The notes under the pieces are model-generated. The model was not told where the DNA came from. It saw only the letters and a program-made list of their open reading frames with translations, and made no database searches. A DNA stretch of 49,193 nt, taken from positions 1-49,193 of IMG/VR virus record IMGVR_UViG_3300031251_000032; one strand, written 5' to 3'. Below are positions 1 through 49,193 of this stretch, one piece after another. Made by a program: the position numbers and the translations under genes. The stretch's first letter is position 1, and each line of letters opens with the position of its first letter. Source of the DNA: a virus.

Positions 1-119
1 ATATCTATATGATTCTTATAGAAGGATTTTAATTGTATTTCTTTACAAAGCATTAGGATAAGTTCTGACTTACTTAAATGCTTTAGAGTTTTTTTCATGT
101 CTGCAAATGTTGTTTCCAT
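1..119 (-). CDS. hypothetical protein, cut by window edge
   Basis: About 39 residues are visible, starting METTFADMKKTLKHLSKSEL and rich in Lys and Leu, before the window ends. The ATG overlaps the stop of the ClpP-like gene in a TAATG arrangement, the same coupling seen between 1251..1865 and 841..1251, which supports it as the next gene of the leftward late operon. No family is recognisable from this fragment. Confidence 0.55.
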   Translation of the reverse strand, partial: METTFADMKKTLKHLSKSELILMLCKEIQLKSFYKNHID

Positions 120-844
120 TAGTGTCCTTGTGTAACTGATAAAGGTAAAGTAATAAGAGGACAAGCGCTCCAAACAATAATAGCACTTCCAAATAATCCT
201 TGTCTGTCTTCTTGTATTGTTTTGCTCATGAGGTTGGCATCACATACTGGTTTCACTATTCTATCAGCAGCGTGTTTTTCTATTGCTTCCTCTCCATACA
301 TCCATAGTTCTGCAGTAACTTGCTTTCTATATTCTTCTAACGTCAATTGAAGCCTTTTTGCATTTTGTTTTTCCATTTTAAGGATCATTTTTTTGGCATA
401 CGCTAAATGGGACTCCACTTCTCCATCGCTAAAATAGCCAGAGAATTGCCCCGCAGCTCTATGGAACATTAAGGTGGATCCTGCGATTATCAGGCGTTCT
501 TGCATTGATTCTAAAATCGCTGAAGCCATTGAGGCTGCTTTTATTGCTATTGGTATTATATTAGATTGAGTGTCTAGAAAATCAATTAACTGTAGTCCAG
601 CATCCACCTCTCCTCCCGGGCTATCTATCACTAGATATATCTTACCATCTGCATTAGTTTTTCTAATATTTAGAATATCTCCTATCACTTTTCCAGCAGT
701 GATTTCATTAATCTCCCCCTTAAGTTGGACCATGTTCTTTTCAGTTAGGATTATCCTTTCTTCCGGAATAGTCTTAGAAGCAACGCTAAAAGCTCCAAAT
801 AAAACTAAGCTAAATAAAGAGAAGTAAATTAAAAAAGATCTCAT
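119..844 (-). CDS. ClpP-like serine protease with signal-like N-terminus
   Basis: This is a 241-residue member of the ClpP/crotonase fold (peptidase S14). Seen: DSPGGEVDAG at residues 74-83; the ClpP nucleophile motif AASMAS with Ser105 as likely catalytic Ser; LMFHRA with His128 as catalytic His; a conserved tail EEAIEKHAADRIV at 185-197. The third catalytic residue (Asp171 in E. coli ClpP) is unclear; a Glu sits about there. Unusually, residues 1-23 are strongly hydrophobic like a signal peptide or anchor, and the C-terminus has a second hydrophobic stretch. Phage ClpP-like enzymes usually mature the prohead and are cytoplasmic, so this one may act in the envelope. It overlaps the upstream gene by ATGA. 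Confidence 0.85.
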   Translation of the reverse strand: MRSFLIYFSLFSLVLFGAFSVASKTIPEERIILTEKNMVQLKGEINEITAGKVIGDILNIRKTNADGKIYLVIDSPGGEVDAGLQLIDFLDTQSNIIPIAIKAASMASAILESMQERLIIAGSTLMFHRAAGQFSGYFSDGEVESHLAYAKKMILKMEKQNAKRLQLTLEEYRKQVTAELWMYGEEAIEKHAADRIVKPVCDANLMSKTIQEDRQGLFGSAIIVWSACPLITLPLSVTQGH

Positions 845-1251
845 TGCTTTTCCTCTGCCTCTTCGGCTGCTAATTGCTCTTTTGCCTTTGCAGGCTTCTT
901 TTTCAGTAACATATCTACAATTTGCTCAGTTAGCTGCATCCATAAGCCGTACTCCTTCTGCGATATCTTGGCGCATAGTTCCTCGGCTTCTAGACCGGCA
1001 TCTTTTCCGGCATCTTGTATTTCTATTATTTTTTTATAGTCCTCATGTTCAAAGACCAATGCATGTAAAACTTCGTGTCTCACTACTCCAACCGAAACAT
1101 GCTCTGGCATAAAAACTATACTATTATCCTCATCTCTACATATGGCTCCAGCATCTTCATATCCGGGGTACTTTTTAAGAAATGTTTTCTCAGACATAAG
1201 ACTGATAGTCCATTGACTCCCTTTTATCATAATACTGAATGATTTAGCCAT
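841..1251 (-). CDS. putative zinc metallopeptidase-like protein (HExxH)
   Basis: This 136-residue protein carries the zinc motif VVRHEVLHALVFEHE near residues 55-70 (HEVLH), with a further Glu-rich stretch downstream. The C-terminus is Lys/Ala/Glu-rich and probably disordered. The start is taken at 1251, where TAATG overlaps the stop of the acetyltransferase gene; an ATG twelve bases upstream is possible but lies inside that gene. The end overlaps the ClpP-like gene by four bases, so the three are probably translationally coupled. The fold cannot be named; a proteolytic role is inferred only from HExxH. Confidence 0.65.
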   Translation of the reverse strand: MAKSFSIMIKGSQWTISLMSEKTFLKKYPGYEDAGAICRDEDNSIVFMPEHVSVGVVRHEVLHALVFEHEDYKKIIEIQDAGKDAGLEAEELCAKISQKEYGLWMQLTEQIVDMLLKKKPAKAKEQLAAEEAEEKQ

Positions 1252-1865
1252 TAGTCTACCCACTCATTATCTATATCTCCTTCCATTTTAATCAGCTCCT
1301 CCGCCAATTCGGGTTCCTGGGCTAGAGGTACTTCTTTTATTGGAAGTATATAGTCATTAAGAAGTATAAAAGGGTGATGTACCAGGTTATACTTTGGAGC
1401 CAGTTTCTCAGCAAGCTTTGATGTGTGTGTGTAGAGACCCATAGTAGATACATCGTGCTTAAAGCTATTAAATAATAACTTGGCTACTCCGAGTTTACGA
1501 TAAGTATGCTTAACATAGATATAGTGTAGGCAGAATATTCCTTGAACTTCTCCGGCACATATCCAGCCAAATATTTGTGAGGGATCGTCGCTTGAGCAGG
1601 CTATAAGCACTGGGAAGTTTGTTAGTAGCTTCTCAATCAATTTGTGCATTTCAGGAAAGTATATGCTAGATTGCACCTTAGAAAACAATAGACTGCCTCT
1701 ATAGCTTTTGAGCCAAGAGGAAAATATAAAATCTATATCTTCAGCAACAGCCTGTCTAATCTGAATCGGACCTCGCTTATCCTCTCGTTTCTTCTTATCC
1801 TCATCGGCACTCCATACCTGAATAGTTTTGTCGCTGTAGCCATCTGTGTAATTTGATTTTGCCAT
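1251..1865 (-). CDS. GNAT-family N-acetyltransferase
   Basis: A 204-residue protein with a GNAT core at about residues 34-165. The acetyl-CoA binding motif A is visible as YVKHTYRKLGVAKLL (RKLGVA at 123-128), preceded by the beta-strand FCLHYIYV. The N-terminal 30 residues are charged and precede the fold. The ATG follows an AAGGA ribosome site. Family knowledge: GNAT enzymes transfer an acetyl group from acetyl-CoA to an amine. Its position in a late operon next to peptidase-like genes does not reveal the substrate; acetylation of a virion or host protein is conceivable. Confidence 0.75.
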   Translation of the reverse strand: MAKSNYTDGYSDKTIQVWSADEDKKKREDKRGPIQIRQAVAEDIDFIFSSWLKSYRGSLLFSKVQSSIYFPEMHKLIEKLLTNFPVLIACSSDDPSQIFGWICAGEVQGIFCLHYIYVKHTYRKLGVAKLLFNSFKHDVSTMGLYTHTSKLAEKLAPKYNLVHHPFILLNDYILPIKEVPLAQEPELAEELIKMEGDIDNEWVD

Positions 1866-1872
1866 ATAATCC

Positions 1873-2151
1873 TTATAGTAGTTTGTCTACTTTAGCCTTG
1901 ATGGCTTCCTTCTCTTCTTGTAGCTTCGCTTCAACGGCTTCTTTGGCTTTCTGTATCTCAGTTCGGACTGCGTCCTCAGCCGATTTAATTTTTTCGACTA
2001 CTTTTTCCTCAAGACGAGGCAGGATGCCATCTAGAAGGCGAATTTGGGCTTTAAGGGCTTCTACCTCCGACAGGACCTCCTGTTCTTTCAAATGCAGTTC
2101 TCCTAGCCGGGCTACAAGATCTTTATAAATAATATTCACTAATTCTCTCAT
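1873..2151 (-). CDS. small coiled-coil protein
   Basis: A 92-residue, highly charged protein that is helical nearly throughout, with heptad-like Leu/Ile/Val spacing from about residue 10 to the end (for example EEKVVEKIKSAEDAVRTEI). A clear AAGGAG ribosome site lies just upstream of the ATG, and the acetyltransferase gene starts eight bases after its stop. I do not recognise a family. A scaffold-like or oligomeric accessory role would suit a coiled coil in a late operon, but this is inference. Confidence 0.65.
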   Translation of the reverse strand: MRELVNIIYKDLVARLGELHLKEQEVLSEVEALKAQIRLLDGILPRLEEKVVEKIKSAEDAVRTEIQKAKEAVEAKLQEEKEAIKAKVDKLL

Positions 2152-2185
2152 AGTATTCTCCTTTCTTACATTTCCTTACAACTGG

Positions 2186-2344
2186 TTATGAATGTCCTGG
2201 GGTATATACAAGCTCTTCTTCGCTATCACGACGCTCAAGCTCTGCGTAGACTTCTTCTCGCATAGAATCAAGCATTTCAATTTCTGAGGTGAGGAGTTTG
2301 AGACGCTCCAATAATTGGGCAGTACTCAGGCTGGCTAAAATCAT
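2186..2344 (-). CDS. hypothetical 52-residue helical protein
   Basis: A short reading frame begins MILASLSTAQLLERLKLLTS and ends LVYTPGHS. It is mostly helical with acidic residues in the second half. The ATG is preceded by AAAAAGGACAAG, a good ribosome site, and the frame fills the space between 2366..2770 and 1873..2151 in the same orientation. No family is recognised. Confidence 0.6.
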   Translation of the reverse strand: MILASLSTAQLLERLKLLTSEIEMLDSMREEVYAELERRDSEEELVYTPGHS

Positions 2345-2365
2345 GTCTTGTCCTTTTTACGCCCG

Positions 2366-2770
2366 TTAATTTTTGGGCTCTTCTTCGGATTCTCTATTAT
2401 GCTCTATGTTCTGATCGGATTGTTTATCGGAGATTCGGCTTTCAGCCTTAACGCCTAAAACCGTATCCATCAGCTCACGAAGTTCCTGATCTGACATCTT
2501 TGAAAAATCATTCATGCGAGCGCTTTCTCGGGCTTCTTTATTAAGCTTAGTGATCGATTCTATGTAATTAGCAACGACCCGTGCTTCCTTTAAGTCTAGC
2601 ATAGCCCCACGTTTAACTACCTTATCCTTATAGCGACTTAATTCCGTTGACAATATAATCATAGCGTCCGATAAAAGATTCTCAACCTTAGGAATCACAT
2701 TGGTATCTTGAACCTTAGGCAATATAATTCTTCGCTTTGGTTTTTGGATTACGCCAGAGTCGTCATTCAT
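2366..2770 (-). CDS. hypothetical protein, possible small packaging protein
   Basis: A 134-residue protein. The start at 2770 (MNDDSGVIQKPKRR) is chosen because the GGAG ribosome site lies right before it; the upstream in-frame ATG at 2797 is inside the preceding gene. It has a basic N-terminus, a helical middle (RVVANYIESITKLNKEARES), the motif MSDQELRELMDTV near residue 100, and an acidic disordered tail. The 'S-D-x-E-L-x-x-L' ending is often seen in small terminase subunits and relatives, so a packaging role is possible but unproven. Confidence 0.65.
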   Translation of the reverse strand: MNDDSGVIQKPKRRIILPKVQDTNVIPKVENLLSDAMIILSTELSRYKDKVVKRGAMLDLKEARVVANYIESITKLNKEARESARMNDFSKMSDQELRELMDTVLGVKAESRISDKQSDQNIEHNRESEEEPKN

Positions 2771-2771
2771 T

Positions 2772-3281
2772 TTAAAGCTCTCCAGTATCTTTAGCAAATT
2801 CTAGCATTTTTTTCTTTAGGGAATTAATTCGATTGAATACCGCATTATGCTTAATCTCATAACCTTCTCTGTTCACAATCTTTATAATCTCTCTTCCAGT
2901 ATGCCCTTCACTAAATAATTCAAAGATTCGTTTGTCTAGGCTTGACGAAAACGAACCGTGAGTTAAATAGTGACGAGCAAGTCTATAATATTCTTCTACT
3001 GATGGGTCCTTCATAAAGCATTTTGATATATAATCTTGTGTTATATACATAGAAACCTTATGAGACGTTAAGGAGCCTAGCTGCGGATGCATTCGCTCGA
3101 TATCTTGGAAGCCGGATCCTTTTAGTTTATTGTACCATACTTTTTGAAGAGATAGAAATTCTTTAGAAGTGTATTGTTTTGGGTCTTCAGCTCGACCTTC
3201 GGTCTCGGCGAAACTAGCCTCGGAGTCTTCTGGCTCTATAAACGATATGTTTTTTCGGTAGTGGAAAGTATCAATGCTCAT
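2772..3281 (-). CDS. putative helix-turn-helix protein
   Basis: A 169-residue protein starting MSIDTFHYRKN. An ATG further upstream at 3323 exists, but the -10 box of a strong promoter (3314-3319) overlaps its first codons, so transcripts would begin inside it and 3281 is the better start. The C-terminal 60 residues (LFSEGHTGREIIKIVNREGY and the following helix NAVFNRINSLKKKM) look like a helix-turn-helix, as in small terminases or sigma-like regulators. It overlaps nothing and is followed by the next gene with one base between. DNA binding is inferred. Confidence 0.65.
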   Translation of the reverse strand: MSIDTFHYRKNISFIEPEDSEASFAETEGRAEDPKQYTSKEFLSLQKVWYNKLKGSGFQDIERMHPQLGSLTSHKVSMYITQDYISKCFMKDPSVEEYYRLARHYLTHGSFSSSLDKRIFELFSEGHTGREIIKIVNREGYEIKHNAVFNRINSLKKKMLEFAKDTGEL

Positions 3282-3313
3282 TTTAAGCCTGGGTAATTGG
3301 TTATCATGGTAAT

Positions 3314-3342
3314 AGTATAACATAGGTTAGGCTTTAAGTCAA
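3314..3342 (-). promoter_or_regulatory. sigma70-type promoter, leftward late operon
   Basis: On the minus strand TTGACT (3342-3337) and TATACT (3319-3314) are separated by exactly 17 bases, a near-consensus sigma70 promoter. Transcription would start around 3307, giving a short leader before the ATG at 3281. The region after the -35 (TTGACTTAAAGCCT) closely matches the promoter at 7231-7259. Confidence 0.75.
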
Positions 3343-3386
3343 GGTAAATTCAGTTTATACGCAAAAAATTTTTTTTGGGTGAAGTT

Positions 3387-3830
3387 CTATACGCGATTTC
3401 CTTTAGATATATTTTCTGAGGCTGTTAGTATCTGTAAATTCCAGGGAACATGGAGTCCACATACTTCTTTTCCTTTTATAGGGACTATGTGGTCTACATG
3501 ACGCACAATCCCATCTAGATCTTCTAATCTCTTAGCTTCTATATAAAACCACTCAATAGATTTTAATTGGTCTTTGGTTAGCCAATCGGGAGTAGCTGAC
3601 AATTTTAAATTATCTCTTGTAGAGTTTCGGAAATTATACTCTGCTTTATGTTCTTTATAATACTCTTTAAAATAATGTTTTATCCAAATGTCTTTGTTTT
3701 TACTGTAATACTCTTTGCATTCTTTGTTGGAGCATTTTTTACATATACTTCTTAGACCATCTGAAGATCTATAGTTTCTATAAAAGTCTGTCTTTGAAAC
3801 TTGTTGTTGGCATCTACCGCATTTTTTCAT
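3387..3830 (-). CDS. HNH endonuclease with N-terminal zinc ribbon
   Basis: A 147-residue protein. Cys4/Cys7 and Cys30/Cys33 form an N-terminal zinc knuckle (KKCGRC, CKKC). The HNH core is at the C-terminus: HVDHIVPI at 111-118, HVPWNLQIL at 127-135, and ENISKGN at 139-145. Such genes are typical free-standing homing endonucleases in phages. It is the first leftward gene beside the divergent control region and has a GGGAG ribosome site. Its final 20 residues closely resemble a gene fragment at 45391-45468. Confidence 0.88.
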   Translation of the reverse strand: MKKCGRCQQQVSKTDFYRNYRSSDGLRSICKKCSNKECKEYYSKNKDIWIKHYFKEYYKEHKAEYNFRNSTRDNLKLSATPDWLTKDQLKSIEWFYIEAKRLEDLDGIVRHVDHIVPIKGKEVCGLHVPWNLQILTASENISKGNRV

Positions 3831-4335
3831 TGGTTAATCTCCCGCATTATGAATGATCATATCGTTTATGGAGTAAAAAATACTAAAAAATATTTTTAAT
3901 TTCGTAATTATTTGTTGTTTTTGACCTTTATGATGTGTAGTATGGTAAAATCCTGTAAGTACTTGATATCTCGTAAAACTGGAAATGCGGGAAAATTTGT
4001 GAGCTGAATACGTGGCTTATTAGTCTTCCAAAATCCGGGGCTTTTTAGACCCCCTACCCCCTATAGACTAAACAATCCCTATGGAGCGCCCCCTTCAAAT
4101 GCTTGATAATACTGACATGGAGGGGTAGGCTTGGTAAGTATTGGTAGGAATTGGTAGGTGTGGTAGGCTTAGGAGGGTGAACTAAACGCAAAAAGATCCG
4201 ACTCAGCAGATTTTATGGAGATTATATAGATGATAGAGCTGTTGAAGTAGAAAAGAAAGTTGGCAGCTTGCAAGAAACTTAAAGTTGCGTTAGAATACAT
4301 AAAGATCAAAAAGTAAATAAACAAAGGAGATATAT
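3831..4335. other. gene-free divergent control region
   Basis: About 500 bases separate the leftward late genes from the rightward early genes, with no supported reading frame. It holds a plus-strand -35-like TTGACC and an extended -10 TGGTAAAAT near 3930-3960 (spacing 19, weak), C-rich runs near 4048-4065 (CCCCCTACCCCC), and the 10-bp TTGGTAGG array at 4122-4168. In an otherwise tightly packed genome this is a good candidate for an origin, packaging or regulatory region. Confidence 0.6.
4122..4168 (+). repeat. 10-bp phased TTGGTAGG repeats (iteron-like)
   Basis: TTGGTAAGTA (4131), TTGGTAGGAA (4141), TTGGTAGGTG (4151) and TGGTAGGCTT (4161) stand end to end with an exact 10-bp period, preceded by a partial copy GGGGTAGGC at 4122. 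Spacing of one DNA turn puts the copies on one helix face, as in protein-binding iterons. The function is not known. Confidence 0.6.
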
Positions 4336-4473
4336 ATGATTTTATTATTAGTAATAGTTATTATCTATCTAACAGTGTGTTGCATATCGCTAATCAAAAT
4401 AGATGACAGGAAGCAATCAAGCATGGACAAAACATTTGCAGAGTATGTACGTAAGCATGAACAACAAGACTAA
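4336..4473 (+). CDS. small single-span membrane protein
   Basis: A 45-residue frame, MILLLVIVIIYLTVCCISLI followed by a charged tail ending HEQQD. The first 20 residues form one membrane helix; the rest would be cytoplasmic. It has a strong AAAGGAGA ribosome site. It is followed by the promoter for the transglycosylase gene. No family recognised. Confidence 0.6.
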   Translation: MILLLVIVIIYLTVCCISLIKIDDRKQSSMDKTFAEYVRKHEQQD

Positions 4474-4490
4474 TAAATAAAAAACCCACC

Positions 4491-4518
4491 TTGCATTAAA
4501 ATCAAAATATGTTATAGT
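4491..4518 (+). promoter_or_regulatory. putative sigma70 promoter for transglycosylase gene
   Basis: TTGCAT (4491-4496), a 16-base spacer and TATAGT (4513-4518). A start near 4525 would leave a leader of about 12 bases that just contains the CGGAGG ribosome site of the gene at 4537. Confidence 0.5.
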
Positions 4519-4536
4519 ATATGATCGGAGGTCAAA

Positions 4537-5034
4537 ATGATTAAAACAATTTTAGTTACGGCAGGACTTACTGTAGCGACAATGGGATCGATACATAGTG
4601 AAATCAGTCTTAGCCATAAGCAAGGTCGTTATGACTTACTAGTAAAGCAGATTAAGAAGAACAATAAAGACTTAGATATTAAATATGCTAAAAGAATAGC
4701 TAGAGTAGTTTTTATTGAATGTAGAAAAGCTAATATAGATCCAAGAATAGTCATTGCTATTTTAAAACAAGAATCTAATTATAAACTTAATGCGGTTAAT
4801 AAAAGATCTGCAGATTATGGTATTGCTCAGATCAATAGAAATACTATTAAATCTATGAGGTTAAATAAGACAAAGCTGCTAACAGACTTAGAGTATTCTG
4901 TACACGCAGCTGTAGAGGTTCTAAGCCTTGTTAAGAGATATAGCAATGGTGACTCTAAGTGGTGGGCAAGATATAACAGCCGCCACTTAAATAAAAAGAA
5001 TAAGTATTATGTTGCAGTTTCAAGATATTTATAG
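4537..5034 (+). CDS. secreted lytic transglycosylase (SLT-like)
   Basis: A 165-residue protein with a signal-like N-terminus (MIKTILVTAGLTVATMGSIH) and a lysozyme-like SLT domain. Visible motifs: ILKQESNYK with catalytic Glu79 in the E-S-x-Y signature, and YGIAQIN at 94-100 matching the family's G-x-x-Q-(I/M)-N. These enzymes cut the glycan strand of peptidoglycan by intramolecular transglycosylation. The signal would deliver it to the periplasm without a holin. It has its own promoter, separate from the holin at 24515. It could act in lysis or in wall remodelling early in infection. Confidence 0.85.
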   Translation: MIKTILVTAGLTVATMGSIHSEISLSHKQGRYDLLVKQIKKNNKDLDIKYAKRIARVVFIECRKANIDPRIVIAILKQESNYKLNAVNKRSADYGIAQINRNTIKSMRLNKTKLLTDLEYSVHAAVEVLSLVKRYSNGDSKWWARYNSRHLNKKNKYYVAVSRYL

Positions 5035-5097
5035 TTTAGTATTCAGAGAAATAATCAATTATCCAGTAAAATCAAGCACTTAACCAATCAGAAAGTA

Positions 5098-5128
5098 TTG
5101 CCTAAACAAGCCAGAACTTTGGTATAAT
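5098..5128 (+). promoter_or_regulatory. putative extended -10 promoter
   Basis: TATAAT at 5123-5128 is a perfect -10 and is preceded by TGG, giving the extended form TGGTATAAT. The best -35, TTGCCT at 5098-5103, is 19 bases away, which suits an extended -10 promoter. It would drive the small genes from 5161. Confidence 0.55.
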
Positions 5129-5160
5129 AGTAATAAGAAAAACAAAACAAAGGAGATCAA

Positions 5161-5346
5161 ATGAATAACAACAAAGAAGAATGCAGAGTCCTGGGTTTTA
5201 GAAACGGAAGATTGCTTACAACCACAGAAGAAATACATGATAATGAAATCATTTGTGAAATATGGAAAGAGCAATTAACTGTGCAAAGGGAATTAAAAGG
5301 AAAAAAGATAGGAGTTAAAAATAAACATGAGAATAGCAGCCTTTAA
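5161..5346 (+). CDS. hypothetical 61-residue protein
   Basis: Starts MNNNKEECRVLGFRNGRLLT after an AAGGAG ribosome site and a good promoter. The N-terminal half looks like a small beta-rich fold, the C-terminus is Lys-rich. Its last 20 bases overlap the next frame. It is the first of a run of tiny, probably early genes of unknown role. Confidence 0.6.
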   Translation: MNNNKEECRVLGFRNGRLLTTTEEIHDNEIICEIWKEQLTVQRELKGKKIGVKNKHENSSL

Positions 5347-5503
5347 GAAAGGTACAGTTCTAATTACGCTGGATAAAATAGGATCGTTTTATGTTGTGTC
5401 AGATAGCAGAACAAAACCAGTATCATTTGGTAGGCTTGCAAAAGCTAAAGAACTATTTAATAAAAAGAAAGAGGATTTAACAGTAACAGATATTAAGAAC
5501 TAG
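5327..5503 (+). CDS. hypothetical 58-residue protein
   Basis: Starts MRIAAFKKGTVLITLDKIGS, with alternating hydrophobic strands and then a basic helix (RLAKAKELFNKKKEDL). A GGAG lies about 12 bases upstream, and the frame begins inside the end of the preceding gene, suggesting coupling. No family recognised. Confidence 0.55.
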   Translation: MRIAAFKKGTVLITLDKIGSFYVVSDSRTKPVSFGRLAKAKELFNKKKEDLTVTDIKN

Positions 5504-5512
5504 GGAGGATTT

Positions 5513-5578
5513 ATGGCGCATATCTTATTTGTTTTCTGTGTTATAGTGTTCTGTTTATGGGCTTTTAGTATTAGATAA
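5513..5578 (+). CDS. 21-residue membrane microprotein
   Basis: The product MAHILFVFCVIVFCLWAFSI plus Arg is one hydrophobic helix. AGGGAGG sits just upstream of the ATG. Very short, so support rests on the strong ribosome site and on the neat fit between neighbouring genes. Confidence 0.4.
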   Translation: MAHILFVFCVIVFCLWAFSIR

Positions 5579-5588
5579 GGAGATAGAA

Positions 5589-5852
5589 ATGAAATGGGTA
5601 TATATAGACAAAAAAACTAAAGAAGTATTAGATAGCTGGGGAGGGGATGTTTATAGTGTGCTAGACCATGTAAACATAGGGGATGGAATATGGTCTCTTG
5701 CTATGAATGGGTATTGGGAAGATGATAACGTAATGGTATACCAGGAGGATTTCGGTAAGAAGCCTGATTGCATTAAGGGTGGTGTGTGCCGTTGCGATTC
5801 ACGAGACTTATTCTGGTATGGCTGTAGGTGCGGGTTTATGAAGAAGGCTTAG
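5589..5852 (+). CDS. hypothetical Cys-rich protein
   Basis: An 87-residue protein preceded by AAGGAGA. The N-terminus (KWVYIDKKTKEVLDSWGG) is a beta-type segment; the C-terminus contains five Cys in about 22 residues (CIKGGVCRCDSRDLFWYGC and a further CxC), which could bind a metal. No family recognised. Confidence 0.6.
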   Translation: MKWVYIDKKTKEVLDSWGGDVYSVLDHVNIGDGIWSLAMNGYWEDDNVMVYQEDFGKKPDCIKGGVCRCDSRDLFWYGCRCGFMKKA

Positions 5853-5904
5853 ATCGGGTGAGACCGAAGGTCGAATATTAAAGCTTACAAAAAAAGGATA
5901 CTGT

Positions 5905-6213
5905 ATGTACAATAAAGAACTACCAGAACTAGCCTATCTACCAGCAGACGGTAATGGTTATAGCTCTAACATAATGGCTCAACAAAAAGACTTTAAAGGG
6001 AACTGGATAACGTTGCTGAGGAGAAGATGCCCTAACAGCAGGAAAGCCTATTGGTATGAGTTAGTTTATAGAGATTGTTCAGGCATTAAGGTGATGGGTT
6101 TCGAGGGAACCGAGCGCGGAGTTGAGGACGCGAGAGATTCTTTTAAACTATATGCTGAGGAGTTGGAGGATATAGAGCATGTAAATAATAAAAGTTTAGG
6201 AGGTAGTGTGTGA
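5905..6213 (+). CDS. hypothetical 102-residue protein
   Basis: An alpha/beta-looking protein with aromatic-rich strands (KAYWYELVYRDCSGIKVMGF) followed by an acidic helix. It ends GTGTGA, so its stop overlaps the GTG start of the next gene by four bases. No recognised domain; small size and position suggest an early accessory gene. Confidence 0.6.
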   Translation: MYNKELPELAYLPADGNGYSSNIMAQQKDFKGNWITLLRRRCPNSRKAYWYELVYRDCSGIKVMGFEGTERGVEDARDSFKLYAEELEDIEHVNNKSLGGSV

Positions 6214-6800
6214 TAGAAAAAATAATAATTGATCAGGTAACGGAAATATTGGAAAATGAAAAAAGGAAAGTAAAACACGAGTGCGAACATTATTGGAAGC
6301 AAAAGGCTTTAAAAACTCCTCTGGTTTTAGATGAGGAGGCTGATTTATTATCGGAAAAGTTTATCCCTTATAGCTACAAAATATATTTAGACGGGGTAAA
6401 GAAAAGTCTATGGAAACGTTTACACAATCAAAAGCAGTACAATGAGTACGTTAAGTGGTTTAGTACGTTGTTGCGGGAAGAGTGGAGTAGGGATGTGGCA
6501 AAAATCAAGGCTCGAGTGAAGGAAGGTATAATAAAATCGGATGAGGACTTGGAGCACATGCAGTTAAGAGACCCTAACTACAGCCGAGAAGATTGCCTAT
6601 ATACTCTTGAAAACAATAAACACACTAGGCGAGATCGGATTAGGGAAGAGTTGGATAAGGAACTGGGCTATGTAAATAAGGAGTACTCTAAGGGGTGCAG
6701 AGAAGTGGCTGCGAACTACTGGAACGATTTGCGGCAAGAATTGGAGGCAGTGGGGCTGTTGTCGGACTTTTCGGGCTTTCTAGATTCAGCAAAGAGGTAG
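6210..6800 (+). CDS. hypothetical charged helical protein
   Basis: A 196-residue protein beginning at a GTG after the ribosome site TTAGGAGG. It is highly charged and mainly helical (runs such as EEWSRDVAKIKARVKEG and RDRIREELDKELGY). No catalytic motif was found. It is the last gene before the second gene-free region. Confidence 0.65.
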   Translation: MIEKIIIDQVTEILENEKRKVKHECEHYWKQKALKTPLVLDEEADLLSEKFIPYSYKIYLDGVKKSLWKRLHNQKQYNEYVKWFSTLLREEWSRDVAKIKARVKEGIIKSDEDLEHMQLRDPNYSREDCLYTLENNKHTRRDRIREELDKELGYVNKEYSKGCREVAANYWNDLRQELEAVGLLSDFSGFLDSAKR

Positions 6801-7053
6801 GTTTTCCAGGCTTAGAAACCTTACATTTCCTGACACTGTAATTTGGAGGGTCTTTTTAGCTTAAGAAGTCTAATAATATTATATACATACCACTATTACA
6901 GTATATTTTACTTTAATCTATAAAAATATATATATATGGGGGGTACTATAGGGGCTGATGAGGATAGGTAGTAGGGGGTGTCACTACTTAGAGATTTAGG
7001 CGCCGGATCTCAAAAAAAGTGTAATTCCGTTATTTGCTAGGCTATATTTTATT

Positions 7054-7097
7054 TAGTATATGCGATAAACTTTAAACTTTATATCGTGCATATACTA
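7054..7097. repeat. large inverted repeat, possible operator or recombination site
   Basis: Perfect 10-bp arms TAGTATATGC (7054-7063) and GCATATACTA (7088-7097) flank 24 bases that continue the symmetry with GATA/TATC and contain the direct repeat AAACTTTAAACTTT. It lies in the gene-free region upstream of the 7231 promoter. It may be an operator, an origin element or a recombination site; the sequence alone does not say which. Confidence 0.6.
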
Positions 7098-7230
7098 TAG
7101 GTCCCTTAACAACACGGGCGAATTAGCCTCTAGAATGCCTCAGGATTCGATTTACACCCTTAACCCATATGCCAGTATAGGTTCGCTTATAAACACGATC
7201 CTGGGGCGTTTTAAAGCGTTGTGGGCACTA

Positions 7231-7259
7231 TTGACTTAATGCCTCAAAAGAAGTATACT
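7231..7259 (+). promoter_or_regulatory. near-consensus sigma70 promoter
   Basis: TTGACT (7231-7236), 17-base spacer, TATACT (7254-7259). A start near 7266 gives a 20-base leader with AAAAAAGGAG before the ATG at 7286. The element TTGACTTAATGCCT is almost the same as that of the leftward promoter at 3342. Confidence 0.75.
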
Positions 7260-7285
7260 GATTTAACACTAAAAAAGGAGTTTAC

Positions 7286-7510
7286 ATGCTAAAGAGAATA
7301 ACAATAACAGCTGAAGGAAAATTCGTCGTGCAGAATGTAAGCACTAACGATAGCAAGCTATTAAACCAGCTTAAGACCGGTCTAGACAGTGAAGTAGCCA
7401 TAGACCCTAAGACTGGAGAACTCAAGGCTGTAGTTATTAACCTTACAGAAGATCAGGCTAGAGAGCTGGCTAAGGCTTTAGGTATAATGGAAATAGAAAT
7501 TACTGAGTAA
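7286..7510 (+). CDS. hypothetical 74-residue early protein
   Basis: First gene after the strong promoter at 7231. It starts MLKRITITAEGKFVVQNVST and ends with a helix (TEDQARELAKALGIMEIEIT). It looks like a small alpha/beta fold. AAAAAAGGAG precedes the ATG. No family recognised. Confidence 0.65.
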   Translation: MLKRITITAEGKFVVQNVSTNDSKLLNQLKTGLDSEVAIDPKTGELKAVVINLTEDQARELAKALGIMEIEITE

Positions 7511-7532
7511 ATAAAAATTATTTGGAGGTTAC

Positions 7533-7811
7533 ATGACCGAACCAACTTTAGAAGACTTAATTAAAGAGAACTCTAAGTTGAAACAACGAATAAAAAGATT
7601 AGAAAAAAGAGTGAAGAAGCTTAAAGCCAGAGACGAGACACTAGCTGAAGAAATATTAGAACTAGATCAAGAAGTAGCCAGCGAAATACCGATATATGAA
7701 AAAAAGATAGAAGGTCGCTGTCCTAAATGCGGAGCAAAAACAGAAGAGATAGAGATACCGGGACGTTTATTAATTATGTGTACTAAATGTCAGCATAGGG
7801 AGACTAAATAA
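7533..7811 (+). CDS. coiled-coil zinc-ribbon protein
   Basis: A 92-residue protein. Residues about 8-55 form a charged coiled coil (KENSKLKQRIKRLEKRVKKL). The C-terminus is a zinc ribbon with CPKCGAK and CTKCQHR, spaced as in a four-Cys zinc site. It overlaps the next gene by one base. A nucleic-acid or protein adaptor role is plausible, not shown. Confidence 0.65.
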   Translation: MTEPTLEDLIKENSKLKQRIKRLEKRVKKLKARDETLAEEILELDQEVASEIPIYEKKIEGRCPKCGAKTEEIEIPGRLLIMCTKCQHRETK

Positions 7812-8014
7812 TGAGTAGATATTTATGTGATCATTGCGGATCTAAACAGGAATCTGAGGGCACCCCCTTAATGCATGTTAGCTCTTCAGGAGAGCCTGTC
7901 CATATTGGCACAGCCTATAAATGCCTAGAATGTAAAAAATGGACCACTATTAGAAAACCTAGCCCAGCAGAGAAAGAGGACAACGACTGGCTTAATGGAT
8001 ATAGTAGATATTAA
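7811..8014 (+). CDS. small zinc-ribbon protein
   Basis: A 67-residue protein with CDHCGSK at the N-terminus and CLECKKW near residue 38, making a four-Cys zinc site. It follows another zinc-ribbon gene directly. Function unknown. Confidence 0.6.
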   Translation: MSRYLCDHCGSKQESEGTPLMHVSSSGEPVHIGTAYKCLECKKWTTIRKPSPAEKEDNDWLNGYSRY

Positions 8015-8026
8015 TTTGGAGGGTAT

Positions 8027-8227
8027 ATGATAGATCTAAGAACAAGTTTATTTTGTTTATTTATGATCTTAAATATGGCGGTATTAGCAGAAGTTTATAC
8101 TGAGCTAAATGAAGTTAAGTTGTCTTTGAATGAGAAAAGCTTGATTTATAATAAAGAGTATGATAAACTAAACCATCTACAAACTTTAAATGACTACTAC
8201 CAAGAAGCTATGTCGAGGGAGCAGTAA
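8027..8227 (+). CDS. small membrane-anchored helical protein
   Basis: A 66-residue protein with one hydrophobic N-terminal segment (SLFCLFMILNMAVLAEVY) followed by a helical, coiled-coil-like domain. A GGAGGG ribosome site precedes the ATG. The stop is adjacent to the next ATG. No family recognised. Confidence 0.6.
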   Translation: MIDLRTSLFCLFMILNMAVLAEVYTELNEVKLSLNEKSLIYNKEYDKLNHLQTLNDYYQEAMSREQ

Positions 8228-8554
8228 ATGAAAAGAATTCACCATATCTTTATAGATGATTTTGAGTTTTCTATCCTAGATGATTACAGTATGATAGTAA
8301 CCCCGATGAGCGGTAGAATATGGGATGTTAATAAGCCGCACGTGTTAGGATTTATAGATGATTTAGGGGATCTTTTACACTCTAAGCACATCGGAAGCAT
8401 AGAGATAGAGGATAGCCTCGACAGAGTACGCAGCGTATATTCCAACACTAACGGAACCTTTACTTTCGACAAACGATTGATGTCCAGATACTCCCTAACT
8501 AAGCTACTTTTATTTTTAGAAGATAGCTACAACTACAAGGAAACAAATGAATAG
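8228..8554 (+). CDS. hypothetical 108-residue protein
   Basis: Acidic alpha/beta protein starting MKRIHHIFIDDFEFSILDDY, with no recognisable catalytic motif. Its final bases overlap the next gene by eight bases, so the two are probably co-translated. Confidence 0.6.
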   Translation: MKRIHHIFIDDFEFSILDDYSMIVTPMSGRIWDVNKPHVLGFIDDLGDLLHSKHIGSIEIEDSLDRVRSVYSNTNGTFTFDKRLMSRYSLTKLLLFLEDSYNYKETNE

Positions 8555-8984
8555 AACTCTAATAAACAATCTACCTTTGTATACCTCCATAATAGATCAT
8601 CTAGCCTATGATGTAGGGTATAGATGGCAATTTGTTAGCGATTCTCCGTCTTTAGGATCTACTAGTTGTTGTGAGAAGATAATTTTTATAGATACCAGAT
8701 GTTTGCTAGGTACTGAAGATGGCTTCTGGTCAGTAGTATTTCATGAACTGACGCATGCTAAGTGCCAAAGAGAAGGAATATACCCAGAGCTGCATAGGCA
8801 ACATCCAATGCTGCTGGGTGAACTGGATTTACTATGCATAGAATCTTTAGTAGATGAGATGGCAGAAGAAACCATGTCTATATACTTCCCGCCTCTGAAG
8901 TACATGAACACATATGATGCAGTTCTTGCTAAGGCTTTGGAAGAAGTAAAACGATTTGAAAAATTGAATAGGAGTCATAAATGA
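8547..8984 (+). CDS. putative zinc metallopeptidase-like protein (HExxH)
   Basis: A 145-residue protein with SVVFHELTHAKCQREG, where HELTH is the zinc/catalytic motif, followed by Glu-rich helices (ESLVDEMAEETMSIYF) that could supply the third ligand. The small size resembles minimal gluzincin or IrrE-type domains found in phages. A regulator-cleaving role would fit but is inferred. This is the second HExxH protein in the window; the other is at 841-1251. Confidence 0.65.
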   Translation: MNRTLINNLPLYTSIIDHLAYDVGYRWQFVSDSPSLGSTSCCEKIIFIDTRCLLGTEDGFWSVVFHELTHAKCQREGIYPELHRQHPMLLGELDLLCIESLVDEMAEETMSIYFPPLKYMNTYDAVLAKALEEVKRFEKLNRSHK

Positions 8985-9217
8985 AATTTAAGCTAAAAGA
9001 TTACCATATATCGTATAAAGCAGATCTGATTAGAAATCTTAACACGTATCCCAATAAACATGCTTTCGAAGTAGTAGCGGAAGTAGCAGCTAGCACAGGT
9101 TGCCATATTCTAGCCCTTATGCTTTTTCTTAGGGATATTGTAGGAGGGTCAGAGGCTATAAACGTAAAGATAGAGGATATCAAAAAATTCTACCAAATTA
9201 GTGAGATTATTCTATAA
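8981..9217 (+). CDS. hypothetical 78-residue protein
   Basis: Starts MKFKLKDYHISYKADLIRNL, overlaps the stop of the metallopeptidase-like gene by ATGA, and appears helical. It ends the operon before the promoter at 9292. No family recognised. Confidence 0.55.
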   Translation: MKFKLKDYHISYKADLIRNLNTYPNKHAFEVVAEVAASTGCHILALMLFLRDIVGGSEAINVKIEDIKKFYQISEIIL

Positions 9218-9291
9218 CCGATACCATCATATAGGAAATTTTTCTGCCAAAACAAAAACCAAAAAATAATCAGCTTTATATTTTAAAAACA

Positions 9292-9320
9292 TTGACAACT
9301 ATAACCACCTATGGTATTAT
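9292..9320 (+). promoter_or_regulatory. consensus sigma70 promoter
   Basis: TTGACA (9292-9297) is a perfect -35, followed by a 17-base spacer and TATTAT (9315-9320). The transcript would start near 9327, leaving only about nine bases before the ATG at 9336. It likely drives the block from 9336 onward. Confidence 0.8.
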
Positions 9321-9335
9321 TAATTAGAGGTGAAT

Positions 9336-9635
9336 ATGGAACATAACAGAAAAGAATTTGAGAATATTTTAACAGATTATATCAAGCATTCGGAAGTATG
9401 CCCATTAGATATAATGATTACTATAAAGGAAGTTAGACTGGATAATAACTTCATATATTTTGTTTATGCAGAAGTAAATAATGAACGAAGAGCAATATCT
9501 TCTGGAATTAAAACCTTAGAAGAGGCTATGGGAAGAGTAGCCTTTTTAGAGCATGTTGCTAAAATGATGTTCCAAGTAAAGACTGTTTACCAGAAGCAGG
9601 TTACTATTTCAGAAGATCCAGATGAGGAACTATGA
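9336..9635 (+). CDS. hypothetical 99-residue protein
   Basis: Starts MEHNRKEFENILTDYIKHSE. A GTG six bases upstream is in frame, but AGAGG at 9326-9330 is correctly spaced for the ATG. It is acidic alpha/beta, with a strand pair (NNFIYFVYAEVNNERRAIS) and a helix. No family recognised. Confidence 0.6.
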   Translation: MEHNRKEFENILTDYIKHSEVCPLDIMITIKEVRLDNNFIYFVYAEVNNERRAISSGIKTLEEAMGRVAFLEHVAKMMFQVKTVYQKQVTISEDPDEEL

Positions 9636-9694
9636 TCACAACAATAAAAGAAGTTTATAGGGAAGTTATAACACTGAGAAAGGATTTGTTGTGA
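9632..9694 (+). CDS. possible 20-residue linking frame
   Basis: The frame begins in the ATGA overlap with the preceding stop and ends in a GTGA overlap with the next start, so ribosomes may pass through it. The product is MITTIKEVYREVITLRKDLL. Too short to support on composition; it may only couple translation. Confidence 0.3.
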   Translation: MITTIKEVYREVITLRKDLL

Positions 9695-10257
9695 TAAAGC
9701 AAAAACCCACAGCGTCGGTAGTGGATCTAGATGACACAATTTTTCTATTCTCCCATACTATTTTGGAGATAGCAAACATAGTTAACAAAACAACCGTGAA
9801 TCCCAGCGATTTAACGGAGTGGGACTTACCTACTGAAATAAATAGTATATATAAAAGATTTGAATGCCGGGGTTTGTACAATGAGATGGAGCTGATCCCA
9901 TTTGCTTTAGATGCGCTAACCCACTTAAAGCTAGTAAAAGGACACAAGATAGTACTTCTTACGGCAAGAGATCCTAAATTCGGAGAAGAGACTTACCTTC
10001 ACCTAATAAAAAATAAAGTCCCTTTTGATGAACTTATTTTTGAAAAGGATAAAGTAAAAGAAGTTAGAAAAATTAGCAAACGATACCACATATCTCTTTT
10101 TATAGATGATAAATATGAAACCGTTCAAAGCATATATGAGAAATGCGCAGTAGACCAGGTTTGTCTAGTAAATATGCCTCATAACAAAAACAAAGAAGCA
10201 GATCCGGATATAGTTCGCATATCAAATTTATTAGAAGCTATAAAATACATTAAGTAG
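9691..10257 (+). CDS. HAD-superfamily phosphatase
   Basis: A 188-residue protein beginning at a GTG with AAAGGA upstream. HAD motifs are in order: VVDLDDT (nucleophile Asp12, acid Asp14), LLTARDP with Thr91, a Lys near 119-121, and LFIDDKYE with Asp139-Asp140. The arrangement matches small nucleotidase-type HAD enzymes (5'-deoxyribonucleotidase or polynucleotide phosphatase). Phages use these to adjust nucleotide pools or DNA ends. Substrate is not determined. Confidence 0.8.
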   Translation: MIKQKPTASVVDLDDTIFLFSHTILEIANIVNKTTVNPSDLTEWDLPTEINSIYKRFECRGLYNEMELIPFALDALTHLKLVKGHKIVLLTARDPKFGEETYLHLIKNKVPFDELIFEKDKVKEVRKISKRYHISLFIDDKYETVQSIYEKCAVDQVCLVNMPHNKNKEADPDIVRISNLLEAIKYIK

Positions 10258-10263
10258 GTTACA

Positions 10264-10440
10264 GTGACAGAAGAAACCGAGAACTATTACACTAAGTATT
10301 GGAAAAATTGGTTTTTCAAGGCTCATAGAGCTAATGAAATAATCGCAAACCTCGAAAAGAAAGAACATGGAGCCGATATCTTGTGGTCTTTCAATCGCTG
10401 GTTCAAAAGATTAATAGATATGAATAAAAAGGAGAACTAA
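10264..10440 (+). CDS. hypothetical 58-residue protein
   Basis: A GTG-initiated frame starting TEETENYYTKYWKNWFFKAH after the Val/Met codon, rich in Trp, Tyr and Lys and helical. Its TAA overlaps the ATG of the M15 peptidase gene by one base. Support is the snug fit and the same orientation. No family. Confidence 0.5.
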   Translation: MTEETENYYTKYWKNWFFKAHRANEIIANLEKKEHGADILWSFNRWFKRLIDMNKKEN

Positions 10441-10880
10441 TGAAGATCCTCCTATTTTTAAATCAAAAAGGAAATAATATGATTTCTTTAAAAGAAATGT
10501 TATGTGGCGTAGAACTAAGTTCAATCCCAGAAGAACATCAAAAAAATTTACTAATATTACTGGATAGAATAAATAAAGTTAGACTACAATATAATAAACC
10601 GATGACTCCAACGAATTCTTATAGAACAATGGAACACCATTTAGAGATATATGCAAAAAAAGGCATTACGGATCAAAGCAAAATTCCCATGAAGTCAAAA
10701 CACCTTACGGGGGAAGCGGTAGACATATATGATCCTAATTTAGAAATAACAGCTTGGCTAAAAGAAAACGATAGCCAAAGATTAAAAGATGTGTTATTAT
10801 GGTGTGAAGAGGGGAACTCTAATTGGGTCCACTTTCAAATAATTCCCCCAAAATCTGGAAATTTATGGTTTTTGCCCTGA
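10440..10880 (+). CDS. endolysin-type M15 peptidase
   Basis: A 146-residue D-Ala-D-Ala carboxypeptidase-like protein (peptidase M15). Zinc ligands are visible: SKHLTGEAVDIYD with His88 and Asp95, and NWVHFQIIPP with His131. The SYRTMEHHLEIY segment matches the substrate-binding strand of the family. It lacks a signal peptide, so it would need a holin. AAAAAGGAG supports the ATG at 10440; an in-frame ATG at 10479 also has a ribosome site. Cleavage of peptidoglycan cross-peptides complements the transglycosylase at 4537. Confidence 0.85.
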   Translation: MKILLFLNQKGNNMISLKEMLCGVELSSIPEEHQKNLLILLDRINKVRLQYNKPMTPTNSYRTMEHHLEIYAKKGITDQSKIPMKSKHLTGEAVDIYDPNLEITAWLKENDSQRLKDVLLWCEEGNSNWVHFQIIPPKSGNLWFLP

Positions 10881-10888
10881 GAGGAAGA

Positions 10889-11515
10889 ATGAGAAATTTT
10901 AAATTGGCTACATTTATTTTAATGGTAGGATGCGGAGCGAATAATGGAGTTAATGGTATAAATGGTATAAATGGTATAAATGGTATAAATGGTATAAATG
11001 GAGCTAACGGAATAGATGGACTTAATGGCAAAAACGGTCAGAGTATAGTTTATACACAGATAGAAGCTACTACGGAACAATGCCCTACAGGAGGTAAGGC
11101 TTTAGTTATAGCAACCGATTCAGAAGGTACGGGAGTATACAGTGCAGTAGATACGAACCAACAAAGCATGGTTATTTGTAATGGTTTACAAGGAGCTGAA
11201 GGTCAGCAAGGACCGGTTTCTGCCTTTTCTCCTATGATACCTATACGACCGTGCGGAGCAGCATCCAGTCCATATAAAGAAGTATTGTTATGCCTAGCAG
11301 ATGGAAGCGTTTTGTCAAGCTTTAGTTCTACCATGTCTGGTGATAATACTCGCCTAGCATTTCTTACTTCTGGGTCCTTTCAAGATACTGATGAATCTGG
11401 TTGCATTTTTAACGTGACAACTGATCAAAATAGTACTACAATAGAATGGAGCGCAGGATCTAATCAATATGGATCCTGGAATGCGCAAACAGTAATATGC
11501 GCTAAACAACCTTAA
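10889..11515 (+). CDS. collagen-like repeat lipoprotein
   Basis: A 208-residue protein. The start at 10889 (MRNFKLATFILMVGCGANN) has a GAGGAAG ribosome site and gives a signal ending in a lipobox-like MVGC, with Cys15 as the lipidated residue. An upstream in-frame ATG lies inside the peptidase gene. Residues about 18-50 are Gly-x-Asn collagen-like triplets. The remainder is a Cys-containing beta domain (CPTGGKAL, PCGAASSPYKEVLLCLADGS). I associate this last domain with bacterial (Bdellovibrio-type) surface proteins. It is likely an outer-membrane or surface protein made in infection; superinfection exclusion is one idea. Confidence 0.7.
   Translation: MRNFKLATFILMVGCGANNGVNGINGINGINGINGINGANGIDGLNGKNGQSIVYTQIEATTEQCPTGGKALVIATDSEGTGVYSAVDTNQQSMVICNGLQGAEGQQGPVSAFSPMIPIRPCGAASSPYKEVLLCLADGSVLSSFSSTMSGDNTRLAFLTSGSFQDTDESGCIFNVTTDQNSTTIEWSAGSNQYGSWNAQTVICAKQP
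10952..10996 (+). repeat. 9-bp tandem repeat, five perfect copies
   Basis: AATGGTATA is repeated five times without change and encodes Asn-Gly-Ile, i.e. collagen-like Gly-Ile-Asn triplets in the lipoprotein gene. Perfect short tandem copies are prone to slippage, which would change length in frame. Confidence 0.9.
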
Positions 11516-11524
11516 GGAGATACT

Positions 11525-11809
11525 ATGTTTTTAATTTTTTTAGCTTTATTTTCCGGTATTGCAGTAACAGAATCCATCCACTTGGATGCTGCTAAACACG
11601 AGATAGAAGGTTTACAACTAGACCTTAGAAATGATCAGCAGGCATTGGAAGAGCTGAGTGCTGTGGCAACTAATTTGAAAAAGGATAATGATACTATGGT
11701 AAATGTCCTTAAAGTGTATCAATCCGATCCAGAGTTTAGAAAACGAGTTAAAGCCATTAAGGTCCCATGCTATAGAATTCCTCCTTGTAAAATCAATCAA
11801 AATAACTAA
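11525..11809 (+). CDS. membrane-anchored coiled-coil protein, possibly spanin-like
   Basis: A 94-residue protein with an N-terminal hydrophobic helix (MFLIFLALFSGIAVTESIHL), then a coiled coil (EIEGLQLDLRNDQQALEEL) and a short tail with two Cys (VPCYRIPPCKI). This layout is like inner-membrane spanins. It follows the lipoprotein by nine bases with an AAGGAG site. Spanin function is only a possibility. Confidence 0.6.
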   Translation: MFLIFLALFSGIAVTESIHLDAAKHEIEGLQLDLRNDQQALEELSAVATNLKKDNDTMVNVLKVYQSDPEFRKRVKAIKVPCYRIPPCKINQNN

Positions 11810-11811
11810 TC

Positions 11812-12060
11812 ATGACCCAATTAGCTGGCATAATCGGGTCAATTCTTTTAGCACTATGTGGATTACCTCAAATGTCACAAAGCATTAAGCAGGGTCACTC
11901 CAGAGGCATCTCTAAATCCTTTTTGTTTATGTGGGGCTTAGGAGAATTATTTCTAATAATTTATATCTGGAATGGAAATCGCGATATTATCCTATTGGCA
12001 AACTACCTGCTTAATGTTATAATAATTCTAGTAATTTCTTTTTATAAAACAAAGGATTAA
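11812..12060 (+). CDS. PQ-loop (SemiSWEET-like) membrane protein, copy 1
   Basis: An 82-residue protein with three predicted membrane helices. The signature CGLPQMSQSIKQGHSRGIS carries the PQ dipeptide at about residues 19-20, followed by the basic-then-Ser/Gly loop and FLFMWGLGELFLIIYIW. SemiSWEETs are small bacterial three-helix sugar carriers that work as dimers. This is one of three homologues in the window; the next lies 226 bp downstream and is interrupted. Substrate unknown. Confidence 0.75.
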   Translation: MTQLAGIIGSILLALCGLPQMSQSIKQGHSRGISKSFLFMWGLGELFLIIYIWNGNRDIILLANYLLNVIIILVISFYKTKD

Positions 12061-12061
12061 A

Positions 12062-12277
12062 ATGCTTTTTACACTGAATCAAATGCTCAAACAAGAAATT
12101 CCTAGTGAAGCTTGGTACTATGATTTAGACACAATAGCCATAAATACTGACTATATAATAAGAGCTAAATTAATAGAGAAAAGTCCTATAAAAATCTACG
12201 CATTATTTATGGCTGATGGAAATTCTGTTTGTGTAGATGAAGATGCTTTTAAAGATATTTGTTTTAAATCAAAATAA
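12062..12277 (+). CDS. hypothetical 71-residue protein
   Basis: Lies between two PQ-loop genes and starts one base after the first stops. Begins MLFTLNQMLKQEIPSEAWYY; looks like a compact alpha/beta fold. No family recognised. Confidence 0.55.
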   Translation: MLFTLNQMLKQEIPSEAWYYDLDTIAINTDYIIRAKLIEKSPIKIYALFMADGNSVCVDEDAFKDICFKSK

Positions 12278-12286
12278 GGAGTTTTT

Positions 12287-12583
12287 GTGATACCGGCTTT
12301 AGGAATACTTTCCTCTTTTCTATTCGCAATCTGTGCTTTGCCTCAACTAATAGAATGTATAAAGCAGAAACATGCTAAAGGTGTAAATGCTTTATTTCTA
12401 CTCTTATGGGCTGGAGGAGAGCTATCTTTATTTGGATACGTCTGACTGACTAGTGGCGATAAGATTATAGAATTTTCTTGCATTTTAAATCTTGTTATTT
12501 TGTCTCTTATAGAGTATTATAAATTAAGAGGTAAAAATGACAAAACAAATTACAATCGAAGAAGCTCAAGAACTAGAAAGTAA
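12287..12583 (+). pseudogene. PQ-loop (SemiSWEET-like) gene, copy 2, with in-frame TGA
   Basis: A GTG start after AAGGAG gives IPALGILSSFLFAICALPQL, clearly a PQ-loop protein. Codon 53 (12443-12445) is TGA. After it the same frame continues as LTSGDKIIEFSCILNLVILS and IEYYK, which aligns without gaps to copy 1, whose residue at the TGA position is Trp (TGG). So either a single TGG-to-TGA change has truncated the gene, or the stop is read through. The frame runs to TAA at 12581 and overlaps the next gene. Confidence 0.75.
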
Positions 12584-12725
12584 TGATAAAGATTTTAGTT
12601 TAGAATTTGACGCATGGCTATGTGATAATAATATTCCCCATGATAGGTGCCATGAGAAGGTACCTGACTGGGCATGGGGATGTTTTGTGGAGGAATACTA
12701 TGATATCGAACTTATCGACTATTGA
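12537..12725 (+). CDS. hypothetical acidic protein
   Basis: A 62-residue, acidic, Trp-containing protein (MTKQITIEEAQELESNDKDF at the N-terminus). The start lies within the 3' end of the interrupted PQ-loop frame. No family recognised. Confidence 0.55.
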   Translation: MTKQITIEEAQELESNDKDFSLEFDAWLCDNNIPHDRCHEKVPDWAWGCFVEEYYDIELIDY

Positions 12726-12801
12726 TCTTTTAGTAGGCTTTACTACTTGTGTAATCTGTGTTATGATCGCTATAACCGGATATTTCATTAACAGAAAATA
12801 G
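12700..12801 (+). CDS. 33-residue membrane microprotein
   Basis: The ATG at 12700 is preceded by TGGAGGAATACT, a strong ribosome site, and the product contains one membrane helix (LLVGFTTCVICVMIAITGYF). It overlaps the end of the preceding gene in another frame. A longer in-frame version starting upstream lacks support. Confidence 0.5.
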   Translation: MISNLSTIDLLVGFTTCVICVMIAITGYFINRK

Positions 12802-12809
12802 GGGTGTAC

Positions 12810-14930
12810 ATGATATTAAAACCCGACTTCTCTCAAGCCATTAAGTTCCTAGAGCTGCTGGACGATACCGCAGAATCCTTTACCTTCCAAACTTTTATAG
12901 ATAAGAAGGCTGCTGGTAGTTCTGCTCTGGCTCAAGTCATAACAGGACCTTTCGAATTAGTTAAGGATAAACTATCGTTACTTAATTCACAAGGAGCCGG
13001 TATATTTGTAACAGTAAATGAGACTAATGGCACAGGAAGAAAGAAGTCCGATATTGTTAGAATCCGTGCCTATTTCGCAGAATCTGATAGCGGAGAACTA
13101 ACTGAAGAGCTTCCGTTTGAACCCACTATGGTCGTTAAGTCGAAGCATGGGAACCATTTTTACTGGGTACTTAAAGAGTTCAGCACTGATATAAACTCAT
13201 TTGATACTATCCAGAAAGGAATAGCCAAGCAGTTACACACAGATTCCAGCGTTTGTGATGCATCTAGAGTGCTACGCCTTCCAGGCTTTTACCATCTTAA
13301 AGACACGTTAGACCCATTTATGATCACTATAGAATCTCAGTCAGGAGAGTACCATGCTGGAGGAGACTTTAAGGCTAAATATGGCAATAACGTTTCTCGA
13401 TTTGTAAAGCCGGAAGAACCCGTAAATATGCCGAATAAAGGAATTTTATTGACAGAGATCATTGATTTCTTTAATAAGACCTGGGATGAGTCTAAGGGAG
13501 ATAACAAGATTTTGTATCGAGCAGCCTGTAACTGTAAAAAGAATGGGTATAGTTTCGAGGAATGTATTGAGCTTTTTGAGAAGAAAGGTGAACCAGTAAA
13601 CTACAACACTAAGAACCAAATAAATGCTGTTTATAAGGATGATAGAATAGAGATACGACCTTATTATGGAAAGTTGGAGCGCAGTTACAAAGATCTTATA
13701 TGGCAATCAAAAATATACAAAGACATGGAAAATGGAGACAATTATATATATGACGAGGAGGAGAATACTACTCTAGAAACTCCGGAACAGATTATAAGAG
13801 AAACTCTGTCCTCTAAGTTCTATGGAAAGAAAGTGCAGTTATGTAAAGTAGAATATTTGCCTTTCCAGAACAACGTGATATTGACCTCCGATAAGGGCTA
13901 TCCAATCCTGAATAAATACAATCGCCCTTTTTGGAAGAAGTCATCCCTGCTAGACTGCGACATGCCTAAAGTATATGAAGCATTCTTTAAGCACCTATTT
14001 GGGGACTACCCATTTAGCTTAGAATATGTTTTGAATTGGGTAGCATTTAGTCTTAAAGGGAAAAATATCCCAGTTCTATCCTTAGTTGGTACTAATCGAG
14101 GTATAGGTAAAAATATCGCCGGAAATATAATCATGGCTCTACACGGTAAAGATAACTATACTATTTGTAAACAGTCGTTATTGAAAAAAGAATTTAATAT
14201 GCAGGTAATGTGTAAAACTTTGGTGCATTTAGATGAGGTAAGTGTTAGTAACGATTCAGAGCTAGAGTCCATTAAGGCTTATACAAACAAAACGATTAAT
14301 ATTGAAGGGAAGGGGGTTGAAAGTGCCACTAAATCTTTCTTTGGAAACTTACTTCTAACTAATAATAAATTTGATTGTTTAAGTGGAGTAAGCGCCGAGG
14401 ATGATCGTCAATTTAGCGTGGTAGACGTAACATCGAAAAAACTAGATGTTTCTTATTTTATGAAGTTTAGACCAGATCAATATGGCTTAGATTGGATGTG
14501 GGAAGATAAAGATTTAGTTGAGCAGCTGGCATGCCATTTATGGAACAGAGACTTAAACGCTTACGACTTTATTACTAACTTTAAGTCCGAGCATTACCAT
14601 GAGATTATAAAACAATCTCAGACAGAATGGTCAAGATTTTTAATTGAGGACGTTAGGGCTAGACATTATAATTGCGCCATAAAACTAGTAGACATTAAGG
14701 GGATGGTAAAAAAGGTTGAGGGTATATCCTTAGGTAGAACGAAAATAGAGACTTTTTGTGCAGAGAATCCTACTGTAGTGGCTACTAAGATGATAGGGGG
14801 AATTAGGTTTTTATTGTACGCTAAAGAAGAGGAGCCAGCTTCCGAATTTAGAAGAAGGGTTACTAAAGCGTCTACTACAGATAATCAGGGATTTGAGTTT
14901 TTAAAATTACCTAATAGTTTAATAGATTAA
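12810..14930 (+). CDS. replicative primase-helicase (AEP/RepB-like primase plus SF3-type helicase)
   Basis: A 706-residue protein. The ATG at 12810 fits the AGGGG ribosome site better than the GTG at 12804. The N-terminal part has primase-like features: RIRAYFAESDSGE (about 84-96), SKHGNHFYWVLKE (111-123), and DASRVLRLPGFYHLK (150-164), in the order seen in RepB/AEP-type phage primases. The helicase part has a Walker A variant GTNRGIGKN (427-435, Asn after Lys) and Walker B LVHLDEVS (Asp475-Glu476), like DUF5906/D5 helicases. It should open DNA and prime synthesis for the polymerase at 21161. Confidence 0.82.
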   Translation: MILKPDFSQAIKFLELLDDTAESFTFQTFIDKKAAGSSALAQVITGPFELVKDKLSLLNSQGAGIFVTVNETNGTGRKKSDIVRIRAYFAESDSGELTEELPFEPTMVVKSKHGNHFYWVLKEFSTDINSFDTIQKGIAKQLHTDSSVCDASRVLRLPGFYHLKDTLDPFMITIESQSGEYHAGGDFKAKYGNNVSRFVKPEEPVNMPNKGILLTEIIDFFNKTWDESKGDNKILYRAACNCKKNGYSFEECIELFEKKGEPVNYNTKNQINAVYKDDRIEIRPYYGKLERSYKDLIWQSKIYKDMENGDNYIYDEEENTTLETPEQIIRETLSSKFYGKKVQLCKVEYLPFQNNVILTSDKGYPILNKYNRPFWKKSSLLDCDMPKVYEAFFKHLFGDYPFSLEYVLNWVAFSLKGKNIPVLSLVGTNRGIGKNIAGNIIMALHGKDNYTICKQSLLKKEFNMQVMCKTLVHLDEVSVSNDSELESIKAYTNKTINIEGKGVESATKSFFGNLLLTNNKFDCLSGVSAEDDRQFSVVDVTSKKLDVSYFMKFRPDQYGLDWMWEDKDLVEQLACHLWNRDLNAYDFITNFKSEHYHEIIKQSQTEWSRFLIEDVRARHYNCAIKLVDIKGMVKKVEGISLGRTKIETFCAENPTVVATKMIGGIRFLLYAKEEEPASEFRRRVTKASTTDNQGFEFLKLPNSLID

Positions 14931-14991
14931 TATGAATAGTTGTAAACAACCTCACTATATCTTTAGATTCAAAGAAATAAAGGAATAAAAA

Positions 14992-15885
14992 ATGTATATA
15001 TATGTCATAAAACTCCTATTCCCGGCTTTAAAAGAAAATAAAAAATATACAGCTCTAGTAACTCTAGGAACCTTAATAATGATAGGACTCTCAGTAGCCT
15101 TCAACAAATGGCGGGAGTTTTTTTACAATGAAGTTCAAGCGTATAACTCATCGAAAATATACCTAGGTCTTGGAATTTTTACTGGTTTGGCTCTGGTTTT
15201 TGTTTTAGTTTACGGTCTTACTTCCTTTTATCAGCGCTATCTGGAGTTTGGTTGCAGACAGTATTTATATAATAAGTTTTCAAGAGTGGCTCAATCAAAG
15301 CACGATTTAGGCATTAAGGTGGTAGAGCAGCGTTTACAAGATGATTCATTGCGCATAAGCCAAAACGCGCTAGCCCTGCTTAAAGCCACACTAGATGCTT
15401 CTGTGCGTTTACCAGTATTTTTATTTATATTAGCCTCAACTGCTAAGGTATGGATGGTCGGGGCTGTTTTAGTCTATGCTGTTATTGGGACAGTTGGTAG
15501 CCGGAAGGTAGCCAAAAAACTAATAGCTGCGGAGTACTATCAGGAGAGCTTGGAAGCAGACTTGAGACGAGGAATAATATCTAGTCTCAGTACTAAATCA
15601 GAATTGCCTACATTAAAATATATTGTGAAAAATTGGGCAGAACTAGCCCTTAGGCAGAAACACCTCTCTTATTTCACTAGTTTTTATGGACAGATCAGCG
15701 TAATTTTTCCTTTTATAATGTTGATGCCTTTATTTTTAAACCATGTTATAATGTTAGGAGCCTTGTTTGCTACTTCTAGTGCCGTGGAACAGGTGTTAAG
15801 CTCTCTATCAGTTTTTGTAGAAAATAGAGACTTAGTAGTGAATATAGCAATGCAAAGTCAACGTTTACAGGAGATAGATGAATGA
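14992..15885 (+). CDS. SbmA/BacA-like membrane transporter
   Basis: A 297-residue multi-span protein. Family features of the SbmA/BacA (ABC-type membrane domain) proteins are visible: helix 1 ending AFNKWREFFYNEVQAYN (36-52), corresponding to the family's N-x-W-x-x-x-FYDALQ; then YQRYLEFGCRQYLYNKF; then VEQRLQDDSLRIS (111-123), like the NPDQRIxED motif; then EADLRRGI near 188, like EANFRY. No ATPase domain follows, as in SbmA. It is shorter than E. coli SbmA (406 residues). SbmA/BacA proteins take up peptides and other antimicrobials using the proton gradient. A transporter next to replication genes in a phage is unusual. Confidence 0.72.
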   Translation: MYIYVIKLLFPALKENKKYTALVTLGTLIMIGLSVAFNKWREFFYNEVQAYNSSKIYLGLGIFTGLALVFVLVYGLTSFYQRYLEFGCRQYLYNKFSRVAQSKHDLGIKVVEQRLQDDSLRISQNALALLKATLDASVRLPVFLFILASTAKVWMVGAVLVYAVIGTVGSRKVAKKLIAAEYYQESLEADLRRGIISSLSTKSELPTLKYIVKNWAELALRQKHLSYFTSFYGQISVIFPFIMLMPLFLNHVIMLGALFATSSAVEQVLSSLSVFVENRDLVVNIAMQSQRLQEIDE

Positions 15886-16004
15886 ACCTGACTAAATGGA
15901 TTTTATTGCTAGGTATTCTTTTAGCCCTAGCACATAACTGTATACTGACTCAAAAACATGGCAAATTGATATATGATGGAATGCAGTGTAGGATGGAAAA
16001 ATGA
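15882..16004 (+). CDS. 40-residue membrane protein
   Basis: Starts in the ATGA overlap with the SbmA-like gene: MNLTKWILLLGILLALAHNC, one membrane helix, then a short basic tail. Its stop overlaps the next ATG. Coupling to the transporter gene suggests they may be expressed together. Confidence 0.5.
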   Translation: MNLTKWILLLGILLALAHNCILTQKHGKLIYDGMQCRMEK

Positions 16005-16198
16005 GTAAACAGTCTATAGGAGATATACTTCTCGAACTAGAAGCAGTTATTGACAAAATGGCTGATTCTGGATTACAATGGGGAGATATCATAGGTTTAG
16101 TGTACTTCCATCTTATGATACACAGACCAGATGCGCAAGAAGAGTACACAGATGGCTCTAAGCCTGAATTATATTATGGACCTAAAAATGAAAAATAA
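16001..16198 (+). CDS. hypothetical 65-residue protein
   Basis: Helical protein starting MSKQSIGDILLELEAVIDKM; overlaps both neighbours by a few bases. No family recognised. Confidence 0.55.
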   Translation: MSKQSIGDILLELEAVIDKMADSGLQWGDIIGLVYFHLMIHRPDAQEEYTDGSKPELYYGPKNEK

Positions 16199-16370
16199 AG
16201 AATTAGAATATCTATGTGGACTGTTACTGAAAACTGGAGATAATTTGTGGCTGTCTCCTATGCTTGGAGAGTACTTTACAAATAGCTTAAAGCTAGGTAT
16301 TGACGAGGCAGAAAAACTATTATATAATCAAATTAGACAAAAATTAAAGGAGCTAGACATTGAGAGATAA
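16188..16370 (+). CDS. hypothetical 60-residue helical protein
   Basis: The start MKNKELEYLCGLLLKTG at 16188 overlaps the previous gene by 11 bases; an ATG at 16176 is an alternative. The C-terminus (IDEAEKLLYNQIRQKLKEL) is helical. It contains the AAAGGAG ribosome site of the next gene. Confidence 0.5.
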   Translation: MKNKELEYLCGLLLKTGDNLWLSPMLGEYFTNSLKLGIDEAEKLLYNQIRQKLKELDIER

Positions 16371-16797
16371 AGCATTAAGATTCAACAAAGGAAAACTTGA
16401 ACTATCTCAGTGCCCAGAAGAGCTAGTGGCTGCAGTGGCTGCGGTTCTTATGAGGAATAGTGAGCACTTTGGAGGGAAATACCCAAGAGCCAACTGGACC
16501 AAAGGAGCAGCATACTCTCAGCTTATTGATTGCTTAGAGAGACATCTAGCAGCCTTTAAGAGCGGGGTTGATTTGGACACTGGGGCTACGGGAGACGGGA
16601 TGCCTCACCTATGGCACTTAGCGACTAATGTGGCTTTCTTGATCTTTAACTCTGTGCACCATCCAGAAAATGATGATAGAAATAAAAAGTACCCATTTGA
16701 TCCTGATATATTTACTAGTTTTCTAAAAACAGATGTTAGTATACCCTGTGACGGAAACCCGGAGTTTACTATAAACAAAAAAGGAGAATGTAAATGA
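16360..16797 (+). CDS. DUF5664-type (dATP/dGTP diphosphohydrolase-like) enzyme
   Basis: A 145-residue protein starting at TTG, chosen because AAAGGAG lies seven bases upstream. The DUF5664 pattern is visible: RFNKGKLELSQCPEELV at 7-23, ANWTKGAAYSQLIDCLERHL at 44-63, and the acidic then His-rich segment D-T-G-A..HLWHLATNVAFL (73-94). Related all-alpha MazG-like enzymes hydrolyse dATP/dGTP, and one branch (MazZ) supports 2-aminoadenine genomes. No purZ or datZ gene is present in this window, so only nucleotide hydrolysis is suggested. Confidence 0.75.
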   Translation: MRDKALRFNKGKLELSQCPEELVAAVAAVLMRNSEHFGGKYPRANWTKGAAYSQLIDCLERHLAAFKSGVDLDTGATGDGMPHLWHLATNVAFLIFNSVHHPENDDRNKKYPFDPDIFTSFLKTDVSIPCDGNPEFTINKKGECK

Positions 16798-16994
16798 TTT
16801 CAAAACTAAGAGAATTTTTAAATGGTTTATTCGGAGAAAAAGAAACATTCCTTGATGAAACTTATTTTGGTCATTTGCAAGAGTCCATAGATTCAAGTAA
16901 TGGAGCAGCAGAAGACACCAAACCAGCAAAAAAGAAATCTATTTCTAAGAGAAAAACTGTTAAAAAACCCTCTAAAAAGGCAGGTAAAAAATGA
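16794..16994 (+). CDS. small protein with basic, Lys-rich tail
   Basis: A 66-residue protein with a normal N-terminal half (MISKLREFLNGLFGEKETFL) and a strongly basic C-terminus of Lys, Ser and Pro resembling histone-H1-like DNA-binding tails. It overlaps both neighbours by four bases (ATGA). DNA association is inferred from charge only. Confidence 0.55.
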   Translation: MISKLREFLNGLFGEKETFLDETYFGHLQESIDSSNGAAEDTKPAKKKSISKRKTVKKPSKKAGKK

Positions 16995-17218
16995 TAAAAA
17001 GACTACTTATAAAACTTCTTCTTATGTTTATAAAAAAAGAAGAGTTTCTTGATTTGCTAATAACTATATCCTATCCTGGAAAGAAGGGAGTTCTAGTGGT
17101 AGCTACTCCTGAGGAGTTTGATGCTATGGATAAGGAGTTTGAAGAAGACTATTCTGAAAAAGATCTAGATTTTTTAACAGATCCTAAGAAAGAACCGGAT
17201 AAAGGATACAAGCAATGA
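16991..17218 (+). CDS. hypothetical 75-residue protein
   Basis: Begins with a hydrophobic, basic N-terminus (MIKRLLIKLLLMFIKKEEFL) that may be an amphipathic or membrane helix, followed by an acidic tail. ATGA overlaps at both ends. No family recognised. Confidence 0.55.
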   Translation: MIKRLLIKLLLMFIKKEEFLDLLITISYPGKKGVLVVATPEEFDAMDKEFEEDYSEKDLDFLTDPKKEPDKGYKQ

Positions 17219-18021
17219 GTATTAGAAAAGACATGAGTAATGCGGAATATCACGGGGATCTTACTCATTTGAGTTCTAGCAATTTGAAATTATTGCTAAA
17301 AGGTCCCGAGGGAATTCAGCAATTTTATGAAGAGAGAATATTAAAGAAACCTAGAGAGGAGAAAAGAAATACGGATGCATTTGATACAGGTTCTTACGTT
17401 CATAGTGTTTTGTTAGAGCCAGAGACAGTAGAGACAGACTACGCTATATTTCCAGATTGGGTGAAAAGAGGAAAAGCTTGGGATGCATTCAAAGAAGATA
17501 ATAAAGGAAAAATAATACTTTCAAAACCCCAGAAAAAGAAAATAGATGCTATGATACCTTATTATTTGAACAACAAGACTGCAGTAGATCTCCTTAAGGG
17601 GGTGGAGCCTGAGGTTAGTCTATTTACTACTATAGATGATGTTAATATAAAGGTAAGAGCAGACGCCCTCCATGAGGAAAAGGGATTTATAGTAGACATA
17701 AAGACATCAGGATTTGTGATAGACCAGGAGGAGTTTAAGGCTACCATGGATAAGTTTAGTTATAAACTCTCTGCAGCCCTATATCTGAAAGCTTTTGAAG
17801 AGTCTCTAGGAAAAGGGCTTGATTTCTATTTTATAGTATTAGGCAAAGTTAATTTAGGGTGTGAGGTATATAAACTAAGTCATAAGTCAAGACAGGAAGG
17901 AATGGAGGAGGTAAGAAAGGCTATAAAGATCTATAAGAACTGCTTAGAAACTGGAGACTGGACTGGAGAGACGGAGACTAGGAAGCTAGAAAGAGAAAAC
18001 TACGAGATACTAGAGGTATAA
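17215..18021 (+). CDS. RecE-like PD-(D/E)XK exonuclease
   Basis: A 268-residue protein matching the exonuclease VIII-like domain family. Seen: EYHGDLTHLSSSNLKLLLKG (11-30), typical of the N-terminal helix of this family; DTGSYVHSVLLEP (57-69), the 'G-x-x-x-H' helix; VRADAL (147-152) and FIVDIKTSG (158-166), giving the Asp...Asp-x-Lys catalytic core. Such enzymes resect double-stranded DNA to make 3' single strands for annealing. An SSB-like gene follows nearby and a RusA-like gene lies at 25337; no annealase was recognised. Confidence 0.82.
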   Translation: MSIRKDMSNAEYHGDLTHLSSSNLKLLLKGPEGIQQFYEERILKKPREEKRNTDAFDTGSYVHSVLLEPETVETDYAIFPDWVKRGKAWDAFKEDNKGKIILSKPQKKKIDAMIPYYLNNKTAVDLLKGVEPEVSLFTTIDDVNIKVRADALHEEKGFIVDIKTSGFVIDQEEFKATMDKFSYKLSAALYLKAFEESLGKGLDFYFIVLGKVNLGCEVYKLSHKSRQEGMEEVRKAIKIYKNCLETGDWTGETETRKLERENYEILEV

Positions 18022-18153
18022 ATGAAAACAGCAATAGGACTGGCAGGATATAGGAAGTTACTTTATCTCGCTATAGAGTTGAAAGACGATAAAACTATTA
18101 TTGGTTATTTAGACCTTATATTAGAGATATATCTAGAAAGGAACAGTAAATGA
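18022..18153 (+). CDS. hypothetical 43-residue protein
   Basis: MKTAIGLAGYRKLLYLAIEL leads a helical product. It starts one base after the exonuclease stop and overlaps the following ATG by four bases. No clear ribosome site, so coupling is likely. Confidence 0.45.
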   Translation: MKTAIGLAGYRKLLYLAIELKDDKTIIGYLDLILEIYLERNSK

Positions 18154-18320
18154 ACGCAGAATTATTTAAAATCAATAAAAGAATTTCTGATCTTGAGGGG
18201 TTGCTTTCTTTGTCGGATTATGTTACACTGTATCCAGGGATTGAACTTAGGGCTTTCGAAGAGCTTAGATTTCTTAAAAAAATTGCACAGGAGATTGAGA
18301 ATGAAGACCAGGTTACTTGA
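18150..18320 (+). CDS. hypothetical 56-residue protein
   Basis: MNAELFKINKRISDLEGLLS followed by a second helix (ELRAFEELRFLKKIAQEIEN); a small helical-hairpin-like protein. AAAGGAACAG lies upstream. It overlaps the next gene by 20 bases. Confidence 0.5.
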   Translation: MNAELFKINKRISDLEGLLSLSDYVTLYPGIELRAFEELRFLKKIAQEIENEDQVT

Positions 18321-18567
18321 GATTAAGGACAGAGTAAAAACCGCTAAGGCTGCATTATACCAGCTAGCTTTAGAAGGAAATCTAAATCTTAATATTGGTG
18401 CTGGAAATCATGCCATTTATGAGTTAGAAGAGAGTTATGCTAGAGTAGGAGAAATTCTTGAAGAGTTAGGAAAAGAAGAAGAGCTGAAAGATGACTGGGC
18501 AGATTCTGAAATGGAAGAAGAAGATTATAAAATTGTTAAAGAGGATCGTTGGATATTCGGTTTGTAG
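18301..18567 (+). CDS. hypothetical 88-residue helical protein
   Basis: The start at 18301 (MKTRLLEIKDRVKTAKAALY) follows AGGAGATTGAGA. The protein is helical with a strongly acidic second half. A longer upstream reading in the same frame is out of register with the real upstream gene. A perfect hairpin TTTGTAG/CTACAAA lies at the stop codon, without a T-run. Confidence 0.6.
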   Translation: MKTRLLEIKDRVKTAKAALYQLALEGNLNLNIGAGNHAIYELEESYARVGEILEELGKEEELKDDWADSEMEEEDYKIVKEDRWIFGL

Positions 18568-18634
18568 CTTATAAACTACAAAAAAATGGTCAGGGTAATA
18601 AAGCCTTGTACCGAGATTAAACTAGGAGTTACTA

Positions 18635-19015
18635 ATGAGCAAAAAGAACTATGAAACCCATGAGCAGGAAGTAGAAGCACCATCAAGAGATTTCCGTAAA
18701 CCAGAAGGGGCTCCAGCAAGCCTAAGCTTTGTTAAGGCTTCTGAGTTAGCTAAAGAAGGAAAGATCGGAGTTATTTTAGAAGGAGAGTATGAAGGGACCA
18801 GCGAAAATAAGTTCAATAAGGATAAGCCATGCTTTAAGTTTCGTCTAGACAACGGTAACATGGTTGTTGTAAATCCAGCCGGAAATCTGGGATATCAAAT
18901 GAAGTCAGTAAAAATTGGAGATTACGTACGACTGAGCTATCTTGGTCAAGAGCCACTTACACGTGGAAGTTTTAAAGGCACATTATGCCATCAATTCGAG
19001 GTACTCATAGCGTAA
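18635..19015 (+). CDS. single-stranded DNA-binding-like protein (OB-fold type)
   Basis: A 126-residue protein with a beta-rich core (GVILEGEYEGTSENKF, CFKFRLDNGNMVVV, KIGDYVRLSYLGQE, GSFKGTLCHQFEVLI). The order resembles compact phage OB-fold SSB proteins, in which a G-D-x-V-R-x-x-Y-L-G strand is typical. It lies just downstream of the RecE-like exonuclease and upstream of the polymerase. It should protect single strands in replication or recombination. Confidence 0.62.
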   Translation: MSKKNYETHEQEVEAPSRDFRKPEGAPASLSFVKASELAKEGKIGVILEGEYEGTSENKFNKDKPCFKFRLDNGNMVVVNPAGNLGYQMKSVKIGDYVRLSYLGQEPLTRGSFKGTLCHQFEVLIA

Positions 19016-19023
19016 GCACCCAC

Positions 19024-19065
19024 CCAATGCTCTGATTGGCAATATAGCTGGTCAGGGCTTTTTTT
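19024..19065 (+). terminator. weak rho-independent terminator
   Basis: CCAAT/ATTGG (19024-19039) is followed by a second small stem AGCT...GGCT (19046-19059) ending in seven T. The stems are short, so termination would be partial. It sits between the SSB-like and HNH genes. Confidence 0.35.
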
Positions 19066-19074
19066 GGAATATCT

Positions 19075-19584
19075 ATGAATATCAAAACATGTCAATCATG
19101 CAACAAAGACCTACCAGAGACAGACTTCTACTTTCGAAAAGGAAGAGAAAAACTAACAGCTTGCTGTAAAGAATGTAATAGGGCAAAGAGCAGGGACTGG
19201 CATAAGAATAACCCAGAAAAATCAAAGCAAAGAGATAGAAATACTAAAAATAGAAACCCAAGAAGACACTGGAGTAAGAGCACTATAAACCACCACAAAA
19301 GTAGAGGATACACTATATTATTTTCTATAGACGAGCTTCTATTTATAGCTAAAGAGGTAGATAACTGCCAATATTGCGGAAAAAAATTAGACTGGACGTA
19401 CGGAAATAAGGGAGTAGGACCCAGACAAGATAGCCCTTCTTTAGATAACAAAGATTTAAAAAAAGAGATTAAAATAGAGGATTGTGATATAATCCGTAAT
19501 GAGTGCAACGTCACTAAAGGGCGAAGAACTAAACAAGAATTTATAAATTACTGTAAAAACATAGGAGAAAAAGAATGGCTTTAA
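19075..19584 (+). CDS. HNH-type endonuclease with N-terminal zinc ribbon
   Basis: A 169-residue protein. The N-terminal zinc knuckle has CQSC (6-9) and CCKEC (30-34), as in the HNH gene at 3387. The C-terminal nuclease part shows CQYCGKKLD, then DSPSLDNKD in the place of the usual IDR-x-D motif, and NECNVTKGRR. It overlaps the next gene by ten bases. It is likely a free-standing homing endonuclease in the early region. Confidence 0.75.
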   Translation: MNIKTCQSCNKDLPETDFYFRKGREKLTACCKECNRAKSRDWHKNNPEKSKQRDRNTKNRNPRRHWSKSTINHHKSRGYTILFSIDELLFIAKEVDNCQYCGKKLDWTYGNKGVGPRQDSPSLDNKDLKKEIKIEDCDIIRNECNVTKGRRTKQEFINYCKNIGEKEWL

Positions 19585-20237
19585 CCGATTACCTTGACCA
19601 ATACTCTTTAATAAATTGCAACAAGACCGAGAAAGTTGGATTTAATTCCATACTTTTCAGTTGCGAATATTTACTATCCTCCGATCCATCTGATCCTGCT
19701 TCACATGATATTAAAATGCAAATGATGCAGAAAACAATACCTTTGATGTTTCATGATCCGGTTTATTTCTCAACGCCTTTGGATACTACTTATATTTCCC
19801 TAGATAATCTAACCGCTTTAAGTGCTCTAAGCGGTAGCTATGCGAAGCAGATTTACTCCGAAACAAAGCGCCAGTTTCTAAGATACGATAACCTAAACCC
19901 ACAAAAACCTAGTTGGGGTAGAATACAGCAGCCAAGAGACATTATTTATTATGGCATGTGCTCAGGATCCTTTTTATGTTGGTTATTAAGTCCTATAATG
20001 CTTTTATTCTGCTTCTTTTCCATGCTTGGAGTTAAGACCTCTACTAGCGGTAAGTTGTTGGTATGGGTTAGAATGTACTCCCTCAAACATAATTTATTTA
20101 TGAGGATAGCAATGTGGTTTTTCACGCTCCAGCTTAAAGTTTTACATGGACAAACATGGTTAGATGTTGCTATAATCTATTTCAAGGGAGATTTACAGCA
20201 TCCCGTGGTACAAAATCTAAGGAGATTATATAAATGA
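19575..20237 (+). CDS. hypothetical protein with membrane segment
   Basis: A 220-residue protein. A hydrophobic segment (CSGSFLCWLLSPIMLLFCFF) near residues 129-148 could span the membrane; the rest is soluble, with DTTYISLDNLTALSALSG and a Trp/Tyr-rich part around PSWGRIQQPRDIIYYG. I do not recognise the family. It starts inside the HNH gene's end and its stop overlaps the next ATG. Confidence 0.6.
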   Translation: MALTDYLDQYSLINCNKTEKVGFNSILFSCEYLLSSDPSDPASHDIKMQMMQKTIPLMFHDPVYFSTPLDTTYISLDNLTALSALSGSYAKQIYSETKRQFLRYDNLNPQKPSWGRIQQPRDIIYYGMCSGSFLCWLLSPIMLLFCFFSMLGVKTSTSGKLLVWVRMYSLKHNLFMRIAMWFFTLQLKVLHGQTWLDVAIIYFKGDLQHPVVQNLRRLYK

Positions 20238-20401
20238 GATGGAGAATCATAAAAGATATGCATGGTCAATATGTAGTTCAAAAAAAGTATTTAAATCATT
20301 GGAGAGACTATCGAGCATTCTCTTCTTTTTATGAAGCACAAGACTTTATAGACAATGGTGGTAAAGATTTTATACCTGTTTTTTATACAAATAGAAAATA
20401 G
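20234..20401 (+). CDS. hypothetical 55-residue protein
   Basis: MRWRIIKDMHGQYVVQKKYL leads a compact product rich in aromatic and basic residues, overlapping the upstream stop by ATGA. The pattern (strand, strand, helix) resembles small phage proteins of unknown role. Confidence 0.5.
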   Translation: MRWRIIKDMHGQYVVQKKYLNHWRDYRAFSSFYEAQDFIDNGGKDFIPVFYTNRK

Positions 20402-20466
20402 ATAGGAGGACAAATTAATATTAAAAAAGATAGAAAAGAAGTTGACATCTAAATTGGAGATTTAAT

Positions 20467-20715
20467 ATGTTTTGGTCAGTTTTAGGGGTTACAATGGTCA
20501 TAGTAGGGTCATTGTACGCCTTTCCGCAGTGTTTACGCAGTATTAAGCGAGGTAACTCTAAGGGTATGTCGGTATACTTTATTGTCTTTTGGCTGCTTGA
20601 CAGACTTCTGTCCTTAACGTATACTATACACCTAGGAGACATACCCCTAATTGTAAAGTACTCTATAGGCTCGGTATTTGTTTTTATAATTTTATACTAT
20701 AAACATATTGATTAA
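20467..20715 (+). CDS. PQ-loop (SemiSWEET-like) membrane protein, copy 3
   Basis: An 82-residue, three-helix protein with YAFPQCLRSIKRGNSKGMSV, the PQ-loop signature at about residues 17-36, and then FIVFWLLDRLLSLTYTIHLG. It is clearly related to the two copies near 12 kb but more diverged, and it lies 8 kb away. TTGGAG precedes the ATG. A role in sugar or small-solute movement is inferred from the family. Confidence 0.72.
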   Translation: MFWSVLGVTMVIVGSLYAFPQCLRSIKRGNSKGMSVYFIVFWLLDRLLSLTYTIHLGDIPLIVKYSIGSVFVFIILYYKHID

Positions 20716-20725
20716 GGAGTTTAAG

Positions 20726-20932
20726 TTGAGACTACTTTGGACAGACCGTAGAACTTTCTTGGCTTTTTTTGGCATCACTATACTAGCTATTTTAAGTCTT
20801 GTAAATAAGATGGATGTAGCTGGATCAGTGACTACTATTGTTATGGCTGTAGCGGCTGCTAATAGCGCACAAGCTATATTTAGCTCTAAGAGCGGTGAGA
20901 AAATAGAAGTAAAAACGGAGAATAAAGAATGA
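20726..20932 (+). CDS. small membrane protein
   Basis: A 68-residue protein. The TTG at 20726 is chosen because AAGGAG lies six bases upstream; a TTG at 20708 sits before that site and inside the preceding gene. Two hydrophobic segments (TFLAFFGITILAILSLV and AGSVTTIVMAVAAANSAQAI) precede a charged tail (KIEVKTENKE). The layout resembles small phage membrane or holin-like proteins. Confidence 0.55.
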   Translation: MRLLWTDRRTFLAFFGITILAILSLVNKMDVAGSVTTIVMAVAAANSAQAIFSSKSGEKIEVKTENKE

Positions 20933-21168
20933 TAACACCACGACACGCGTATAAAAATTACAAGGAATCTTTAGAAGGAAAGCAAAGAATGAAATTAGAT
21001 TTTAATAAATTAGATAATTACCAGTTATATGAATTAAAAAAAGCAATAAATGATATGAAGGAAGCAATATCAAATAATTTATTATGCGAGCTATTTGAAT
21101 TTAATCCTAATATAATTCTTAGAAAAATAGAAGAAGTACAAAATACTAGGAAATTAAAAAATGATTAA
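20929..21168 (+). CDS. hypothetical 79-residue helical protein
   Basis: Starts in an ATGA overlap and ends overlapping the polymerase start by eight bases. Highly charged and helical (QLYELKKAINDMKEAISNNL). Tight coupling to the polymerase gene suggests shared expression; function unknown. Confidence 0.55.
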   Translation: MITPRHAYKNYKESLEGKQRMKLDFNKLDNYQLYELKKAINDMKEAISNNLLCELFEFNPNIILRKIEEVQNTRKLKND

Positions 21169-24100
21169 TAAAGCGCTAGAACTTATATCAAGATCTAAAC
21201 TTCTGGCATTTGATACAGAGACTACCGGCTTAAATGTTAGAAAAGATAAAGTCATAGGTATTGGTTTATCTAACGAGAAGCTAGAATCTATTTATATCCC
21301 TATCTATTCCTGGAATGGCGAAGAATTATTGCATCTAGGAACCGATGTATCTCCGGTATTGGAAGCTTTAAAATCAAAATCTATTATAGCCCATAATAGC
21401 TATTTCGACTTAGAAATTACTAGAAACAATTTAGGGGTCGACTTATGGGACCAACTTCATGCTGATACAATAATGTTAATTCACACTGCTCAAGAGACCG
21501 GTCCCTTTGGATTGAAGCAGATAGCTAAGAAGCTCTGGGGATTAGACGAGCTTAAAGAACAAGAGGAGATGGCAGCATCCATTAAGGCTAATGGAGGCTC
21601 AGGTAAAGGAGAGATTTACAAGGCTGATACAATCCTGATAGGAAAATATTGTGAACAGGACTGTAAGTTGACCATGAAACTTTATCACCACTACGTTCCT
21701 ATTTTAAAAAAGGAAAATCTAGCAGACTTCTTCTTTGCTGATGAGGTTATGCCACTATATACTAAAGTCACAAGGACTATGCAATCTAGAGGCATTAAGT
21801 TGGATGTGCCCCTGCTTAAAGAAACTCAAGTATCCATAAACAAAGATATTGGTTCATTAGAAGTATCCATTCAAGCAGAGATAGCAGAGTACGTTGAAAG
21901 CGACTTTACAGACTGGTTATTTAACAAAGACTATCCCCCTAGAAGAACCGGAGACTTCTCACAAGTATTAGTACGTCTAGCAGGAGTACCGGTATCTAAA
22001 ACAAAAGGTGGAAAGTTTTCATTAACGGAGAAATCCCTATCTCCCTATAAAGAAAATAAGTTTATATCGTTCATTCTAGGCGGACCGTACCTAACTCAAG
22101 AAGAAGTAAGAAATGTACAAAACATTTTATGGACGGAAAATGCAGAGGGGTCGAAGTTTAACCTGAGCTCTAAGCACCACTTAAAGAAACTATTTTTTGA
22201 GTACTTGAGAGAGACTCCTACCTCTACTACTGATCTAGGTAATCCGCAAGTAGACGATGAGTTCCTGACTCTAATGGCTCAAAAATACAGTTGGGTGGCT
22301 ACTTTACAAGAATATAACAAGCTCATCAAGATTCGCGGGACTTATATTGACCGCTTTTTAGAAGAGCAAGAAGATGGCATTTTCTACCCAGACTTTAAGC
22401 AGCATGGAACTATCTCAGGCAGATACTCAGGAGATACGCAACAATTAAATAGACCTAGGGAAGATGACGGATCCTTATCTACTAAATACTCTAACATGAT
22501 CCGGAAGTTTTTTATAGCGGGGGATGGTTATAAGTTTATTGATTCAGATTATTGTTTACATCCTAATTGTGAACTTCTTACTTCTTTAGGATGGAAAAAA
22601 ATACTGGAAATATCTAAAGAAGATTTAGTGTGGCAAATTGATCCCATAACAACTGAAGGGTTATGGTGTAAGCCTTCTAGAGTAATAAAGAAAGAATACT
22701 CTGGTTATATGTACAGATTTGGAAATAGAAGAGGAACTTTCGATGTCACAGAGAACCATAGCATGTTATGGGTAGGTCAAAATAGCAATTGTTCTAGCAG
22801 AGGAGTGCCAAAAGTACAAAAAAATATGAGATGGTATTCAAAATCCCAGGAAGGGGTTCCTAACACTGCCTGTAATATTCTAACTGTATCAAAAACTGAT
22901 AATACCCATTCTGACTACAGTATTAAAGATATATGGATGGCTACAATGCTATCAGCAGATGGATATCTCATTTCTAATAGAGAGAGTTACTATAAAGTAG
23001 AAGTGTCTGTTCCAAAAAAGCTTACTAAAATAAGAGAATTGATCGGAAGAGAGCCTAATGAAGTTTCCACAACTCTTAGATACAAACAAAAACTATTACC
23101 TAGTACTTGGTATATAAAGTATAGTAGTAATTTATTATCAGGAAAAAAGGTAAATGTAGATTTAATAGGATCAAATCAGATAGAAGATTTTGTGGAAGCT
23201 TTATGTTTTTGGGATGGAAGTGATAATGGTCATAAAGATTATATATGGGGAAGCATTGATAAAGATCTAGTAGAAAAAGTACAAGTTAAACTAGTAAGTA
23301 ATGGATATGAAGCCAGATTAAGCATACGAGAATATGAAAACACCAACTTTTCCACTTTTTATAGTCTTCACATAATAAAAAAAGGGACTATAAGGGTTAG
23401 AAAAGAGGATGCAAAAAAATACTACTACTCAGGAATGGTTGGGTGTGTAACTGTAGATACTGGGTATATTTTAATAAGAAATAACGGTCAGACATTTGTT
23501 ACAGGTAATTGTAGTCTGGAGCCTCACGTATTTGCTCACGTATCAGGAGATGAGGGCTTAAAAGATATTTTTAGGCATGGTCACGATTTCTACTCAACAA
23601 TTGCTATTAAGACCGAGAAATTGAAAGGATATAGTGCAGATATAGAATCTCCGGACTACTTAGGTAAGAAGAATAAGGCTATAAGGCAGAAGGCTAAGGG
23701 ATACTCTCTTGGAATACCATACGGTTTAAGCCCATACGCACTTGCTTTTCACATAAACGTGAGCCAGGAAGAAGCAGAGCATTTGCATAGAGGGTATTTC
23801 GATGCGTTTCCAGACCTCAAGAAGTGGTACGATTCAAGTGCTGAGCTGGTTAAAAAGCATGGATATATTAAATCTGAGGCTGGTAGAATCCGACATATGC
23901 CAGAGGTGTTAGATATCATTAAGCGGTACGGCGACTGGATTTTAGACCCCTTAAAGCTATACGAGCAGTATAAAAACACCAATAGCTACGATCAGATGAA
24001 GGAAATACGAGGCAGGCTTAAGAACTATATGAATAATGCGAGAAACTTCCAGATTCAGAGCCTTAGCGCTTCTATAGTCAATAGGGCTGCTATAGCCATT

Positions 24101-24298
24101 CAGACTTATATAGACGAGAACGGATTAGATGCCTACATATGCGCAAACGTTCACGATCAACTTATACTAAGATCTAATGAAAGTCAGGTAGAGGTTCTAA
24201 AGCATAAATTGAAGGAGGTAATGGAGAATACTTATAAATTATCAATAGATTTGCATGCACCTCCTGCAATCGGTAATAATTTCTTTGACGCACACTAA
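21161..24298 (+). CDS. family A DNA polymerase with 3'-5' exonuclease and intein
   Basis: A 1045-residue precursor. Exonuclease motifs: LLAFDTETTG (Asp18, Glu20), HNSYFD (78-83), KYCEQDCK (Tyr163, Asp167). Polymerase motif A is FIDSDY joined after splicing to CSLEPHVFAHVSGD; motif B (O-helix) is RQKAKGYSLGIPYG, with Leu at the position of E. coli Phe762; motif C is NVHDQLIL, with Gln where Glu is usual. An intein of 319 residues (465-783) splits motif A, so the enzyme can work only after splicing; the mature product would be 726 residues. It is the replicative polymerase, acting with the primase-helicase at 12810. Confidence 0.93.
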   Translation: MINKALELISRSKLLAFDTETTGLNVRKDKVIGIGLSNEKLESIYIPIYSWNGEELLHLGTDVSPVLEALKSKSIIAHNSYFDLEITRNNLGVDLWDQLHADTIMLIHTAQETGPFGLKQIAKKLWGLDELKEQEEMAASIKANGGSGKGEIYKADTILIGKYCEQDCKLTMKLYHHYVPILKKENLADFFFADEVMPLYTKVTRTMQSRGIKLDVPLLKETQVSINKDIGSLEVSIQAEIAEYVESDFTDWLFNKDYPPRRTGDFSQVLVRLAGVPVSKTKGGKFSLTEKSLSPYKENKFISFILGGPYLTQEEVRNVQNILWTENAEGSKFNLSSKHHLKKLFFEYLRETPTSTTDLGNPQVDDEFLTLMAQKYSWVATLQEYNKLIKIRGTYIDRFLEEQEDGIFYPDFKQHGTISGRYSGDTQQLNRPREDDGSLSTKYSNMIRKFFIAGDGYKFIDSDYCLHPNCELLTSLGWKKILEISKEDLVWQIDPITTEGLWCKPSRVIKKEYSGYMYRFGNRRGTFDVTENHSMLWVGQNSNCSSRGVPKVQKNMRWYSKSQEGVPNTACNILTVSKTDNTHSDYSIKDIWMATMLSADGYLISNRESYYKVEVSVPKKLTKIRELIGREPNEVSTTLRYKQKLLPSTWYIKYSSNLLSGKKVNVDLIGSNQIEDFVEALCFWDGSDNGHKDYIWGSIDKDLVEKVQVKLVSNGYEARLSIREYENTNFSTFYSLHIIKKGTIRVRKEDAKKYYYSGMVGCVTVDTGYILIRNNGQTFVTGNCSLEPHVFAHVSGDEGLKDIFRHGHDFYSTIAIKTEKLKGYSADIESPDYLGKKNKAIRQKAKGYSLGIPYGLSPYALAFHINVSQEEAEHLHRGYFDAFPDLKKWYDSSAELVKKHGYIKSEAGRIRHMPEVLDIIKRYGDWILDPLKLYEQYKNTNSYDQMKEIRGRLKNYMNNARNFQIQSLSASIVNRAAIAIQTYIDENGLDAYICANVHDQLILRSNESQVEVLKHKLKEVMENTYKLSIDLHAPPAIGNNFFDAH
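22553..23509 (+). mobile_element. intein with LAGLIDADG endonuclease in the polymerase
   Basis: 319 residues. Seen: Cys1 (CLHPNCELLTSLGWKKI); block B T-x-x-H as FDVTENHSM (Thr66, His69); endonuclease motifs WMATMLSADGYL (128-139) and FVEALCFWDGS (213-223); block F VDTGYILI; terminal Asn319 followed by Cys+1. The residue before the last Asn is Gly (VTGN), not the common His. The insertion lies in motif A between Tyr and Cys, next to the catalytic Asp. Confidence 0.9.
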
Positions 24299-24313
24299 GA
24301 TCTGTGATATGAT
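24285..24313 (+). promoter_or_regulatory. sigma70 promoter for lysis cassette, inside polymerase 3' end
   Basis: TTGACG (24285-24290), 17-base spacer, TATGAT (24308-24313). The expected start falls at about 24320, the A of the lipoprotein ATG, which has no ribosome site. The hairpin AAGATC/GATCTT overlaps the -10. Confidence 0.6.
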
Positions 24314-24319
24314 CTTCCT

Positions 24320-24511
24320 ATGAAAACAAATATATCAATTATAATCCTAATGTCTTTAAGTTTGACCTCCTGCTCTACCACTCCAACTCGTAAACAGTTA
24401 TTTGAAGACTGCGCAGTTAGAATGCTAAAAACAGATACTGATGCCATGGGAGCTTTAATTTTATGCAAAGAAATCTATAAAATAGAAACAACAAGACCTA
24501 TAAAGGAGTAA
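24320..24511 (+). CDS. small lipoprotein, possible outer-membrane spanin
   Basis: A 63-residue protein with a signal peptide ending in the lipobox LTSC (MKTNISIIILMSLSLTSC), so the mature form would be about 46 residues with Cys18 lipidated. It lies upstream of the holin. In lysis cassettes such small lipoproteins are often o-spanins, but it lacks the usual Pro-rich region. No ribosome site; it may be read from a leaderless transcript. Confidence 0.6.
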   Translation: MKTNISIIILMSLSLTSCSTTPTRKQLFEDCAVRMLKTDTDAMGALILCKEIYKIETTRPIKE

Positions 24512-24514
24512 TTT

Positions 24515-24913
24515 ATGCCTATTTTAGCCTGGATAGCAAGTCTATTCGCACCAGCAACAGCTCTAGTAAAAGAATTTCATTTATCCGATGCCGATAGAAT
24601 GGCTATGGAAAATAAAATGGCGGAGATTCAAGCCGCAACAAGCGCTAAGTTTGTGGAGCTGGAAGAAGAGAAGCTGAAGCTGCAGGAAGTGGAAGCGAAC
24701 TCATCTAATTGGTTAGTAGCCGCATGGCGTCCTATGTGCTCTATTGTTATAGTAACTATTATACTTCTAGCGTCTTTTGGCTTAGCACATCCTGACGCTT
24801 CTTTCTATGATCTTGCTAAATGGTTTTTATGTGGGTACACAGGGGCGAGAACTGTAGATAAAGCGATAACATCTATTCCAGCAATTGTTAAGAAAATAAA
24901 GGACCGTGAATGA
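24515..24913 (+). CDS. holin (3TM, GTA-type)
   Basis: A 132-residue protein. The N-terminus (MPILAWIASLFAPATALVKE) is hydrophobic or amphipathic, then comes a coiled-coil-like middle, then WLVAAWRPMCSIVIVTIILL, where the W-R-P motif and first membrane helix match the 3TM holin family; a further hydrophobic segment follows (YDLAKWFLCGYTGA). It should form membrane lesions releasing the M15 endolysin. The stop overlaps the next gene by four bases. Confidence 0.78.
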   Translation: MPILAWIASLFAPATALVKEFHLSDADRMAMENKMAEIQAATSAKFVELEEEKLKLQEVEANSSNWLVAAWRPMCSIVIVTIILLASFGLAHPDASFYDLAKWFLCGYTGARTVDKAITSIPAIVKKIKDRE

Positions 24914-25455
24914 AGTGGACAATACCTCCAGAGATTTTAGAAAGATGCAGAAAATTTGCGGAAGATAGGTTAGTGCTAAGCGCTAATTGCTATAAGTGGC
25001 GTGGAGAACAGAATAAACAAAAAATGGTTGAGGATATTATAGTAGGTACCATCGGCGAGTTCGCGGTTTATGAATATTTAAAACAAAAAGGGGTTTTGGT
25101 TTCAGAGCCAGACTTAAAGATTTATGAACAAAAAAGAAAGTCTCACTCAGCAGACCTACAGAATGAAGAGTTTAAATTGCATGTCAAAAGCCAAACTTCA
25201 CGCAGTATATCTAGATACGGGCGTTCTTACCTTTTTCAGCAGAAAGATAAACTGGTTCATTCCCCTTCTGACGTGGATTATATTTGTTTTACTAGTGTTG
25301 ATCTTGATGGAATGGTAGTAGAGATCCAGGGTATTGTTAAGGCAAAGGACATTTCTCAGTATTATGCAGAGTGCAAAGTTCCGATGTACAGGGGCACAAA
25401 GACGGCTCTCTATCTGAAGGATTTTGAGCATCTTGTAGATCTTGCTGCTCTATAA
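24910..25455 (+). CDS. putative PD-(D/E)XK nuclease
   Basis: A 181-residue protein with a restriction-endonuclease-like core: VGTIGEFAVYEYLKQKG (Glu50), HSADLQ (Asp82) and FKLHVKSQT (Lys93), i.e. E...D...x-x-K with His where the second acidic residue is usual. It begins in an ATGA overlap with the holin and its last 119 bases overlap the RusA-like gene on the other strand. DNA cleavage is inferred. Confidence 0.65.
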   Translation: MKWTIPPEILERCRKFAEDRLVLSANCYKWRGEQNKQKMVEDIIVGTIGEFAVYEYLKQKGVLVSEPDLKIYEQKRKSHSADLQNEEFKLHVKSQTSRSISRYGRSYLFQQKDKLVHSPSDVDYICFTSVDLDGMVVEIQGIVKAKDISQYYAECKVPMYRGTKTALYLKDFEHLVDLAAL

Positions 25456-25906
25456 ACTTTAAGTCAAGAATTTCTATCTCAATTTCAATACTATGAGCTT
25501 CTGATGGTCGTTTTCTACTAATAACATCTGTAACATATCTATCATTAATATTTAAATTAGCAGCACCTTCAGGACAAGGTCTTCTGAAGTACTGGCTAGA
25601 ACATAAGATATCTTGCAAAGGCTTTTCAACGTTAGTCTGGTCTAGGGTCTTAGAGCTAACATCTCCTTTCTTAGTAAAAAATAGGTGTCTGGGGTAATAG
25701 AATGTAAAATCAAATTTATAGCTATGTCTCATAGGGTCAAAATTTTCTCTAAGGTCCTCTAGGGCTTTTTCCACCTTTGAATCATTCAAAGCAAATAGAA
25801 TCTGTGCAGTCCATTCCCTAGCATCAGCAGTCTTAATGTTCTTTTGGCTGTAGTACATAGAATTTATTGAGAAGGGTTTACAATATATGGTAAATTTTCT
25901 TTTCAT
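25337..25906 (-). CDS. RusA-like Holliday junction resolvase
   Basis: A 189-residue protein. RusA features: N-terminal strand KFTIYCKPFSINSMY, LDQTNVEKPLQDILC with Asp89 and Asp99, and NINDRYVTDVISRKR with Asp122 and Lys132, matching the metal-binding Asp set of the family. RusA of E. coli is about 120 residues; the core ends near residue 150 and the last 40 residues form a Cys-rich extension that overlaps the nuclease gene antisense. It would resolve junctions formed by phage recombination. Confidence 0.8.
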   Translation of the reverse strand: MKRKFTIYCKPFSINSMYYSQKNIKTADAREWTAQILFALNDSKVEKALEDLRENFDPMRHSYKFDFTFYYPRHLFFTKKGDVSSKTLDQTNVEKPLQDILCSSQYFRRPCPEGAANLNINDRYVTDVISRKRPSEAHSIEIEIEILDLKFIEQQDLQDAQNPSDREPSLCPCTSELCTLHNTEKCPLP

Positions 25907-25936
25907 ATAGTGATCATAACGTTTCTAGATTATTAC

Positions 25937-26218
25937 CTATTTACCAAATACCTTAAGGATGGTAGCAATCATGGAGGACAAGATTCCTACTGCACCCAGA
26001 AATTTTCCTATACCTATTAATTGATTTTGAAAAGCCTTGATTGGTAAAATTTCTTGCTCTAAAAGCGAAGTACGGCGCATATGTTCGGATAATGATTCAT
26101 GTTGAGAGGTCAGAATAGTCTCTATTTTCTCCATCTTAAGGTCCATTCTATAATCTAGACCTTCTATTTTCTCTTCTAATCTATCGAACTTGTCTCCACA
26201 ACGATGGTTACTATCCAT
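25937..26218 (-). CDS. coiled-coil protein with C-terminal membrane helix (XhlA-like)
   Basis: A 93-residue protein with a long coiled coil (about residues 9-60, KFDRLEEKIEGLDYRMDLKM) and a C-terminal membrane segment (GIGKFLGAVGILSSMIATIL). This topology is typical of XhlA-like accessory lysis proteins. It is the penultimate gene of the leftward late operon, before the resolvase. Confidence 0.6.
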   Translation of the reverse strand: MDSNHRCGDKFDRLEEKIEGLDYRMDLKMEKIETILTSQHESLSEHMRRTSLLEQEILPIKAFQNQLIGIGKFLGAVGILSSMIATILKVFGK

Positions 26219-26227
26219 TTTGCACCT

Positions 26228-26407
26228 CTATTTGGCTATACTTTTATTTTTTAGCTTTTTACGTAAAGAAGGATGGGTTTCAAGCGCTTTAAAGAAATTT
26301 ATCTGCTTTTCACGTTTCTCCGCGTCTTCTTTAGTACTATGCTCACTAAGGACTTTCTCACCTGTATGATTGTATAACTTCCATTTACCGTCTTCATGTT
26401 TTATCAT
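26228..26407 (-). CDS. short phage protein of unknown function
   Basis: A 59-residue frame: MIKHEDGKWKLYNHTGEKVL, then a helix with EDAEKREKQINFFKA and a basic tail. The pattern 'G-K-W-x-L-Y...A-E-K-R-E-x-Q-I-x-F-F-K' recurs in small phage proteins that I have seen but that have no known function. It ends ten bases before the next start. Confidence 0.55.
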   Translation of the reverse strand: MIKHEDGKWKLYNHTGEKVLSEHSTKEDAEKREKQINFFKALETHPSLRKKLKNKSIAK

Positions 26408-26449
26408 TTTATATACCCTTAGCTTACGACCAAATTTAATCCTTATTTA

Positions 26450-27283
26450 TTATAAAACGTAAGATGTTGGCTTACCTGCTAGTAGTACATCCCCAGAAAA
26501 GTAATAGCCTGAGGTTGTAGCAGGGGAATGAAATACCGAAATGACATTATTACTAGCGAGCATGAGAGCTGTAGCTGCGATACCTGTACTACCTTCAAAA
26601 GTACTAACAGCTTGTCCTCCTCCGGCTGCGGTTATAATGTAACTAATTGTTAACACGTAATTTGACCTGAGAGCATTAGTAACCGAACCGCCGACGTTAA
26701 ACCTCATTCTCCAAACCTGACTTAGAGGGTCCTTATAGAAAACTGCTGTTGATATAATACCAGTCCAATCACCAGTAGTAAATAGTAATTGAGTGTTTGG
26801 TTGTGGAACCATCCAGCTAACAATTTCCCAAGTACCTGCGACTATTGCTCGTAAAGTAACTGTCTCAGTTATATAATCTAAATTAATCGAAGCATTAGCC
26901 GCTAATGTCTCAATTGCATCGCCAGAGAAAGGCGTAACAATATTAGCAGTATTAGAAGATACATTTTTTTTAATTGTTATTACTCTTCCAATATTAGCGC
27001 TGGCTTGTGGTAATGTGATAACTGCGCCAACTCCGGTAATCCATATATCACCAAGGTTATCAGTGTTTGTTATAGCGTAATTTGATGATTTATTGGCGTA
27101 CGTCGGTATTAGCCCCCCACTGCCAACTTGTGCCCACGCACTTCCGTTATATTGCCACAATCCTGCAGCCCTTGGCGTACCGTTAGAATAGTAAAGCATT
27201 CCTGTTGTTGGAGAAGCTGGGTCAGCACTAAGTGGGGTTAGGGTTTCCGTGTTGATTACGATGTTTTTTCCGATAAAGCTCAA
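26450..27283 (-). CDS. fibre-like virion protein
   Basis: A 277-residue protein. The TTG at 27283 is chosen because GGAGG lies five bases before it; an in-frame TTG at 27295 overlaps that site. Sequence: N-terminal GMLYYSNGTPRAAGLWQYNG, then a beta-rich body with ITLPQASANIGRVITIKKNV, a module also seen in other fibres here (27400 and 44390). It lies at the end of the fibre bank. Host recognition is likely. Confidence 0.65.
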   Translation of the reverse strand: MSFIGKNIVINTETLTPLSADPASPTTGMLYYSNGTPRAAGLWQYNGSAWAQVGSGGLIPTYANKSSNYAITNTDNLGDIWITGVGAVITLPQASANIGRVITIKKNVSSNTANIVTPFSGDAIETLAANASINLDYITETVTLRAIVAGTWEIVSWMVPQPNTQLLFTTGDWTGIISTAVFYKDPLSQVWRMRFNVGGSVTNALRSNYVLTISYIITAAGGGQAVSTFEGSTGIAATALMLASNNVISVFHSPATTSGYYFSGDVLLAGKPTSYVL

Positions 27284-27326
27284 AATGTCCTCCAATGTTT
27301 AATAGCATTAGTTGCTATAAAATGGG

Positions 27327-27348
27327 AAAAGAGCCCGATTCCGAGCTC
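27327..27348 (-). terminator. rho-independent terminator after fibre gene
   Basis: On the minus strand GAGCTCG-GAAT-CGGGCTC forms a seven-pair stem with one G-T pair and is followed by TTTT. It follows the fibre gene at 27400-28989. Confidence 0.6.
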
Positions 27349-27399
27349 AAATCCTGTTAAAGTCTATATTTGATGATTTTGTTTAGAAGTAAGATATTA

Positions 27400-28989
27400 T
27401 TAGAGAATCCACCAGTTTGTACCATCGCTGACAATATTCCAGGATCCTTCAGTAGAGCTTAATACAAAGGAGGCGGCTATGTTGTCTATTTTCTCAGACC
27501 CTGCGCGCACTAAAGTAACGTTATTGGTGAAGAAGGTGTTATTAGCATCCTTAACCGTAAAGCGTAATCCCACTGCAGGAGTTGGTAGCTGTATGTTTAT
27601 TGCAGCAGTTGGAGAAACTAAATAAATAAACCCATTTGCTGCTGTAAAAGAAGTTGCTTTAGCTGAAAAAGTATCGGTAGGAACATCAGCAGATACTAGT
27701 GATCTAAATGACGGAGCTCCTGATGAACCGTTTGGAGCCGCAAATACAGTGTTGGCTGCTTGAGATTGGAGACTGTCAAGAGTTAAGTTCCCAGAAGAAG
27801 TTACTGGAGATCCTATTATATTAAATAACCCAGTGTTATCTAATAAACCAACAGAGACAACTGTACCAGAACCAGCACCAACTGAAGTAAGAGCCGAGGT
27901 AATTTTATTTACTGATCGAAGTCTAATGTTTCCAGGAGCTCCAAAAGCGCCTCTCTGGTAAGTCATCTGATAAAGAATCACTCCTTCTGCAGCTACGGAG
28001 GAATAATTTGCCATTTCGGTTGAGAAAGATGCTGCCTGAGCAAGTGCTAACGTACCATAAGTAGCCTGACCCATAAATATCATTATCTGAGGAGCCGCTA
28101 AGGTGGTGGTAGCCATGACCCAGTAATTTAGAAAAGTTCCCGTAGTGGTGTCAGGGGTAAGGGTCCAGTTTCCTCCAGTAAGTTGGTTCCAGTAAATATC
28201 AGTACCGTTAGAGTATATTCCTCCTTCAGCATCATCAATCCAGTTCCAAACAGGAGCAGCGGTAGTTCCGCTTTGGTACAGAATCCTATAAGTGTTTGCT
28301 CCACCTTGTAACTGAGCAGCACAAGCTATTACTAGATCCTCGTCAGCGATAGACCCCGCACTTATAGCATAACTAGTGTTCGCTAAACCGTTTGTATTTA
28401 GTGTGTATCCTGAAGCCACTAATCCACTGACTAGCTGCGTTCCTCTAGTGGTGTGTAAGTTTTTATGTACTGCTGGAGACATGCCATTAGCACCACCAGC
28501 GTGCCTCTCGTCATAAACAAGAGCTTTTACAGTTACTGCATTATAATAAGCTAAAATAATAGGAGCATTATTTAGTAAGTCCCAAGGAGTGGAAGTTACT
28601 GTTATGACCCCACTGGAGTTATAATAGCAAAACCACAGACCAGTAGTATTAGCATGAGCAGCAGTAGTTACTGTTCCTGCTCCTGGTATATATTGAACTC
28701 CGTCAACGTAATAAACAGCACTTGCTGTAGTAGTAATGGTGAATTGTCTTGTAGAAGCACTGTAAGAAATGGTATACTGAGAAGAGTCTTTTATGCCATT
28801 AAATACTTGCTCTTTACCAGTAAGAGCGATATCAAGTCCATTAAGGTCAGCTGATATCTTATCTGTTCCCTCTGATCCTACTTGAACAGGAGTAAAGTTA
28901 ACAGGAGTAAAGTTTGAGGGAATTACCTGAGCGTTAACACCATTTATAGTGTTGTCGAACTCAATGTACTTTCTTTTGATCTTAGACAT
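27400..28989 (-). CDS. tail fibre or receptor-binding protein
   Basis: A 529-residue protein. The N-terminal 45 residues (DNTINGVNAQVIPSNF and following) are homologous to the fibre at 29083, probably the particle-attachment part. The middle is beta-rich; the C-terminus has LPTPAVGLRFTVKDANN and a tail ending GTNWWIL, like the end of 44390..45058. The N-terminal homology with otherwise different bodies suggests interchangeable fibres. Confidence 0.72.
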   Translation of the reverse strand: MSKIKRKYIEFDNTINGVNAQVIPSNFTPVNFTPVQVGSEGTDKISADLNGLDIALTGKEQVFNGIKDSSQYTISYSASTRQFTITTTASAVYYVDGVQYIPGAGTVTTAAHANTTGLWFCYYNSSGVITVTSTPWDLLNNAPIILAYYNAVTVKALVYDERHAGGANGMSPAVHKNLHTTRGTQLVSGLVASGYTLNTNGLANTSYAISAGSIADEDLVIACAAQLQGGANTYRILYQSGTTAAPVWNWIDDAEGGIYSNGTDIYWNQLTGGNWTLTPDTTTGTFLNYWVMATTTLAAPQIMIFMGQATYGTLALAQAASFSTEMANYSSVAAEGVILYQMTYQRGAFGAPGNIRLRSVNKITSALTSVGAGSGTVVSVGLLDNTGLFNIIGSPVTSSGNLTLDSLQSQAANTVFAAPNGSSGAPSFRSLVSADVPTDTFSAKATSFTAANGFIYLVSPTAAINIQLPTPAVGLRFTVKDANNTFFTNNVTLVRAGSEKIDNIAASFVLSSTEGSWNIVSDGTNWWIL

Positions 28990-29047
28990 TTTCTATTCCT
29001 TTTGTTTGATCATCGGCTAAGCCGGTTTGGAATAACAATAGAGAAAA

Positions 29048-29066
29048 GGAGGGCACTACGCCCCCC
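29048..29066 (-). terminator. rho-independent terminator
   Basis: Minus strand GGGGGGC-GTAGT-GCCCTCC makes a seven-pair stem with one G-T pair, followed by TTTTCTCTATTGTTATT. It separates the fibre genes at 29083 and 27400, so their expression may be uncoupled. Confidence 0.65.
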
Positions 29067-29082
29067 TAGCTCTACTATGATC

Positions 29083-30462
29083 TTAATGCATATAAGATAC
29101 TATTACTACATCTCCAGAAGAAAGAATACCATCTAGCCCCAAACCTGTCCAGCTAATTCTAGTAACCCCACCAGCACCGCCAGTAAGAGAAATACTATAA
29201 TCAACAGCTTTAAGTTGGAGTGGTCCCCCTACTGGAGTAAGCTGTATACTAGCAGCGTTAGCGGCTGCAAAAGATAAATCAAAATAACCATTAGTAATAT
29301 CAGTACCAGTAACAGTATGGTCATCTTCTCTAGATATAGCACCTGCAGGAATAGCAGCAATTTCAGCAGCAACATAAGTAACTACTGCGCTTTGGCTTGG
29401 GAATAAGGTAGCGCTATTAGCTGCCATGGTACCATCAGTACTTAGATTAGCAGCATTCTCAGGTGTAAATCCTAAAGCGGTTGTTATTTGTAAAGAAGGA
29501 ATTCCAGTAATATTTGTTGCTACTAAAGCTGAAGGAGTTCCTAAAGCTGGAGTAACTAATGTTGGAGAAGTAGCTAATACTACAGCTCCTGAACCTGTAG
29601 TAGAAGCGGCTGAAGCAGCAGTAATTAACCCCTTAGCGTTTACAGTGATATCAGCAAGGTTAAAGCTTCCGACGTTAGCGTTTACAGTTGCTAGAGTAGT
29701 AGCATTTCCTACTGATGTTACGTCACCAGTTAAATTAGCGTTCGTTGTAACTGTGCCAGCCGTTAAGCCTGCAGCAGTACCCGTAATGTTCGTACCAACT
29801 AAAGCGCTAGGAGTTCCTAAAGCTGGAGTAACTAATGTTGGACTAGTAGCTAAAACAACTGCACCAGATCCAGTAGTAGAAGCAGCTGAAGCAGCCGTCA
29901 CTAAACCTTTTGCATTTACGGTGATATCTGCTAGAGCAAAGCTACCAACGTTAGAGTTAACTGTAGCCAAAGTAGCAACTTGTGATTGTGAACCGCTAGC
30001 AGGACCGGCAGTTACGTCGCCTGTAAGTTGGTTGATGGCGTTTACGGTAACAGCTCCTGTAGCACCGTTTACAGAAACAACGGCGTCAGTTCCTGGAAGT
30101 TTTTGCCAAATAGTACCATTATAAATAACAAGGTCTCCTACAGCCCATGTCTGAGCTCCAGATCCTAGGTTTTGAGTTCCTGCTACAGATACTCTATAAA
30201 CATCACCAGTTCTACCTGTACCATCAACTAGTACAGGAGTATTTGTAGAAGCATCCCAAGCGCCTTGATATTCCATAACTTTAGCAAGAGCTAAAGCGTT
30301 ATCAATACCCTTAAGGTGGGAGCTTATCTCCAACGTCCCTTCAGAAGCTACCGGAGCTGGGGTGTAATTTACTGGAGAAGCGAAGTTAGCTGGTATTACC
30401 TGAGCGTTTACACCATTTGCGCTATTGTCCAGAGTCAAATATTTTTTAATCAATTTACTCAT
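29083..30462 (-). CDS. repetitive tail fibre protein
   Basis: A 459-residue protein. The N-terminus (DNSANGVNAQVIPANF and following) matches 27400..28989. The middle contains two copies of a 92-residue unit with ADITVNAKGLVTAASAAST and SPTLVTPALGTPSALV, common in phage fibres. The C-terminus (WTGLGLDGILSSGDVVIVS) matches the end of 30492..31082. AAGGAG precedes the ATG. Confidence 0.75.
   Translation of the reverse strand: MSKLIKKYLTLDNSANGVNAQVIPANFASPVNYTPAPVASEGTLEISSHLKGIDNALALAKVMEYQGAWDASTNTPVLVDGTGRTGDVYRVSVAGTQNLGSGAQTWAVGDLVIYNGTIWQKLPGTDAVVSVNGATGAVTVNAINQLTGDVTAGPASGSQSQVATLATVNSNVGSFALADITVNAKGLVTAASAASTTGSGAVVLATSPTLVTPALGTPSALVGTNITGTAAGLTAGTVTTNANLTGDVTSVGNATTLATVNANVGSFNLADITVNAKGLITAASAASTTGSGAVVLATSPTLVTPALGTPSALVATNITGIPSLQITTALGFTPENAANLSTDGTMAANSATLFPSQSAVVTYVAAEIAAIPAGAISREDDHTVTGTDITNGYFDLSFAAANAASIQLTPVGGPLQLKAVDYSISLTGGAGGVTRISWTGLGLDGILSSGDVVIVSYMH
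29510..29960 (-). repeat. two-copy tandem repeat within fibre gene
   Basis: The stretch GGAGTTCCTAAAGCTGGAGT on the plus strand occurs at 29534 and again at 29810, a spacing of 276 bp, with strong similarity in the flanks. It encodes a duplicated 92-residue unit. Confidence 0.75.
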
Positions 30463-30491
30463 TTAAGATCTCCTTGTGATTTATGGGTGTT

Positions 30492-31082
30492 TTAGTCGTG
30501 AATAATTGTTAATATGTCACCTGCAGCCAGTATTCCATCTAGAGCCAATCCGGACCATGTAACTTGAGTACCTGCTACAGTGAAGTCTATGCCATATGCT
30601 TGTTGAGGGGCTTGTGCTATCTCTAACTGAGTTTTATTTGGGGTAGTTGGTGCTACCGATATAGTGATGTATTTGTTCAATATGTCTGTGGAAGTCAGAG
30701 TATATGGAGTTTCTATTCTAACGGGGTTAAATCCCAAAGCTGGCTGTTTACTATTAAAAATATTCCAGTCGATGCTAGATAAATAGCCATCTTGTAAACT
30801 GGTAGCCTGCTTAACGTCTATAGAAGTTCCAGATCCTATAACCGCTCCTGTTCCTCCAGTAATTATTAAAACATCGGAAACGGCTTCTGTTAGATTGCCG
30901 CTAGTAGAAACAGCAGCAGTTACTGGAGCCCACATTGTCCCAGTCCAATAATATAAGGTTCCTGTGTCTTCTACTATAACAACAGTTCCTGGTGTGGAGG
31001 TTAACGGTAGATGCGCATAAGTATCTATCACCTCTATGCCACTTCCGCCACCTCCAAGAGGTCCATTTGTGTATACTGTCAT
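30492..31082 (-). CDS. short fibre-like protein
   Basis: A 196-residue protein. The N-terminus MTVYTNGPLGGGGSG and the next 100 residues (DGYLSSIDWNIFNSKQPA) match the start of the 891-residue fibre at 31094, while the C-terminus (WSGLALDGILAAGDILTI) matches 29083. It looks like a recombinant of two neighbours. AAGGAG lies upstream. Confidence 0.7.
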   Translation of the reverse strand: MTVYTNGPLGGGGSGIEVIDTYAHLPLTSTPGTVVIVEDTGTLYYWTGTMWAPVTAAVSTSGNLTEAVSDVLIITGGTGAVIGSGTSIDVKQATSLQDGYLSSIDWNIFNSKQPALGFNPVRIETPYTLTSTDILNKYITISVAPTTPNKTQLEIAQAPQQAYGIDFTVAGTQVTWSGLALDGILAAGDILTIIHD

Positions 31083-31093
31083 TTCATATCTCC

Positions 31094-33769
31094 TTACATT
31101 TGCTCTACAATGAACCAGCCTACATTGCTAGTATCAGTGTTGCTTGAACTTGTTATAACAAAACTGGTCCCCACTGTTTTCGCTGTTACTCTAAGCCAGC
31201 CTGGGGTTCCTCCGTCTGCTTGAGAGGTTAAGAAAATAGTACTGTTTGAAGTAATAGAAGTATTAGCAACAGTAACCGTACCAGCAGCTAAGGTAGCTAT
31301 TCCTAATTTACAGTTAGGTCCTGATTTTACTGCTAGACCAAAACCCGCAGTACCAACTTGCATCATACCACTGGTAACTAAAGCATTTCCAGCATTTGAT
31401 ATTCTAAAATGCTCTACTACAGCTATCGTCGGACCTGTTTGGAATAATATAGCCCCTCCAGCTCCCGGAGTAGAAGAGTTTCCTCCCGTACCAGCAGAGA
31501 TAACCACGTTCCCTCCGGTCCCTCCAGTAGCTGAACCTACACCTCCATTTCCAGCATTAAGGTTGGTTGTGCCTCCGTTCGCTCCAGTAGTTGATGTCCC
31601 TACTCCTCCTAGTCCCGCAGTGATATTTATGTTAGAACCTCCAGAGCTACCGACTGATCTACCCACACTTAAAGTTAATGAGCCTCCTGAGTAGTTAGCG
31701 CTATTATCTCCATTAGCCTGACCAGTACTTATGGTCACTGTACCGCCCGCTCCTCCGTTTCCAGTATTACTACCTCCAGCAGAGGATATTGTAACAGACC
31801 CTCCCTGAGCACCTGCGAAGCTTCCAGGAGATCCTCCAGTAACGTTAGCTGGTCCTCCTGTTCCTCCAGAAGAAGACCCTGTTCCTCCTGTTCCACCAAC
31901 CAACTGAGCTGTTCCACCTTGCCCTGCTGATACACCATTTCCGCCAGATCCAGCTTTTACAGTAGCATTTCCACCATTACCAGAAGTTGCGCTTCCTACT
32001 CCACCCAATCCCCCATTAATGTTTACAGTACCACCAGTAGCTCCAGCAGTTCCAGTTCCTACTCCTCCGTTTCCACAGCTAAGAGTTATTCCTCCGCCCT
32101 GAGCACCACCCTTAGAGTTTCCTCCACTTATATTTACTGTTCCACCTGATTGGTTTACGGTGTTGTCTCCATTAGCATTTCCACCATTAAGGTTTAGGGC
32201 TCCCCCGTTTCCTCCCGATCCAGTTCCCGAACCAGATCCTCCAGCAATAGTAGCCTGACCACCAACTCCACCACTAGCAGCTGTACCGCCCGTAACCGTA
32301 ACCGTACCAGCAGGAGTAGTTCCTACTAGGTTGGCAGTAATAGTCCCGGCTGCAAAGTTTCCCGATCCGTCTCTTAGTACTATGGTATTTGGTGTGTTAG
32401 TACTAGTAGCATTGTTAGCTGCCACGGTAGCAGTATTAACCGCTGCTGCAGTAGATCCGCCAACATTATTTACAGTCGCAGAAACACTACCAGGACCAGA
32501 AGCGGTAATGCCTCCCGTCAACGCAGTAATATAAGAACCTGCTGGCTGTTTTCCATTAAAGGTATTCCAGTCAGTAGAAGATACATATCCTGCAGTCGAT
32601 GTTGTGGCTTGAGAAACTGCTATAGTAGTTCCTGAACCGAGCACTGCGTGAGTACCCCCACTTATAGTTAAAACGCTAGAAGTAGTTTCTGTCAAATTAC
32701 CATTAGGAACATCTGCAACAACCAAAGAACGAAAACTTGGAGCGCCCGATGAGCCATTTGGAGAAGCTAAAACTTCATTAGCTGTTTGCGAGTTTAAGCT
32801 GGATAAAGTTAAAGATGCTACACCCGTACCAGGAGAGCCGGTTATATTGAATAGACCTGTAGAATCTGTCAAAGATACCGAGGTTACTGGGGCTGTTCCA
32901 GAACTAGCAGCAGTTATTAATCCTTTAGCATTCACAGTCAAAGAAGCATTAGTAAACGAGCCAACATTAGAGTTAACAGTTGCTAGTGTGGCTGATGCTG
33001 CTCCTGAAGTACTTGTAGTCACATCACCCGTTAAGGATGTAAGTGGCGGGGTGCTAGAAGAAGCTGCGGTTATTAAACCTTTCGCATTAACAGTAAAAGA
33101 TCCGTAGGTAAATGATCCTATATTTGCGTTAACTGTTGCTAGGGTAGCTGCTTCAGATTGAGATCCTACTGCAGCATTAGTAGTGATATCTCCTGTTAAT
33201 TGATTTATAGCATTTACAGATATTGAACCTCCGCCTGATCCGTTAACAGAAGTAACAGGAGCAGTACCAGAAGATGCCGCAGTCACTAAGCCCTTAGCAT
33301 TTACGGTCAGCGACGCATTAGTAAACGAACCTATGTTGCTATTAACAGTAGCTAAAGTGCCGGCAACAGATCCAGGTCCTGTGGCAGAAAGGTCCCCACT
33401 TAAAGCCGTAATATAGGCGCCAGCAGGTTGCTTAGAATTAAAAGTGTTCCAATCTACGCTAGACAAGTAACCGTCTTGAGTAGATGTGGATTTTTGAACG
33501 TCTATAGTAGTACCTGAGCCTAAAACAGCATTAGTACCATTCCCTATAATTAAAACATCGGAAATAGATTCGGTTAAATTTCCAGTAACGGCAGAAGGAG
33601 ACACTGCAGGAATCCAAGCTATCCCATCCCAGGCGTATAAAACACTGGTGTCTAATGTTAATGCAAGTTCCCCTAAAATACCAACAAGAGGTAAGTCAGC
33701 AAAAGTAGAATAAAAAGCTACTGCTGTTCCCCCACCTCCAGAGAGAGGATCGTTGTAATAAACGGTCAT
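31094..33769 (-). CDS. large tail fibre with glycine-rich domain
   Basis: An 891-residue protein. Residues 1-110 are an attachment-type module shared with 30492; then several fibre repeats (TNASLTVNAKGLVTAASS, DGYLSSVDWNTFNSKQPAG). About residues 490-775 are extremely rich in Gly, Ser, Asn and Thr, with recurring G-G-x-[VI]-x-[VI]-x-G-G units. The last 110 residues form a different beta domain. Glycine-rich tips of this kind occur in adhesins such as the Gp38 type, so this is the best candidate for main receptor binding. Confidence 0.78.
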   Translation of the reverse strand: MTVYYNDPLSGGGGTAVAFYSTFADLPLVGILGELALTLDTSVLYAWDGIAWIPAVSPSAVTGNLTESISDVLIIGNGTNAVLGSGTTIDVQKSTSTQDGYLSSVDWNTFNSKQPAGAYITALSGDLSATGPGSVAGTLATVNSNIGSFTNASLTVNAKGLVTAASSGTAPVTSVNGSGGGSISVNAINQLTGDITTNAAVGSQSEAATLATVNANIGSFTYGSFTVNAKGLITAASSSTPPLTSLTGDVTTSTSGAASATLATVNSNVGSFTNASLTVNAKGLITAASSGTAPVTSVSLTDSTGLFNITGSPGTGVASLTLSSLNSQTANEVLASPNGSSGAPSFRSLVVADVPNGNLTETTSSVLTISGGTHAVLGSGTTIAVSQATTSTAGYVSSTDWNTFNGKQPAGSYITALTGGITASGPGSVSATVNNVGGSTAAAVNTATVAANNATSTNTPNTIVLRDGSGNFAAGTITANLVGTTPAGTVTVTGGTAASGGVGGQATIAGGSGSGTGSGGNGGALNLNGGNANGDNTVNQSGGTVNISGGNSKGGAQGGGITLSCGNGGVGTGTAGATGGTVNINGGLGGVGSATSGNGGNATVKAGSGGNGVSAGQGGTAQLVGGTGGTGSSSGGTGGPANVTGGSPGSFAGAQGGSVTISSAGGSNTGNGGAGGTVTISTGQANGDNSANYSGGSLTLSVGRSVGSSGGSNINITAGLGGVGTSTTGANGGTTNLNAGNGGVGSATGGTGGNVVISAGTGGNSSTPGAGGAILFQTGPTIAVVEHFRISNAGNALVTSGMMQVGTAGFGLAVKSGPNCKLGIATLAAGTVTVANTSITSNSTIFLTSQADGGTPGWLRVTAKTVGTSFVITSSSNTDTSNVGWFIVEQM

Positions 33770-33770
33770 G

Positions 33771-34154
33771 TTAGACTCCTTTTGCAGTCAAATAAGCCGT
33801 AACAACTCCATTAGTATGAACAGTACCAGCAACAAAACGAACCCTGAATAAACTAAAAGCATTTAGTTGGGTAACTACGCTGATAACTTCATTGATAGAA
33901 GATAGTGGTGGTATTGGTCCATTGTTAAACATCAAAGTATCCCAAATAACAGGTGTTGGTATTCCGTGATCCATAGTAGGATCGTTAGAAACATCAACAA
34001 AAAACTGACCGTTATTTGCGGAAGTGGTTATAGCCATCATAATGGAGGCTTGATCAAGAGCTGTCAGATATACCCAAGGGGCGGTAAAACTAGCGGTTAA
34101 TGGTTGATTTGTCATATAGATATGGCTGATAATACTTCTTCTAGACGTAGACAT
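33771..34154 (-). CDS. hypothetical virion protein
   Basis: A 127-residue beta-rich protein (TASFTAPWVYLTALDQASIM; LFRVRFVAGTVHTNGVVTAY) between the ejection-type proteins and the fibre bank. AAAAGGAG precedes the ATG. Small, beta-rich and in this position, it may be a fibre adaptor. No family recognised. Confidence 0.55.
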   Translation of the reverse strand: MSTSRRSIISHIYMTNQPLTASFTAPWVYLTALDQASIMMAITTSANNGQFFVDVSNDPTMDHGIPTPVIWDTLMFNNGPIPPLSSINEVISVVTQLNAFSLFRVRFVAGTVHTNGVVTAYLTAKGV

Positions 34155-34195
34155 GGAATCTCCTTTTGGGTTAACAGCTTATGGCTGAAGACCTT

Positions 34196-36538
34196 TTATT
34201 TCCTTCCTTGTGACATTTGGAAGGGTGTTTGTAATTGTGAACCTATGTGTTGTAATTTATTGCTCGCCATGCCTTTTACCGGCTTTGCAGCGGCTGGTGA
34301 AGGACCTACTGGTTTTTGATTAAACGGAGCAAAGACTGACTGAAGCCCCAATAAATTCTCTTGATTTAATGATGAATCTGTTGATATACCAAGGAGGGTT
34401 CCTAAGCGAACTCTTTGATTATATGTAAGCTCTCCTCTATTCTCTTGTGCTTTTTCCAAGAAAGAATTTTGAACCTGAGCAAATACCTTCGGGTATACAA
34501 CCTTAAGGGCTTCCACTGCCTCTGGGGTCACCTCTCCGTTTTTCATTGCTTTTATAACTGACATGGGATTCTCAACAGCGTTTAAATATCTCTCAAATTG
34601 AGCCTTTTGAACTGAAGAGGGGGTCCATTGTGAGGTAGAAAATGGAGAAGCTACTTTAGGATCCTGTGGTATTTTAGACTTTAAGAAAGATATGGCATTC
34701 CCGGCTATTGCAACAGAAGCAGCAGATGTGTTGGGAGCATATTTTTGCATTAAAGACATTCTATTTTGCATAGTATTTATGAAGTTCTGAGCATCGGACA
34801 TGTAGTCTAAATTATCTCCGATATTATTGAAAGCATGGTTAGGATCTTTAGTCTTATTTCCTTGAAAACTTTCTTTGGAGAATATAGAATTTCCTATGGC
34901 ATTAAGTGATGTGGGGCTTACGGGATTTTGCGCATTTTTGAAGAATCCATCAGCCGATTTTTCAATAGCGCTATTAACCGAATTTCCGCTTCTTTCAATC
35001 TGAGCATATAGAGCTACTTTTCTCCAGGCATTAGTTTGAGCTAACTTAGTAACAGCAGCTATCCCGGCTCCAACTGGGTGTGTAATAGCTCCAAAAATTA
35101 ATCCTGCAGTTTTCCAATCTTTATAAGAATCCATTAGAGGTTCTGCTTTAGATATTTGCTTAGTCATAGAATCTAGAACCCTAGTAGCAGTTCCGTAATC
35201 TAAGTTTGCTTTCATTAACTGAGATAAAAGATTTGTATTTTCAGGACTGGAAGGAAGAGAGCTAGCTTTAGCGGCTAAATCCTGAACTTGATCACTTAAA
35301 AAGTTTCTAACATCTTTAGCTACAGTTCCAAAAGGGCTCTGATCATTAGCAGCTTTTCCATATTTAATCTGGCTATCTACCCATTGACGGAGTTCTTGAA
35401 TATCAGAAGCATTCATAGGAGAAGCTAAATTAGGACGTTCTAAGAAAGCTCCTAACAAACTATCTCCGAACTCTTTTATTTTTCCTAGATTAAAATCTGC
35501 TGGCTGTTTTTCAATATAAGAGTTTATTATATTTAGCATTCCAGAACCTATATCAGAATACGTGGGTTTAAGTGAGTCATTTCCCGCAAGAGCATTATCG
35601 ATAGAATCTATAGTATTGTTTATTTTAACAGCAGCATTTTGTTTAGCAGATGCAAAATTTTCTGCATAAGTTTTATTGGCAGTAAATATTCCTTTGTCTC
35701 CGCTATCAACAACTAGTTGAGGTATATTATTCCACACTTCTGGTCTGCTTTTAGCTAGGAAGGCTTGTTCAGAGCTTGGGATTCCTACTATCTCTGCAGC
35801 AGCTCTACTAGGATCAGCAAAAGTTGTAGCTTTTTCGGATATTACTTTTCCAGCCTCGTTTACATATGGTGCAGCAGCTTGAACTCCGGAAAATAACGCA
35901 TGAGCTCCAACCCCAAGTAGACCTCCTAACGAAGCATTTACTAGGACATTTTGGGCATTAAGGTCAGCATCTCCTAACGCATTCTCTTGGACTAATTGAC
36001 CTAAACCAAGTGCCGAACCTTCTACTAAAGACCCTGCATACTTTGGAATACTTTTGGCTAGTACAGAAGCTGCTTCCTTTCCCCCAGAAGCCATAAGTAA
36101 CTTAGCGAACTGCCTTTCCGTCAGGGCTCCAGCAGCCTTAATTGCGGATAATCCAGTTACAGCCTCTCCTGCTCCTGTTAGTGCTGCTGCTCCGAAACCT
36201 CCAACTTCTCCTAATCCAGTAGCTAGGGGGTTTCTAACAGCATATTGCTTTATTTCATCATCTGACATCATTGGACCATTAAGTCCCAGTGCCTGACCTA
36301 CTTTGTCAGAAGTCAGAAGTTGAGTACCTATCCCAGTAAAATCAGCGCCTTTTAAAGCTCCTATTGCTGTAGCTTTAGCGATACCAGTTGGAGACTCATA
36401 TTGAGCCTGAGCAGCTTGTTCATTTTCAACTGCTTGCAAATATTCGGGATCTACTCCAGCAGCGGGATTAGCCTCATAGGAAGACAACCCCTTAGTGTCT
36501 TGAATAGTTGATAAATCAATATCTGATACATCTGTCAT
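34196..36538 (-). CDS. large internal or ejection-type virion protein
   Basis: A 780-residue protein: disordered N-terminus, Ala/Gly-rich helical segments (VGGFGAAALTGAGEAVTGLS), long helical middle, and a Pro/Ala tail. It is the third of three very large proteins after the hub gene, the place of DNA-ejection proteins in P22-like gene orders. No enzymatic motif seen. Confidence 0.6.
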   Translation of the reverse strand: MTDVSDIDLSTIQDTKGLSSYEANPAAGVDPEYLQAVENEQAAQAQYESPTGIAKATAIGALKGADFTGIGTQLLTSDKVGQALGLNGPMMSDDEIKQYAVRNPLATGLGEVGGFGAAALTGAGEAVTGLSAIKAAGALTERQFAKLLMASGGKEAASVLAKSIPKYAGSLVEGSALGLGQLVQENALGDADLNAQNVLVNASLGGLLGVGAHALFSGVQAAAPYVNEAGKVISEKATTFADPSRAAAEIVGIPSSEQAFLAKSRPEVWNNIPQLVVDSGDKGIFTANKTYAENFASAKQNAAVKINNTIDSIDNALAGNDSLKPTYSDIGSGMLNIINSYIEKQPADFNLGKIKEFGDSLLGAFLERPNLASPMNASDIQELRQWVDSQIKYGKAANDQSPFGTVAKDVRNFLSDQVQDLAAKASSLPSSPENTNLLSQLMKANLDYGTATRVLDSMTKQISKAEPLMDSYKDWKTAGLIFGAITHPVGAGIAAVTKLAQTNAWRKVALYAQIERSGNSVNSAIEKSADGFFKNAQNPVSPTSLNAIGNSIFSKESFQGNKTKDPNHAFNNIGDNLDYMSDAQNFINTMQNRMSLMQKYAPNTSAASVAIAGNAISFLKSKIPQDPKVASPFSTSQWTPSSVQKAQFERYLNAVENPMSVIKAMKNGEVTPEAVEALKVVYPKVFAQVQNSFLEKAQENRGELTYNQRVRLGTLLGISTDSSLNQENLLGLQSVFAPFNQKPVGPSPAAAKPVKGMASNKLQHIGSQLQTPFQMSQGRK

Positions 36539-36540
36539 AA

Positions 36541-39369
36541 TTATCTCAATGGTTGTCGTATAGATTGATCAGCTTGTTGAGCTTGCTTTTGTCTCATTAT
36601 TGCTTGGTTAGTATCGAATACTTTTTTGTATGCCTGGGCTGGGGAGTTACCTGCTTGCACTAAGGCTTCGGCTGTGGATCTAGTCACCCCTAAATCTATT
36701 CTAGGAGCATTAGCATAAGTGGCATAAGTGCCTTTTAGTTTGTTCTCTATATTATATAAAGTAGTAAATGCTTTTGCTTGTTGAGCAGGGGACCAAGTAG
36801 TCCATGCTTGAGTATTTCCGAAAAGATCCTCTCCGCTTCCGATAGTCTTTTCATCTAAGTTACCCCGAGCTGCAACATCCTGCCAAGCTTTTTTAGCCTG
36901 AATACTAGCTAATTTCATTTGAGTTTCGTATTCAGATCTATCAGCTCCAATAGGAAATGTTTTTCCTTTATATCCTAAATCAATAGCACCTAGTAGAGTG
37001 GATCTTAGATTTTGAGCATCTTCAATTTCCCCCTTCGCTTTTTCTGCTGCTGCTGGAGTTCCTGCAAATACTGATCTGTCACCTCCGGGTAATGGAACAG
37101 CTCTTCCTTGATAGTCAGGTCCAAAAGCCGCTAAGGCTCCTGTGGGAACTCCTTTACCACTAGAATTTGCCTGCATAGCTTGCTGCATGATTAGCATATT
37201 ACGAACAGATTGGTTCCATACTTGAGTATTTTTCATAATATCGTTTTGGACCCCTGCTATTATTTGAGAGATGTTTGCTTGTTGTTGAGCATTAGTAGCT
37301 TTAGCTTGAGCGGAGTTTAAATCTGCCATGTTTTGACGTAGAATAAAATCTTTCATAGCAAACGCATTAGAACCCTTTAATTTTTGAGCTTCTATTTCTT
37401 GATTAGCGTTTTCATTTATATAATTTAAAACAGGATTTACACCAGTTTTTAAAGATGCTGCAGTACTTAAAGCTAGCGCTGTCCCAAAGAATATTTTTCC
37501 AAGAGTACTCTCGTTTGCAAAAAATCTATCTATGCCTGTAGTATTAGACATTTTATCAAGATTTTGTTGTTGATTCTGCATCTCTTGTAAAGTAGATTGG
37601 GCTAATTGTTGTCTAGCAGCATCTTGTTGAGCTAATGCGGCACTTGATTGCTGTAGAGCATTATTTGCTTGATTTAAAGAAGGAAGTACTGATCCTATAG
37701 AAGAAATCATTTTAGAAGGATTAAAAGGAAGATAATCCATTCCAGGAGGAAGTCTAAAGGGATTATTTATATCGTCGGAAGTAGGCTGATTTCCAATAGC
37801 TCTATTTTGGAGTTGCTGAGCTTTATAATAATTAACTACTCCTGGGTCTGCCTGCGGTAAATCTGCAGGAGTTCCAGTAACTTCAGAAGAAGTAGGGCTC
37901 ATCACTGGAGCTACTTGTTTTCCCCCTACATTGGAAGCAAACATAGGAGCTGCTCCAGTATAAGAAGGCACTGCATTTTGATTTTGTTGAGCTGCTGCTA
38001 CATCTTGTGTAGTTGGTGCAACATCAGAATTATCTTGATCGGCTGGAGCCATTGGAATGGATTGTTGTTGAGTGGACAAAATATCAGAAGGATCAGCCAT
38101 GTCTCCATCAGCATGGTGATATATAACTACATGACCAGTAGGAGCCTTATCAGTTTCTCCTTTTATGTAGGAAAATAATTGAGCTTGTTGCTTTTTGTCT
38201 ATAGAAGCTTTGCCGTCATTAAGTAGGTCGTCAACTCGGGCACCTTCGGGTAATGACGTTTCTCTTCCATTTATCTTATCAATTAGTTTTTGCTGATGCT
38301 CAACATTTAAAACTAACTCACCTTTGTTTAATAAAGCGGGAACTGTGTCTCCAGAGTATTGGTCTTTATCTCCTGGAACTACATCACCTTCTTGGAGTTT
38401 TTTAGAAACGGAGCCTCCTTCTGCCATGTACATACCAGCAACACCTGATGGAGCTGGAGTATTTACACGCCCTCTAGATTTTTTAGATGCTAATGGAACT
38501 CCTCCATCTGCAAGATAGGAGTCTGGCATTCCTGCAGGTTGTCCACCATCAGACATTTTTTTCTTTACTACTCCGCCTTTTTTATAACCATCAGAAGATC
38601 CTACAAGATCCCCATAGTTTTCAAACTTTTTGTTATCCTTTTTATATTTAGCAACATTTACTGGAGGAGTCTCAGTCATACTTACAGTCTTAGTGCCATT
38701 CCTAGTTCCTGGTTTATGAGTCTGTTTATAATTTTCCATCGCTTGATCAGAAAACACACCTCCGTCAGCTTTTTCAACTGATTGCTCTGCTTCTTGTTGT
38801 TGCTTATAGTAGTCTGGCTCTTTTTCTGGCTGGTTTTGATTATAGGTTGCTTCTGGAGCCTCTCCTATATCTTTTAAAAACTGCCCTGAGCTTTGAACAC
38901 CGTTTCCGATCTGACCTAAATCTATACCAGCTCTATTTCCACCTGACTCTTCTTCATATCCTGGTTCACCTTCTCCAGGACCAACATTTTCAGAAGCAGA
39001 AGCATCCTGAGCAGCCATTAAGCCCATGCCAACGGGTCCAGCTGCTAAAGCACCTATTCTAGGTAAATGCTCGCCAATTTTTAACGCGGTTTTTCCAGTT
39101 GCTTCTGCGGCTGCCGGAATTTCTTTCCCCATTATCGCTTCAGCTTTCTGTATAACCTCTCCCATCTTAGATCCCGGCATTTTAGCTAGAGCGTCATACT
39201 GCGCTTGGACATACTTAATGGCTGCTTCTTTCTGTTTAGCTAATGTAGCCATAGCATCAGACATTTCTCCTCCGTTAGCTACCTGCTTTCGAAGATTTTC
39301 TAACTGTTCACGATGTTGTCCTAACCGTTGTCCCAATGCATATAATTTATCAGCATTTGATTCTGCCAT
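36541..39369 (-). CDS. large low-complexity virion protein with tape-measure-like motif
   Basis: A 942-residue protein. N-terminal coiled coil; a middle with several D-G-G motifs (KADGGVFS, LADGGVPLA, MAEGGSVSKK); TVPALLNKGELVLNVEHQQK, close to the 'PALLNxGEyVIn' element found in many phage tape-measure proteins; Gln-rich segments (QQSSAALAQQDAARQQLAQS); and a more ordered C-terminus. Probably an internal virion or ejection protein. It follows the next gene by two bases. Confidence 0.6.
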   Translation of the reverse strand: MAESNADKLYALGQRLGQHREQLENLRKQVANGGEMSDAMATLAKQKEAAIKYVQAQYDALAKMPGSKMGEVIQKAEAIMGKEIPAAAEATGKTALKIGEHLPRIGALAAGPVGMGLMAAQDASASENVGPGEGEPGYEEESGGNRAGIDLGQIGNGVQSSGQFLKDIGEAPEATYNQNQPEKEPDYYKQQQEAEQSVEKADGGVFSDQAMENYKQTHKPGTRNGTKTVSMTETPPVNVAKYKKDNKKFENYGDLVGSSDGYKKGGVVKKKMSDGGQPAGMPDSYLADGGVPLASKKSRGRVNTPAPSGVAGMYMAEGGSVSKKLQEGDVVPGDKDQYSGDTVPALLNKGELVLNVEHQQKLIDKINGRETSLPEGARVDDLLNDGKASIDKKQQAQLFSYIKGETDKAPTGHVVIYHHADGDMADPSDILSTQQQSIPMAPADQDNSDVAPTTQDVAAAQQNQNAVPSYTGAAPMFASNVGGKQVAPVMSPTSSEVTGTPADLPQADPGVVNYYKAQQLQNRAIGNQPTSDDINNPFRLPPGMDYLPFNPSKMISSIGSVLPSLNQANNALQQSSAALAQQDAARQQLAQSTLQEMQNQQQNLDKMSNTTGIDRFFANESTLGKIFFGTALALSTAASLKTGVNPVLNYINENANQEIEAQKLKGSNAFAMKDFILRQNMADLNSAQAKATNAQQQANISQIIAGVQNDIMKNTQVWNQSVRNMLIMQQAMQANSSGKGVPTGALAAFGPDYQGRAVPLPGGDRSVFAGTPAAAEKAKGEIEDAQNLRSTLLGAIDLGYKGKTFPIGADRSEYETQMKLASIQAKKAWQDVAARGNLDEKTIGSGEDLFGNTQAWTTWSPAQQAKAFTTLYNIENKLKGTYATYANAPRIDLGVTRSTAEALVQAGNSPAQAYKKVFDTNQAIMRQKQAQQADQSIRQPLR

Positions 39370-39384
39370 TTTATTCCCCTTACC

Positions 39385-41340
39385 TTATCTTTTTAATTGT
39401 CTACGAGCTGCTAAAACTGATCCATAACTAGATTCAAAGGTCTCTGGAATACCGGGACCTCTCCATACTGGCTTAGGAATCCCTGTACCAATATCAGAAA
39501 CAGATTCACTAGTTTCAGGAATCCCGGGACCTCTCCAAATTGGTTTAGCAATCCCTCCATTAGCAAACTGAGGAACTAAAACATCTCTGGTTAAATTACG
39601 AGCTACTCTAAGCTCTTGTTCAGATGGTGCGTATTGAGCTCCTCCGTCTCCTATATATCCTCCGTCTTTAAAGCCTAGCCCACCCAAAATAGCTCCTCCT
39701 ATAGCTCCTGCAACAGTTCCTATTCCCGGAACCACAGATCCTATCGCTGCTCCAGCAGCTGCTCCTCCCATCAATCCCATTCCTCCACTACCGCCAGCAG
39801 AGCCAGCACCAGCAGAACCACTACCACCAGCAGAACCAGCTCCTCCTATCTGAAGATCTGTTTGCTCGACGTTTGGAACTAATGGAGCATCATAGTTAGC
39901 TCCCAGCATAGCCTGACCTCCATCATCGAATTTTTTTCTGTACATCATACCGCCATTAGCAGCTAGTAAAGAAGCCAAACCTTCTCCTCCCTCAGCCTCG
40001 GCTCCTGCTGCGGCGGTAGAATCATATCCAGAATTAAAAAGTTGAGAGTTTTGACTAGTTCCGTAAATATCACTCTCTACAGGAGAGGAATTTGATCCAT
40101 ATAAAGCAGCAATTGATTTTGCACTATTTAAAACAGGACTTACTCCTGGATTTGATGTGTTAGCTTCTCTTGGAGATACTCCAGGAATAGCTGGATTTTG
40201 TTGAGCAACAGGTTTAGCAGATTGTTGTTGATTTCCAGATAAGGAAGCTATTGGTTGAATTCCCATTCCTGCATTACCATCAGCAGCTCTTACTGGTCTA
40301 GATCCTTTAAACAGGTCAGTATAAGAATCCTTTCTTGGGTATATTTGCTTAGATATAGCAGAAGCAAAAGAACTTGGTTTTTGAACCTCTACAGGACCTC
40401 CATCCTTTAAGCCGATATAGTGCCACAGAGTGTTTCCAGTTGATCCTATATTAGCCGACGCAACGCTAGCATTAGCTCCTAACTGAGCTGCTTGGATTGC
40501 TGCTTCTTGTGCTGCTGCAGATTGTTGCTGTTCGGTAGCATAGTTCATATAAGAGGAAGAAGCTTGCTGCTGAGCTTGCTGTGCTGTCATGCCTTGATTA
40601 ATATAACTTTGTTGCAATTGTTGTTGCTGTGTTTGCGCATTCTGAGCATTAGTTGCTGCATTAGCTAAAGCCTGTTGATTTTGTATCTGTGTAATGGCTG
40701 CTTGCTGACCTAGCTGCTGACCACTTAAAGCCTGATTCTGCGCTAAGGTCCTCTGGGTGGATGCTGCATTTCCGCCTCTAGCTGCTGCTGCGGCTCCTAG
40801 TTGTTGCGCTAGACTTTGATTCTGAGCCTGTTGCAATTGAGCAGTGGCTAAAGAAGGAGTATTTCCTAGGGCTTGATTCTGAAGGGCTTGAGTAAAACTA
40901 GCAGCATTTCCGGCAGTTTGACCAGCTGTTGCGTATCCCTGATTAATCTGATTTTGTTGAGGCTGCAGATTTAAGTTAAAAGCTGCTTGCTGTTGAGCTG
41001 CTGAATAGGCTGGTAACTGGTTTACGTTTCCCCATGATCCCGCATAACCTGAGGGACCTGCTCCTTGAGATCCAGTTGCTGCATTCCCTATCCCTGAGGA
41101 AGCATTGGCATTCATATTAGGAGACCCTGCTGTCAAAATACCAGACATATTAGAACTTAATGTCTGACCTTGACCTGCGGATCCTAGATTAGTGGACTGA
41201 TAAACAGGTCCTAATCCATATTGGGGATTCATCGGATTTTGAGACAGCATTGATTTAGTATCAGCGTCTAGTCCGCCATCTGCAAATTTCTGAGGTTTCT
41301 TCTTATTAGCCAATATCGAGGCTAGGGATTGTTTCGCCAT
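39385..41340 (-). CDS. Gln/Ala-rich virion protein
   Basis: A 651-residue protein. The ATG at 41340 (MAKQSLASILANKKKPQKFA) is chosen because ATAGGAG precedes it; a longer frame would overlap the hub gene. It is rich in Gln, Ala, Asn and Gly, with a membrane-like glycine-zipper stretch GGAAAGAAIGSVVPGIGTVA and D-G-G motifs shared with the 942-residue neighbour. The C-terminus has a tandem duplication of WRGPGIPET. Membrane-active ejection protein is a reasonable inference. Confidence 0.6.
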   Translation of the reverse strand: MAKQSLASILANKKKPQKFADGGLDADTKSMLSQNPMNPQYGLGPVYQSTNLGSAGQGQTLSSNMSGILTAGSPNMNANASSGIGNAATGSQGAGPSGYAGSWGNVNQLPAYSAAQQQAAFNLNLQPQQNQINQGYATAGQTAGNAASFTQALQNQALGNTPSLATAQLQQAQNQSLAQQLGAAAAARGGNAASTQRTLAQNQALSGQQLGQQAAITQIQNQQALANAATNAQNAQTQQQQLQQSYINQGMTAQQAQQQASSSYMNYATEQQQSAAAQEAAIQAAQLGANASVASANIGSTGNTLWHYIGLKDGGPVEVQKPSSFASAISKQIYPRKDSYTDLFKGSRPVRAADGNAGMGIQPIASLSGNQQQSAKPVAQQNPAIPGVSPREANTSNPGVSPVLNSAKSIAALYGSNSSPVESDIYGTSQNSQLFNSGYDSTAAAGAEAEGGEGLASLLAANGGMMYRKKFDDGGQAMLGANYDAPLVPNVEQTDLQIGGAGSAGGSGSAGAGSAGGSGGMGLMGGAAAGAAIGSVVPGIGTVAGAIGGAILGGLGFKDGGYIGDGGAQYAPSEQELRVARNLTRDVLVPQFANGGIAKPIWRGPGIPETSESVSDIGTGIPKPVWRGPGIPETFESSYGSVLAARRQLKR

Positions 41341-41374
41341 AAAATCTCCTATAGAGTGATCAATTCGTTTAAAA

Positions 41375-44300
41375 TCAAGTTGTTGCGGAAACATTTGCAG
41401 AACCTAATTGACCTGGGGACTGCTTAATGCCTATATAGAACAATAAATTTGATAGAGACATACTTTGCCCATTAACGGCGCTTATGTCCTCTATTTTTAT
41501 TTTAATAGACTTACACTTCTGCTTAGTAAAGTTTACTCTTAATTGGTATAAATTTGATGCTCCAAAAGTGGACTCTTCACCAAATGGAGAATATTCCCCA
41601 AAGGTAGTGTCATCCGTGAAAGAAGAAGAGCTTATTATAGCCTCCTCTACGAAAGAGTCTACATAATCGTAGGCTACGCTAACCTTAAGGGTGTGCTGGG
41701 AGAAAAAGGATCCTAAAATAAGCATTCTATACACTCTCTGCAAACCTTGTATTCCTGCAAAACTAATCCAGCCAGTAGTGATGCTCATAGGAATATCAGT
41801 ACCGTTATCGTTAAAAGTAGAGTTTTCGTGATAAATAGATCCGTCAGTTCTAAGATAATAATAAGATCCGTAAATGACTTCCGCATCATAAGAAGGCATA
41901 TTAGTAAAGATTGACCATTTCTGTAAAAAATAATTATAAACTAAAGTTAGTCCTTCTTCGGTCCCAAATCTAACAGTATTTTTTGTTTGTACAGTTTTAG
42001 CAGAAGTTATCGTTAGATTATTATAAGCCTCTACCTGAGCTCCTACATACCCTACTTGAAGAGATCTTGAAAGTAAATAAATACCTTTTGAAGACTGGAA
42101 AAATAAGCCATCAGGAGCAATAACAACACTGTCTCTATTTACGCACCCTACGTCGGAAGATATTAGAGTAGCATCAATAAAATCATCCAATTGACCTAGA
42201 TTGTTAGGACCATTTCCGGATATGTAATAAATAGCTGTTTCTTTAAATATTACCAGCTTATCATCCATAGCCTTAATGGACATTATATTTCCTCCGTAAG
42301 GATTTATAAGACGATATAATGTGTCATTAAATTCTACTGGATATCCTTCATTTCTAATTTTAGAAAATACGATTTTATTTGGGTCAGTCAAGCCTGCTAA
42401 CCAAACTCTATTGTTAAAAACCTCGCATATAGAAGACTGAGGTGCTACTATATTCTCTAAGACTCCTCCAGTAGTGTATATTGGTTCATGGGAAATAATA
42501 TCAGAATCTGCTAAAGCATCTGAAAAAGTAACTGTATCTACTGTAGTATCATTAAAGATAGGGGAACTATATGTAGTAACTTTATAAAAGATAGTCTGAA
42601 GATTCTCAGTTCTATATACTTCTATTATAGCATTTTTTTCAGTAAGTCTCAGGGTTGGTATAGTTAGATTTATAGTATTGTTAGCTGCGGAAGTAGTTAC
42701 TGTTATGGCTATTGATGGAGCGCTTCTATGGATTTGACCTAGATTATCTGTCCATGCATATACTACCTGATATTGATACTGTCCAGCTGCTATGTTACCT
42801 ACCCCAGTGGTGATGGAGGCTGTTATATTCTCTGGATAAATAAAAAAACCATGCTCTACAGACCTGACTCCATCATACATAGTAAGAACACCGTTAGCTA
42901 CATGAAGAGTTTGTGCTAGAGTCCCGGACTGGTTTGGATTAGCTTGATTAAAGAAAAAAGTAGTAGTTTGCAAACCATTAAAAGTATAAAATGTACCTGA
43001 TTCGGTAATAAGAAGGCTAGTGCTGATAGAAGGAAAGAGTACTGTGTCAGAGTCTATTATGCCTATTTGAGGAAGGGGGGAAAACTCCTCAACAAATCCT
43101 CCAGAGGTTCCTGAGTCCAGTACACTAACCACGTTACCATTTCTATCCAGTAAAAAACTAGTTGGTTGAAGAGGTGATAAAAATGTAGTAGGAATAAATG
43201 GATACATTACTCCGCTAGCTATATTTATCGTAAATGCTTTTCCAGCTAAGCCTACACTTCTTCTGAAAACTGTGGGGGTTCCTACTACACCCAGAGAAGT
43301 TATGGTGTTAGATTTTATATAATATTTCATAGTATCAGCATCATTTATCTCATAGTATATCGTATAAATATTATCTATATAAACTGCTGTTGCATGAATT
43401 ATTGCTGGAAACTGTGTATCTATTGTGACTATATTTAATAGGGTAGAAAATAAATTCTCTCTAACTACCATAAAACTAAGCACTGAGCTGGACATAATGG
43501 ATATCATTATCCCCCCAGCGTTGTTGCTATCTAGATTTAATCCTGTTATTCCAGTTACAGATTGGATAACAAATGGAGTAGTAGATAAATCTGGAAATAT
43601 TTTAAAATAGGTTAAATTATTAGCGGCAGCTTTGTACGCCACAAATATACCGTCAGCAGTATTTATAACGTCGTAAATTCTCCATGAAGAATGTAAATCT
43701 GTTATTATATTAACCGGAGCAGTAAAAATAGAGGGATCAGCCAGACTAAATGTTATGTAGGAAATATTAGTACCGTTATCGTAAAACATAAAAATAGTAT
43801 TTCCGATATTGGCTAGCCTTAAGTGGGTGCCTACTGTAACTCCGTCGCTGGTAGCTACTTTTATCTGAGGGAGTATAGATCCTGTGGTAAGAATAACTTC
43901 ATGGTTTGTGTTGTTATTATCGGGATCTATTACTGTGTACCCGGTAGAAGCACTTATAGTAGATGCTACAATTTTTAAACCACTTACATATAAACAAGTA
44001 GTAGTGGAAGCATTATACTCACCTCTATACACAGTAAAAGAGCTTGCTTGTACATCGGAAACAGGTCCTCTTTTTATCCACTTATCTATTCCAGTAGAAT
44101 AGGAGTATAGGGAGTCTGAAGTGACAGCTACTAGTTCTTTATCTCTAGGCATTATAGATTTTATATTTAATCTATCGATACCAAACATGGCTATAGTAGC
44201 AGCATCGGTAGTAGCAAGAGATAAAGAGTCATATCCATTTCTTTTAGACAGTTTACCGGGATTTTCAAAAGTAACGTTTTCTGCTACTTGTAAAGTTCCT

Positions 44301-44380
44301 ATAGGAAGCTGCTTATCGTCCGTTTTTGTGTCTATTCCCTGCAATAATGGCATAGATACTTTTTGTTTTTGTAATGGCAT
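41375..44380 (-). CDS. hub or stabilisation-type virion protein (gp10-like)
   Basis: A 1001-residue protein starting MPLQKQKVSMPLLQGIDTKT, then ENVTFENPGKLSKRNGYDSL, an N-terminus typical of podovirus packaged-DNA-stabilisation or hub proteins. The rest is beta-rich and could form a propeller. It is placed after connector, small and fibre-like genes and before the ejection-type proteins, as gp10 is in P22-like gene orders. AAGGAG ribosome site. Confidence 0.6.
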   Translation of the reverse strand: MPLQKQKVSMPLLQGIDTKTDDKQLPIGTLQVAENVTFENPGKLSKRNGYDSLSLATTDAATIAMFGIDRLNIKSIMPRDKELVAVTSDSLYSYSTGIDKWIKRGPVSDVQASSFTVYRGEYNASTTTCLYVSGLKIVASTISASTGYTVIDPDNNNTNHEVILTTGSILPQIKVATSDGVTVGTHLRLANIGNTIFMFYDNGTNISYITFSLADPSIFTAPVNIITDLHSSWRIYDVINTADGIFVAYKAAANNLTYFKIFPDLSTTPFVIQSVTGITGLNLDSNNAGGIMISIMSSSVLSFMVVRENLFSTLLNIVTIDTQFPAIIHATAVYIDNIYTIYYEINDADTMKYYIKSNTITSLGVVGTPTVFRRSVGLAGKAFTINIASGVMYPFIPTTFLSPLQPTSFLLDRNGNVVSVLDSGTSGGFVEEFSPLPQIGIIDSDTVLFPSISTSLLITESGTFYTFNGLQTTTFFFNQANPNQSGTLAQTLHVANGVLTMYDGVRSVEHGFFIYPENITASITTGVGNIAAGQYQYQVVYAWTDNLGQIHRSAPSIAITVTTSAANNTINLTIPTLRLTEKNAIIEVYRTENLQTIFYKVTTYSSPIFNDTTVDTVTFSDALADSDIISHEPIYTTGGVLENIVAPQSSICEVFNNRVWLAGLTDPNKIVFSKIRNEGYPVEFNDTLYRLINPYGGNIMSIKAMDDKLVIFKETAIYYISGNGPNNLGQLDDFIDATLISSDVGCVNRDSVVIAPDGLFFQSSKGIYLLSRSLQVGYVGAQVEAYNNLTITSAKTVQTKNTVRFGTEEGLTLVYNYFLQKWSIFTNMPSYDAEVIYGSYYYLRTDGSIYHENSTFNDNGTDIPMSITTGWISFAGIQGLQRVYRMLILGSFFSQHTLKVSVAYDYVDSFVEEAIISSSSFTDDTTFGEYSPFGEESTFGASNLYQLRVNFTKQKCKSIKIKIEDISAVNGQSMSLSNLLFYIGIKQSPGQLGSANVSATT

Positions 44381-44389
44381 TTAAGCTCC

Positions 44390-45058
44390 TTATACTAAAT
44401 TCCAGTTAGAAGTACCGTCGGTAGCCATCCAAATACATCCTGTACCGGAGTTCATATTATAAAAAGCAGCCGAATTGACTGTGTCCGACCCATTAGGCAC
44501 AATATGAATTGGATTAGTGAAAGCAGCACCGAGAGAGTCCTTAATGGCAAATAATCTTCCTGGTGTTACTAATGCTATAGAAGGAAGATGTATAGTCCTA
44601 ATAGCGGAGGTATCTACTCCTATCAAGGTATAATTATCGGATGGTAAAATAGTTAAGTCGTTTGATATATTCAATATACCTAAACTATTTACGGTACCGG
44701 GAGCTGGGGCTAAGAAAGAGCCGTTAGTAACCTGTACAGAAGATCCAGAACCGTTAGTATAATACAAGTTTCCATTTACTACATACAAAGAAGCTACATT
44801 ACTAAGACCCACTAAGGGGGTTGTCTGCTGTACAAATTTAGTGGACAGTAGGTTCATAGCGGTGTACGAGTAAAAATTGAGATCAGCATTTATATTAAGA
44901 GCCGAAGAAGGGATTAGTTTCCCCTTACCATTCGTATGATCATGAGAGTCTATTGAATTAAAAGCAGTTATTAACTCTATAGCCCAAGCCGGACCTATCT
45001 CTACTGTAGGAACAGGCAAAGTAAGATTCATATATGCTGTAGTGGTTGTATTTCCCAT
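44390..45058 (-). CDS. fibre-like virion protein
   Basis: A 222-residue protein. N-terminal SIDSHDHTNGKGKLIPSSAL resembles the 'D-S-H-x-H-x-G' metal-site region of fibre collars. The C-terminal module (LPSIALVTPGRLFAIKDSLG ending TDGTSNWNLV) recurs in 27400. AAGGAG upstream. A short fibre or tail-tip part is likely. Confidence 0.65.
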   Translation of the reverse strand: MGNTTTTAYMNLTLPVPTVEIGPAWAIELITAFNSIDSHDHTNGKGKLIPSSALNINADLNFYSYTAMNLLSTKFVQQTTPLVGLSNVASLYVVNGNLYYTNGSGSSVQVTNGSFLAPAPGTVNSLGILNISNDLTILPSDNYTLIGVDTSAIRTIHLPSIALVTPGRLFAIKDSLGAAFTNPIHIVPNGSDTVNSAAFYNMNSGTGCIWMATDGTSNWNLV

Positions 45059-45079
45059 TGAAGTCTCCTTAATTTATCG

Positions 45080-45394
45080 CTAAAAAACCCAAATATCTAC
45101 TGTAACATTGTTTGTGCAGTTAAGTATTAGACTTATTGCTTGCGTGGGATTGGTGTCCTGAGAATCCCATATGTCAGAATTTGCTCTTTTACGTATTATA
45201 TACCATCCAACCAAACCTCTTCCCAATTTATGATTTATAACATTAGGACCGCTGGAAAGTAAATTTATATTTTTTAACACTATCCCATCTATAATCTCTT
45301 TACTGCCAATAGTATCTATAGCGTAAGTAAGATTATCTTGGACTTTAGACAAGTCAAGATCTTTAGTGTTTATGGTTCTAGTTTTTTTAATCAT
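45080..45394 (-). CDS. hypothetical virion protein
   Basis: A 104-residue protein, with NVINHKLGRGLVGWYIIRKR and a beta-rich C-terminus ending VTVDIWVF. The 'N-x-x-N-H-x-L-G-R' and 'G-W' segments are common in small phage tail proteins near fibre genes. Its ATG lies on the tail of an HNH relic, which also supplies the AAAGG ribosome site. Confidence 0.6.
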   Translation of the reverse strand: MIKKTRTINTKDLDLSKVQDNLTYAIDTIGSKEIIDGIVLKNINLLSSGPNVINHKLGRGLVGWYIIRKRANSDIWDSQDTNPTQAISLILNCTNNVTVDIWVF

Positions 45395-45468
45395 TCTATT
45401 GTTTTATTACCTTTACTTATATTTTCTTCTGCTGTTAAAATCTGCAAATTCCAAGGAGATTCTTTTTG
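45391..45468 (-). pseudogene. HNH endonuclease 3' remnant
   Basis: The minus strand reads QKESPWNLQILTAEENISKG then NKTIE and stop, nearly the same as the end of the HNH protein at 3387 (VPWNLQILTASENISKGN). A TGA precedes the segment, and no HNH start or upstream zinc motif exists. It is the scar of a lost homing endonuclease between two structural genes. Confidence 0.75.
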
Positions 45469-45524
45469 TCAATACAAATCGTCATATCTTACGAAAGTTG
45501 CCTAACCCCTTGATCCGCTGATAG

Positions 45525-46229
45525 TTAAAACCAGTAGAAGTCGTCTTCGGAATAGATATCGCTTATCGACTCAGGCTTTCCAGCATCTCTATTCTGAGCA
45601 GCCTCTTCAATTCTACGCTTCAGTGCTTGCTTTTGAGCCATTAAGACGCTGGGGTCTGACTCTTCTTTTTGTAACATTTTAATAGCAGCGTCTACTATTA
45701 CATACTCCGAATATTGGTTTAGATCATCCAAAGTATCAGTGTCTGCGGATAATATTGGAGCTACGGGTATATACCAAATTCTTAGAGGTATATTCCCAGT
45801 CTGGCTAGGAACAAAACGCATAGTATTACCAATCATTCTATATCTCAGAGATGTAATACCTAATCTATCCCATACACCAAATCTCTGAAATCTATTCCGC
45901 TCGTTGAATGAATAGGGTCTTAATGTAGACCAGTCTTGGCTATTTATCTTAGCATCAATACCTACCAGTTTATAAAAATCATTCGCTGGAATAAGAGTAG
46001 AGATCAAAACGGAAGACCCATCATTATCCGGATCATTTCCGGTAACTAAAGTATATAAAGCCTGATTAATAGTGTAATCAGATCCATAAGATTGAACCAT
46101 CATGTCATGTAATTCAGCTATTGAATGGTTTATATATGAAGTAAGTTCTGAGTCAGATATGAAATCATTATTTACCATATCTGCCCGTTCTCTTGAATGT
46201 TGTTTTAGGTCTGCTAACGTTATAGACAT
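45525..46229 (-). CDS. head-tail connector or adaptor protein
   Basis: A 234-residue protein that starts with LADLKQHSRERADMVNNDFI and SDSELTSYINHSIAELHDMM, the all-alpha start seen in podovirus head-tail adaptors, followed by a beta part (SLRYRMIGNTMRFVPSQTGN) and a helical C-terminus. The order (virion proteins, connector, hub) fits. ATAGGAG ribosome site. Identity is inferred from pattern and position. Confidence 0.65.
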   Translation of the reverse strand: MSITLADLKQHSRERADMVNNDFISDSELTSYINHSIAELHDMMVQSYGSDYTINQALYTLVTGNDPDNDGSSVLISTLIPANDFYKLVGIDAKINSQDWSTLRPYSFNERNRFQRFGVWDRLGITSLRYRMIGNTMRFVPSQTGNIPLRIWYIPVAPILSADTDTLDDLNQYSEYVIVDAAIKMLQKEESDPSVLMAQKQALKRRIEEAAQNRDAGKPESISDIYSEDDFYWF

Positions 46230-46255
46230 GATATCTCCTATTAAACTATATAACT

Positions 46256-46304
46256 AAAAATAAAAAGGAAAAGAAGGGACCTGGACTTTCTCAGCACCCT
46301 TCTT
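46256..46304 (-). terminator. strong rho-independent terminator
   Basis: On the minus strand AAGAAGGG and CCCTTCTT make an eight-pair stem (46304-46271) around an 18-base loop that can form an inner CTG/CAG stem, and it is followed by TTCCTTTTTATTTTT. It separates the 46311 gene from the connector gene. Confidence 0.8.
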
Positions 46305-46310
46305 AGCTAA

Positions 46311-46583
46311 TTATTCTTGGGAATGGTCGTATTCTTCGTGTGGTTCTTTTTCGTACTCATCAAAGCAGAGTTCTATAAAGGACTTTAAGGCGTCTTTGAA
46401 CTTGGCTTTATCATCTGATTTTAAAGCTTCCATCATTTCTTCAACAGCCGCATCATGTCCTTCTGACCCATCGTCTTTTTCATCCATTTCTGGTTTTTCT
46501 TCTTCTTTCTGAGCTTTTGGCTTTTTCATCCTAGAGATGATCATTGCTAAGCCGCCAGCATTGCTATCATTGTCACTCATCAT
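46311..46583 (-). CDS. small acidic protein
   Basis: A 90-residue, very acidic protein ([20 protein letters not shown] then many Glu, Asp and Lys), helical toward the end ([15 protein letters not shown]). AAGGAG is spaced for the ATG at 46583. Such proteins near capsid genes are often scaffold-like or head-completion factors, but nothing here proves it. Confidence 0.6.
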
Positions 46584-46593
46584 TTGAGACTCC

Positions 46594-47013
46594 TTATATG
46601 GTTACGTTTGTATTCTTAAGTTCTATAACTGCTTTAAGCACGTCTCCGCTAGATAGGTCTGTTAAAACCCCAGCAGCGAGAGTGTAAAAATCAAAATATT
46701 TATTTGCAGTTACAGAAACCTGATTAATGCTCTTTAGCTGAATTGTTTTATCTTCTCCAGAAGACTTTACTATAATAGCATCAAAAAACTTCATAGAAAA
46801 GAAAGCATCGAATAAAGTAACTCTATATAAACCTGTGGACAATCTAACGATTGACTTGATACCGGGATTAGTAGCAACGGTGCTTTGATCTACTGATGCA
46901 AAATTAGGAACTAAAGTTTGACTTCCAGCCGATCCTACTACTGTCTGATCAATATAAAGATCTTTTATTTCGTGCTCTAGACATTGACGCTTATTAAAAT
47001 TTCTATTAGCCAT
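46594..47013 (-). CDS. virion-type protein, paralogue without DUF3494 domain
   Basis: A 139-residue protein. The first 20 residues ([20 protein letters not shown]) are nearly the same as those of the larger neighbour at 47025, and residues about 50-139 ([20 protein letters not shown] through [12 protein letters not shown]) match the neighbour's C-terminus. So it is a duplicate that lacks the central domain. A capsid-decoration role would fit but is inferred. Confidence 0.7.
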
Positions 47014-47024
47014 AAATCCCCCTC

Positions 47025-48059
47025 TTAAAGAGCTGAAGTGTTTTTAAGTTCTGCTTTTATTAGGAGAACATCAGCAAATTGTGGATCAGTAGGAACCCCT
47101 GCTTTCAAACAAAGAAACTCAATGGTAGCTGGAGTATTCGGAACAGAAGGAGTAATAACTGGATCAACTGAAAAAGCTTTAAGTTGGAACGTTAGATCTT
47201 CGGCTACAGCGCTAACTACCATAACTCGGAAAGCTTTTAAAAACATATAATGATCTTGTAAAGTAAGTGTATAATCTCCAGCACTGTTTCTAACAACAGA
47301 CTTAAAGCCTGGAGAAAGGTTCAAAACAGGAGTAATTACATTAAGGGGTTGAGCTACGATTACGGCTGCTGCTGAAATTGTTACTGCACCAGTTAAGGCT
47401 ATTAAATTTCCATTAATTGTGCCGCCAAGAGTATCAGTAATAGAAGCCTGAGCAATAATGTTACCGTTATGTACTCCTGCAGTTCCTGAGTTAATAGTTG
47501 CGGAAGATCCTACAATAAAGAAAACATTAGAGGCTACTGCACCACCGGTTAGAGATATCGTTGCTGCACCGCCGGCTCCAGTAGTCAGAGTAGAGGCAGT
47601 TTTAATGACAAATATGTCAGTAGCGCTACCATTAAGTGTTAGCGTCCCAGGAGCAGATTGAGCCAAAGTAGCTGCACCAGAAGCAAAGCTATAGTAGCCA
47701 GCTGAAAGTGTTTGACCATCTAATGCTGAGGGAATGGTAGTAGAAGCATGAGCAGCTAAGGTGGTATAAACAGCCAATGCATCTAGTTGAGCTTGCTGTG
47801 CTGCGGCGTTTGCTACATTGGTAGCCCCACTTACAACAAAAGTACCACTAACGGAAGTACCGGGATAAAGACCCAAATTACCTTGAATGCTGGTGCTGCC
47901 TACCGAGTTTGTTACTGCAGAAGCTCCTAAAATACCATAAGCTGCTGCTGAGTTAAGCATGCTAGGTCCAGAAACTACCGAGGTAATAGAAACATTAGCA
48001 TAAAGATCTTTGATCTCTTTTTCTAGGGCTTGGCGTCTGTTAAAATTGCGATTAGCCAC
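47025..48059 (-). CDS. virion-type protein with DUF3494 (ice-binding-like) domain
   Basis: A 344-residue protein beginning at a GTG with AAAAAGGAG upstream. Residues 1-20 and about 248-344 match the small paralogue at 46594. Between them, residues about 34-237 show the pattern of DUF3494 (type of microbial ice-binding proteins): YGILGASAVTNSVGSTSIQG, NLGLYPGTSVSG, the QAQLDALAVYTTLAAH helix, LSAGYYSFASGAATL, TDIFVIKTASTLTTGAGGAA, SNVFFIVGSSATINSG, and GNLIALTGAVTIS. Such beta-solenoids bind ice or act in adhesion. The domain has probably been inserted into a phage virion protein. Confidence 0.8.
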   Translation of the reverse strand: MANRNFNRRQALEKEIKDLYANVSITSVVSGPSMLNSAAAYGILGASAVTNSVGSTSIQGNLGLYPGTSVSGTFVVSGATNVANAAAQQAQLDALAVYTTLAAHASTTIPSALDGQTLSAGYYSFASGAATLAQSAPGTLTLNGSATDIFVIKTASTLTTGAGGAATISLTGGAVASNVFFIVGSSATINSGTAGVHNGNIIAQASITDTLGGTINGNLIALTGAVTISAAAVIVAQPLNVITPVLNLSPGFKSVVRNSAGDYTLTLQDHYMFLKAFRVMVVSAVAEDLTFQLKAFSVDPVITPSVPNTPATIEFLCLKAGVPTDPQFADVLLIKAELKNTSAL

Positions 48060-48148
48060 GTGGAAACTCCTTTTTATTTAGTCTCGCCGGAATAAGGCGT
48101 GAGCTAGGTTGTAGCCGATATAGGCTATTTATGATCAGATTGTTTAAA

Positions 48149-48808
48149 TTATAGGTTATTATGCTTACTAACTCTAGAAATCCAGTCAAAAAACTCCGAT
48201 TCTGACATTGTATGTTTGGCAAAGTTACAGGTCTTGCAGCAAGGTACAACATTCCCTATTTCGTAAGATATTTTGTTGTCTACTCTATCTATTCCGTTGT
48301 ATGGGTTAGGTTTAGATCCGCAGTAATGGCAATCTGACACTAATATTTTTGCAGCTTCTAAATCAGTTATGTTCCATGGATGTTTAGCATTATTTTTTTT
48401 CCATCTAACTGTATTCCTTATCCTAAGACCTCTACGACCTTCTTCTCTTGTAGGGTCTATCTCTAGAAACTCTTTATCGCATAAATGATCCTGAGGTCCC
48501 TTCATTTGTTCTATACGCTCAGGAGAAAGTTTTATTCCTTTTTTAGCCTCGCTGATCTTTTGTTTTCTTTCCTCTGATAAAGGAACTCCAGTATTTTTCT
48601 TGTGGGATTCTTTTAGACCGCACTCATTGCAGCGCTTACTAAGACCACTTCGTAGATTAGCTCCTTTAACAACTCTTTTATTGCCGCATGAGCATGTACA
48701 ATGGTAATAAACAACTTTTCCTTTATTATGGGAGTACTCATCTACTGTCCACTCGTTAAATTTCTTACCGATCATGTCAATTCTTTTATTTTCTCTTTTA
48801 GTTTCCAT
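48149..48808 (-). CDS. HNH homing endonuclease with N-terminal zinc and NUMOD3-like region
   Basis: A 219-residue protein. N-terminal domain: HCTCSCGNKRVVKGANLRSG (36-55) and CNECG, a zinc-binding part common in phage mobile endonucleases. Middle: LSEERKQKISEAKKGIKLS (77-95), like NUMOD3. HNH domain: CHYCGSK (160-166), NGIDRVDNK (171-179), NVVPCCKTCNFAK (186-198). It has its own promoter and is followed by a stem-loop-containing gap, so it looks like an island inserted among structural genes. Confidence 0.88.
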   Translation of the reverse strand: METKRENKRIDMIGKKFNEWTVDEYSHNKGKVVYYHCTCSCGNKRVVKGANLRSGLSKRCNECGLKESHKKNTGVPLSEERKQKISEAKKGIKLSPERIEQMKGPQDHLCDKEFLEIDPTREEGRRGLRIRNTVRWKKNNAKHPWNITDLEAAKILVSDCHYCGSKPNPYNGIDRVDNKISYEIGNVVPCCKTCNFAKHTMSESEFFDWISRVSKHNNL

Positions 48809-48843
48809 TTCTATTCCTTATTAAAAAAGTTAATTATAAGAAT

Positions 48844-48872
48844 AGTGTATCACAGGTTACTAGATAAGTCAA
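48844..48872 (-). promoter_or_regulatory. sigma70-type promoter for HNH island
   Basis: On the minus strand TTGACT (48872-48867), 17-base spacer, TACACT (48849-48844). It lies about 36 bases upstream of the HNH ATG, so the endonuclease is probably expressed independently of the capsid operon. Confidence 0.6.
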
Positions 48873-48936
48873 TGATTATTTTATTGGGTATTATACATGA
48901 AATCTGAAAATAACAACCTAATTGATCGTAGTAGGC

Positions 48937-48973
48937 AAAAAAAAGGACCGGAATTGCTCCAGTCCCCTTTTTT
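48937..48973. terminator. bidirectional terminator
   Basis: GGAC-C-GGA-ATTGC-TCC-A-GTCC (48945-48965) is a symmetrical stem with one mismatch, flanked by T-runs in both directions (eight A at 48937-48944, six T at 48968-48973). It ends transcription of the gene at the right edge before the HNH island. Confidence 0.75.
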
Positions 48974-49008
48974 AATGATTTAATACTTGACTACTAAACC
49001 GAGGTGTG

Positions 49009-49193
49009 TTATCCTAAGTATATATTGCAATTAAAACCCGGAGCCCTGCAACCTAGCTGGGCATAGTATCCAATACGTACTTCTACGCTATCGGCGCTGC
49101 TATCTCTCAGCATTTTAAGACCATCAGTATCCAGAATCTTTGGACATTTTCCAAGGCTATATAGTTTCCAATATTGCATAGAAAGCATAAAAG
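49009..49193 (-). CDS. C-terminus of an incomplete virion protein, possibly major capsid
   Basis: About 61 residues are visible, open to the window edge: SMQYWKLYSLGKCPKILDTD, MLRDSSADSVEVRIGYYAQL and GCRAPGFNCNIYLG. It precedes a terminator and then the virion paralogues and the connector, so the major capsid protein is the leading guess. This rests on position and general look, not on a clear motif. Confidence 0.55.
   Translation of the reverse strand, partial: FMLSMQYWKLYSLGKCPKILDTDGLKMLRDSSADSVEVRIGYYAQLGCRAPGFNCNIYLG

Follow-up and report, generated by a model that had tools for sequence, protein, structure and literature searches.

Near the right end of a viral record of 49,193 bases from IMG/VR, classed as linear and referred to here as the window, a head-type protein of 344 amino acids (aa) carries an inserted ice-binding-type domain of the DUF3494 family. 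Its gene (47025..48059, minus strand, GTG start) lies in the neighbourhood of that for the major capsid protein (MCP). What the initial annotation presented as a lone oddity belongs to a recurrent phage module that is exchanged horizontally. Taken as a whole, the explanation that we consider probable is that a small head protein was duplicated and that the 344-aa protein is its modified second copy, carrying a DUF3494 adhesion module from a pool shared among phages.

The inserted domain and its predicted fold

A search with the profile PF11999 covered residues 43-233 of the 344-aa protein (profile positions 1-207 of 208, E 2.5e-30) with a score of 106.2 bits against a curated cut-off of 28.7, and the solved structures closest to it in sequence belong to ice-binding proteins (6eio, E 6.6e-24; 7bwx, E 5e-14). 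This full-length match confirms the DUF3494 identity first proposed for the segment. The inserted domain spans residues ~37-238 (47346..47951, minus strand), in agreement with the original estimate of roughly 200 residues. The flanks on either side align with a neighbouring 139-aa paralogue that lacks the insert (46594..47013, minus strand). The N-terminal flank, residues 1-36 (47952..48059, minus strand), includes MANRNFNRRQALEKEIKDLYA and is common to both proteins; the C-terminal flank, residues 239-344 with the stop codon (47025..47345, minus strand), has a segment ending in ELKNT and is homologous to paralogue residues ~50-139. These homologous flanks bear out the suggestion that the 344-aa protein is a tandem duplicate of its neighbour. 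They had been described as almost shared, which holds for the nearly identical N-terminus, whereas the C-terminal half is only moderately similar.

In an AlphaFold2 model (49 sequences), residues 41-238 are predicted with a pLDDT of ~97 and the C-terminal flank with low confidence. The predicted fold is that of DUF3494, a beta-solenoid with three faces and a single long alpha helix. Foldseek matched it to 31 PDB chains at E <=0.001, all of them ice-binding or antifreeze proteins of the DUF3494 family, and alignment with VIA-align gave a Z of 31.4 and an rmsd of 1.3 A over 196 residues against AnpIBP (7bwx), and a Z of 30.7 against 6eio. Both the PF11999 match and the beta-solenoid, on which the initial annotation had made its reading depend, were therefore found. 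Among Foldseek matches in BFVD, DUF3494 was seen in Hyperionvirus, a giant virus, only, and no phage protein carried it. Modelled alone, the 139-aa paralogue is predicted to form a beta-sandwich (pLDDT 74.7) with weak structural matches, the best being a tailspike C-terminal domain (Z 7.4); a Pam1 capsid chain was matched only at E 0.15. Aligned onto this model, DUF3494 enters the loop that connects the first strand (residues 16-24) to the second (52-59).

The locus in the window

On the minus strand near the right end of the window, the gene order begins with a 60-aa C-terminal fragment of the MCP, cut by the contig end (49009..49191; E down to 8e-34 against proteins of ~400 aa), and an HNH homing-type endonuclease (48149..48808), which lies between the MCP and the 344-aa gene. 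After the 344-aa and 139-aa genes come a 90-aa acidic protein, whose position is conserved in relatives (46311..46583), a 234-aa adaptor-like protein that serves as a marker of the conserved locus (45525..46229; 40 IMG/VR relatives), and three conserved genes encoding proteins of 1001, 222, and 104 aa that are common to relatives (41375..45394). A head maturation protease is encoded at the opposite end of the record (119-844), so the contig was probably cut inside the MCP gene, and its ends probably adjoin across the missing part of that gene. The 49,193 bases contain no further or stand-alone PF11999 or DUF3494 gene.

Other features of this region and of the wider genome were also observed. 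A close homologue of the HNH endonuclease (L005:3324-3998, E 3.5e-98) occupies the same place between the MCP and the next conserved protein in a related phage, and additional genes were seen at this point in several more relatives. In another locus (L147:3378-5393), an HNH-like ORF of 166 aa separates two pieces of the MCP gene (112 and 317 aa), as if a homing element had split the gene. An Rfam search of the window and three loci found no known RNA or intron, and no intron was matched at L147. Elsewhere in the window, the C-terminal 90 residues of an 891-aa tail-region protein (31094-33769, minus strand) match phrog_24355, which is annotated as polysaccharide deacetylase, and a family A DNA polymerase (21161-24298, plus strand) has its nearest annotated relatives, at 42% identity, in Flavobacterium phages, which hints weakly at a Bacteroidota host.

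The same slot in related phages

Relatives were gathered through the adaptor (40 IMG/VR contigs) and through an MCP alignment (80 loci among 553 confirmed stretches), giving 104 distinct MCP loci, 85 of which have the adaptor downstream. A recognized protein fills the slot between MCP and adaptor in 82 of these 85 loci. This family is thus encoded beside the MCP in conserved order, as is expected of decoration proteins, with the MCP in the window itself being the 60-aa fragment. The original claim that the 344-aa protein is of phage virion type is supported by this fixed setting of MCP, slot protein, small acidic protein, and adaptor. The slot protein is present as a single copy in 76 loci and as a double copy in 6, and in all 6 of the latter the longer copy has an insert. 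It almost always lacks DUF3494; a search of 20 related phage records with PF11999 found none. The initial annotation had proposed a search for the same flanks with and without the insertion; the paralogues have many IMG/VR relatives, mostly bare single copies. No viral relatives came up with degenerate patterns drawn from just the 139-aa protein, whereas the adaptor search did find them. Searches of annotated phage records gave no match to either paralogue (E 0.01) or to the 6EIO domain (E 1).

The inserts in second copies elsewhere vary. In L004, L005, L010, and L192 the insert is a repeat domain of no Pfam family, and second copies with inserts outside Pfam families were seen at L004:6469-7641, L005:4852-6426, L010:6896-7672, L016:6961-7695, and L192:7003-7782. 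We read such inserts as alternative display domains at one locus. In L144, where the MCP matches the major head protein family phrog_14242 (E 1.4e-13), DUF3494 is nested inside another insert, between ...ITPNDGTN and TPVDLTTAEL..., a stretch that is unbroken in L004, L010, and L192. This insertion site differs from that in the window protein. The linker ITSVVSGPS in the window protein resembles LTSVASGPS, the first strand of the outer insert in L144, and may be a remnant of such an insert, a likeness of sequence that is only suggestive.

DUF3494 in unrelated virion proteins of other phages

Scans with DUF3494 alignments and PF11999 identified at least 82 further distinct DUF3494-bearing ORFs in 68 IMG/VR phage contigs, and in a PF11999 search 27 of 27 records were positive, with up to 5 copies each. 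The domain is found inside several unrelated families of virion proteins, including sheath, baseplate wedge, and head-slot proteins. Some containers match tail sheath (phrog_279, phrog_2839) and others baseplate wedge (phrog_6, Baseplate_J). About 20 are of head type, with an MCP gene just upstream in 10 and just downstream in 4, and others are large proteins of no assigned type, probably tail proteins. Circular permutation marks the domain in the main sheath group (as seen in G009), with PF11999 positions ~56-206 coming first and then 2-111. Circular permutants were seen in L133, L136, L141, L142, L152, L163, L165, L294, L303, and others, mainly in sheath homologues; that in L294 lies in an MCP-adjacent head protein. 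As a separate observation, two GIY-YIG-like nuclease ORFs flank a DUF3494-bearing protein of 1254 aa (L124:2923-3792 and 7574-8323), and have counterparts in L002 (2941-3810 and 7592-8341).

Adjacent pairs of bare and DUF3494-bearing head-type paralogues recur in several families, with lengths (bare/domain-bearing, in aa) of 124/471, 213/453, 226/442, 240/452, 220/451, 154/380, 171/411, 135/347, 114/425, and 128/341. In L285, L291, L309, and L317 the pair adjoins the MCP. If the display reading is right, these pairs suggest a general rule for dosing a bulky surface domain. The 68 contigs come from 44 datasets; the MCP and adaptor relatives come from 103, and just 1 dataset is in both sets. This near-absence of overlap hints that the two sets of phages come from different environments. 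Several datasets with DUF3494 contigs are from what we take to be peat, permafrost, tundra-plant, or glacier-forefield samples.

History of the domain

The cellular domains used in tree building were the best 80 of at least 501 relatives from one general scan (37-50% identity); a scan of cellular contigs with two phage domains as query found no relatives. In the tree, a single group with support of 98/93 unites the sampled cellular domains, and nearly all phage domains fall outside it. In a wider tree, the domains of L153, L156, and L157 are placed with those of cells and look like separate captures. The sister of the window domain is one from a baseplate-wedge protein in L140 (support 100/96). 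The history of the domain is discordant with that of its containers: the domain tree shows 15 changes of container among 9 kinds, and a single clade for the six head-slot domains is rejected (p-AU 0.0035). The window and L140 domains are 84% identical as protein and 68% as DNA, with dN of 0.15 and dS saturated, which points to strong purifying selection. The G + C content of the domain is 0.45, against 0.38 for the window.

A model for display on the particle

In the model that we propose, the 344-aa protein would be an altered second copy of a small, putative decoration-type head protein encoded directly after the MCP, with the complete solenoid accommodated in the loop between the first two strands. 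Its domain would have been drawn from a DUF3494 pool that passes between phages and between unrelated virion proteins, rather than directly from a sampled cellular gene. Particles would then combine bare subunits of 139 aa with domain-bearing ones of 344 aa, showing the solenoid on the surface, where its flat Ser/Ala-x-Thr B-face could work as a multivalent adhesion surface. Many weak contacts made at once by such a mixed lattice could provide adhesion, in the manner suggested for phage Ig-like domains (PMC9230969). Synteny and homology make display of the domain on virions very probable, and the presence of the same domain inside tail sheath and baseplate homologues of other phages fits with surface display. 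Incorporation into particles, the outward orientation, and the ligand are what we infer from these patterns. By analogy with phage Ig-like domains, the best reading is that DUF3494 acts as a promiscuous adhesion module for virion display that has kept its canonical ice-binding face.

The B-face, possible ligands, and alternative explanations

Ice binding by AnpIBP depends on its B-face residues S153 and T156, mutation of which cut activity to 17% (PMC7277481). Counted along the alignment with Y131 as anchor, they correspond to S185 and T188 of the window protein, columns that are kept in 37 of 39 and 39 of 39 phage domains, respectively. The Ser/Ala-x-Thr columns of the window B-face are S47-T50, S156-T159, S185-T188, A205-T208, and G224-T227. 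The Thr columns of other coils are also mostly kept in phage domains, and together this conservation indicates that the canonical ice-binding site is intact. Retention of the B-face is not proof of ice binding, because the motif is conserved across cellular DUF3494 too and PF11999 also occurs in many ice-free habitats (PMC12337378). Ice is tentatively the likeliest ligand, followed by other surfaces. It is conceivable, if doubtful, that capsids, sheaths, and baseplates of tailed phages are coated with functional, phage-exchanged DUF3494 domains by which particles adhere to ice or survive freeze-thaw.

The frequency of PF11999 in ice-free habitats also suits a displayed adhesin that binds, instead of ice, a polysaccharide, a cell-wall polymer, or another ordered surface of soil or host. 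PF11999 is counted among the adhesive domains of fibrillar adhesins, and insertion in sheath, baseplate, and head proteins parallels that of Ig-like domains, the proposed binders of cell-surface carbohydrates (PMC9230969). This is a credible possibility towards which we lean less than halfway, since the close solved structural matches are ice-binding proteins and the ice-binding residues of AnpIBP are kept. That conservation of B-face columns, beyond the core, also makes it unlikely that the domain is a rigid spacer or stabilizer with no ligand, for example bracing adjacent subunits, as does its absence from most relatives at the same locus. Such a structural role would agree with the presence of the domain in several assembled structures, with a published proposal that extra sheath domains stabilize tails, and with alternative inserts at the same locus that have no Pfam match.

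Two further explanations are rejected. PF11999 genes of Arctic vOTUs have been interpreted as auxiliary metabolic genes (PMC11515562), and an ice-binding protein that protects the infected host could be imagined here; this is very improbable given that the domain interrupts, in frame, a member of a capsid-locus family, that the window has no stand-alone DUF3494 gene, and that other copies lie inside sheath and baseplate homologues. The chance of an assembly chimera or misannotation is negligible. The protein comes from a single metagenomic contig and its domain differs in G + C content from the window, but the reading frame is single and unbroken, another phage carries a domain with 84% identity to it, and independent contigs (L144, L267, L288, L300, and others) with the same architecture contradict it.

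Comparison with known systems

The fold and the display principle are each known, and we could not find their combination described. Among the open-access papers searched, none containing both "DUF3494" and "phage" was found, and the placement of DUF3494 in phages was not found in the literature searched. One antifreeze protein has been noted in Southern Ocean viruses (PMC8407431). If the display reading is true, DUF3494 would join the Ig-like domains as the second large class of promiscuous surface domain in phages, one that has an ice-binding pedigree, and viral PF11999 matches that have so far been taken as host cryoprotection genes would be recast as components of the particle. Ice binding by viruses, or their use of freeze-thaw niches, would become directly testable, and the circularly permuted sheath copies would provide natural re-wirings of a well-studied solenoid.

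The Arctic vOTU genes belong to the same Pfam family and also lie in viral contigs; they were interpreted as host cryoprotection (PMC11515562), whereas the copies described here belong to virion-type proteins. Cellular DUF3494 proteins, such as AnpIBP (7BWX), EfcIBP (6EIO), and FfIBP (4NU2), have the same full-length domain, helix-bearing solenoid (predicted in the window protein), and B-face motif. They are secreted or found on the cell surface, whereas the window domain is inserted into a head-type protein of a phage and groups with domains that are mostly phage-borne. T4 Hoc and the N4 Ig-like decoration proteins (PMC10385173, PMC11768535) combine a small capsid-bound protein with an outward display domain, an arrangement that is proposed here too. 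In our searches, no kinship of the capsid-anchoring family to these proteins was seen, and in the window bare and domain-bearing copies are in tandem. Phage Ig-like domains provide a parallel in being inserted in or fused to unrelated head, sheath, and baseplate or tail proteins and exchanged between phages. They differ in having another fold, whereas DUF3494 has a known ice-binding lineage and is often a circular permutant in sheaths.
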